DNA of 41,764 nt from an uncultured Erysipelotrichaceae bacterium (GTDB taxonomy: Bacteria > Bacillota_I > Bacilli_A > RFN20 > CAG-826). The translations under genes were made by a program, and so were the position numbers. The DNA lies in assembly GCA_902800905.1 (NCBI GenBank), contig CADCGC010000010.1, positions 1-41,764 on the forward strand, read 5' to 3'. Under the pieces are notes generated by a model that saw nothing but the letters and a program-made list of their open reading frames with translations, was not told where the DNA came from and made no database searches. Numbering within the stretch: position 1 is the first letter of the stretch; every line of letters starts with the position of its first letter. Positions 1 through 41,764 of this stretch are shown here, piece after piece.

Positions 1-102
1 GCCTTTTCAATTATAACATGGAGGTTTTTTCGTAGGAGAAACCCTTCTATTCTCACGTGCATAGCACCCGGTTTTTATCTCACTACGTTTCGATAATAAG
101 AA

Positions 103-137
103 AAGCGGATTCCCATGTAGGTTTCCGCTTCTTTTTT
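103..137 (-). terminator. Terminator of the FGGY kinase gene
   Basis: The 7-bp arms AAGCGGA (103-109) and TCCGCTT (124-130) form a hairpin. Leftward, T-rich sequence follows (read from TTCTTATT below 103); rightward there are six T at 132-137. It abuts the stop codon of the kinase gene, so it most likely ends that leftward transcript and may also stop rightward transcription. Positions 1-100 hold no gene I can support; a short GTGC-ATA-GCAC hairpin followed by CCGGTTTTT lies at about 57-77. Confidence 0.6.
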
Positions 138-1692
138 AATATCTCTTAGTAAATTTGTTGATGTGTTTATATACATCTTTTAGTTGTGGAAACATCTTGA
201 GATATACCTTGCGATATAAGTCTTCATATTGTTCCACAGCGTCTTTATTAGGAGTAAATGTTATTGTCTTATGGCTCATTGCTTTAATCGCATCTTCGAC
301 ATTTCTAAATTCTCCTATGGCCACAAAGGTTGCGATTGCGGCGCCAAGAGAAGTAGTTTCATATGTTTGAACTCTACTAACTGGAAGATTGAAGATATCC
401 GCAGTGATTTGACAGATTGCATCACTTTGTGATCCTCCACCAGAAATCATGAGCTCTTTAACTTTATGTCTTTGACTCTTTTCAATTGATTCAAGACCTT
501 CTCTTAACGCATAGCCAATTCCTTCAATGATTGCTCTGTATAGATGTTCTCTTGTATGGATATCACTAAATCCGATGATTCCGCCTTTTGCTAAAGGTCT
601 TCTTAATCCTGGTCCCCAATATGGTTGCAACACTAATCCATCACTTCCTGGTGGGATTTGGCTTAATCTACTATTAAGCATCTCTTCAACCGCCATATCT
701 TGAATCCTTGATTCATCAATTAATTCTGAAGCAAAGTTCTTGGTAAACCAAGAAAGCATCCAATATCCTCTATAGACTTGAACTTCCATGTTGTACCATC
801 CAGGTACTGCAGCAGGATACGCTGGAAGGAATGGTTCTGGTTCATGATATTTTTGATTTGACACTTCAATCGTGGACGCTGTTCCATATGAAATCGCACC
901 AACGGATTTATCAAGAGCTCCAAGTCCAATTGTTTCACAAGCTTTATCACTTCCAGAAGCGTATAATTTGATACCTTCAGGTAATCCAGTTAATTTACAA
1001 ATCTCTTTGCTTAATTCACCAATTACTTCACCTGGTTGTTTTAATTCAAAGAGCATACTCTTAGGAATTCCAAAGATTACTCCTTTAAGAGCGTTCTCTC
1101 CATACCATTTTCTGTTTTTAAAATCGATTGGGTAGTGGCCTGTTACACTTGCGGCGCTATCACAAAGATTATTTGTTAATTTATATGATAAATAAGTAGA
1201 GATGTTAACGTATTTACTTGTTTTAGCCCAATTTTCTGGTTCGTTTTCTTTGAGCCAATGAGCCATAGTTCTACTTCTATTTAATTTGATAGTTTCACCC
1301 ATTCCAACAAGTTTAAATATTAAAGAATAAAGAGTAGGAATCTTTTCTGATGCCTTTGCCATTCTTTGATCTAACCAAAGTATTGAGTTTCTTACTGGTT
1401 TTAATTCTTTATCTAATTGAACAGAAGAATCTCTAAAAGTCGCAATAGTGGACCCTTTAATTCTTTCTAATTTATCTTTATTAGAACCCGCTAATTCTTT
1501 TAAACAAATTATTAAATTGTCATAGTAGAAATCGGGATCTTGTTCGGCGTAGCCTTTTCCAGTAGAAATATATGGCGGATTATATTTTCTTTTAACAATC
1601 GCTTCAATCTCTCCAGATTTGTTAATTAACGCTGTTCTTAAGGATTGTGTGCCAAAATCAATAGTTAACACTAACGGGGAATTATTACTCAT
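136..1692 (-). CDS. FGGY-family carbohydrate kinase (xylulokinase-like)
   Basis: Predicted cytoplasmic ATP-dependent sugar or polyol kinase of the FGGY family. The N-terminal phosphate-1 motif reads TIDFGTQSLRT, the mid-protein ATPase region contains GSDKACETIGLGAL, and the C-terminal adenosine motif is GGGSQSDAICQ. At about 518 residues it has the usual family length. The frame is open to an ATG at 1707, but I prefer the ATG at 1690-1692: GGAG sits nine bases upstream of it, and a TATAAT (reverse complement at 1713-1718) would place the transcript start near 1705. The substrate cannot be read from the sequence; xylulose is only a family guess, and no transporter or isomerase gene is adjacent. 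It is a single-gene unit on the leading strand of the left arm. Confidence 0.85.
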   Translation of the reverse strand: MSNNSPLVLTIDFGTQSLRTALINKSGEIEAIVKRKYNPPYISTGKGYAEQDPDFYYDNLIICLKELAGSNKDKLERIKGSTIATFRDSSVQLDKELKPVRNSILWLDQRMAKASEKIPTLYSLIFKLVGMGETIKLNRSRTMAHWLKENEPENWAKTSKYVNISTYLSYKLTNNLCDSAASVTGHYPIDFKNRKWYGENALKGVIFGIPKSMLFELKQPGEVIGELSKEICKLTGLPEGIKLYASGSDKACETIGLGALDKSVGAISYGTASTIEVSNQKYHEPEPFLPAYPAAVPGWYNMEVQVYRGYWMLSWFTKNFASELIDESRIQDMAVEEMLNSRLSQIPPGSDGLVLQPYWGPGLRRPLAKGGIIGFSDIHTREHLYRAIIEGIGYALREGLESIEKSQRHKVKELMISGGGSQSDAICQITADIFNLPVSRVQTYETTSLGAAIATFVAIGEFRNVEDAIKAMSHKTITFTPNKDAVEQYEDLYRKVYLKMFPQLKDVYKHINKFTKRY

Positions 1693-1712
1693 ACCTATCA
1701 TCTCCATAAATA

Positions 1713-1718
1713 ATTATA
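1713..1718 (-). promoter_or_regulatory. -10 box for the FGGY kinase gene
   Basis: A perfect TATAAT on the minus strand lies 21 bases before the preferred ATG. The -35 region is weak (ACCACT-like). The implied leader is only about 13 nt and contains GGAG. Confidence 0.45.
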
Positions 1719-1784
1719 CTATCTATCACTTATATAGTGGTAAAATATATAGAAATTGGGCAAAACCCAATAAAGGAGTAAAAC

Positions 1785-2180
1785 ATGAGAAAAACAGCTA
1801 ACATCATGCTTATCATCGGCGGAGTTCTCGCAATCCTTGGAATCATTGGATATCTTATTTCAATCTTTGTCTTTGCTGGTGCCAACAATCCACAATTCAT
1901 CCAAACTTTAAGAGATGCTATTCAACAACAATACCCAGATTACACAGCAGCTCAAATTGATAAAGTGATTGAACAATTTAAACAAATCGCATCAATTATG
2001 ATAGTTGTTATGATTATCCTTTCAGTTACCACTGTCTTAGGCGGAGTTCTTGCTTTTGTTACTGCAAAAGTTCAAACCAAAACACTCTACATTATTAACA
2101 TTGTTATCGGTGTATTGTCCGGCAACATTTTCATTCTTCTCGGTGGAATTTTCGGATTAGTTAAAGACAATAACCAATAA
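1785..2180 (+). CDS. Small membrane protein, DUF4064-like
   Basis: A 131-residue protein with hydrophobic segments at about residues 8-32, 67-93 and 100-125. A polar, Gln-rich loop (about 33-66, containing RDAIQQQYPDYTAAQID) lies between the first two segments. This architecture resembles small Firmicutes membrane proteins annotated DUF4064, but that match is by memory of the pattern only. The start is supported by AAAGGAG eight bases upstream. A small TTGGG-CAAAA-CCCAA hairpin (1756-1770) precedes the ribosome binding site. It is a lone gene between divergent and convergent neighbours and has its own terminator downstream. No function is proposed beyond membrane location. Confidence 0.7.
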   Translation: MRKTANIMLIIGGVLAILGIIGYLISIFVFAGANNPQFIQTLRDAIQQQYPDYTAAQIDKVIEQFKQIASIMIVVMIILSVTTVLGGVLAFVTAKVQTKTLYIINIVIGVLSGNIFILLGGIFGLVKDNNQ

Positions 2181-2205
2181 AGAAACCCATTATTTTACAA
2201 GTATT

Positions 2206-2243
2206 AGAGACATATCAATGTTTGATTGTCTCTTTTCTTTTTT
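2206..2243 (+). terminator. Rho-independent terminator of the small membrane protein gene
   Basis: AGAGACA (2206-2212) pairs with TGTCTCT (2227-2233), and inside it ATCAA pairs with TTGAT around a TGT loop with one bulged T. A broken T tract (TTTCTTTTTT) follows immediately. Confidence 0.8.
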
Positions 2244-2274
2244 GTACTTTTGTAAAATTTTTGAATTTCTACTT

Positions 2275-2362
2275 TTGCATATGCACGCGCTTGTTATAAA
2301 ATATTAGCGCTGGTGAGCGTGATACGTAGACGCTCACAAGATATGCCCTTAGGAGGAAATTT
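2275..2362 (+). promoter_or_regulatory. ppdK promoter and hairpin leader
   Basis: TTGCAT (2275-2280), a 16-nt gap and TAAAAT (2297-2302) form a plausible promoter. The leader contains a perfect 8-bp stem, GTGAGCGT (2313-2320) with ACGCTCAC (2330-2337) and a 9-nt loop. It would sit at the very 5' end of the message and could stabilise it. AGGAGGAAA, a very strong ribosome binding site, follows just before the ATG at 2363. Confidence 0.45.
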
Positions 2363-3484
2363 ATGGCTGAAAAGAAATACGTTTACGCCTTTGAGGAAGC
2401 TTACGGATTAGGTAAGGAACTCTTAGGTGGTAAAGGTGCTGGCTTAGCTGAAATGACACATATTGGTGTCCCAGTCCCAGAAGGATTCACAATTACAACA
2501 GAAGCTTGCACACTCTACTATGAAAGTGGCAAAAAGATTCCAGAATTTGTTAAAGAACAAGTTTTCGCGGCAATCAAAGAAGTCGAAAAGAAAACCGGAA
2601 AAACATTCGGTGGCGACCACAATCCACTTTTAGTCTCAGTCCGTTCTGGCGCTCGTGTTAGTATGCCAGGTATGATGGACACAATCTTAAACTTAGGTTT
2701 AAACGACAAAACCGCTGCTGCTCTTGCAAGAGAGACAGGCAATGAAAGATTTGCGATGGATAGCTTCCGTAGATTCATCCTTATGTTCACAAACATCGCC
2801 AAAGGTCATCCAAGAACCGATATGGACAAGATGCTTGATGATTTAAAGAAGGAAAAAGGCTACAAGCTCGATACAGAAGTCACAACCGAAGAATTAAGAG
2901 AATTAGTTGCTAAATATAAAGCATACTACAAGAAGACATTTGGTGAAGATTTCCCATCAGATCCAAAAGAACAATTAATGGAAGCTGTTGCTGCGGTCTT
3001 CAGAAGCTGGGACAACCCACGTGCTAACATTTACCGTATGCAATACTCAATCCCATATTCATGGGGAACCGCTGTTAACGTTCAATCAATGGCCTTCGGT
3101 AATAAAGGCGAAACATCTGGTACCGGTGTTGCTTTCTCAAGAAACGCTGCTACAGGTGAAAGAGAAATCTCTGCTGAATATTTACCAAACGCACAAGGTG
3201 AAGACGTTGTTGCAGGTATTAGAACACCATTACACATCGATGAATTAAAGAGACGTATGCCAGATGTATACGATCAATTCGTCAAAACAATTAAAAACAT
3301 GGAACTCCACTATCGTGATATGCAAGATATGGAATTCACAGTCGAAGAAGGAAAATTATACTTCTTACAAACACGTTCTGGTAAGAGAACACCAGCCGCT
3401 GCCTTAAATAATCACAAAAGAAGAAGCTGTTCTCAGAATCGATCCAGTTTCATTCGACAAATTACTATTACCAAACTTCGATAA
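2363..3484 (+). pseudogene. ppdK: Pyruvate phosphate dikinase, N-terminal part (frameshifted)
   Basis: Pyruvate phosphate dikinase interconverts pyruvate, ATP and phosphate with phosphoenolpyruvate, AMP and pyrophosphate. This piece holds the N-terminal nucleotide-binding domain: GGKGAGLAEM near residue 20, SVRSGARVSMPGMMDT near 90, and FLQTRSGKRT near 345. The frame then runs off after AAL and ends 35 residues later in unrelated sequence. The true continuation, ITKEEAVLRIDP, resumes in another frame at 3411. Compared with the family, about 11 residues (the helix normally written xIAxDLVxEGx) are missing. Only four bases stand where 33 are expected, a net loss of 29 nt. Codon use stays that of a highly expressed gene on both sides, so the lesion is recent, strain-specific or an assembly error. 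Strong AGGAGG ribosome binding site; transcribed toward the origin. Confidence 0.85.
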
Positions 3485-4979
3485 AGATGACTTAGCAGCT
3501 GCTCAAAGCAGATTAATTGCTAAAGGTAACCCAGCTGGCCCAGGTGCTGGTACAGGTGCTATCGCATTCACCGCTGAAGAAGCAGAAGCCAGACACGCCG
3601 CTGGCGAAAAAGTCGTTCTCGTTCGTGCTGAAACTTCCCCAGAAGATTTAGCAGGTATGATCGCATGTGAAGGTATTCTCACAATGCGTGGTGGTATGAC
3701 ATCACACGCTGCTGTCGTTGCTCGTGGTATGGGTAAATGCTGTATCACAGGTTGTGCTGCTGCATTAATCGATGAAGAAGCAAGAACCTTAACAATCGAT
3801 GGCAAAGTTTACACCGATAAGGACGTCTTATCATTAGATGGTTCCACAGGTAGTGTCTACTCTGGCGATATCAAGAAAGTCGCACCAGACCTCTCCAGTG
3901 GTAACTTTGGTCGTTTAATGTCTTGGGTTGATGAAGCCAGACAAATGAAAGTCAGAACAAACGCTGACACACCAAGAGATGCTCACCAAGCCAAATTATT
4001 CGGTGCTGAAGGTATCGGATTATGCCGTACAGAACATATGTTCTTCGACAAAGACAAGATCTTCTCATTCAGAAAGATGATTCTTGCTGAAACAAAAGAA
4101 GAAAGAGTTGCTGCGTTAGCAGAAATCGAACCATTACAACAAAAAGACTTTGAAGGCTTATTCGAAGAAATGAATGGTTTGAACGTTAACGTTCGTTTAC
4201 TAGATCCACCTCTACATGAATTCTTACCACAAGAAGAAGACAAGATTGAAGAGCTTGCAAAAGCAACTGGTCATACAGTGGAATACATTCATAAGAGAAT
4301 TGAAGAATTACATGAATTCAACCCAATGATGGGTCATAGAGGATGCCGTTTAGACGTCTCCTATCCAGAAATTGGTGAAATGCAAACCAAAGCCATCGTT
4401 AAAGCCGCTATCGCAGTTAACGCAAGAAAAGGTTTACATATCGAACCAGAAATCATGATTCCATTAACCTTAGACCTTAAGGAATTCAAGTTCGTTAAAG
4501 CTATCGTTACAAGAACTGCTGACGAAGTCATTAAAGCCGCTGGTGTTAACATGAAATACCATGTTGGTACAATGATTGAAATCCCAAGAGCAGCCTTATT
4601 ATCAGGTGAAATCGCTGAAGAAGCAGAATTCTTCTCATTCGGTACAAACGACTTAACACAATTAACATTTGGTTTCAGCCGTGATGATGCTTCCAAATTC
4701 TTACCAGATTACTATGGCAACAAGATTTTCGAAGAAGATCCATTCAAGACCTTAGATCAACACGGTGTTGGTAGATTAATCAAGCTTTCTGTCAAAGAAG
4801 GTAGAGCTACCAGACCAGAATTACACGTTGGTGTCTGTGGTGAAACTGGTGGAGAACCAAATTCCATCCAATTCTACCATGATGCAGGTTTAGACTATGT
4901 CTCCTGTTCACCATTCCGTGTTCCTGTGGCTAGACTTGCTGCTGCTCAAGCTGCAATTAGAAGCCCAAGAAAGAAATAG
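3408..4979 (+). pseudogene. ppdK: Pyruvate phosphate dikinase, C-terminal part (frameshifted)
   Basis: This frame is open from 3408 to the stop at 4979, and its first ATG is at 3657. It contains the phosphohistidine domain with the catalytic His in GGMTSHAAVVARG, and the PEP/pyruvate barrel with RLLDPPLHEFLP, GTMIEIPRAALL and FGTNDLTQLTFGFSRDD. The catalytic Cys is in GVCGETGGEP, where most family members have GEHGG. An independent product from 3657 would lack the first part of the phosphohistidine domain and has no good ribosome binding site, so it is unlikely to be a working separate protein. With the N-terminal piece the full enzyme would be about 875 residues. The sequence shows no decay besides the one junction. 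A terminator with a UUCG loop follows. Confidence 0.85.
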
Positions 4980-5002
4980 TTTTCAGCCAACTATCATAAA
5001 TG

Positions 5003-5029
5003 AGCAGTCACTTCGGTGGCTGCTTTTTT
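5003..5029 (+). terminator. Terminator of ppdK
   Basis: AGCAGTCAC (5003-5011) pairs with GTGGCTGCT (5016-5024) around a TTCG tetraloop. The nine pairs include one G-T. Six T follow. Confidence 0.9.
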
Positions 5030-5035
5030 AGTGCA

Positions 5036-5060
5036 AAAAGAAAAGTGGGATTAGCCACTT
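5036..5060 (-). terminator. Terminator of the leftward rpmH-to-glmU train
   Basis: Read leftward, AAGTGG and CCACTT (5043-5048 and 5055-5060) form a 6-bp stem followed by TTTTCTTTTT. It overlaps the stop codon of the 82-residue gene. It faces the ppdK terminator, giving a convergent pair. Confidence 0.65.
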
Positions 5061-5307
5061 ATCTCATCACTGAATGATAGAAGACAAAGTTGTTGTCACC
5101 ATCAATATAGCCGACTTCCTTATCGTTAATGATGATTGAACCATCGTCATCAACATATCCAATTTTCCTTGGAGGGAAGTAAATTTCACCTTCATCGGTA
5201 ATCTCAGCGAACTTCTGTCCGTTGATATATAAGACATTCTCTCCTATATATCCAACGAGCTTATCATCGATATAGATATTTCTTCCAAACGAATCAATGA
5301 TTAGCAT
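5059..5307 (-). CDS. 82-residue protein of 16-residue repeats, unknown function
   Basis: I do not recognise this family. The protein consists of tandem units of about 16 residues. Strand-like cores start at residues 11 (IYID), 26 (LYIN), 42 (IYFP), 58 (IIIN) and 74 (FVFY). Partner strands start at 18 (VGYI), 33 (FAEI), 49 (IGYV) and 65 (VGYI), with Asp/Gly-rich turns between. This predicts a small all-beta repeat protein. There is no signal peptide or membrane segment, and it is acidic. Its start overlaps the end of the glmU-like gene by 7 nt, so the two are probably translationally coupled. The partner lacks the C-terminal half of its left-handed beta helix, so a structural role beside that protein is possible but is only inference. 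Confidence 0.65.
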   Translation of the reverse strand: MLIIDSFGRNIYIDDKLVGYIGENVLYINGQKFAEITDEGEIYFPPRKIGYVDDDGSIIINDKEVGYIDGDNNFVFYHSVMR

Positions 5308-6326
5308 AACGATTCATCTTCCATATCGGTGTATGGGCCAACAAATTTTTGATTCGATATCTTTGATCTTCTGACATAGGAACAAACGATATGATTATCA
5401 TTTCCGATAGTGGAATCCACAATCATGGTGTTTGGTCCAATGAAGTTATTTTCGCCAATGATACATTTTCCCAAAATAGTGGTGTTAGGCATAATAACTG
5501 TGTCTTTACCAATAATGACATCTGGAGAAATGTATGCGGTTTCTGGGTCTTCTAATGACACTCCTGAGACCATTAATTTCTTATTGATTCTTTTCCTAAT
5601 GACTTTAGCAGCATAGCTTAATTGGAATCTATCGCTAACAGAGAAGATATCTTGAGCATCTTCTAAAACATATGCTTCACATTTATGCCCATCATTAGAG
5701 AATAATTTAACTAACTCTGATAGATAGAATTCCTTTTTAGCGTTTTCATTGCTTAATTTTGGAAGATATTTTTGGAGCAAAGCATTATCAATGATATAAA
5801 TTCCAGCGTTAATCTCCATAATCTCGGCTTCTTCTGGGTTGCAGTCTTTATCTTCACGAATATAAAGTAAGCGATAACTTCCTTTTTCTCTTATGATACG
5901 GCCATATCCTGCCGGATTTTCAAGAACAGAAGTGCAAATTGTTAAAGCGTTGCCGTTCTTTTCGTGCTTGTGGTAAATCTTCATCAAGGTTTCTGTTGTA
6001 AGAAGAGGCAATTCTCCTCCAATAACAATAACATCACCTTCTTTTCCTTTTAAGTCAGTAACTTGCATCAATGCATGTCCTGTTCCAAGGATTTCTTTTT
6101 GCCATACGACTTTAGAGTGATGTTTGACACATTCTTCGGTGGCTTTTCCGCCATAACCGACAACTGTGTATAATTCTTTAATTCCTAATGGTTTAACCGC
6201 ATCAATAACAAAGTTAATGAGTGGTTTTCCTAATATTGGATACGCAACTTTTGAGTGGTTTGGGTCTCTTGACTCCATTCTTGAACCACGTCCAGCGCCT
6301 AAAATAACTACATACTTATCTTTCAT
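5301..6326 (-). CDS. glmU: GlmU-like UDP-GlcNAc pyrophosphorylase lacking the acetyltransferase half
   Basis: GlmU normally (about 456 residues) acetylates glucosamine-1-phosphate and then forms UDP-GlcNAc. This protein has 341 residues. It keeps the N-terminal nucleotidyltransferase domain (LGAGRGSRM, HSKVAYPILGKPL, EILGTGHA, PAGYGRI, EINAGIY) and the first coils of the left-handed beta helix (about 253-325), then stops. The coils carrying the acetyltransferase His and acetyl-CoA site are absent. Two metal ligands also differ: the Asp of GDVPL is Glu105 (GGELPL), and the Asn of GVNxR is Ser231 (SVSDR). Gene position after ispE matches Bacillus gcaD/glmU. AAGGAGGAAAAAA precedes the ATG. It may be a uridyltransferase only, act on another sugar phosphate, or be regulatory. 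Confidence 0.75.
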   Translation of the reverse strand: MKDKYVVILGAGRGSRMESRDPNHSKVAYPILGKPLINFVIDAVKPLGIKELYTVVGYGGKATEECVKHHSKVVWQKEILGTGHALMQVTDLKGKEGDVIVIGGELPLLTTETLMKIYHKHEKNGNALTICTSVLENPAGYGRIIREKGSYRLLYIREDKDCNPEEAEIMEINAGIYIIDNALLQKYLPKLSNENAKKEFYLSELVKLFSNDGHKCEAYVLEDAQDIFSVSDRFQLSYAAKVIRKRINKKLMVSGVSLEDPETAYISPDVIIGKDTVIMPNTTILGKCIIGENNFIGPNTMIVDSTIGNDNHIVCSYVRRSKISNQKFVGPYTDMEDESLC

Positions 6327-6338
6327 TTTTTTCCTCCT

Positions 6339-7190
6339 TTATTTCTTTATTTTACAAATCTCTACAAAGTAGTGATCATCGAGTTCTTTTCTAAGTGATT
6401 TTAATAATTTGAGGTCAGTACTTAACGCAAATACGGTTGAGCCACTTCCACTCATGAGGACGATTTTAAGTCCTCTATCTAATAATGCTTGTTTAATCTG
6501 TTTAATTTCAGGAACTAATGATGTTGCCGCCTCTTCTAAAGAGTTTCCAATAGATTCCGCAAGTAAATCATCATCGCCTTCTTTTAACGCCTTTAAAACG
6601 TTTTCAATGTTTGGATGCTTATATTCAGTTGAATCTGCAATCTTAAACACTTCTTTAGTTGAGCATCCAGCAGATGGTTTAACTAATAAAACGTAGTAGT
6701 TGTTTTTAATTTCAATTGGTTCTAACTTTTCTCCAATTCCTCTACATCTAGATGGAATACACGGAATGAAGAATGGAATATCCGCTCCTAAAGGTGTCGC
6801 TAATTCGATTAACTCTTCGTCTGTAGCGCCTAATTTAAGCATTTCATTGACTGCTTTCATAGTGAATGCTGCGTTACTGCTTCCTCCACCTAATCCAGCT
6901 TGCATTGGGATAACTTTGTGAATATAGATTCTAAACTTAGTGGAGAATCCATATTTTGCCGCCATAGAGTTAATTGCAGTAGTGGCGAGGTTATAGTGAA
7001 TTAATCCGTTTGAAAAATCATCAACTGTAACAAAGTTGTCACCGCTCCTTTGAAGAGTTTCAATAATAATTGAATCGTGAAGTTCAATTGGAAGCATGAT
7101 GGAATCTAATTCATGATATCCGTCTTCCCTTTTTCTAACCACATCTAAAGAGATATTGATTTTTGCGTAACTTTTAACTGAAATTGCCAT
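6339..7190 (-). CDS. ispE: 4-diphosphocytidyl-2-C-methyl-D-erythritol kinase
   Basis: GHMP-family kinase of the non-mevalonate (MEP/DOXP) isoprenoid pathway. It phosphorylates the 2-hydroxyl of CDP-methylerythritol in the cytoplasm. The N-terminus has VKSYAKINISLDVVRKREDG, the ATP loop is MQAGLGGGSSNAAF, and the C-terminal GHMP motif is LMSGSGSTVFAL. Its 283 residues match the family. The stretch after GADIPFF is FIPCIPSRCRGIGEKL, where most homologues have a GGTA segment; the GIGE part is kept. It lies 26 nt after rsmA and 12 nt before the glmU-like gene, as part of the same leftward train. GGTGA is the ribosome binding site. It implies that this organism makes isoprenoid precursors from pyruvate and glyceraldehyde-3-phosphate. 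Confidence 0.93.
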   Translation of the reverse strand: MAISVKSYAKINISLDVVRKREDGYHELDSIMLPIELHDSIIIETLQRSGDNFVTVDDFSNGLIHYNLATTAINSMAAKYGFSTKFRIYIHKVIPMQAGLGGGSSNAAFTMKAVNEMLKLGATDEELIELATPLGADIPFFIPCIPSRCRGIGEKLEPIEIKNNYYVLLVKPSAGCSTKEVFKIADSTEYKHPNIENVLKALKEGDDDLLAESIGNSLEEAATSLVPEIKQIKQALLDRGLKIVLMSGSGSTVFALSTDLKLLKSLRKELDDHYFVEICKIKK

Positions 7191-7216
7191 ATAGTCACCT
7201 TCATTATATAACCTTA

Positions 7217-8011
7217 TTATTTTTTTATTAATTGATACATTTTTAAATAATCGTTTGGAGAAATGTTTTCAGGTCTTTTGTTTTCTCCGATATTTAGTTC
7301 TTTTAAAACTTGTATTGCCTTTTCTTTACTGCTGTAATTAGACAAATTGTTTAATATCGTTTTTCTTCTGTTTAAGAAGAGAGATTTACACATCTTGTAA
7401 ACGTTAATAGCGGTCTCTTTATCCACAACTGGTTTGCTATCAAAGACAAAGACTAATGAGTTACACTTTGGAGCTGGATAAAAGCTACCAGGTTTCACTG
7501 TTAGGACCTTCTTTGATTCTCCAAGAAGATGCAACAAAACCGATACAGGGCCATAGTTCTCTCCACTTAAATCAAAGAAGCGATTAAAGGCTTCGCTTTG
7601 GCACATCAAGACCATCTTTTTAGCGTTAGAACTTGTGAGCAAAAATGTTACCAATTCAGTAGTGATGTTATATGGGAGATTACCAATAATTTTGTCGTAT
7701 TTTGAGACGTCAATTTTTCTCACATCATTAAGGATATAATTAATATCTTCCTTATAGAAAATTTTAAGGAAATCAATCATCCTAGAATCGATATCACAAA
7801 CATCTAATTTGCACTTGTCAAATGCATAATGAGTAAGAGATCCAAGTCCTGGTCCAATCTCTAAAACATAGTCATCTTTTTTAAGTTCAAGAGAGTCAAC
7901 AATCTTCTCTGCGATTAAAGGTTCAACAAGAAAATTTTGGCCATAATCTTTATCTGGTCTAACAGAACATTTATTCACTAAATCGTAAATATTTGAACGA
8001 TTAATTTCCAC
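7217..8011 (-). CDS. rsmA: 16S rRNA dimethyladenosine transferase RsmA/KsgA
   Basis: It uses S-adenosylmethionine to dimethylate the two adjacent adenosines in the loop near the 3' end of 16S rRNA during small-subunit assembly. Visible are QNFLVEPLIAEKIV at the N-terminus, the SAM-binding motif VLEIGPGLGSLTHYA, the acidic VCDID that contacts the ribose, and the catalytic NLPYNIT (motif IV). The 264 residues are usual for the family. Its start lies inside rnmV (11-nt overlap). The rnmV-rsmA pairing is the conserved Bacillus arrangement and joins 5S and 16S rRNA maturation in one transcript. Confidence 0.95.
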   Translation of the reverse strand: MEINRSNIYDLVNKCSVRPDKDYGQNFLVEPLIAEKIVDSLELKKDDYVLEIGPGLGSLTHYAFDKCKLDVCDIDSRMIDFLKIFYKEDINYILNDVRKIDVSKYDKIIGNLPYNITTELVTFLLTSSNAKKMVLMCQSEAFNRFFDLSGENYGPVSVLLHLLGESKKVLTVKPGSFYPAPKCNSLVFVFDSKPVVDKETAINVYKMCKSLFLNRRKTILNNLSNYSSKEKAIQVLKELNIGENKRPENISPNDYLKMYQLIKK

Positions 8012-8531
8012 TGATTAACTCCTTTAATTCTTCTGGTGTAACTCGTAATATGTTGAGTTGGTTTTCAATAAATTTATTGTTCCCATCAATTAACCTATAA
8101 TTATTGACAATTGTTTCCTTTATCTTAGTGGGATCACCGCTTAAAGAGATAATGGTAGAGAGGTGGTAGTTATGTCTCTTAATTTCCTCTTGAGTAGTGA
8201 AAGGGGCTAACGCTCTTATAACTTCCTCTTTTTCTAATTCAGCAATTCCGGATTTTTTCCTAAATTTTCTAGTAATTTTTAGACTTTTTGCCTCAAATAC
8301 CGGATTGATTAGACTTTTCAATCGATTTCTAATCATTTCACCTGCTTCATCAGGATCGGTGTAGATTATGAGCTTATTTCTCTTTGATGCTTCTAGTAAA
8401 AACGCTATTTTTTCTTCGCTCAAATCGTATCCGTTTGTGGTAAAAAATAAAGCGTTTACGAAACTAGACAAATAACTTACATCATCTTTGCCTTCAACAA
8501 TTAAAACTCCATCAATATTTATCTTATTCAT
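8001..8531 (-). CDS. rnmV: Ribonuclease M5
   Basis: Toprim-domain endonuclease that makes the final cuts of 5S rRNA precursors in low-GC Gram-positive bacteria. The Toprim signature is at the start (GVLIVEGKDDVSYLSS, with the catalytic Glu), followed by the second acidic motif in LIIYTDPDEAGEMIRNR. Length is 176 residues, normal for the family. It overlaps tatD by 8 nt and rsmA by 11 nt, which suggests coupled translation. Conservation of the tatD-rnmV-rsmA order supports the call. Confidence 0.92.
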   Translation of the reverse strand: MNKINIDGVLIVEGKDDVSYLSSFVNALFFTTNGYDLSEEKIAFLLEASKRNKLIIYTDPDEAGEMIRNRLKSLINPVFEAKSLKITRKFRKKSGIAELEKEEVIRALAPFTTQEEIKRHNYHLSTIISLSGDPTKIKETIVNNYRLIDGNNKFIENQLNILRVTPEELKELISGN

Positions 8532-9297
8532 CGACGTTAAATAAGCGACAAGTGTTCTTATAAATTACATCTTCGAGATGCTTTTTTGACATATCTTTTA
8601 GTCTTGCGATTTCTTCTAAAACAAGACAAATGTATTTGGGTTCGTTCTTTTCTCCACGATGTGGATGTGGAGTCAAATATGGAGCATCAGTTTCGATTAA
8701 TAATTTGTCTAATGGAACTTCTTCAGCGACCTCTTTTGGGGTCTTTGCATTGGTAAATGTAACGGTGCCGCCTAAGGCGATATGAAGTCCTAAATCAATA
8801 ACTGTTTTCATGGTTTCAACACTACCAGAATAGCAGTGCATCACTCCTCCATATTTTGGGGTGTTTTCCTTTAAAATTTCAACACAGTCTTCTGTGCTTT
8901 CTCTATTATGAATTGAGATTGGTAAATGATGCTCGTTGGCGAGTTCAATTTGTTTAACAAACCAGGCCTTTTGATTCTCCCTTAAAATGGGATCTTTAAC
9001 CCAGTGATAATCGAGCCCAATCTCTCCAATTGCGACTACTTTTTTATTTGAAAGTAGTGATACAACTTCTTGATAATCTTCTTCTGTTACACCTTCAATT
9101 TCAGTTGGATGAAATCCTACTGCAGCGTAACAATCTTCATATCTATTAGCGATATCTACCGCTAGTAAAGATGAAGCTTTATCATATCCGACAACTAAAA
9201 ATTTCTTTACGCCAGTCTTTTTTGCAGCCTCAATGACTTCATCAATTCTTGGATAAAGGTTTTCATCATTTAAGTGACAATGTGAATCAAAAATCAT
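8524..9297 (-). CDS. tatD: TatD-family metal-dependent deoxyribonuclease
   Basis: Amidohydrolase-fold hydrolase of the TatD/YabD family, linked in other bacteria to 3'-5' exonuclease activity and DNA fragment degradation. The metal-binding N-terminal motif is FDSHCHLND. Further ligands lie in AVGFHPTE, AIGEIGLDYHWV (Glu), PISIHNRE, GVMHCYSGS and LIETDAPYLTPHPHRG. The 257 residues are typical. It sits two bases after mnmE and overlaps rnmV, so it belongs to the leftward operon. The physiological substrate cannot be told from sequence. Confidence 0.92.
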   Translation of the reverse strand: MIFDSHCHLNDENLYPRIDEVIEAAKKTGVKKFLVVGYDKASSLLAVDIANRYEDCYAAVGFHPTEIEGVTEEDYQEVVSLLSNKKVVAIGEIGLDYHWVKDPILRENQKAWFVKQIELANEHHLPISIHNRESTEDCVEILKENTPKYGGVMHCYSGSVETMKTVIDLGLHIALGGTVTFTNAKTPKEVAEEVPLDKLLIETDAPYLTPHPHRGEKNEPKYICLVLEEIARLKDMSKKHLEDVIYKNTCRLFNVDE

Positions 9298-9299
9298 AT

Positions 9300-10625
9300 C
9301 TATTTGCCAACACAGAATCTTGAGAATATCTCTTTAGAAATATCTGTTTGATTGTATTCTCCGAGCATTTCTAATGATGAGTTATATGCATCATGTAATG
9401 ACACACTTACTAAGTCGATTGGTAAATCATTTAAAGCGTCTTCTTTCGCTTTTAAGAGGCTTTCTTTAATGTTTTTTAATAAGCCTAATTGCCTAACGTT
9501 ATTAAGTGAAGGGGTCTTAAATGTTTCTTCTTTAAGACCTAATCTTTCATACACAGCATCCTTTAAAGGAGTAATGTCATTATTAAGTGCAGAGATTGAT
9601 ATTCCATCGACTGGTTTATTTGTTTTATCGACTTTGTTATAAGCGATGATGTGTGGAATATCTTTAACCAATTCTAATATTTCTTTATCTTGCTCATCTA
9701 GTTCACTAGATGCATCTAAAAGGACAATAACCAAATCAGCATTATTAATCGCATCTTTTGATTTTTCAACACCAATAGATTCAACCTTATCTTCGACGTC
9801 TCTAATTCCAGCGGTGTCCAAAAGATGTAAAACCACTCCATTAAGATTAATTTCACCTTCAACGATGTCTCTAGTTGTTCCTGCAATATCAGTAACGATG
9901 GCTTTAGATTCTCCTAATAAGGCATTAAGTAAAGATGATTTACCAACGTTTGGTTTACCAACAAGGGCAACTTTAATGCCTTCTTTGATGATTTTTCCTT
10001 TTTCGCCATTAGAGATTAGATTATCAATTACTGGAACAAGTTCATCCGCTAAAGAAACAACATGCCCCTTGTTTGCGACTTCGATATCTTCATATTCTGG
10101 ATAATCAATATTAACTTCGATTAAAGACAAAATATCTGCAATTCTAGTTTTAATAGGTGTGACTAGTTTACTAGTCTCTCCTTTCAAGGAGAGTAGTGAT
10201 AATTCTTTAGCCTCTTTTGTTGTCGCGTTAATGACATCATTAATTGCTTCAGCTTGAATTAAATCGATTCTTTCATGTAGGAACGCTCGAGATGTGAATT
10301 CACCATTTACTGCGAGTCTTGCGCCTTTTGAAAGGAGAAGTTGAATGATTTCGTTTGCAATTAAAACACTGCCATGGCATGTGATTTCTACTAAGTCTTC
10401 ACCAGTATATGATTTTGGACCTTTATAGATAGCTAAAACTACTTCATCAACTATCTTTCCTTCATCAATAATATGACCAATCAAAAGGGTTCTTTCTTTA
10501 ATATCTTTGATGTCTTTTGAAAAGCATTTTGAGACAATTTCAAAACAATCATCACCAGACACTCTAATGATGTGAAGTGCGCTTTTTAGTGGCGCAGTAG
10601 CTAAGGCAACAATTGTTTCAAACAT
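9300..10625 (-). CDS. mnmE: tRNA modification GTPase MnmE
   Basis: Works with MnmG to place aminomethyl-type groups on uridine 34 of tRNAs. The N-terminal formyl-THF-binding domain covers about residues 1-118, followed by a helical domain. An inserted Ras-like G domain carries G1 GKPNVGKS (223-230), G3 DTAG and G4 NKVD. The C-terminus is FCVGK, the form of the catalytic FCIGK with its Cys. Its 441 residues are usual. In most Bacillota mnmG and rsmG follow directly; here tatD does, so the partner gene must be elsewhere. AGGAGAAAAAG precedes the ATG. A hairpin with a T tract lies between jag and this gene and may lower read-through. Confidence 0.95.
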   Translation of the reverse strand: MFETIVALATAPLKSALHIIRVSGDDCFEIVSKCFSKDIKDIKERTLLIGHIIDEGKIVDEVVLAIYKGPKSYTGEDLVEITCHGSVLIANEIIQLLLSKGARLAVNGEFTSRAFLHERIDLIQAEAINDVINATTKEAKELSLLSLKGETSKLVTPIKTRIADILSLIEVNIDYPEYEDIEVANKGHVVSLADELVPVIDNLISNGEKGKIIKEGIKVALVGKPNVGKSSLLNALLGESKAIVTDIAGTTRDIVEGEINLNGVVLHLLDTAGIRDVEDKVESIGVEKSKDAINNADLVIVLLDASSELDEQDKEILELVKDIPHIIAYNKVDKTNKPVDGISISALNNDITPLKDAVYERLGLKEETFKTPSLNNVRQLGLLKNIKESLLKAKEDALNDLPIDLVSVSLHDAYNSSLEMLGEYNQTDISKEIFSRFCVGK

Positions 10626-10635
10626 CTTTTTCTCC

Positions 10636-10656
10636 TAAAAAGCACCCAAAGGGTGC
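10636..10656 (-). terminator. Intra-operon terminator between jag and mnmE
   Basis: Leftward, GCACCC-TTT-GGGTGC (10642-10656) is followed by TTTTTA. It is a compact 6-bp GC-rich stem just before the mnmE ribosome binding site. It may end most rpmH-jag transcripts or act as an attenuator for mnmE and downstream genes. Confidence 0.65.
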
Positions 10657-10666
10657 ATTTAGTAAA

Positions 10667-11281
10667 TTACTTATTATCTTTTGTTTCGACGTAAATAATT
10701 TGAACTTGTCTATGGCTGCCTTCACCGACTGATTCGGTTCTGATGTTTCTCCAACCGTTTAATGCGTTATGAATAGCGCGTCTTTCATCAGCTGGCATTG
10801 GATCAAAAGTATAAGTTGTCTTACTCTTTTGAACATCTTTAGCAACTTTTCTAGCAAGTCTTTCAAGTTTGGTGTACTTGTTATCTTTATATCCGTTGAT
10901 ATCAAGTAAGATTCTAAATCTTCTGTGGAAATAGTTATTAGTGGCGAGTTTCACTAATTCGTTAAGAGCTTGAAGAGTAACACCGTTCTTTCCAATTAAA
11001 ATTGGATTGTGAGTGCTATCTAATGTAATTCTAATTACATCGTCATCAAGTTTTGATTTAACAGAGCTTTCAATGCCTAGGGCATCGGTAGCGTTTAATA
11101 AGTAGTCTTCAGCATATCTGATTACATCAGCGAGATCATATACTTCGACTTGAACTTTCTTTGAGAATAATCCAACAGTTTTACCAGTATCACGATATAT
11201 AAGTTCGGTCATTGGTACACCTAACTCTTCAGAAGCTTTGGTTAAGGCTTCATCAATAGTTTTACCTGTATATATTTCCAT
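10667..11281 (-). CDS. jag: RNA-binding protein Jag/KhpB
   Basis: Single-stranded RNA-binding regulator that partners with KhpA in other Bacillota. Domains in order: Jag_N (1-48, IYTGKTIDEALTKASEELGV), a KH type II domain (about 75-125, with the GxxG loop GKNG), and an R3H domain (about 140-204, ERRAIHNAL followed by TESVGEGSHRQVQI, with the conserved Arg and His). The protein has 204 residues. It lies 22 nt after yidC, the almost universal rpmH-rnpA-yidC-jag arrangement. AAGGAGAA sits about ten bases before the ATG. Confidence 0.93.
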   Translation of the reverse strand: MEIYTGKTIDEALTKASEELGVPMTELIYRDTGKTVGLFSKKVQVEVYDLADVIRYAEDYLLNATDALGIESSVKSKLDDDVIRITLDSTHNPILIGKNGVTLQALNELVKLATNNYFHRRFRILLDINGYKDNKYTKLERLARKVAKDVQKSKTTYTFDPMPADERRAIHNALNGWRNIRTESVGEGSHRQVQIIYVETKDNK

Positions 11282-11303
11282 AAAATATATATTCTCCTTA
11301 ATC

Positions 11304-12836
11304 TTATTTCTTTTGTTTTTTGCTTGTTATAGCTTGTGTAATTATGGTTTGGGCGATTGAGAATAACGCTCCGACAAACCAATAAATACCCATAGCACTA
11401 ACGAGTGAGAATCCCATGAAAATAATCATTGCTAACATAACGTAAGTGAAGATTTTCATAGATCTGTTTTGTTGTGTTTGAGCTGGGTTCTTGCCTAATT
11501 TAGCAACTTTCTTAGCTTTTGCTTTTTGAATCCATTGTGGTAAGAGCATACTTACTGTTTGTGCTCCTGCCATTAGTAGGAACAAGAAGAAAGCAGTAAC
11601 AGCGGAATAGTTTCCAACTGATGTCCAGTTCGACGCAACAAAGAGAACGTCTTTAATACCTAGCGACAAGTGTAATCCGAAAAGTGTACCATTTGTAATT
11701 GCGCTTGATCCACTCAAAGCACCCCATACACAGATGAATACAGGGAATTGAATGACCATCACAATTAAACTTGTGAAAGGATTAATTTTGTTCTTTTTAT
11801 ACAAAGCATTCATTTCTTCCGCCATACGTTGTTTTTCATATTGATTCGTATTAGCGTTTGGATATTTGTTTTGAATCTTTGTAATTTCTGGTTGTAACTC
11901 AGTCATCTTGGCGTTACCTGCAGTTTGTTTGATAGTAGCAAGTAACATAAGTGATCTAATAATCAAAGTGACAAAAATGATACTGAATAATGATGCAACA
12001 CCACCTGAGGCACCTACACTTCTAAATCCAAAGTTGATTTGGTCAATCAACCATCCGATTGGGTAGACAAGTAAGCCTTCAAAGAAGCCTTTGCTCCATG
12101 CATAGCTCCAAGATTTTGCACTGATATAAACGCCGCTGGCGTCATATCCATAAGAGCCATATTTATCTTCTTTTGTTGTTAAACAAGTACGATATGTATT
12201 TGCGTAACCATTGATTTTGCTCTTATATACTCTGATGAAGTCTGTACTTGGGCATAAGTCAGCAGCAACAGTGGTTCTGACTTGTGCATCATATTCGTCA
12301 AAGACTTTCCACATAGATGAATCATCGTTGGCGATGAACTTAGCATAGCTATAGAAAGAGACATCACGATTGAACAAAGCAAGTTGTTCTTCGTTGCTCA
12401 AATCTCTAACAATGTTTTCGCCCTTACGATTAGCAGCCTCTAAGAGGATATTTTGTAAAACAATTTCATCTAATCTTTGGAAATAAGGAATTGAATGTTC
12501 ACTAACAGTGACATAGCCACTGTCTTTAGAAGACTTAATGATATCGTTGAGATATCTTAAGTGATCATTTTCGCCAAAACTAAAACCGCCAATATCATTG
12601 TTCCAAGTTGCAACTACTGCTTCATAGTTATTAATTGTGTATGTCTTTGATGTTTCGGCATCAGTAAATACAGCGTTTGTAGTACCGGCTTGATATCTAG
12701 TGATACCTGGTTCGAAGGCATACATGATTCTTGCAGAATCAGTAGGGGAACAGAATGATTGAGTACAACTTGTGACAGCAACTACTCCAAGGAGTAGCAT
12801 GCCAACACCTAAACCAATTTTAGTTCCTTTTTTCAT
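11304..12836 (-). CDS. yidC: YidC/Oxa1-family membrane insertase with large N-terminal ectodomain
   Basis: Inserts membrane proteins alone or with SecYEG. A lipoprotein signal (VVAVTSC, lipid-modified Cys24) is followed by an extracytoplasmic region of about 225 residues, then the conserved insertase core. Segments are at about 253-270, 278-302, 355-375, 410-432 and 463-500. The conserved hydrophilic-groove Arg is Arg294 (LIIRSLML), and the cytoplasmic helical hairpin contains ELQPEITKIQNKYP. At 510 residues it is about twice the length of Bacillus SpoIIIJ, all of the excess being in the ectodomain. The C-terminus is Lys-rich (TSKKQKK), as expected for ribosome contact. Its ATG overlaps the rnpA stop (ATGA). 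Confidence 0.9.
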   Translation of the reverse strand: MKKGTKIGLGVGMLLLGVVAVTSCTQSFCSPTDSARIMYAFEPGITRYQAGTTNAVFTDAETSKTYTINNYEAVVATWNNDIGGFSFGENDHLRYLNDIIKSSKDSGYVTVSEHSIPYFQRLDEIVLQNILLEAANRKGENIVRDLSNEEQLALFNRDVSFYSYAKFIANDDSSMWKVFDEYDAQVRTTVAADLCPSTDFIRVYKSKINGYANTYRTCLTTKEDKYGSYGYDASGVYISAKSWSYAWSKGFFEGLLVYPIGWLIDQINFGFRSVGASGGVASLFSIIFVTLIIRSLMLLATIKQTAGNAKMTELQPEITKIQNKYPNANTNQYEKQRMAEEMNALYKKNKINPFTSLIVMVIQFPVFICVWGALSGSSAITNGTLFGLHLSLGIKDVLFVASNWTSVGNYSAVTAFFLFLLMAGAQTVSMLLPQWIQKAKAKKVAKLGKNPAQTQQNRSMKIFTYVMLAMIIFMGFSLVSAMGIYWFVGALFSIAQTIITQAITSKKQKK

Positions 12837-13168
12837 TTTGTAATTCCTATCTTACTCAATAAATTATTGAGTTTTTCTTTATTGCTATTAAAATCTGAAT
12901 TTAAAAAATCAGGCTTAACAACAATAATTACATCGAATGTGTGAGATGAATAATCAATTAACGAGTCACACATAGCTCGTGTTTGTCTTTTAATTCTATT
13001 TCTGGTAACCGCGTTACCAATACGTTTTGAGACACTAATACCTACTCGACAAACAGATAATTCATTTTTTAAAAAATGAACAATATAAGGTGTCTCTTTG
13101 AGAGTTTTTCCTTTTTTAACCGTTGAAACAAACTCTTGTTTATCTTTTACTCGGTTGATTACTTTCAT
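12833..13168 (-). CDS. rnpA: Ribonuclease P protein component
   Basis: Protein subunit that helps the RNase P RNA bind pre-tRNA. The signature RNRIKRQTRA lies in the central helix, and VGISVSKRIGNAV precedes it. Length is 111 residues. It ends with TGA, overlapping the yidC ATG by four bases, direct evidence that UGA is a stop here. GGGAG precedes the ATG. It lies 30 nt after rpmH. Confidence 0.95.
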   Translation of the reverse strand: MKVINRVKDKQEFVSTVKKGKTLKETPYIVHFLKNELSVCRVGISVSKRIGNAVTRNRIKRQTRAMCDSLIDYSSHTFDVIIVVKPDFLNSDFNSNKEKLNNLLSKIGITK

Positions 13169-13198
13169 TTAAAACTCCCAAATGGATAAAGTGAAAAA

Positions 13199-13333
13199 TT
13201 AAGCAGTTAATTGCTTACGACCTTTAGCTCTTCTTCTAGCTAAAACTTTTCTACCATTAGCGGATTTCATTCTCGCTCTGAATCCAGCTTTGTGAGCATG
13301 TTTCACTTTACTTGGTTGATATGTTCTTTTCAT
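13199..13333 (-). CDS. rpmH: 50S ribosomal protein L34
   Basis: A 44-residue, highly basic protein starting [20 protein letters not shown] and continuing with [20 protein letters not shown], the near-invariant L34 sequence. GGAGG lies upstream of the ATG (reverse complement CCTCC at 13344-13348). It is first in the leftward operon next to oriC, the classical bacterial position, so dosage is highest during fast growth. Confidence 0.97.
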
Positions 13334-13367
13334 GATACGTATTCCTCCAAAATTTTACGCACTAAAG

Positions 13368-13397
13368 ATTATAAATGTATTTATAAATTAAAGTCAA
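13368..13397 (-). promoter_or_regulatory. rpmH promoter
   Basis: TTGACT (reverse complement at 13392-13397), an 18-nt gap and a perfect TATAAT (13368-13373) form a strong vegetative promoter driving rpmH-rnpA-yidC-jag and probably beyond. Confidence 0.8.
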
Positions 13398-13402
13398 AGA
13401 AA

Positions 13403-13424
13403 TGTGCATATGCGTATATGCACA
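13403..13424. repeat. Palindrome TGTGCATAT-GCGT-ATATGCACA
   Basis: Perfect 9-bp arms with a 4-nt centre. It lies inside a 25-nt run (13402-13426) of strict purine-pyrimidine alternation, a sequence class that can adopt Z-form or cruciform structure under supercoiling. Confidence 0.85.
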
Positions 13425-13526
13425 CAGAAATTTTAATTTTTGTAATCAAAAATTAATTTGAAAAATATTTGATGACTCGATTAATTATAAAGATTAATGC
13501 GCAATTTATGTGTATAAATTATTCAT

Positions 13527-13555
13527 AAATAACGATTTAAAATAAATCGTTATTT
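13527..13555. repeat. Perfect 13-bp inverted repeat
   Basis: AAATAACGATTTA (13527-13539) and TAAATCGTTATTT (13543-13555) are separated by AAA. No T tract follows on either strand, so it is not an evident terminator. Confidence 0.9.
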
Positions 13556-13650
13556 AAAATATGCGCAGAACATACATATAGAGACAAAATCCGACTGCAT
13601 TTAGATCAATTTAGCGAATATGCACATTTCGCATGTATAATATACACATT

Positions 13651-13675
13651 TAAAGACTTCATATTGAAGTCTTTA
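13651..13675. repeat. Perfect 11-bp inverted repeat
   Basis: TAAAGACTTCA (13651-13661) and TGAAGTCTTTA (13665-13675) are separated by TAT. Neither side has a terminator-like T tract. Confidence 0.9.
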
Positions 13676-13764
13676 TACATATCATGCGCATCATATGGTT
13701 ATGCTAAGTAAATAGTGTTTCTTTAGACATGTACGCTTATGTTATGCGCATAAAATATACAAAC

Positions 13765-13788
13765 TAAAAACTTGTATACAAGTTTTTA
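13765..13788. repeat. 24-bp perfect palindrome
   Basis: The half site TAAAAACTTGTA is followed directly by its reverse complement with no spacer. It is symmetric like a dimeric protein operator and lies between rpmH and the DnaA boxes. Confidence 0.9.
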
Positions 13789-13897
13789 AACATAATACAC
13801 GCACATCATACACATATATGCAATTTAAAACGGCTCCTGGTGTATCGGTTATGACGATCAAATATTGAATTCTTAGTCAGTGTTACCATCTCACCGA

Positions 13898-13933
13898 TTA
13901 TCCACATTTTTTCTATCATTTACGTTATCCACA
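13898..13933 (+). other. DnaA boxes 1 and 2
   Basis: Two perfect TTATCCACA boxes at 13898-13906 and 13925-13933, same orientation, 27 bases apart. Confidence 0.9.
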
Positions 13934-13958
13934 ATTAACAATGGTTATTAGATTTCAA

Positions 13959-14016
13959 TTTGTAGTGTAATAAGAATAAGCTTTGCTTATTCATATGAAT
14001 ATCATTAAACTACAAA
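13959..14016. repeat. Large imperfect inverted repeat between DnaA boxes
   Basis: Outer arms TTTGTAGT (13959-13966) and ACTACAAA (14009-14016) enclose GAATAAGC-TTT-GCTTATTC (13974-13992) and the palindrome ATTCATATGAAT (13989-14000). It separates the two perfect boxes from the phased cluster. Confidence 0.7.
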
Positions 14017-14021
14017 AAAAT

Positions 14022-14071
14022 TAATCCACAAAAATCCACTTTTTCAACACACTATCCACCGTTTATCCACA
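14022..14071 (+). other. Helically phased DnaA box cluster
   Basis: Five box-like 9-mers in one orientation start at 14022 (TAATCCACA), 14032 (AAATCCACT), 14041 (TTTTCAACA), 14052 (CTATCCACC) and 14063 (TTATCCACA, perfect). Spacing is 9-11 bases, one helical turn, suitable for a DnaA filament on one face. Confidence 0.7.
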
Positions 14072-14080
14072 TTCAAAAAT

Positions 14081-14144
14081 TGTGGAAAACTTTTTTCTAA
14101 TTCCCTTAAGGGATTTGCGTTTCCCGTTTAAGTTATGTGGAAAA
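14081..14144 (-). other. Two reverse-oriented DnaA boxes
   Basis: TGTGGAAAA at 14081-14089 and 14136-14144, each one mismatch from TGTGGATAA. The palindrome TCCCTTAAGGGA (14102-14113) lies between them. Confidence 0.75.
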
Positions 14145-14165
14145 CTTTTTATCGTGATTTTTTTA

Positions 14166-14194
14166 TTAAAATAACTGCCGAATTACTTTATAAT
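14166..14194 (+). promoter_or_regulatory. dnaA promoter
   Basis: TTAAAA (14166-14171), 17 nt, TATAAT (14189-14194). The leader then carries GAGGTAGAAG just before the dnaA ATG. Because DnaA boxes lie just upstream, autoregulation is likely by analogy with other bacteria. Confidence 0.65.
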
Positions 14195-14222
14195 TTACTC
14201 ACACTAAAAGAGGTAGAAGTTT

Positions 14223-15608
14223 ATGGTGACGACTATTACAGAGCTCACAAAATTGTGGGAAAAAGCATTAAAGAAGATTCAACAAAAAATGAATGACGAT
14301 AGAAGTTTCGATTACTTCTTCTCCAATTCATACATCTACGAAAAAAACGGTTCTGTATTAGTTGTTGTTGCACCACATTTAGTCGCTAAGACAGTAATGG
14401 AAGGCAAGTATGCCTCACTTATTATCGATTCATTAAGCGAAATCGATGATGATGACTACGAAATTAAGGTTGTTACAAACGAAGATTTAGTTCAGCAAAG
14501 AAAAGATTCTAGGATTAATTCCTCAATCAAAGTTGAAGAAAAAGTCCCATCATATTTTGCTGATGCCGCTATAAAGAGCGATCTTAAGTTTTCAAACTTC
14601 GTTGTTGGCGAATTTAATAGCGATGCCCATAAGGCTGCTTTATATGTTGCCAAAAATGGTGGAACAATGTTCAACCCGCTCTTTATTTATTCACATTCTG
14701 GATTAGGCAAAACACACTTACTCCACGCTATTGGAAACGACATTAAAGAGAATAGAATGCCAGGTGCAAAAATCCTCTATATTTCAGCTCAAGAATTCGT
14801 TGAAGAATACATAAAATTTGTTACCGGAGAAAAGGAATCTCAATCAATAAAAGACTTCTTCAAAACCGTCGACATTCTCCTTTTAGATGATGTTCAATTT
14901 TTAGCAGGGAAGGTTAAATCACAAGAAATTTTCTTCTCAATTTATCAAGACATGATTAACAAGGGGAAACGTATCATTATCACTTCTGATAGACAGCCTG
15001 CAGAACTTCAAGGTTTGGAAGACAGATTAGTGACCAGATTCTCTCAAGGACTTACAGTCAAAATCAATGAGCCAGATGTTGATACATGCGTTGAAATTTT
15101 GAAGCAAAAAATTGTCACATCTGGGTTAAATATTGAAAAATTTGATGCAAATGTCATATATTTTCTCGCAGAAAAATATTCCAACAATTTAAGAGAACTT
15201 GAGGGTGCGTTCAATGCTTTAATGTTTAATTGCCTCAATTTATTAGATGAAGAAACAATTACAATGGATGTCGCAATTAAGGCGTTATCATCCATTAAAG
15301 GCGGCAAAAATATCGCTGCTCAATTAAGCGAACAAAAGATTCTAAACGTCGTTGCAAACTATTACAATCTTACTCCTGAACAACTCACAGGGAAGGATAG
15401 ATCCGGACAAATAGTTTTAGCAAGACATATCTCTATGTATTTGATTAGACAACACCTTGATGTCCCACTCAAAAAAATTGGTGAATTATTCGGCGGTAAA
15501 GATCACACAACAGTTATGTCTGCAATCACTAAAGTGGATAAAGAGTTGAAAACTGATATACAACTTCAAACCGCAATTAAAGATTTAGAAAAGAAAATTA
15601 AGGAATAA
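14223..15608 (+). CDS. dnaA: Chromosomal replication initiator DnaA
   Basis: AAA+ initiator that binds DnaA boxes and unwinds the origin. The N-terminal domain I (about 1-85) is followed by a short linker. The AAA+ core has Walker A SGLGKTHLL (around 159-167), Walker B ILLLDDVQF and the Arg-finger region. The C-terminal DNA-binding domain has the DnaA signature around GGKDHTTVMSAITKV. The 461 residues are normal. It is flanked on both sides by DnaA boxes. GAGGTAGAAG is the ribosome binding site. Cotranscription with dnaN is likely, as no terminator lies between them. Confidence 0.98.
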   Translation: MVTTITELTKLWEKALKKIQQKMNDDRSFDYFFSNSYIYEKNGSVLVVVAPHLVAKTVMEGKYASLIIDSLSEIDDDDYEIKVVTNEDLVQQRKDSRINSSIKVEEKVPSYFADAAIKSDLKFSNFVVGEFNSDAHKAALYVAKNGGTMFNPLFIYSHSGLGKTHLLHAIGNDIKENRMPGAKILYISAQEFVEEYIKFVTGEKESQSIKDFFKTVDILLLDDVQFLAGKVKSQEIFFSIYQDMINKGKRIIITSDRQPAELQGLEDRLVTRFSQGLTVKINEPDVDTCVEILKQKIVTSGLNIEKFDANVIYFLAEKYSNNLRELEGAFNALMFNCLNLLDEETITMDVAIKALSSIKGGKNIAAQLSEQKILNVVANYYNLTPEQLTGKDRSGQIVLARHISMYLIRQHLDVPLKKIGELFGGKDHTTVMSAITKVDKELKTDIQLQTAIKDLEKKIKE

Positions 15609-15665
15609 TTTATTAAAAATAAATAATCTTCTGTGTTAGAATTGTTTGTAAGAGACTTTGCAAAG

Positions 15666-15682
15666 TTATCCACATTTCCACA
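15666..15682 (+). other. DnaA boxes at the unwinding region
   Basis: A perfect TTATCCACA (15666-15674) is followed directly by TTTCCACA (15675-15682). They point toward the AT-rich tract just downstream. Confidence 0.85.
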
Positions 15683-15733
15683 GAGATAATAATAATTAAT
15701 AAAAATAAATAATATAAAAAAGAAGGTAATTCT
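15683..15733 (+). other. Candidate DNA unwinding element with DnaA-trio-like repeats
   Basis: After GAGA come three TAA triplets (15687-15695) and then an almost pure A/T stretch to the dnaN ribosome binding site. A double-stranded box pair next to repeated TAA/TAG-type triplets and AT-rich DNA matches the Bacillus basal origin unwinding system. With the upstream boxes this makes a bipartite origin. Confidence 0.65.
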
Positions 15734-16858
15734 ATGAGATTTATTATTAAAAGAGATGATTTCTTAAAAGCGTTGCTTATCACCGGCAGAGCCGTTAACT
15801 CAAAGAACAATGCATATCCAGTTTTAGCTAATCTCAAATTAGATCTTGATGAAAGAGGCTTATCTATTACTGGTAGTAACGCTGACATTACTATTAAAAC
15901 AACAATCCCATATTCAATTGATGACCGTGAAGTAATTAGAAACGTACAAGAAGGTTCTACTTTGGTTAATACTAAAATCATTACCGATATGGTCAGAAAA
16001 GCTGACAATGATGAAATTAGTTTTGAAGTAGTTGATTCCACAATTGCTGTTATTACAGCTGGTAAATTTAAAGGTAACTTAAATTGCATTAGAGTGGATG
16101 AATATCCAGATATTGATTTAGAACCAACAGGAATCCAAATCAAGCTCACAAAATTAGAATTCTCTTCTTTAGTTACTCAAACTGCATTTGCAGCGTCCTT
16201 GAAAGAACAAAGACCAATCCTTACTGCTATTAATTTAGAAGCAAGTGATGGCATCTTAACTGCAACCACCACCGATAGTGCTCGTTTAGCAAGAAAACAA
16301 ATCAGCATCTCAACAGATTTACAATTCTCTGCTAACGTTCCAGCCAAAATGATGGTGGAAGTTGATCATTTATTAGAGAACGCTGAATCAGTTAAAGTTT
16401 CTTTGAGTGATAAGAAAGCACTATTTGAATTCGATAATACTGCTGTTTCTACACGTTTAATTGCTGGCGAATATCCAAACACCAAAAACATCGTTCCACG
16501 CATTACGAACTACTCTTTAGAAGTAAATGCTAACGATTTATTAAAAGCAATCGACCGTGTCAATATTCTTTCTATTGATAGAGAAAACGTTGTTGATTTA
16601 GCGCTTGGTGAAGACTACTTAGAAATCAGTGCAAAATCCACTCAAGTTGGTTCTGCAAGTGAAAGAATTGAGAACTTCAAATTCGAAGGTAATAACCTAC
16701 AAATATCATTTAATAGTGAGTTTGTTTCCTCTGCAATTAAGGCTCTTGGAAGCGAAGATGTGACCTTCTTGTTTGTTGGAGAAATGAAGCCATTTGTCAT
16801 TAAAAATCCTAGCGACGAATCAATCATCCAAATCGTCACACCAGTTAGAACTTACTAA
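15734..16858 (+). CDS. dnaN: DNA polymerase III beta subunit (sliding clamp)
   Basis: Ring-shaped processivity clamp, a dimer of three-domain subunits. The start MRFIIKRDDFLKAL, internal ISGSNADITI-like segment (SITGSNADITIKTTIP) and the C-terminus FVIKNPSDESIIQIVTPVRTY match the family. The ending resembles the usual ILPVRTY that lies in the protein-binding pocket. The 374 residues are typical. It lies 125 nt after dnaA across the unwinding region. A terminator follows. AGAAGG is the ribosome binding site. Confidence 0.97.
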   Translation: MRFIIKRDDFLKALLITGRAVNSKNNAYPVLANLKLDLDERGLSITGSNADITIKTTIPYSIDDREVIRNVQEGSTLVNTKIITDMVRKADNDEISFEVVDSTIAVITAGKFKGNLNCIRVDEYPDIDLEPTGIQIKLTKLEFSSLVTQTAFAASLKEQRPILTAINLEASDGILTATTTDSARLARKQISISTDLQFSANVPAKMMVEVDHLLENAESVKVSLSDKKALFEFDNTAVSTRLIAGEYPNTKNIVPRITNYSLEVNANDLLKAIDRVNILSIDRENVVDLALGEDYLEISAKSTQVGSASERIENFKFEGNNLQISFNSEFVSSAIKALGSEDVTFLFVGEMKPFVIKNPSDESIIQIVTPVRTY

Positions 16859-16878
16859 TAAAAACACTCAAATTAGTT

Positions 16879-16899
16879 AAAGGCACATTGTGCCTTTTT
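16879..16899 (+). terminator. Terminator of dnaA-dnaN
   Basis: AAAGGCAC (16879-16886) pairs with GTGCCTTT (16890-16897) around ATT, followed by a T tract and TTTTTC. Confidence 0.85.
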
Positions 16900-16982
16900 C
16901 TTTTTCTTGAAATTAGAACATTTTTTGAATTATTCAAACCAACTATACGAAAAATTGCGTATTTAAGCCCTATAATAATTTA

Positions 16983-17004
16983 TGGAATATATTATTCCAT
17001 TTTT
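16983..17004 (+). terminator. Possible second hairpin terminator before yaaA
   Basis: TGGAATA (16983-16989) and TATTCCA (16993-16999) form a 7-bp AT-rich stem followed by TTTTT. It may back up the dnaN terminator. It overlaps the -35 region proposed for yaaA. Confidence 0.45.
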
Positions 17005-17023
17005 ACCTTATATCGTGTATAAT
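16995..17023 (+). promoter_or_regulatory. yaaA-recF promoter
   Basis: A perfect TATAAT at 17018-17023 with a weak TTCCAT 17 bases upstream. The start point would fall near 17030, leaving a leader of about 12 nt without a Shine-Dalgarno sequence. Confidence 0.5.
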
Positions 17024-17042
17024 ACCCATAGAGTGCGTTCAA

Positions 17043-17261
17043 ATGGCTACTAGAGAAGTAAAAATACGTGAAGATGAAGAATACATTACCTTAAATGTTC
17101 TTTTGAAAATCGTTGATCTTATTCCTACTGGTGGCATGGCTAAGATTTTCTTGGCGGAAAACGATGTATTCGTCAACGGAGAGAAAGAAAACCGTCGAGG
17201 TCGAAAATTATATCGAGGCGATATCGTTAAAGCGAATAAAGCGGAATTCTTGATTAAATAA
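17043..17261 (+). CDS. yaaA: S4-domain RNA-binding protein YaaA
   Basis: A 72-residue S4-like protein, conserved between dnaN and recF in Bacillota. After an N-terminal beta segment (REVKIREDEEYITLNVLLK) the S4 motif runs GGMAKIFLAENDVFVNGEKE and ends with RRGRKLYRGDIVKA. In Bacillus the homologue is associated with ribosome assembly. The start is supported by homology length; no Shine-Dalgarno sequence is visible. recF begins two bases after the stop, so translation is probably coupled. Confidence 0.9.
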   Translation: MATREVKIREDEEYITLNVLLKIVDLIPTGGMAKIFLAENDVFVNGEKENRRGRKLYRGDIVKANKAEFLIK

Positions 17262-17263
17262 CG

Positions 17264-18307
17264 ATGATTGTCAAATCTCTTGGAATCAGAAACTTCCGTA
17301 ATCATCTACTCGGTGAATATGAGTTTGGCGATGGATTAAATATCATCACTGGACCTAACGCGAGCGGGAAAACGAATATCGTTGAAGCAATCTATTATCT
17401 CTCGCTTGCTCGAAGCTTTAGAGGTGTAGAAGACGCTGACATCATTAATCATAAAAGTGAGGTTTCACAAATTGATGCAATGGTGTATGAAGGCCAGATA
17501 AAAAGAAATATTCGCATTCTAATCACTAAAAAAGGTCGTTCAGTCTTAGTAAACGGCAAAAAGGTATCGAGATTAAGTGAACTGAGCAAATGCGTCAATG
17601 TGCTCCTGTTTGAGCCAAAAGACGTGATGTTGTTTAGAGGATCACCAAAAGAGAGAAGAAACTTCTTGGATATCAATCTCTCAAAACAATTCCCAATTTA
17701 TCTTGAATACATATCGAGATATGAGAAGGCTCTAAAGCAAAGAAATGAGATTCTTAAATCAGGGAATATCGACAAAAATTTACTTGATGCATCGACTGAA
17801 ACTTTAGTGAAATATGCCGGTCCAATCATCAATTATCGAGCGATGTTTGTCAAGGATATCAATGATATCCTTATTAAAATAACGCACGCGCTCACGGGCG
17901 TACGAGACAAAATTGAAATTGTTTACCGCCCATTTGTAAACATGAGTAGTGATTATCAAAGTGTCGCGTTAGAAGCGTTTAATCGCTCATTAGAAAGTGA
18001 TTTGAGACATAAAGCAACATCTATTGGAATTCATCGAGAAGATATCTCAGTGAGCCTAAATGGTAAAGAAATTGGAACTTATGGTTCTCAAGGTGAAAAC
18101 CGACTCGTTGCTCTCGCACTAAAATTGTCCCCGTATTTCATGATTACGGATAGGGACAAAAAACCAGTAGTTGTTCTAGATGATGTGATGTCTGAACTTG
18201 ATCCAAAACACCGCGAACAACTAATTAAATTTCTAAGAAAGTTTGAACAAGTATTTATTACTGACACCAAACTTGAAATAGAGGGTTCAACCCAAATTAA
18301 ACTTTAA
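17264..18307 (+). CDS. recF: DNA repair and recombination protein RecF
   Basis: SMC-like ATPase that loads RecA at gaps with RecO and RecR. Walker A is GPNASGKTN near residue 30, the signature-motif region contains YGSQGENRLVALALKL, and Walker B with D-loop is VVLDDVMSELDPKH. The 347 residues are slightly under the usual 360-370. It is translated from the same unit as yaaA, and gyrB follows after 28 nt. recR, its partner, is also in this window. Confidence 0.95.
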   Translation: MIVKSLGIRNFRNHLLGEYEFGDGLNIITGPNASGKTNIVEAIYYLSLARSFRGVEDADIINHKSEVSQIDAMVYEGQIKRNIRILITKKGRSVLVNGKKVSRLSELSKCVNVLLFEPKDVMLFRGSPKERRNFLDINLSKQFPIYLEYISRYEKALKQRNEILKSGNIDKNLLDASTETLVKYAGPIINYRAMFVKDINDILIKITHALTGVRDKIEIVYRPFVNMSSDYQSVALEAFNRSLESDLRHKATSIGIHREDISVSLNGKEIGTYGSQGENRLVALALKLSPYFMITDRDKKPVVVLDDVMSELDPKHREQLIKFLRKFEQVFITDTKLEIEGSTQIKL

Positions 18308-18320
18308 AAAAAACACATGA

Positions 18321-20399
<2,079 letters not shown>

Positions 20400-20418
20400 T
20401 AGAAGGAGGTAAGTAACA

Positions 20419-23055
20419 ATGTTGTTTGAAGAAGATAAAATCGAAAACGAAGAAGTTGAAGAATCTGAAGAAGAATCTGAAACTGAAGATGAAACAATTG
20501 AAGCTGGTATTGTTGCTGGCTTAAAAGATGTTAACACCGTTGATATTGTTAAAGAATCCTTCCTTGATTACGCAATGAGCGTTATCGTCTCTCGTGCCAT
20601 TCCTGATGCAAGAGACGGCTTAAAACCTGTTCATAGAAGAATTATTTACGGTATGAACGAATCTGGAATTACTCCAGATAAACCACACGTTAAAAGTGCG
20701 AGAATCGTTGGTGACGTTATGGGTAAATATCACCCACATGGCGACTCCGCAATCTACCTTTCTTTAGCAAGATTTGCTCAAGATTGGGCGATGAGACACT
20801 GCTTAGTTGATGGCCATGGTAACTTTGGTAGTATCGATGGTGATGAACCAGCGGCTATGCGTTATACCGAAGCAAGAATGTCAAAAATCGCTCTTGAAAT
20901 GGTTAGAGATATTAACTGCGATACAGTTGATTTCGTTGATAACTATGATGGTAGTGAACAAGAGCCAAGCGTTTTACCATCAAGATTCCCTAACTTATTA
21001 GTTAATGGATCTAGTGGTATCGCTGTTGGTATGGCAACAAATATTCCTCCACACAATTTAGGTGAAGTTATTGATGGTGTTATCGCTATTGCACATAATC
21101 CAGAAATTTCAAATGTTGAATTAATGCAATATGTTAAAGGTCCTGATTTCCCAACCGGCGCCCTTATTTTAGGACGTGGTGGAATTAAAGATGCCTATGA
21201 AACTGGTACTGGTAGCATCGCTATTAGAGCAAAATGCCATATCGAAGAAAGAGGCGAACACGGCTTAAAGAGAATTGTTGTTGATGAAATCCCGTATGGA
21301 TTAAATAAAGCAACATTAGTGGAAAGCATCGCTGCTTTAGCTAGAGACAAAGTTATCGATGGCATTACTGAAGTTAGAGATGAAACCAACAAAAAAGGAA
21401 CACGTATCGTTATCGAAGTTCGTAGAGATATCATTCCTGAAGTTTTATTAAATCAACTTTACAAAAACACTCAATTACAAACATCCTGTGGCATTATCAT
21501 GCTTTGCTTAATTGACAACGCACCAAAAATTTGCCCACTTAATGTTTTGTTACAAACATATCTTGATTTCCAAGTTCAAGTTATTGAAAGAAGAACAAGA
21601 TTCTTACTTGCTAAAGATGAAGATAGACATCATATCGTTGTTGGCTTAATCAAATGTCATGACAACATCGATGATATCGTTGATATCATTAAAGCAAGCA
21701 AAACTCCAGAAGATGCCACTGTTGAATTAATGAACAAATACAGCTTCTCTGAAGTACAAGTTCAAGCTATTTTAGCAATGACTTTAAGAAGATTAACTGG
21801 TATCGAAGAAGACAAACTCGAAGCCGAAAAAGCTCAACTCGAAGTCAACATTGCTGAATATAACCGTATTCTTTCTAGTAGAGCCAACGAAATCGAAGTC
21901 GTTGTTAAAGAATTATTAGAAATTAAAGAAAAATATGCGGATGAAAGAAGAACAGAAATCACTAACGACGCTGCAAGTATCGATGATGAAGATCTTATTC
22001 CACAAGAAAACATCGTTGTTGCTATCACACGTGGTGGTTATGTTAAGAGATTAACTTCTGATTCATTCAAAGCACAACATCGTGGTGGTAGAGGCGTTAG
22101 AGGTATGTCCACTAACGAAAACGATATCGTTGAAAATATGGTCTACACCAAAACACACACAGACTTACTATTCTTTACTGATTTTGGAAAAGTCTATCGT
22201 ATCAGAGGATATATGATTCCAGAATTCTCTAAAGCAAGTAAAGGTGTCCCAATTATTAACTTAATCAACATCGAAAAAGGCGAAAATGTTAAGAGTATTA
22301 TTGCTTGTGATGAATATAGTGAAGGTAGATACCTCTTATTCGTTACAAAACAAGGTGTTGTTAAGAAGACTCCTATTGAAGAATATGAATCGATTCGTCA
22401 AAACGGAAAGATTGCTATTACTTTAAGAGAAGGCGACACATTATTCGCTGTTAAAGAAATTAGTGATGACACAATTGTTGGTATTGCTGCTAATAACTCC
22501 AAAATGGTTAACTTCAAAGCAACCAATTCTGAAGTTAGACCAATGGGTCGTACAGCGAGTGGTGTCAAAGGTATTGATTTAGCCGACGATGAATTCGTTG
22601 TTGGTGTTACTACATCTGAAGAAGGCGACCACATCTTAGCGATGACCTCTAAAGGATTTGGCAAACTCACACCAGTTGTCGATGCTGATGGCGACTTAAC
22701 ATATAGAATCACAAAACGTGGTGCTAAAGGTGTTACCACATTAAAAGCAACTGATAAAGTTGGTGATTTAATCGCAGTTAGAGCTATCAATTTAGAAGAT
22801 GACTTAATGTGTATCACAAACGCTGGTATTGTTATTAGAACTCCACTCAATCAAATTAGAATTTGTGGACGTAATACATCCGGTGTTAAAGTCATGAACC
22901 TTGAAGGCAGACAAAAGATCGTCAGCATCGCTATTGTTCCACATGAAGAAATCGACGAAAATGCGCCACTTGATGATGAAGTCGAAGAAGGTACAGAACA
23001 AGTCGAAGATGCATCAGTTGACACATCTTTACCAAGTAATGAAGGTGAAGAATAG
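20419..23055 (+). CDS. gyrA: DNA gyrase subunit A
   Basis: Cleavage and rejoining subunit with catalytic Tyr149 (AAMRYTEARMSKIALEM). The winged-helix region begins at SFLDYAMSVIVSRA, and the C-terminal beta-pinwheel carries a GyrA box, QHRGGRG, which favours gyrase over topoisomerase IV. The quinolone region reads HPHGDSAIYLSLARFAQDW. The Ser is kept (Ser110), but the position usually Asp or Glu is Leu114. Length is 878 residues. It has an acidic N-terminal extension (about residues 1-30) and an acidic C-terminal tail of about 40 residues. AGAAGGAGG is the ribosome binding site. Confidence 0.96.
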   Translation: MLFEEDKIENEEVEESEEESETEDETIEAGIVAGLKDVNTVDIVKESFLDYAMSVIVSRAIPDARDGLKPVHRRIIYGMNESGITPDKPHVKSARIVGDVMGKYHPHGDSAIYLSLARFAQDWAMRHCLVDGHGNFGSIDGDEPAAMRYTEARMSKIALEMVRDINCDTVDFVDNYDGSEQEPSVLPSRFPNLLVNGSSGIAVGMATNIPPHNLGEVIDGVIAIAHNPEISNVELMQYVKGPDFPTGALILGRGGIKDAYETGTGSIAIRAKCHIEERGEHGLKRIVVDEIPYGLNKATLVESIAALARDKVIDGITEVRDETNKKGTRIVIEVRRDIIPEVLLNQLYKNTQLQTSCGIIMLCLIDNAPKICPLNVLLQTYLDFQVQVIERRTRFLLAKDEDRHHIVVGLIKCHDNIDDIVDIIKASKTPEDATVELMNKYSFSEVQVQAILAMTLRRLTGIEEDKLEAEKAQLEVNIAEYNRILSSRANEIEVVVKELLEIKEKYADERRTEITNDAASIDDEDLIPQENIVVAITRGGYVKRLTSDSFKAQHRGGRGVRGMSTNENDIVENMVYTKTHTDLLFFTDFGKVYRIRGYMIPEFSKASKGVPIINLINIEKGENVKSIIACDEYSEGRYLLFVTKQGVVKKTPIEEYESIRQNGKIAITLREGDTLFAVKEISDDTIVGIAANNSKMVNFKATNSEVRPMGRTASGVKGIDLADDEFVVGVTTSEEGDHILAMTSKGFGKLTPVVDADGDLTYRITKRGAKGVTTLKATDKVGDLIAVRAINLEDDLMCITNAGIVIRTPLNQIRICGRNTSGVKVMNLEGRQKIVSIAIVPHEEIDENAPLDDEVEEGTEQVEDASVDTSLPSNEGEE

Positions 23056-23112
23056 TTAACCTATTATTTCTAAAAAATAATCGTTACATTTTATAGATTG
23101 GAAAATAAAATT

Positions 23113-24393
23113 ATGATTGATATTAATTTAATTAGAGAAAAGCCAGAATACGTTAAAAAGGCTTTAGCTAAAAAGTTATGGGATGCGGATTTCACTGAAT
23201 TCCTTTCATGGGATAAAGAGAAACGCGAACTCATGCAAGTTGTTGAAAATAACAAGGCAGAAATGAACAAATTATCTGCCTCTGTTCCAGCCGCTAAAAA
23301 GGCTGGTGAAGATGTCAGTAAGATTTTCGCCCGTGTTAAGGAAATTGCTGCTAAAAATAAGGAATTTGAAGAGAAATTACAAGAAATTGACGTCAAAATG
23401 AATGATTTTTTAGCCGCATTACCAAACATTCCTGATGATGATTTAGTGGGTGGTGGTAAAGAGAACAACAAGGTCATTAAAGTGGTTGGTGAGAAACCAG
23501 TCTTCAACTTCAAAATGAAGGATCACGTTGAACTTGCTACCTCTCTTGGTCTCGTCGATTATGACCGTGGCGCGAAGATTGCTGGTCGTGGTGCTTGGGT
23601 CTATACTGGTTTAGGTGCTAGACTCGAATGGGCCTTACTCAACTTCTTCATGTCAGAGCACTTAAAAGATGGATATGAATTTATCCTTCCACCACACTTA
23701 TTAAATGAGCAAAGTGGTTATGTTGCTGGACAATTCCCAAAATTCAGAGAAGATGTTTTCTGGCTTGAAGGATTAGAACCACAAAGATTCTTATTACCAA
23801 CTGCCGAAACAGCGTTAGTGAATCTTCATAGAGATGAGATTATGAATGAATCTGATCTTCCAAAGAAATACTTCGCCTACACTCCATGTTATCGTAGAGA
23901 AGCAGGTAGCTATCGTACTGAAGAAAGAGGTATGATTCGTGGTTATCAATTCGATAAAGTTGAAATGGTTCAATACACAAAACCAGAAGATAGTGACGCC
24001 GCATTTGAAGAATTAGTTCGTAAGGCTGCCTCCTTAGTTGAAAAACTTGGATTACATTTCCAAATTTCAAAACTTGCTGCCGGTGATATTTCTCACTCCA
24101 TGGCGAGAACATACGATATCGAAGTCTATATTCCTTCTATTGACATTTATAAAGAAGTCAGTAGTGCGTCTAACGCGCGTGATTACCAAGCACGTAGAGG
24201 AAAATGTAGATATCGTGATTCCGCAACTGGCAAAACAAGATTTGTCCATACCCTTAATGCTTCAGGCTTAGCAACTAGCCGTATCTTCCCAGCGATATTA
24301 GAACAATATCAACAAGAAGATGGTAGCGTTCTTGTCCCAGAAGTCTTACAACCATTCATGGGTGGAATTAAGGTTCTTAAACCAGTTAAATAG
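23113..24393 (+). CDS. serS: Seryl-tRNA synthetase
   Basis: Class II synthetase charging tRNA-Ser. The N-terminal helical arm (about residues 25-110, coiled coil, Lys/Glu-rich) is followed by the catalytic core. Motif 2 is TPCYRREAGSYRTEERGMIR and motif 3 is NASGLATSRIFPAILEQY. The frame is open upstream to a TTG at 23098, but the ATG at 23113 (MIDINLIREKPEYV) matches the family start; upstream GGAAAA is a weak ribosome binding site. Length is 426 residues. It follows gyrA after 57 nt that include an AT-rich inverted repeat (ATTATTT with AAATAAT). It ends at a clear terminator. Confidence 0.96.
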   Translation: MIDINLIREKPEYVKKALAKKLWDADFTEFLSWDKEKRELMQVVENNKAEMNKLSASVPAAKKAGEDVSKIFARVKEIAAKNKEFEEKLQEIDVKMNDFLAALPNIPDDDLVGGGKENNKVIKVVGEKPVFNFKMKDHVELATSLGLVDYDRGAKIAGRGAWVYTGLGARLEWALLNFFMSEHLKDGYEFILPPHLLNEQSGYVAGQFPKFREDVFWLEGLEPQRFLLPTAETALVNLHRDEIMNESDLPKKYFAYTPCYRREAGSYRTEERGMIRGYQFDKVEMVQYTKPEDSDAAFEELVRKAASLVEKLGLHFQISKLAAGDISHSMARTYDIEVYIPSIDIYKEVSSASNARDYQARRGKCRYRDSATGKTRFVHTLNASGLATSRIFPAILEQYQQEDGSVLVPEVLQPFMGGIKVLKPVK

Positions 24394-24404
24394 TTTCAAA
24401 AATT

Positions 24405-24431
24405 GACTCTTCATTTGAAGGGTCTTTTTTT
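24405..24431 (+). terminator. Terminator of serS
   Basis: GACTCTTC (24405-24412) pairs with GAAGGGTC (24417-24424), with one G-T pair and ATTT loop, followed by seven T. Confidence 0.85.
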
Positions 24432-24703
24432 GTACTTAAATCCATATAATGTAATATATTTATTATGCGCATTTAATAAACATATCAAAATTTTTTGCAT
24501 GCAATTTTTTCTGTAAAATGTATTTTATAAACATTTTGTACATATAAACATCAAAAGCTTTTTGAGCTATAAAAATTGAGATTCTATTGAACAAAAAATG
24601 CCTTTTCTTTTTATAATCAATTGAAGAGTCTTTTATAAGAGGACATAACAATGGTGTTCTTATCTTGGTCAAAAACTTTAAGTAACCATTTAGTTTTATA
24701 AAG
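24432..24703 (+). other. Intergenic region with possible small transcript
   Basis: About 270 bases between the serS and typA terminators. A promoter-like pair TTGAAC (24587-24592) and TATAAT (24612-24617) with a 19-nt gap precedes a 16-residue frame (24651-24701, MVFLSWSKTLSNHLVL) that has AGAGGA eight bases upstream. The shared terminator at 24709-24737 could end it. The upstream part has a TGCGCA site (24467-24472), the palindrome TTGCATGCAA and AT-rich DNA. A 69-codon frame on the other strand starts with TTG, has no ribosome binding site and looks spurious. Confidence 0.25.
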
Positions 24704-24737
24704 AAAAAAACAAGGTCTCAATAACGGACCTTGTTTT
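24704..24737 (-). terminator. Terminator of typA
   Basis: AACAAGGTC (24709-24717) and GACCTTGTT (24727-24735) form a 9-bp stem. Leftward it is followed by a run of at least six T; rightward only four T follow, so it may work weakly in that direction too. Confidence 0.85.
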
Positions 24738-24740
24738 AAA

Positions 24741-26570
24741 TTATTCTTCTTGTGGCTTTTTGTTATGGGCTTCCCATTTCTTTCTTTCGGCAGTGTTTAG
24801 AATTTTCTTTCTCATTCTATATGTAGAAGGAGTGATTTCCACTAATTCATCAGAATTAATGTAATCTAGACATGCTTCTAGAGATAACTTTCTGGGAGTC
24901 TTTAAGACAACTGTATTATCTTTCGTACTGCTTCTAACGTTAGAAAGATTTTTCTTTTGAGTAACATTAACTGCTAAATCAAAGTCATAGCGGTGTTCGC
25001 CAACAATCATGCCTTCGTACACTTCTGTACCTGGATAAATGAACATAGTTCCTCTTTCTTCGGTATGTTCAATCGCGTATGGAGTGGCTTGTCCTGCTTC
25101 TACTGAAACAAGAACGCCAATGTTTCTTTCTCCAATCGTATTAGTGGCAACTGGACGATATTCTCTATATGTATGAGAGATAATTCCATATCCTTTTGTT
25201 AATGTCATGAAATTGGTCATGTAACCAAGTAATCCACGGCTAGGAATGACGTATTTCAATACAGTAACCGTCTCTTTTGCATCCATATTGACAAGTTCGC
25301 CACTTCTTTCTCCGATTGTCACCATGATATCTCCAACGAATTCATTAGGAACATCGATAGTCAAATCTTCGTATGGTTCACATTTAACTCCATCGATTTC
25401 TTTAATGATGACTTGTGGCTTACTAACTTCTAATTCGAAGCCTTCTCTTCTCATGTTTTCAATGAGAATTGATAAGTGTAACTCACCTCTACCAGAGACA
25501 ATCCAACTTTCAGTGTTAACGATTCTTTCAACTCTTAATGCGACGTCTCTTTGAGTTTCTCTAAAGAGTCTTTCTTCAATTTTTCTTGCTGTTAGAAGTT
25601 TTCCATCTCTTCCAGATAAAGGAGATGAGTTTGTACCAAATGTCATTTGAAGAGTTGGTTCGTCAAGCCTGATTAGTGGGAGTGGATCAACATGTCCGCT
25701 TTGACAAATTGTTTCACCAACGTTAATATCCGCTAAACCTGCAACTGCGACAATATCACCAGCGTGGGCTTCTTCAATTTCTAATCTCTTTAATCCTTGG
25801 AAACCAAAGAGTTTTAAGACTCTAAAGTTAGTTGTGGAACCGTCTAATCTAGAAACTGTAACATTATCATTAACTTTAATTGTTCCTCTTTTGATAGTGC
25901 CAATACCAATACGACCAACGAAATCGTTGTAGTCAAGTAAGGCAACTTGGAGTTGAAGTGGTGATTCTTTATCCATACATGGAGCAGGAATTTCATCAAT
26001 GATGGTTTGAAGTACTGCGTCCATACCTTCTTTTTGAGTAGATGGATCAGGATCATAAGAAGATGTGCCTTTTAAAGCGGAAGCATACACTGTTTTGAAT
26101 TCTAAGAATTCATCTGGCGCCCCTAATTCGATAAATAAAGTGAGTACTTCGTCTAATGTTTCTTCAACATTAATGTTCGCTCTATCAATTTTATTGATAA
26201 CAACGATTGGTTTTACATGTGCTTCAAGAGCTTTCTTTAAAACGAATCTTGTTTGAGGCATAGTGCCTTCAAAAGCATCCACAAGTAATAAGCAGCCATC
26301 CACCATGTTCATAATTCTTTCGACTTCACCACCAAAGTCAGCGTGGCCTGGAGTGTCTAAGATATTAATTTTGGTGTCTTTATAGATAATAGAAGTTGTC
26401 TTCGCTAGAATGGTGATTCCTCTTTCTCTTTCAATATCATTGGAGTCCATCGCACGATCAGATAACTCTTCATTTGCTCTAAATGTGGAAGAAGATTTTA
26501 AAAGTTGGTCGACGAGTGTTGTCTTACCATGGTCTACGTGAGCAATAATAGCAATGTTTCTGGTTTCCAT
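24741..26570 (-). CDS. typA: Translational GTPase TypA/BipA
   Basis: Ribosome-associated GTPase related to EF-G, involved in ribosome assembly and stress or cold growth in other bacteria. The G domain has [15 protein letters not shown] (G1), [14 protein letters not shown] (G2), [14 protein letters not shown] (G3) and NKIDR (G4). Domain II, an EF-G-like domain with [20 protein letters not shown], and a C-terminal Lys-rich region (EARMRKK-type RMRKKILN) follow. The 609 residues are normal. AAGGAGAAGAAG precedes the ATG. It reads toward oriC. It has its own terminator and probably its own promoter. Confidence 0.95.
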
Positions 26571-26584
26571 CTTCTTCTCCTTAA

Positions 26585-26632
26585 TAAAAAATCTTTTCTA
26601 GTTTAGAAAAGTACGAAGATTATTTCAAGAAG
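26585..26632 (-). promoter_or_regulatory. typA promoter or leader hairpin
   Basis: Leftward, TTGAAA, 17 nt and TAAACT form a promoter candidate. Its -10 lies in a perfect 8-bp hairpin, CTTTTCTA-AAC-TAGAAAAG (26593-26611), followed by ATTTTTTA. Either the hairpin is a weak terminator or attenuator, or the symmetry marks an operator over the -10 box. Confidence 0.35.
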
Positions 26633-26646
26633 AATATAAAGAAATT

Positions 26647-26670
26647 AAAAAGAAGAGATTTACACTCTCC
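26647..26670 (-). terminator. Terminator of the dnaX-rsmI operon
   Basis: Leftward, GGAGAG (26665-26670) pairs with CTCTTC (26652-26657), one G-T pair, followed by TTTTT. It overlaps the rsmI stop codon TAG. Confidence 0.6.
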
Positions 26671-27509
26671 TATTTAATCAAATCCTTGATGTGATTTTTT
26701 CTTACTCCAAATAGCTCACTAACAATTTCAATCGCATCTTTCTTTGAGACACCTTTACTTATAAAGTAATTAACTCTATTTATTACTTCATCATCGCTCA
26801 TTGGTTCATCATTTTTATTTCCTTCAACGATGATAACCATCTCACCTTTTAGTGTTGCTTCATCTATTTCACATAATTCAGATAATGAGCCATAAATTTT
26901 TTCTTCGTTGAGTTTTGTTAATTCTCTTTGCAAAGAAATTTTTCTATCTCCAAGAACTTCTAACATTAATGACAAAGTTTGCTTAATTCTATGTGGACTT
27001 TCATAAAAACAAAGGGTTTCTTGCTTGTTTTTGATGCTTCCAAGTTCTTGTTTTGCTTCGTTTTCTTTAGCGGATAAGAAGCCGTGGAAATAGAAATGAC
27101 CAGTGTCTAATCCAGAACTCACTAAGGCATTAATAAAAGCCGAACTGCCAGACACAACTGAGACCGCAATATCGTTTTCAATACATAGTTTTGTTAATAA
27201 ATATCCTGGATCACTAATACCTGGATAGCCAGCGTCACTCATATATGCGACTTTTTTGCCGTTTTTGATTTCACTTATGAGTTTTTGCGATGCTTCAATT
27301 TCATTGTGTTCTCTTAAAGAGACACAAGGTTTTTTAATATTGAATTTGTGTAATAAGTCTAATGTGTTTCTGGTATCTTCCGCTGCAACTAAATCACAAT
27401 CATTAACTACTTCTAAAGCGCGCGGAGAAAATTCTCCAAGATTTCCAATTGGAGTGGCAATTAGATATAAGACTGGAAGGGAATTATTGAAAGACTTATT
27501 TCTCTTCAT
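26670..27509 (-). CDS. rsmI: 16S rRNA 2'-O-ribose C1402 methyltransferase RsmI
   Basis: SAM-dependent tetrapyrrole-methylase-fold enzyme that methylates the ribose of C1402 in 16S rRNA. Visible are LYLIATPIGNLGEFSPRALE at the N-terminus, AAEDTRNT, VAYMSDAGYPGISDPG (SAM loop), VSGSSAFINALVSSGL and FYFHGFLS. The frame is open to 27635, but the family start is MKRNKSFNNSLPVLYL, giving 279 residues and a 14-nt overlap with ricT. AAGGAAAG lies upstream. Last gene of the dnaX operon. Confidence 0.94.
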   Translation of the reverse strand: MKRNKSFNNSLPVLYLIATPIGNLGEFSPRALEVVNDCDLVAAEDTRNTLDLLHKFNIKKPCVSLREHNEIEASQKLISEIKNGKKVAYMSDAGYPGISDPGYLLTKLCIENDIAVSVVSGSSAFINALVSSGLDTGHFYFHGFLSAKENEAKQELGSIKNKQETLCFYESPHRIKQTLSLMLEVLGDRKISLQRELTKLNEEKIYGSLSELCEIDEATLKGEMVIIVEGNKNDEPMSDDEVINRVNYFISKGVSKKDAIEIVSELFGVRKNHIKDLIK

Positions 27510-28401
27510 TCGATTTCTTCTTTTGCTTTCCTTGTTGTTCTTGCTTATTTTCTTCTCTTGGTGGGCGTGGTCTCCAACGAGTTTGTTTAACAAATTCTTC
27601 AAGAGATAAGAATTTAGAGTCGTCTGGATTATCAATCTTTACCATTTTTGAAACAACATTAATTGTGGTAACTTCATATTCGACTTTGTCGATGAAGACT
27701 TTTGTTCCTAGTTGTGGGAAGTCTTTCTTTAAATCTGTATATGCATCATCTTCGTATTTAAGGCAACATAAAAGTTTTCCACAGTGACCAGAAAGCTTTG
27801 GTATATTGATTGCTAACATTTGATTTTTAGCGCGGTTAATAGAAATGCCATCAAATTCATTTAAGAAAGTTGCACAGCAAAGAGGAAGGCCGCATAATCC
27901 GATTCCTCCAACGAGTTTTGCTTTATCTCTACTACCGATTTGTCTTAGTTCGATTCTTGTATGGAGTTTAGAGGCAAGAATCTTTAATAATTCACGGAAG
28001 TCCACTCTTTCATCAGCTACATAAGTAAAAATAACTTTTCCTTTATCTAGAGTGTATTCACATGAGATTAAATTCATATCTAAATTGATGCGTTTAACCT
28101 CGTTCCTACATATTTCTAACGCCACTTCTGCATCTTTTAGGTTGATGTCGTGGAGTTTTATATCAACATCTGTTGCTTTTCTTAAGATTGGCTTAAGTTC
28201 AAGAACGCTTTTATATTGAGAAATACTGATTGGTTCAAAACACACTTCGCCAAGTTCTGGACCATGTGTTGTTTCTACAACAACTTTATCTCCGATTTGG
28301 ATGTTTAGATCAGAGAAGCCAAAAAAATAAGCGTGTGTGGAATGGTGGAATTTGATTCCGACATAGTATTGAAATTTACTTGTGCTATTTTGTTCTTCCA
28401 T
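27496..28401 (-). CDS. ricT: PSP1-domain protein RicT (YaaT)
   Basis: In Bacillus RicT forms a complex with RicA and RicF that carries Fe-S clusters and tunes RNase Y processing, competence and biofilm. The PSP1 domain covers most of residues 10-250. The Cys-rich signature GLCGLPLCCATFL followed by SGHCGKLLCCLKYE is present, with enough Cys for cluster binding. The 301 residues end in a Lys/Glu/Gln-rich tail. It lies four bases after holB and overlaps rsmI by 14 nt, as in the Bacillus tmk-holB-yaaT region. The partners ricA and ricF are not in this window. Confidence 0.93.
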   Translation of the reverse strand: MEEQNSTSKFQYYVGIKFHHSTHAYFFGFSDLNIQIGDKVVVETTHGPELGEVCFEPISISQYKSVLELKPILRKATDVDIKLHDINLKDAEVALEICRNEVKRINLDMNLISCEYTLDKGKVIFTYVADERVDFRELLKILASKLHTRIELRQIGSRDKAKLVGGIGLCGLPLCCATFLNEFDGISINRAKNQMLAINIPKLSGHCGKLLCCLKYEDDAYTDLKKDFPQLGTKVFIDKVEYEVTTINVVSKMVKIDNPDDSKFLSLEEFVKQTRWRPRPPREENKQEQQGKQKKKSNEEK

Positions 28402-28405
28402 GTGG

Positions 28406-29398
28406 TTACTCCTTTACGAGTTTTAAGATAAGGTGGTCAATTAATAGACCGATATTAACGTTAAGGTTAGCGATATTTCTAACTTTTAATATTTCAATTA
28501 ATGATTCTTGAATGTGAGGCAACTTTGTAGATAGAGGTTCAAGTATGTCTCTATAACTTTTTAAATATATATCCTTTTTGGAAATTATATTTAATATATC
28601 TTCATACACTTGAGACAATAGGTCAATGAAGAATCTTAATTCTTCTTTTGTTTTTATTAATGGAATGACAATAGTTTGACTATAGAAGATAACATCTTTG
28701 TAGTTTCCACCAAGCATTTGGTCTAATAATCCATTTAATGCTTTTTTTGCTTCGCGATAATTGTCGCTTTCCTCTTCATTCTTAAGGAAATCAAAGATTA
28801 ATTCACCATCGTTATAAAAATAAGACAATAATTCAGCGTCATCTTGTTCTATTGTTAAGGATTCAGCGTCTTCAATTACAATACTTCTTGAGACACTTTT
28901 AAGTGGCAAAACCTGACATCTACTAACAATTGTTGGTAATACGTTATTTATATTATTAGTCGTCAAGAAAGCATAAATTTCACTTTCGGGTTCTTCTAAG
29001 AATTTAAGAATAGAGTTAACAGCTTCAGCGGTCATGTTTTCCACAAGGTTTACTATGTAAATCATGACACCTTTGGTTTCTAACGCTGTTTTTTCAAATC
29101 TACTTTCTATATTTAAAACATCATCTTTTTTAATGCTGGCTTTACTACCATCTAATTTGATTATGTCTGGATAGTTATCACTTTCAATTCTTAAACATGT
29201 AATACAGTTGTCACATGCAAGCGGACTTGGTTCATCACATAAAATTGATTTTGCTAAATACTGAGCAACTTCATATAACGGTGTTCCTGGGTTTCCAACA
29301 AGCAAATAAGCATGTGAAAGAGTGTGCTTTTCAAAAGCATTCAAAAAAGTTTTATATATAATTGGTTGATTATCTTTTAAGTATTTTCCTATTTGCAT
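28406..29398 (-). CDS. holB: DNA polymerase III delta-prime subunit
   Basis: Clamp-loader subunit. AAA+-like fold with a degenerate P-loop (LLVGNPGTPLYEV, no GKT), a Cys cluster CDEPSPLACDNCITC of zinc-binding type, and the sensor/SRC motif TIVSRCQVLPL. The C-terminal helical region is divergent, as usual. Length is 330 residues. Its start overlaps tmk by 10 nt. It acts with dnaX products from the same operon, so two clamp-loader subunits are co-expressed. Confidence 0.92.
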   Translation of the reverse strand: MQIGKYLKDNQPIIYKTFLNAFEKHTLSHAYLLVGNPGTPLYEVAQYLAKSILCDEPSPLACDNCITCLRIESDNYPDIIKLDGSKASIKKDDVLNIESRFEKTALETKGVMIYIVNLVENMTAEAVNSILKFLEEPESEIYAFLTTNNINNVLPTIVSRCQVLPLKSVSRSIVIEDAESLTIEQDDAELLSYFYNDGELIFDFLKNEEESDNYREAKKALNGLLDQMLGGNYKDVIFYSQTIVIPLIKTKEELRFFIDLLSQVYEDILNIISKKDIYLKSYRDILEPLSTKLPHIQESLIEILKVRNIANLNVNIGLLIDHLILKLVKE

Positions 29399-30009
29399 AG
29401 TCTAGATGTAATTGCTTCTAGTGTTGCTCTAGCGACATCTTCTCTTGATTGAGAGGCATCAATGATAACATAACGATCTGGATAACGCTTTGCTAAAGCA
29501 AGGAATGTGTCTCTGACCTTTTTATGAAACTCCAATTTTTCTAAATCAAGTCTATTGACTTCTCTATTGGCGTTACTGGCAATTCTTGCTAAACCAACTT
29601 CTGGTTTAATATCGAATAATAATGTTAAATCAGGCCAAGTGTTTTCTGTTGCGAACAAATTGACATTTAGAATTTCTTCAACGCCTAATCCTCTTGCGCC
29701 ACCTTGATACGCTAAAGAAGAATCGAGATAACGATCGCAAACAACAATCTTTCCTTCTTTAAGAGCTGGCCAAACTTTCTCTACCAAGTGTTGCCTTCTA
29801 CTAGCGGCGTATAATAAAGCTTCTGTTCTTGGATCCATCTTAGTGTTGTCTTTGTCTAAGATGACGTTTCGAATTTGTTCGGAAATAGGAGTCCCTCCTG
29901 GTTCACGGGTGCGAACGATTTCATAACCCATTTGCTCTAATGCTTTTACTGCTGCATCAACCGCGGTTGTTTTTCCTGATCCTTCAGGACCTTCTAAAGT
30001 AATAAACAT
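29389..30009 (-). CDS. tmk: Thymidylate kinase
   Basis: Phosphorylates dTMP to dTDP. P-loop LEGPEGSGKTTAVDAA at residues 4-19, TREPGGTPISEQIR next, the DRY motif CDRYLDSSLAYQGGARGLG, and the lid region near RIASNANREVNRLD. Length is 206 residues. Follows recR after 12 nt and overlaps holB by 10 nt. It has AAGGGGG-type sequence before the ATG. Confidence 0.96.
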   Translation of the reverse strand: MFITLEGPEGSGKTTAVDAAVKALEQMGYEIVRTREPGGTPISEQIRNVILDKDNTKMDPRTEALLYAASRRQHLVEKVWPALKEGKIVVCDRYLDSSLAYQGGARGLGVEEILNVNLFATENTWPDLTLLFDIKPEVGLARIASNANREVNRLDLEKLEFHKKVRDTFLALAKRYPDRYVIIDASQSREDVARATLEAITSRLCK

Positions 30010-30021
30010 ATAAGAACCCCC

Positions 30022-30618
30022 TTAAATTTTATGTCTTCCTTCTAAAGCTTTGGACAAAGTTAGTGGATCTACATAATCCAAATTTCCACCAATTTGAAGC
30101 CCGTATGCAAGACGTGTAACTTTAATGTTATATTTCCCAATTATTTTTGCCAAATATGCTGAAGTGGTTTCTCCATCCACAGTTGGATTGGTTGCAATAA
30201 TCACTTCTTCAAAAGAACTATTTTCAAGTCTCTTTAATAAAGAATTTATATTTAATGAATCAGCATTCATTCCTCTTGCGAGCGATAGCTCTCCATTTAA
30301 CACGTGATATTGTCCATGGAAAGAGTTACTTTTTTCAATTGACATAACATCTTTTGAATGCGAGACAACCATCAAAATATTTTGATCGCGGTTTTTGTCA
30401 TCACAAATATAACATCCATCAATATCCGTAATCATTCCACATGTTGGACAAAAATGAATCTTTTCTTTTAATTCAGATAATGAGTTTGCGATGGACTTTA
30501 AATCTTCATCAGAAAAATCGAGAAGGGCGTACGCCATACGTTCGGCGCTTTTCTTTCCAACTCCAGGTAACTTATATAAGTTCTCGATTAAAACATCTAA
30601 AGACTTTAATCTTTCCAT
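30022..30618 (-). CDS. recR: Recombination mediator RecR
   Basis: Ring-forming protein that works with RecF and RecO. N-terminal helix-hairpin-helix (LPGVGKKSAERMAYALL), a C4 zinc finger (CPTCGMITDIDGCYIC), a Toprim domain (ILMVVSHSKDVMSIEKS, then GELSLARGMN) and the C-terminal GGNLDYVDPLTLSKAL Walker-like region. The 198 residues are exact for the family. Two bases separate it from ebfC. The dnaX-ebfC-recR order is nearly universal. Confidence 0.96.
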   Translation of the reverse strand: MERLKSLDVLIENLYKLPGVGKKSAERMAYALLDFSDEDLKSIANSLSELKEKIHFCPTCGMITDIDGCYICDDKNRDQNILMVVSHSKDVMSIEKSNSFHGQYHVLNGELSLARGMNADSLNINSLLKRLENSSFEEVIIATNPTVDGETTSAYLAKIIGKYNIKVTRLAYGLQIGGNLDYVDPLTLSKALEGRHKI

Positions 30619-30620
30619 TA

Positions 30621-30926
30621 TTAAAATCCAAAGCCTCCTTTTTGGCCTGTGATTTTTTCTTCAACTTCATCCCTCTCTTTAGAGATTTGTTCAAATAGTT
30701 CATTCAATCCAGAAACGATTAAATCTTCAATCATCTCTTTGTTATCAGAATCAAATCCATCTTTCTCAATATTGATTGATTGAATTTGCTTGTTTCCTGT
30801 GACAACGATTTCAACTAAGCCGGCCTTATTGACCCTATATTCTTTTGCGTCAATTGCCGCTAAAGCTTTTTGAAGCTCTCTTTGCATTTTTTGAGCTTGA
30901 ATCATCATTTGTTGCATTTGGTTCAT
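30621..30926 (-). CDS. ebfC: Nucleoid-associated protein, YbaB/EbfC family
   Basis: A small DNA-binding protein of 101 residues forming dimers. N-terminal helix rich in Met and Gln (MNQMQQMMIQAQKMQRELQK), central beta sheet (VEIVVTGNKQIQSINI), and a C-terminal helix. It lies between dnaX and recR with gaps of 5 and 2 nt. The exact role is unsettled even in model bacteria. Confidence 0.93.
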   Translation of the reverse strand: MNQMQQMMIQAQKMQRELQKALAAIDAKEYRVNKAGLVEIVVTGNKQIQSINIEKDGFDSDNKEMIEDLIVSGLNELFEQISKERDEVEEKITGQKGGFGF

Positions 30927-30931
30927 AATTT

Positions 30932-32629
30932 TTAATCTCCAATAAATTCTAAAACCACATCTTTTGGTTTTGGTAGTTTACCAATTTGTAATAGATTTCT
31001 ATATAATGCCTGTAAATCAATTGATTTGTTTCTATTCACAGCGTAGACAAACATTTTTCTATGGAAAATATTTTGAATAACAGTCTGTAATTCTGCTTGA
31101 TTGTTTTTTAAATTTATTTTCTCGGCTAATTTAGGCATTTGGTATTCGAGCACGACAATGTTTTTGCTTGCAACAAGTGGCCTACCATCAATCAAAAGCG
31201 TCGCCGCCTTTCCAACAAGTGGATGAGTGCTTAATTTTTTAACATTCTTCCAACCTTCAAGGAGTTCTGCTTTTATTTCTTTGGTTGAAATTGCCATAAC
31301 GCTAATCATTAATTGATCATCGATTTCGAAAGAATCTTCTTTCTCGGCGTCTTTTAAATAAATAACATCATCAACAATCTTAATGTCAGAATCAAACACG
31401 ATTGGTTCTTCTTTCTTTTCAATTGGTTTAACTTCTTCAATGACTTTCTTTTCTTCCACAACTTGCTTTTTCTCTTCAACCACAACTGATTTAGGTGTAG
31501 GAAGTGGCTTATTTTCTTCTTTTTTAGGTTGTTCAATTACTCTTTGAGGAGTTATATCTAATGAAGTTAATTTGATTAAAGAAATCTCAAAAACTGGATT
31601 GATTGAGGTAACGGTTTTATAGTCCTTAACTGTTCCCATCAAGACATCAATCATTCTAATTGCTAAGTCGCTTGGGATATTTCTAGATAATTCTTTTGCT
31701 TCTTCTTCGTTTAAACTTTCAAGGTATTCCTTGTTCGCAGAAGAATTGAAGATAACAACATCCTTTAGGATGACTAATAAGTCCTCGGTTAATCTCTTGA
31801 TATCCGTTCCTTTAGTAACATAGTTATCTAGTCTTTGAAGAACATCCGCCATATCATGATTAATAATTGATTCAATTAATTTGATTTTCTCTTCTTTGCT
31901 CTCTAAAGCAAAAATATCTAAGATGTCTTTTGTGTTTAATTTATTTCCAGAGAAGGCGAGAACTTTTTCTAAGATTGATAAAGCGTCTCTCATTCCTCCG
32001 TCGGCGAGTTGGACCACTAATTCAATCGCTTCTTCGTTATATTCAACGTTTTCGATTGCGAGAATGTCTTTAATTCTTTCTTTGATGTCGTGTTCACTAA
32101 CTTTGTTGAAGTCATATCTTTGGCATCTACTTAAAATCGTTGGAAGGATTTTATGAGGTTCTGTAGTTGCTAAAATGAAAATTACATGCGCTGGTGGTTC
32201 TTCTAAGGTTTTTAGAAGAGCATTAAACGCTCCGGTTGAAAGCATATGAACCTCATCGATAATATACACTTTATATTTGCCAAGTATGGTTCCGTATTTG
32301 ACTTTATCAATTAATTCACGAATTTCGTCGACACCATTATTACTAGCAGCATCGAGTTCTATGACGTCAGGATGGGTTCCATCTGTAATAGCGACACAGT
32401 TTTTACATTTGTTGCACTGACAGCCTATGCCTTCTTCACAGTTAAGTGCTTTGGCAAATAATTTTGCCATTGTTGTTTTTCCGGTTCCTCTAGGACCTGC
32501 AAAAAGATAAGCATGAGCAATCTTTCCGGTTGCTAATGCGTTCTTTAAAGTTCTTACAATATGTTCTTGTCCTGCAACTTCTTCAAAAGATTGTGGACGA
32601 TATGTTCTATATAATGCTTTATATGCCAT
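30932..32629 (-). CDS. dnaX: DNA polymerase III gamma/tau subunit
   Basis: Clamp-loader ATPase. Start MAYKALYRTYRPQSFEEVAG, Walker A GPRGTGKTTMAK, a zinc module CQCNKCKNC, Walker B VYIIDEVHML, and SRC motif ILSRCQRYDF. After residue about 370 there is a Lys/Glu-rich linker and a tau-type C-terminal domain. The frame is open to an upstream ATG at 32716, but the family start is the ATG at 32627-32629 with AGGT seven bases upstream, giving 565 residues. A promoter overlaps the rejected extension. First gene of the operon that ends with rsmI. Confidence 0.95.
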   Translation of the reverse strand: MAYKALYRTYRPQSFEEVAGQEHIVRTLKNALATGKIAHAYLFAGPRGTGKTTMAKLFAKALNCEEGIGCQCNKCKNCVAITDGTHPDVIELDAASNNGVDEIRELIDKVKYGTILGKYKVYIIDEVHMLSTGAFNALLKTLEEPPAHVIFILATTEPHKILPTILSRCQRYDFNKVSEHDIKERIKDILAIENVEYNEEAIELVVQLADGGMRDALSILEKVLAFSGNKLNTKDILDIFALESKEEKIKLIESIINHDMADVLQRLDNYVTKGTDIKRLTEDLLVILKDVVIFNSSANKEYLESLNEEEAKELSRNIPSDLAIRMIDVLMGTVKDYKTVTSINPVFEISLIKLTSLDITPQRVIEQPKKEENKPLPTPKSVVVEEKKQVVEEKKVIEEVKPIEKKEEPIVFDSDIKIVDDVIYLKDAEKEDSFEIDDQLMISVMAISTKEIKAELLEGWKNVKKLSTHPLVGKAATLLIDGRPLVASKNIVVLEYQMPKLAEKINLKNNQAELQTVIQNIFHRKMFVYAVNRNKSIDLQALYRNLLQIGKLPKPKDVVLEFIGD

Positions 32630-32646
32630 AAATCTACCTGCAATTA

Positions 32647-32675
32647 AGTATACATTAGTGTTTGCTTTCTTTGAA
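32647..32675 (-). promoter_or_regulatory. dnaX operon promoter
   Basis: TTCAAA (reverse complement at 32670-32675), 17 nt and TATACT (32647-32652). It lies inside the longer open frame, which supports the dnaX start at 32629. Confidence 0.6.
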
Positions 32676-32732
32676 GGATTAATATGAATATTAACGAATA
32701 TTTTTTCTTTCTTCATTAATATAGCAATATTA

Positions 32733-32741
32733 TGGTATAAT
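32733..32741 (+). promoter_or_regulatory. prfA operon extended -10 promoter
   Basis: TGGTATAAT is a perfect extended -10 box; no good -35 is needed or seen. The leader is about 14 nt and carries GAGG. It is divergent from the dnaX promoter about 60 bases away. Confidence 0.65.
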
Positions 32742-32762
32742 CAACCCGGCAAAGAGGTAATT

Positions 32763-33839
32763 ATGGAAGAAGGAATGCAACAACGACTTATTGTCGCCAC
32801 AAAAAGATTAGAAGAAATTGATAAAGAACTACTTGATGAAAACACAATGAAAGATATTAAACATTTCCGTGAGATATCTAAAGAAAGAGCGGTTCTTGAA
32901 CCTCAAGTTGAGGCTTTTAATCGTTACAATAAATATTCTTCCGAATTAGCAGAAGCTATCGAAATGAGTAACGATAGTGATCCAGACCTTTCTGAAATGG
33001 GAAAAGAAGAAGCTAAGAGATTAACTAAAGAATTAGAAAATCTTGAAGAAGAATTAAGACAGCTTCTTTTACCAAAAGATCCAAATGATGATAAAAATAT
33101 CATCGTTGAAATTAGAGGGGCTGCTGGAGGAGATGAAGCAAACATCTTTGCAGGCGATTTATTTAGAATGTATACAAGATACGCTGAAAGCCAAGGCTGG
33201 AAGATCCAAATGATGGACCAATATCCTTCTGAAGCCGGCGGTTTCTCTCAAGTATCATTTATGATTAAAGGAAAAATGGTCTACTCAAAACTTAAGTTTG
33301 AAAGTGGCGCTCACCGTGTTCAAAGAGTTCCAAAAACCGAAGCAAGCGGAAGAATCCATACATCAACTGCGACAGTTTTAGTTATGCCAGAAGCTGAAGA
33401 AATCGATGTTGAAATCAATCCAAACGATTTACAAGTTGATACATATCATTCACAAGGAGCTGGTGGACAAAACGTTAACAAAACAGAATCCGCGGTTCGT
33501 ATTACACACATCCCAACCGGAATCGTTGTTGCGTGCCAAACCGAAAAATCTCAAATTCAAAACAGAGAAATCGCTATGCAAATGTTAAGAGCAAAGATGT
33601 ATTCCACAATGCTTGAAAAACAACAAGAAGAAATCGGAGCTGAGAGAAAACTTAAAATCGGCACTGGTGAAAGAAGCGAAAAAATTAGAACATACAACTA
33701 TCCACAAAATAGAGTTACAGATCATAGAATTGGTTTCACAATTCAACAATTAGATAGAGTCATGGAAGGTGATCTCGAAGCAATTATTGAAGCTTTGATT
33801 CACTTTGACCAATCTCAAAAAATCGCAGGTGAGAATTAA
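32763..33839 (+). CDS. prfA: Peptide chain release factor 1
   Basis: Recognises UAA and UAG. The codon-reading tripeptide is Pro-Lys-Thr at 190-192 (RVPKTEASGRIHTST), the RF1 PxT type rather than RF2 SPF. The GGQ loop at 234-236 (SQGAGGQNVNKT) triggers hydrolysis. The 358 residues are normal. GAGG lies eight bases before the ATG. prmC, whose product methylates the GGQ Gln, overlaps the stop by one base (TAATG). prfB lies at the window's right end, so both factors are present. Confidence 0.96.
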   Translation: MEEGMQQRLIVATKRLEEIDKELLDENTMKDIKHFREISKERAVLEPQVEAFNRYNKYSSELAEAIEMSNDSDPDLSEMGKEEAKRLTKELENLEEELRQLLLPKDPNDDKNIIVEIRGAAGGDEANIFAGDLFRMYTRYAESQGWKIQMMDQYPSEAGGFSQVSFMIKGKMVYSKLKFESGAHRVQRVPKTEASGRIHTSTATVLVMPEAEEIDVEINPNDLQVDTYHSQGAGGQNVNKTESAVRITHIPTGIVVACQTEKSQIQNREIAMQMLRAKMYSTMLEKQQEEIGAERKLKIGTGERSEKIRTYNYPQNRVTDHRIGFTIQQLDRVMEGDLEAIIEALIHFDQSQKIAGEN

Positions 33840-34699
33840 TGACTTACCGTGAACTATATTTCGAGTTAAAGAAAAAAGAAAATAAATATTTGAATAACAC
33901 CGCAATTAAAACGCTATTACAAGACGATGGCGGTTTTAATGATTTTTTTAACCTCATAAGTCATTTTGATGAAGAAGTTAAAAATTTAGATAAGATTAAT
34001 AAAAATATCGAAAGAATAATGAATGGAGAGCCTCTCCAATATGTTCTTGGCTATGCGTTTTTTGTTAATTCAAACTATGTTGTTGATGAGAATGTTTTGA
34101 TTCCTAGACAAGAAACAGAAGAGCTTGCTGTTGCGACTTTAAAAACCATCATAAAAATGTTTGGAAAAGAACCGAAAATCAAGATAGTAGACATTGGAAC
34201 TGGATCAGGGATCCTCGGCATATATTTAAAGGAATATTTTCCAAATTCACACGTAATTTGCACTGATATTAGCGAAAATTCACTGAAAATTGCAAAAATT
34301 AACGCAAAAAATCATAATGTAGAAATTGATTTTAGACAAGGAGATATGCTTGAGCCAATCAAAAACGAAAACGATATCTCAGTTGTCATTTCGAACCCAC
34401 CTTATATTGGTGACTCTTCTAGCGTGGAACCACAGACTTTAAAGTATGAACCACACCTTGCTCTATTTGCGGAACCAAAGACAAAATACTATGAAATTAT
34501 TATGACTTTAATCGATTCTGCTATTATGTCTAACAAATTCTTAATTGCGTTTGAAATTGGAGAAGACATGAAAGAAGAGTTAACCCGCATACTTGAAGAA
34601 AAGTATATGGGAATTATGTATAAATTTGAAAAAGATATATATGGTAAAGACCGTTATTTGTATATCATTAGAGATGAAGGAATAACGTATGTTGCGTAA
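33839..34699 (+). CDS. prmC: Release factor glutamine methyltransferase PrmC
   Basis: Methylates the Gln of the GGQ motif in RF1 and RF2 using SAM. The substrate-binding N-terminal helical domain ends near residue 80; SAM motif I is IVDIGTGSGILGIYLK, and the catalytic motif is VISNPPYIGDSSSVEPQ. IPRQETEEL precedes motif I as in the family. Length is 286 residues. Starts on the prfA stop and overlaps tsaC by 11 nt. Confidence 0.95.
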   Translation: MTYRELYFELKKKENKYLNNTAIKTLLQDDGGFNDFFNLISHFDEEVKNLDKINKNIERIMNGEPLQYVLGYAFFVNSNYVVDENVLIPRQETEELAVATLKTIIKMFGKEPKIKIVDIGTGSGILGIYLKEYFPNSHVICTDISENSLKIAKINAKNHNVEIDFRQGDMLEPIKNENDISVVISNPPYIGDSSSVEPQTLKYEPHLALFAEPKTKYYEIIMTLIDSAIMSNKFLIAFEIGEDMKEELTRILEEKYMGIMYKFEKDIYGKDRYLYIIRDEGITYVA

Positions 34700-35288
34700 A
34701 GAGTTTGAATTAGCTAAAAAGGCGTTAGATAATTCTAAAGTTATTGCTTTTCCTACTGAAACAGTTATGGGGTTAGGTGTCTATTTTGATAAATTTGATG
34801 CCTATAACTTATTAAATAAAATTAAATGTCGTCCTGAAGACAAGCCATATACTTTAATGCTTTCTAGTGCTTCCGAAATTTCAAAATACGCATTCATTGA
34901 TGGACGCGCTAAAAAAGTTATTGATGCTTTTATGCCTGGAGAGATTACTGTCCTCCTTAAATCAAAAGAATGTGTTCCTAATTATGTTACACACAACACA
35001 GGTGTAATAGGTGTTAGAGTGCCAAATATGCTCAAACTTTTAGAGTTCTTATCGTATATTAAAAAACCTCTTTTAGTTCCAAGCGCGAATAAAAGTGGCG
35101 AAAAACCCGCAATGACTTCAGAAGAAGTTAAAAGCATCTTTAAAAATGAAGTCGATTATATATTTGATGGGGAAGCAAAAGGTGGAGTTCCTTCAACTTT
35201 AGTTGACCTCACAGGCAAAGAAGTTAAAATTTATAGAGAGGGGAGTATCAAATTAGAAGATATTCTTGCTGTCATTAATAAGGAGTAA
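34689..35288 (+). CDS. tsaC: L-threonylcarbamoyladenylate synthase (short TsaC form)
   Basis: Makes threonylcarbamoyl-AMP for the t6A37 modification of ANN-reading tRNAs. YrdC fold: VIAFPTETVMGLGVYFD, the basic KCRPEDKPYTLML, MPGEITVLLK, GVIGVRVPN and PLLVPSANKSGEKPA. The 199 residues match the short form without a C-terminal Sua5 domain. In Bacillus ywlC lies near prfA-prmC as here. Overlaps prmC and is followed five bases later by rpiB. Confidence 0.93.
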   Translation: MLRKEFELAKKALDNSKVIAFPTETVMGLGVYFDKFDAYNLLNKIKCRPEDKPYTLMLSSASEISKYAFIDGRAKKVIDAFMPGEITVLLKSKECVPNYVTHNTGVIGVRVPNMLKLLEFLSYIKKPLLVPSANKSGEKPAMTSEEVKSIFKNEVDYIFDGEAKGGVPSTLVDLTGKEVKIYREGSIKLEDILAVINKE

Positions 35289-35293
35289 CAAAT

Positions 35294-35731
35294 ATGAGAA
35301 TTGCAATTGGTAGTGATCACGGTGGATTAGAATATAAGAACGCCATTAAGGAACACTTAGAATCATTAGGTTATGAAGTAAAAGATGTAGGAACCTACAC
35401 AAAAGACAGTTGTCATTATCCAATTTATGGTGAAGCTGTTGCAAGAAGTGTTGCTTCTAAAGAATCTGACTTTGGAGTAGTTGTATGTACTTCTGGAGAA
35501 GGTATCTCAATGGCGGCTAACAAAGTCAAAGGCGTTAGATGTGGCATTGCGTATAACGATGATGTAACTCGACTTATGAGACAACATAACGACGCTAACG
35601 TTATATCATTCGGGCAAGCATTTATGTCTCTTGATGATGTTATTAGAAGGATTGACATATTTCTTTCAACCGATTTTGAAGGTGGAAGACACCAAACAAG
35701 AGTAGATTTGATTTCAAATATAGAAAAATAA
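35294..35731 (+). CDS. rpiB: Ribose-5-phosphate isomerase B
   Basis: Interconverts ribose-5-phosphate and ribulose-5-phosphate; some relatives act on other aldose phosphates. RpiB/LacAB fold with IAIGSDHGGLEYKNAI, the catalytic Cys65 in VVCTSGEGISMAANK, IAYNDDVTRLMRQHNDANV and the C-terminal GGRHQTRVD. Length is 145 residues. AAGGAG lies upstream. It ends the prfA operon at a clear terminator. Confidence 0.94.
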   Translation: MRIAIGSDHGGLEYKNAIKEHLESLGYEVKDVGTYTKDSCHYPIYGEAVARSVASKESDFGVVVCTSGEGISMAANKVKGVRCGIAYNDDVTRLMRQHNDANVISFGQAFMSLDDVIRRIDIFLSTDFEGGRHQTRVDLISNIEK

Positions 35732-35750
35732 GACCCTTTGGGTCTTTTTT
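35730..35750 (+). terminator. Terminator of the prfA-rpiB operon
   Basis: AAGACCC (35730-35736) and GGGTCTT (35740-35746) with a TTT loop, then TTTT; the stem begins within the rpiB stop codon. Confidence 0.88.
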
Positions 35751-35799
35751 ATTTCACTAAAAAATTTTTATTAAAAAAATGTGTTTTTTTCACTCTTAG

Positions 35800-35893
35800 T
35801 ATAATGAGGGGACTTTTTACGTCTCAACAAAACACTTAGTTCTGAAACGCTTAGAAGAAGTGAAACCCATAATATAGAAAGGAGGTGAAATAA
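35800..35893 (+). promoter_or_regulatory. Promoter and leader of the 134-residue gene
   Basis: A perfect TATAAT at 35800-35805 follows an A/T-rich tract without a clear -35. The leader of about 80 nt can fold CACTT (around 35828) with AAGTG (around 35858), with TTCT-AGAA pairing inside. It ends in AAAGGAGGTGA, one of the strongest ribosome binding sites in the window. Confidence 0.45.
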
Positions 35894-36298
35894 ATGAGTA
35901 AAAATAAAAGAAAACACAAAATAACATTAGAAATAAGAAAATTCTATAGAGTTCTAGACGGAAGCCCAGGTGGGCATCCTGGTCAAATATACAAAATTGA
36001 CAATGAAGATAAAGCTTTTTACGCAATTATTACAGGATCGTTGAGCGAAGATGAATTTAAAAGACTTGGATTGAGAAAAGGATATTACAAATTAAAACAC
36101 CCAACAGATCAAAATGTAGATATTTCTTTAATAAAGAAAAGACCATTCGTTGGAGATAGAAATGATTATGGTGAAAAAGAGTACCTTGACATGTCATTTG
36201 ATGATGAAGACATGTATTTAATAATCAAGGTTCAAAATAGCAACCCGATATATGGGTCATATTATAAAAAGCGCAAAAAAATAAAAAAGCCCCGTTAA
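35894..36298 (+). CDS. 134-residue basic protein of unknown function (small protein A)
   Basis: I do not recognise this with certainty. It has no signal or membrane segment. It begins with a basic stretch (MSKNKRKHK), then SPGGHPGQIYKID at about 24-36, a KGYYKLKHP segment, KKRPF, and ends with the basic YYKKRKKIKKPR. The HP-x-x-I, later Ser, Lys-rich and LKH pattern recurs in the 128-residue protein at 36677-37063, so the two look like distant relatives. The layout recalls small MazF/PemK-like beta-barrel toxins, but no catalytic residues can be assigned, so that is a guess. It has its own promoter and a very strong ribosome binding site. No antitoxin gene is recognisable; a possible structured RNA follows it. 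Confidence 0.6.
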   Translation: MSKNKRKHKITLEIRKFYRVLDGSPGGHPGQIYKIDNEDKAFYAIITGSLSEDEFKRLGLRKGYYKLKHPTDQNVDISLIKKRPFVGDRNDYGEKEYLDMSFDDEDMYLIIKVQNSNPIYGSYYKKRKKIKKPR

Positions 36299-36357
36299 TG
36301 GAGCTACACAGTTTCCTGTGAGTCGGCATCAAACTAGTGATGACCACGACCATGGCT
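36288..36357 (+). ncRNA. Candidate structured RNA after small protein A
   Basis: AGCC (36288-36291) can close with GGCT (36354-36357) around CACAG-TTTC-CTGTG (36307-36320) and GGCATCA-AACTAG-TGATG(A)CC (36325-36345, one bulged A). An alternative hairpin pairs AGC-CC with GG-GCT at 36288-36305. The segment is richer in G and C than its surroundings, and lacks a T tract, so it is not an ordinary terminator. It overlaps the end of the upstream gene. No known RNA family was recognised. Confidence 0.3.
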
Positions 36358-36382
36358 ATATTAAATCAAAAGAAAGGAGATA

Positions 36383-36661
36383 ATGCAATATAGAAACTAT
36401 AAATGTCCAGTTTGTGGCAACACAGATATTCACTCAATTGGAATATTGAACGGAAAACCATATTGCCGTAGATGTATTTCTTTTAAAGGTGAAGAGGTTG
36501 AACGTAAGCCATCGTACCCAAAGAAGGCACCTATACATTTAGAATACGAACTATCTCCAGAACAAAAAGAATTATCGGATAAGTTAGTGGAGAACTATAA
36601 AAAAGGGGTTGATAGTTTAGTTTTTGCGGTGTGCGGATCCCCAAAGACACGAAAAACATAA
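36383..36661 (+). pseudogene. Truncated duplicate of the comFA head
   Basis: 92 residues. Residues 8-86 match the start of ComFA encoded at 37050 with only about five differences. The zinc-ribbon Cys pairs (CPVC and CRRC) are intact. The match ends exactly at the Walker A motif: ComFA has CGSGKTEI, this copy has CGSPKTRKT and stops. By hand count the two stretches differ at about 41 of 239 bases, nearly all synonymous, which argues against a recent tandem copy. AAAGGAGAT precedes its ATG. It could be a relic, or a functional small zinc-ribbon protein, since its reading frame and ribosome binding site are intact. Confidence 0.8.
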
Positions 36662-36676
36662 TAAAAGGAAAAGAAT

Positions 36677-37063
36677 ATGAATAAATTTAGAAGACACTTT
36701 AGAATATATTTTAAAAATAATCACCCCGCATATATTGTTGATGAGGAGGGAAATACATTTGTATTTCATAGAGTTACTCACTCGAAAACATCGGGTGGTA
36801 AAAAGAACTGGAAAATTAAACATAATCCAATCAAAGGACATAATGAAGCGCTATATATTGTTAAACAAGAGAAGAGAGATTTAAAAGGTAGATTCAGTCT
36901 TTTTGAAATTGAATTAAAAGATGGTGTAGACGTATCATATCCAGATATAAAAAAAGCCGGAAGGACACAGATACATCGAGATGATGATCGTGCAACAATA
37001 ACATCCAGCACAATCATTAAACCAAAACGCAAAAAGAAAGGCAAGAAAAATGGAAAATCATAA
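36677..37063 (+). CDS. 128-residue basic protein of unknown function (small protein C)
   Basis: Not recognised with certainty. It starts MNKFRRHFRIYFKNNHPAYI and has THSKTSGGKKNWKIKHNP in the middle. The tail is strongly basic (KPKRKKKGKKNGKS). The HPAYI, Thr/Ser and KIKH positions align with HPGQI, GS and KLKH of the 134-residue protein at 35894, suggesting one divergent family. It lacks membrane or signal segments. AAGGAAAAG precedes the ATG. Its 3' end overlaps comFA by 14 nt, so translation is probably coupled to the competence helicase. A nucleic-acid-binding or toxin-like role is possible from charge and size only. Confidence 0.6.
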   Translation: MNKFRRHFRIYFKNNHPAYIVDEEGNTFVFHRVTHSKTSGGKKNWKIKHNPIKGHNEALYIVKQEKRDLKGRFSLFEIELKDGVDVSYPDIKKAGRTQIHRDDDRATITSSTIIKPKRKKKGKKNGKS

Positions 37064-38201
37064 TTCATTTATTTGCCCAATCTGTGGAAATACTGATATT
37101 CATTCAATTGGATACTTGAACGGAAAGCCTTATTGCCGTAGATGTATTTCTTTTCGTGGCGAAGAAGTTGAACATAAACCATCATATCCTAAGAAAGCAC
37201 CTATTCACCTAGAGTATGAATTGTCTCCAGAACAAAAAGAACTTTCAGATAAACTAGTGGAGAACTATAAGAAAGGCATAGATAGTTTAGTTTTTGCGGT
37301 ATGTGGATCTGGTAAAACAGAAATATGCATAAACATAATTAAATACACTGTTGAATGTGGCGAACATGTCGCTTTTGCGTTACCAAGAAGAGACGTTTGC
37401 ATTGAATTATATAATAGGTTAAAAGAAATATTTAATAAAAATACCTTAACTTGTGTATATGGAGGACACACAAAGGTGCTATATGCAGATATTGTTGTAC
37501 TTACTACTCACCAATTATATAGATACAAAAAATATTTTTCTCTAATCATTCTTGATGAGATTGATGCCTTCCCTTTTAAAGGGGATCCGATATTAAAAGC
37601 AATGTTTGATCAAGCAGTAAATGGTCATTATGTCATGATGAGTGCTACCCCTTCAAATGAAGTAATTAATTTCTTTTCAAAAGAAGGTAAAGACACACTT
37701 AGATTAGAGACTAGATTTCATAGACACCCTCTTCCAGTTCCTAAGATTCTTGTAAATGACAATGTAAGCAATTTTCTTACCCTGATTCGTTATATGAGAA
37801 AGTACTCAAAAAGCAATAAGCCGCTATTTGTTTTTGCACCGACAATTGAAGAATGTGAGCGGCTGTTTCGACTCGTTTCTCTATTTGTAAAAGGTGGAAA
37901 TTATGTCCATTCAAAGAGACAAAATCGCAAAGAAATTATCGAAGGATTTCGGTGTGGATTGTACAAATACCTTATAACAACGTCAGTTTTAGAAAGAGGG
38001 GTAACTGTGCGTGATTTGCAGGTAATTGTCTATAAATTTCATAGTTTTGTCTATGATAAAGGCACATTAATTCAAATAGCAGGAAGAGTCGGTAGGAAGA
38101 AAGATGCTCCAGAAGGTGAGGTGATTTTCATTGGAGAAAAAAGAACCAAAGAAGCCGAACTTGCAGTTATTGAGATTCAGTCCAGTAACGCGTCACTGTA
38201 A
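37050..38201 (+). CDS. comFA: Competence protein ComFA, DNA-uptake ATPase
   Basis: Membrane-associated helicase-like ATPase that drives single-stranded DNA uptake in transformation. N-terminal zinc ribbon with Cys9, Cys12, Cys29 and Cys32. Walker A CGSGKTEI at 85-92, DEAD-type LDEIDAFP, motif III MSATPS, motif VI QIAGRVGRKKDAPEG. The 383 residues are shorter than the roughly 460 of Bacillus ComFA, mostly at the N-terminus. The first 80 residues are duplicated upstream (36383-36661). The start overlaps the 128-residue gene; comFC overlaps its end. Other competence genes are outside the window. Confidence 0.92.
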   Translation: MENHNSFICPICGNTDIHSIGYLNGKPYCRRCISFRGEEVEHKPSYPKKAPIHLEYELSPEQKELSDKLVENYKKGIDSLVFAVCGSGKTEICINIIKYTVECGEHVAFALPRRDVCIELYNRLKEIFNKNTLTCVYGGHTKVLYADIVVLTTHQLYRYKKYFSLIILDEIDAFPFKGDPILKAMFDQAVNGHYVMMSATPSNEVINFFSKEGKDTLRLETRFHRHPLPVPKILVNDNVSNFLTLIRYMRKYSKSNKPLFVFAPTIEECERLFRLVSLFVKGGNYVHSKRQNRKEIIEGFRCGLYKYLITTSVLERGVTVRDLQVIVYKFHSFVYDKGTLIQIAGRVGRKKDAPEGEVIFIGEKRTKEAELAVIEIQSSNASL

Positions 38202-38826
38202 GATGTGTTTTGAAGAGATCGAAGACATATCAATGTATAACTTCATTCATACCGAAAGTGAACTATGCGAAAAGTGCTTTCAATCACTAAGAGCAAGGTT
38301 CATTAACTTCTATGTTGGCGATGTAAAAGTGTTAGCGGTTTATAACTACGACGACACAATCAAAAATCTAATATATAAGTTCAAAGGATGCTATGATTAT
38401 GAACTCAAAAATGTGTTTCTTGAGAGGTACTTATTATATTTAAGGATTATATACGCTGGATATGTGATTGTTCCTGTTCCGTCAAGCAAGGTTGACGATG
38501 AAAAAAGAGGGTTTAACCACGTTGAAGAAATATTTAAAACGCTAAAATTACCTATGCTTTGTGTTCTTAAGAAAGAAGTTAAAGAAAAACAATCATCAAA
38601 ATCACAAAAAAGTAGGACAAAAATAGACAAACAAATTATCATTGAAAACAAAGAAAAACTAAATGGGAAAAAGGTGCTTGTTGTAGACGATGTTTATACA
38701 ACTGGAGCGACATTATATAAGGCAATTTCATTAGTAAAATCAGCTAGTCCAAAGAAGGTACATGCATTAGTGATTGCCAAAACAATTGATTTAGATAAAA
38801 GGAATAAAAAAAACAATATTTCCTAA
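38131..38826 (+). CDS. comFC: ComF-family phosphoribosyltransferase-like competence protein
   Basis: ComFC/GntX-type protein that works with ComFA in DNA uptake. N-terminal zinc finger Cys23, Cys26, Cys46, Cys49 (HCKMC and LCEKC). The phosphoribosyltransferase-fold domain has VIVPVPSSKVDDEKRGFNHV and the PRPP-type loop VLVVDDVYTTGATL. Length is 231 residues from a TTG at 38131, which has AGGTGAGGTG seven to ten bases upstream and overlaps comFA by 71 nt. Another TTG at 38170 is possible. An ATG-only start would lose the first Cys pair. Confidence 0.88.
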   Translation: MEKKEPKKPNLQLLRFSPVTRHCKMCFEEIEDISMYNFIHTESELCEKCFQSLRARFINFYVGDVKVLAVYNYDDTIKNLIYKFKGCYDYELKNVFLERYLLYLRIIYAGYVIVPVPSSKVDDEKRGFNHVEEIFKTLKLPMLCVLKKEVKEKQSSKSQKSRTKIDKQIIIENKEKLNGKKVLVVDDVYTTGATLYKAISLVKSASPKKVHALVIAKTIDLDKRNKKNNIS

Positions 38827-38828
38827 AT

Positions 38829-38892
38829 TGTATTAGGTAAATCTAATACATAAGTGATATATTTATTAACGGACACTAAATGTTCTTTTTTA
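38829..38892 (+). terminator. Hairpins between comFC and secA
   Basis: TGTATTAG (38829-38836) and CTAATACA (38843-38850) form a perfect 8-bp stem without a T tract. Further on GGACA-CTAAA-TGTTC (38871-38885) is followed by six T, a weak terminator. Together they probably separate comF from secA transcription. No clear secA promoter was identified. Confidence 0.45.
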
Positions 38893-38919
38893 AAAAGAAA
38901 GATTACGGAGGTATATTAA

Positions 38920-41376
38920 ATGGGCTTTTTCGATAAATTAGCAATCAAAAAGTATTCCAAAATTGCAGATAAAGTTATTGCGTTGGAAGATACCATGAAA
39001 GCTCTTAGCGATGAACAGTTAAGAGATAAAACCACATATTTTAAAGATTTACTCGCTAAAGGAAGTACACTCGAAGATATTAAAGTGGAGGCTTTTGCAG
39101 TTGCAAGAGAAGCAGCGAGAAGAACCATAGGAGAATTCCCATATAAAGTTCAAATTATCGGTTCATTAGCGTTACATGCTGGTGATGTCGCCGAAATGAA
39201 AACTGGTGAAGGTAAAACCTTAACCGCAACTATGGCGGTTTACCTTAATGCATTAGCAGGAAAAGGCGTTCACGTTGTTACAGTTAACGAATACTTAAGT
39301 GAACGTGACGCGAACTGGATGGGCCAAATCTATAGATTCTTAGGATTAACTGTTGGAGTTAACTTAAGAGCAAAGACCACAAGCGAGAAAAGAGAAGCAT
39401 ATTTATGTGATATCACATATACAACAAACTCTGAGTTAGGTTTTGATTATCTAAGAGATAATATGGCCACTGATATGGCACATAGAGTCTTAAGAGGACT
39501 TGATTTCTGTATTGTAGACGAAGCTGACTCAATTTTAATTGATGAATCTCGTACCCCACTTATTATTTCTGGTGGCGCTAGAGCAAGCGCGTCTCAATAC
39601 ACTGTTGCGGATAGATTTGTTAAAGCTTTAAAAAGAGAAGTCGACTATGTCGTTGATGTCAAAGAAAAGACAGTCAACTTAACTGATGAAGGTAACTTAA
39701 AAGCTGACAGAATGTTTGGTATCAAAAATCTTTATGATCCAGAAAACGCCGACCTTGTTCATAGAATTCATAACGCTCTTAGGGCGAACTATATTATGGC
39801 AAGAGATGTCGACTATTTAGTCGATGCTGAAGGACAAATTCAAATCATTGACCAGTTTACTGGTCGTGTTCTTCCAGGAAGAGAATGGTCTGATGGATTA
39901 CATCAAGCTGTTCAAGCTAAAGAAAACGTTGAAATCAAACAAGAAACCATCACAATGGCGACTATTACCTATCAAAACTTCTTCCGTCTTTATAAAAAGA
40001 TGGCAGGTATGACTGGTACCGCTAAAACTGAAGAAGAAGAATTCAGAAAAATCTACAACATGCGTGTTGTTTGTGTTCCAACAAATAGACCTATCGCTAG
40101 AGTGGACGCGATTGACTACGTATACGCACACAAAGGACCAAAACTTGCTGCGTTAATTAAAGAAGTTAAAGCAAGACATGAAATTGGGCAACCAATCTTG
40201 ATTGGTACTGTTTCAGTTGAATCATCTGAAGAAATTTCTAAATTGTTGATTGAAGCAGGTCTTCAACATGAAATGTTGAACGCTAAAAATCACGCTCGCG
40301 AAGCTGAAATCATCAAAGATGCTGGTAGAAAAGGATCAATTACTCTTGCTACTAACATGGCTGGTCGTGGTACCGATATTAAAATTGATGATGAAGTTAG
40401 AAATCTTGAAAAAACGGTTCCTGAAGAAAAAAGAGCAGAACTTGCTGAACAAGGAATCACAAACCTTTCAGGTTTATGTGTTTTTGGCACTGAAAGACAT
40501 GAATCAAGACGTATTGATAATCAATTAAGAGGACGTTCAGGACGTCAAGGCGATCCAGGATTCTCTAGATTCTACGTTTCCTTTGATGATGAACTATTAG
40601 TGAGATTCGCTGCTGACAATATGCGTAACTTTATCGAAAAGAATTTCGGAGATGAAGCTCTTGAAGCAAAAATGGTTTCAAACGTTATTACAAGTGCTCA
40701 AAAGAGAATCGAAGGACAAAACTTTGATACTCGTAAATCCCTTCTTGATTATGATGACGTTTTAGCTAAACAAAGACAAATTGTCTATGACAAACGTGAC
40801 AGAATCATTGAAGGTAAAGATATTACAGACATTATTGATGATGTCTTTAAGACAACAGGTGTATTCTTAGCGAATAAAGCCGTCCCAGTTGGCAATACTG
40901 ATAAGGTCATTTCTGGTGAACTCTTAATCAAAGAAGTCGAACCAAAATTCCTCCCAGCAGGATCATTAAAAGCTGCCTTATATGATGAAGCATATGTTGA
41001 TGATGTTGGACCAGATCTTGGAGAAGTTATCTATGATAGATATCTTGAAAACAGAAAAGCATGGCCAGAAGAGCTTCAGGGACAAGTTGAAAGAAACTTC
41101 ATCTTAAGATGCATTGACCAAAACTGGACAAGACATATTGATGCGATGGCAAGATTAAGAGAAGGCATTCACTTAAGAAGCTACGCAAACATCAACCCAT
41201 TACAAGATTACGTTAACGAAGGCTATAAAATGTTTAGAGAATGTTTAGACCTCGCAAGTGTTGACGCTGTTTTAAATCTTGTTAATGTAAAAATTGAAAG
41301 AAAACAACCAGAACAACCAGAAGGTGAAGTTGTTGATGCTGAAGCAAAACCAGCTGATGGTGGAGAAAAGAAATAA
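38920..41376 (+). CDS. secA: Preprotein translocase ATPase SecA
   Basis: Motor of Sec-dependent export. Walker A is EMKTGEGKTLTATMAV, DEAD box VDEADSILIDESRTPLIISG, the second motor domain has TNMAGRGTDIKI and QLRGRSGRQGDPG. The wing/scaffold region includes QNWTRHIDAMARLREGI. The 818 residues end in a Glu/Pro/Lys-rich tail, and the Cys-rich zinc-binding C-terminus of many SecA proteins is absent. ACGGAGG precedes the ATG. Its stop overlaps the prfB start (TAATG). Confidence 0.97.
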   Translation: MGFFDKLAIKKYSKIADKVIALEDTMKALSDEQLRDKTTYFKDLLAKGSTLEDIKVEAFAVAREAARRTIGEFPYKVQIIGSLALHAGDVAEMKTGEGKTLTATMAVYLNALAGKGVHVVTVNEYLSERDANWMGQIYRFLGLTVGVNLRAKTTSEKREAYLCDITYTTNSELGFDYLRDNMATDMAHRVLRGLDFCIVDEADSILIDESRTPLIISGGARASASQYTVADRFVKALKREVDYVVDVKEKTVNLTDEGNLKADRMFGIKNLYDPENADLVHRIHNALRANYIMARDVDYLVDAEGQIQIIDQFTGRVLPGREWSDGLHQAVQAKENVEIKQETITMATITYQNFFRLYKKMAGMTGTAKTEEEEFRKIYNMRVVCVPTNRPIARVDAIDYVYAHKGPKLAALIKEVKARHEIGQPILIGTVSVESSEEISKLLIEAGLQHEMLNAKNHAREAEIIKDAGRKGSITLATNMAGRGTDIKIDDEVRNLEKTVPEEKRAELAEQGITNLSGLCVFGTERHESRRIDNQLRGRSGRQGDPGFSRFYVSFDDELLVRFAADNMRNFIEKNFGDEALEAKMVSNVITSAQKRIEGQNFDTRKSLLDYDDVLAKQRQIVYDKRDRIIEGKDITDIIDDVFKTTGVFLANKAVPVGNTDKVISGELLIKEVEPKFLPAGSLKAALYDEAYVDDVGPDLGEVIYDRYLENRKAWPEELQGQVERNFILRCIDQNWTRHIDAMARLREGIHLRSYANINPLQDYVNEGYKMFRECLDLASVDAVLNLVNVKIERKQPEQPEGEVVDAEAKPADGGEKK

Positions 41377-41764
41377 TGAAAGACCTCGTTAGTTTAAAGC
41401 AAGAACTTGGTGCTGTTGGCGAGAGAATCCGTCAACTCGGGTCTTCTCTTTGACCTCGCTAAATTAGAAGGCGAAATCAAAGAACTTCAATCTCAAAGCG
41501 AGAAAGAAGACTTTTGGGGCGATCAAAAAACCGCTCTTGAAGTCATTAATCAATTAAATTCAAAGAAAAATATATTTGAAAAATATACAACATTAACTTC
41601 CAACTTACAGGATATTAATGAACTTTTAGATATGGATGATGAATCATTATTTGATTCTCTTTCCTTGTCTATTGAAGAACTTAAGAAATTAGTGGCTGAA
41701 TTTGAAGTTGAAAGACTTTTTACTGGTGAGTTTGATAATTTAAACGCAATTTTAGAGATTCACC
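41376..41764 (+). CDS. prfB: Peptide chain release factor 2, programmed +1 frameshift (partial)
   Basis: Only the N-terminal domain is in the window; the gene runs off the right edge. The first 25 codons (MKDLVSLKQELGAVGERIRQ, then LGSSL) end at an in-frame TGA at 41451. A +1 shift at CTT-TGA-C continues DLAKLEGEIKELQSQSEKED, then FWGDQKTALEVINQLN, the conserved RF2 N-terminus. RF2 reads UAA and UGA, and low RF2 favours the shift, so the gene is autoregulated. GGTGGAG is the ribosome binding site. The secA-prfB pair is typical of Bacillota. Confidence 0.95.
41448..41454 (+). promoter_or_regulatory. RF2 frameshift site CTT-TGA-C
   Basis: The slippery Leu codon, the in-frame stop and the following C match the conserved site. 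The usual Shine-Dalgarno-like AGGGGG three bases upstream is not present; only GGG at 41439-41441, six bases before CTT, is seen. Confidence 0.9.

Follow-up and report, generated by a model that had tools for sequence, protein, structure and literature searches.

What are three perfect inverted repeats doing in a row between rpmH and dnaA, beside the predicted replication origin (oriC) of an uncultured Erysipelotrichaceae bacterium? The window, that is the whole stretch of 41,764 nucleotides analysed here, is one entire contig of a 1.85-Mb draft genome (assembly 94% complete), and it was compared with rumen and gut Bacilli and Erysipelotrichaceae assemblies; dnaA was located in 55 of the 59 related genomes. 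The repeats (IR1 to IR3; Table 1) lie within about 390 bp of extra sequence in the 889-bp rpmH-dnaA gap, with the rpmH promoter on one side and the DnaA boxes on the other. All three had been reported in a preliminary description of this DNA and are indeed present, IR1 being one base longer per side than was given there.

The origins of Bacillus subtilis and Clostridioides difficile are bipartite, with oriC1 in the rpmH-dnaA gap and oriC2 in the dnaA-dnaN gap (PMC7561715). The present locus is similar in its gene order, rnpA-rpmH-dnaA-dnaN, in its DnaA boxes, clustered in the upstream gap and apparently also in the downstream one, and in its AT-rich sequence. As in the upstream part (oriC1) of a bipartite Bacillota origin, the rpmH-dnaA gap has five DnaA boxes (13898-14144). 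On the dnaA-dnaN side the sequence shows TTATCCACA and TTTCCACAG together with a repeat rich in A+T at about 15665-15715, a candidate for the second cluster, to which an unwinding region and DnaA-trios would belong. The locus differs in carrying a hairpin array, which is undescribed in PMC7561715, and in an rpmH-dnaA gap about twice as long as that of most congeners.

Table 1. Features of the rpmH-dnaA region, in window coordinates
Feature	Position	Strand	Remark
rpmH (ribosomal protein L34)	13199..13333	-	sequence
rpmH promoter TTGACT-18-TATAAT	13368..13397	-	expansion starts immediately upstream of its -35 box
TGCGCA site 1	13498..13503		sequence
TTATACACA (DnaA-box type)	13509..13517	-	plus three one-mismatch copies in the array
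IR1, perfect inverted repeat, arms 14, loop AAA (TAAATAACGATTTA AAA TAAATCGTTATTTA)	13526..13556		DNA hairpin -10.1 kcal/mol, either strand
TGCGCA site 2	13562..13567		sequence
TGCACA, degenerate site, in register (59 and 64 from neighbours)	13621..13626		sequence reading
IR2, perfect inverted repeat, arms 11, loop TAT	13651..13675		-8.3 kcal/mol
TGCGCA site 3	13685..13690		sequence
TTATGCGCATAA, 12-bp perfect palindrome around TGCGCA site 4 (TGCGCA at 13745)	13742..13753		G002 form GTTATGCGCATAAC
IR3, perfect palindrome, arms 12, no loop	13765..13788		-6.4 kcal/mol as hairpin with 4-base loop
CGCACA, degenerate site, in register (repeat D7)	13800..13805		sequence
DnaA box TTATCCACA	13898..13906	+	
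DnaA box TTATCCACA	13925..13933	+	
oriC hairpin element GTAGTGTAATAA - stem - ATTCATAT...TTAAACTAC; here GTAGTGTAATAAGAATAAGC TTT GCTTATTCATAT...TTAAACTAC	13962..14013		among DnaA boxes
Core hairpin GAATAAGC TTT GCTTATTC	13974..13992		covariation across 14 species
DnaA box TTATCCACA	14063..14071	+	
DnaA box TTTTCCACA	14081..14089	-	
DnaA box TTTTCCACA	14136..14144	-	
dnaA	14223..15608	+	

The repeats, whose centres are 122 bp (IR1-IR2) and 113.5 bp (IR2-IR3) apart, form a cluster that is real and peculiar to the present origin, given the background rate, the shuffles and a survey of other dnaA genes. With arms of at least 11 and loops of at most 8, they are the sole perfect repeats of the 41.7-kb window, and 398 kb from 20 other contigs hold only six; the background of one per 73 kb is based on 440 kb of the 1.85-Mb genome, with nine such repeats, three of them IR1-IR3. 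At that rate at least three repeats in 262 bp have a probability of about 8e-9, and about 1.6e-4 clusters of this kind would be expected in a genome of equal size. No dinucleotide shuffle of 13501-13800 (0 of 2000) contained even two repeats with arms of at least 11 and loops of at most 3. A survey of the 77 kb that precede 80 other dnaA genes gave three repeats of such size, at most one per locus, and all three are pairs of opposed DnaA boxes. Further copies of the array were found neither in the same genome nor in the genus outside this locus and its counterpart in the species G002.

The array could in principle work as RNA. The preliminary description was right that terminator T tracts are absent: none follows IR1-IR3 on either strand (the tails are AAATATGC, TACATATC and AACATAAT), nor did a terminator scan find any, and intrinsic terminators were rejected. 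A known structured RNA family was also rejected, as no Rfam match reached the gathering score within the window. The same missing T tracts and Rfam matches, with no strong promoter inside the array, speak against the earlier suggestion that the repeats are end structures of small transcripts. A minus-strand transcript towards rpmH, or a leader, might still fold into the hairpins, and the folding energy is low on both strands (z -5.3 and -5.7). Read on the minus strand, TGCACA at 13621 and the A/C mismatch in the third hairpin of G002 would become G-U pairs, and that strand also has a terminator-like hairpin at 13425-13402. However, such G-U-compatible changes are too few to decide the matter, and the region lies upstream of both the rpmH and the dnaA promoters. 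The related hairpin conserved across the genus, described below, is without a G-U state in 14 species and has AAA or TTT loops alike, which suits DNA and not one RNA strand. A structured RNA is thus distinctly unlikely.

Two kinds of short site accompany the repeats. Four of the five TGCGCA copies in the window fall within 253 bp (P about 1.5e-9); TGCGCA-type sites recur every 55-64 bp, and every second interval holds an inverted repeat. TTATACACA-like boxes with at most one mismatch number four in the array, against 0.7 expected. Within the array, the TGCGCA palindromes and the additional TTATACACA boxes resemble sites for sequence-specific proteins. The repeats had themselves been proposed as sites for a dimeric protein, a role that the TGCGCA palindromes fit better, as the arms of the repeats differ from one another and between species. 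In this alternative, double-stranded sites read by sequence, acting on rpmH or oriC, would be either the repeats or, more likely, the TTATGCGCATAA palindromes. In keeping with this, TGCGCA is strongly clustered and extends to TTATGCGCATAA or, in G002, GTTATGCGCATAAC, and several genus members have related alternating motifs upstream of the rpmH -35 box. A sequence-read operator should stay constant, however, and the hairpin arms have in common only their TAAA...TTTA ends; moreover, TATGCGCAT occurs at just three other places in the genome, leaving no visible regulon. We regard dimeric-protein sites as an unlikely account of the array. The roughly 60-bp spacing of TGCGCA is irregular in G002.

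The expansion of the gap is common to the present genome (G000) and G002 only, which the DnaA tree pairs as sister species (support 94/83). In both, the extra sequence separates the -35 box of rpmH from the DnaA boxes. Among the genus members whose gap could be measured, its length is 889 bp here, 840 bp in G002, 661 bp in G004 and mostly 435-500 bp in the others. The G002 array comprises a hairpin with arms of 10 and loop AAA, a second with arms of 12 and loop AA, and a third, read off the sequence, with arms of 13 and one mismatch (ATACACGACGAAA/TTTCGCCGTGTAT), together with four TGCGCA sites and four exact TTATACACA boxes, one of which is overlapped by a stem. In 1000 shuffles, the G002 numbers of hairpins, of TGCGCA sites and of boxes were never attained. 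The two arrays are collinear to a degree that composition does not account for (global score z 4.3, 0 of 300 shuffles), in agreement with the ordered array that had been suspected. Locally they match best over the IR1 unit, which runs from TATGTGTATAA to TGCGCA.

Arms diverging between relatives without compensation had been named as the outcome that would speak against structured elements. IR1 withstands this check: between it and the collinear G002 hairpin, seven of ten pairs differ on both sides, three are the same and none has changed on one side only, a comparison of one unit in two species in which the stems are matched by aligning their AAA loops. IR2 and IR3 have no G002 counterpart at the corresponding places; therefore, turnover is fast, with hairpins gained and lost, which speaks for a mutational share in the array.

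Several other identities were considered for the array and its surroundings and rejected. A plasmid, phage or mobile-element insertion was set aside, there being no similar plasmid or phage DNA and no further genome copies. A ParB/parS centromere was rejected since the 94%-complete assembly gave no ParB_N (PF02195) match; the lack of a detected PF02195 ParB is unusual for a relative of the Bacilli, and the gene may be missing from the assembly. The sequence TGCGCATAA resembles the XerC arm of E. coli dif, yet no matching XerD arm was seen at the right spacing, and an origin location with repeated sites is the wrong place for a Xer/dif-like site. Z-DNA was suggested by a 25-base alternating purine-pyrimidine tract at 13402-13426, but such tracts also occur elsewhere. 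This tract, which lies close upstream of the -35 box of rpmH, doubles as a hairpin (TGTGCATATGCGTATATGCACA); other genus members have differing hairpin-like or alternating tracts at the equivalent place, and its loop appears inverted between L009 and L010 (TAT/ATA). Elsewhere in the window, a pyruvate phosphate dikinase-like gene (2363-4979) is seemingly split by a frameshift near 3484-3657 into ORFs of 373 and 440 aa, which appears to be assembly error or decay.

Closer to dnaA lies a hairpin element, arguably of more interest than the array itself, that occurs in 14 genus members including the present one, always upstream of dnaA at oriC and in single copy in each genome searched. Across the 14 species, five of the eight pairs of its inner stem vary on both sides, three are invariant, none has changed on one side only, and every sequence is free of G-U pairs; GTAG/CTAC, the outer stem, is mostly unchanging. 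Over the hairpin as a whole, six pairs show changes on both sides and 98.2% of cells are paired, compared with 31-38% in slid controls, and none of 500 shuffles matched either the pairing or the covariation. This strict covariation next to the array, and the change of the IR1 stem in both arms together, favour the cruciform that had been among the first suggestions. Related genera (L023, L024, L041-L048), as well as G016 and G004, have a three-base A/T-loop hairpin at a near-equal distance from dnaA, the loop in the related genera lying at -220 to -244 and the closing pair being C-G in most. Matches to a covariance model of the genus hairpin are confined to the genus. Searches of open-access literature on hairpins or cruciforms at dnaA-type origins, judged mostly by titles and abstracts, gave no description of the element. 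Position, single copy and genus-wide persistence speak for selection on the core hairpin.

Inverted copies of TGTAGTKTAAT flank the element. Sister genera (e.g. L043, L044, L045, L047 and L048) have the motif TTWTAWACTACA close to a DnaA box and ahead of the core hairpin, upstream of dnaA. In the focal genus, motifs similar to it (TTAMACTACA) stand on both sides of the hairpin, in inverted orientation; this motif is possibly the site of an origin protein.

The loop of the core hairpin is informative about the molecule that folds. L009 (TTT) and L010 (AAA) have opposite loops and 22 differences over their 499-bp gaps; L015 (AAA) and L016 (TTT), again close genomes, have opposite loops too. Template switching at inverted repeats can invert a short spacer that lies between perfect arms (PMC8604942), and this has also been found in bacterial RNA genes (PMC8794818). 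Since the AAA/TTT flips fit such spacer inversion, the core hairpin probably forms as DNA, and the flips, the absence of G-U states and the indifference between AAA and TTT all suit a hairpin made of DNA.

Template switching also underlies the view that the array is a mutational by-product, in which an unconstrained AT-rich gap close to the origin gained quasi-palindromes that were then perfected during replication, leaving it functionless even if the genus hairpin is functional. The zero one-sided changes and the inverted loops are as expected from this process (PMC8604942, PMC8794818), the perfect arms and paired changes resemble the short inverted repeats that it homogenises, and the turnover of hairpins between the two sisters agrees with it. 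It leaves unexplained, however, why three repeats should fall within 262 bp when 77 kb upstream of other dnaA genes has nothing of the kind, and why TGCGCA and TTATACACA co-cluster in both sisters; the present hairpins also differ from homogenised repeats in their fixed origin position and in the conservation of the core hairpin across the genus. A purely mutational origin of the array seems rather doubtful to us.

Given the above, we suggest, with about even confidence, that IR1-IR3 are DNA hairpin (cruciform-capable) elements in an oriC1 that has expanded, oriC1 being the half of a bipartite Bacillota origin that lies between rpmH and dnaA. The array is non-random and common to sister species, its pairing is kept as its letters change, and a similar covarying hairpin lies genus-wide at the origin. 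Under this scenario, the arms would fold back under negative supercoiling or while single-stranded in replication, template switching at the folded DNA would keep them identical, and selection would retain hairpins near the DnaA boxes. Their job would most likely be structural, as supercoil-sensitive elements that take up or report torsion or as elements bound by a structure-specific protein, and they may thereby tune how DnaA assembles or how the strands open between the promoters of rpmH and dnaA. Extrusion would be costlier for IR3, as it is without a loop. Co-clustering with two protein-like kinds of site, and the lack of a similar array upstream of other dnaA genes, speak for a function. 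On the other side, a stem that stays strictly paired as its letters change may owe this to selection on structure, template switching or both, and perfect arms can be obtained by template switching without selection; the array is probably under selection, though the case is weaker than for the core hairpin, as it occurs in two species and a single hairpin is positionally comparable.

Small extruding DNA hairpins have a precedent in living cells in the promoters of the bacteriophage N4 vRNAP, short hairpins that extrude at physiological supercoiling (PMC4496689). Like these, the present hairpins are short and combine conserved with freely exchangeable stem positions. The N4 hairpins, however, serve a phage polymerase as promoters and have defined loop bases, whereas those described here, known from sequence and hairpin energies, have A/T loops and longer stems and imply no such polymerase. 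In the A site of the ABC-primosome, DnaA works from a DnaA box held in a hairpin of single-stranded DNA (PMC6127211). The present origin is similar in combining hairpins with DnaA boxes, one G002 stem even overlapping TTATACACA, but it was not assigned to this class, because no stem in the window, whether of IR1-IR3 or of the core hairpin, contains a DnaA box.

Bacterial origins are usually pictured as sequence-specific boxes and an AT-rich region. We raise, as a tentative possibility, that this lineage of rumen-type Bacilli may have an origin in which hairpins signal by shape and not by sequence, with one old covarying element per genome, next to the DnaA boxes, and an added array of three in one branch, and in which initiation would be tuned by supercoil-driven extrusion or by a structure-specific protein. 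If true, DNA shape would be a heritable part of oriC, and these bacteria would offer a natural place to ask about cruciforms at a chromosomal origin in living cells.
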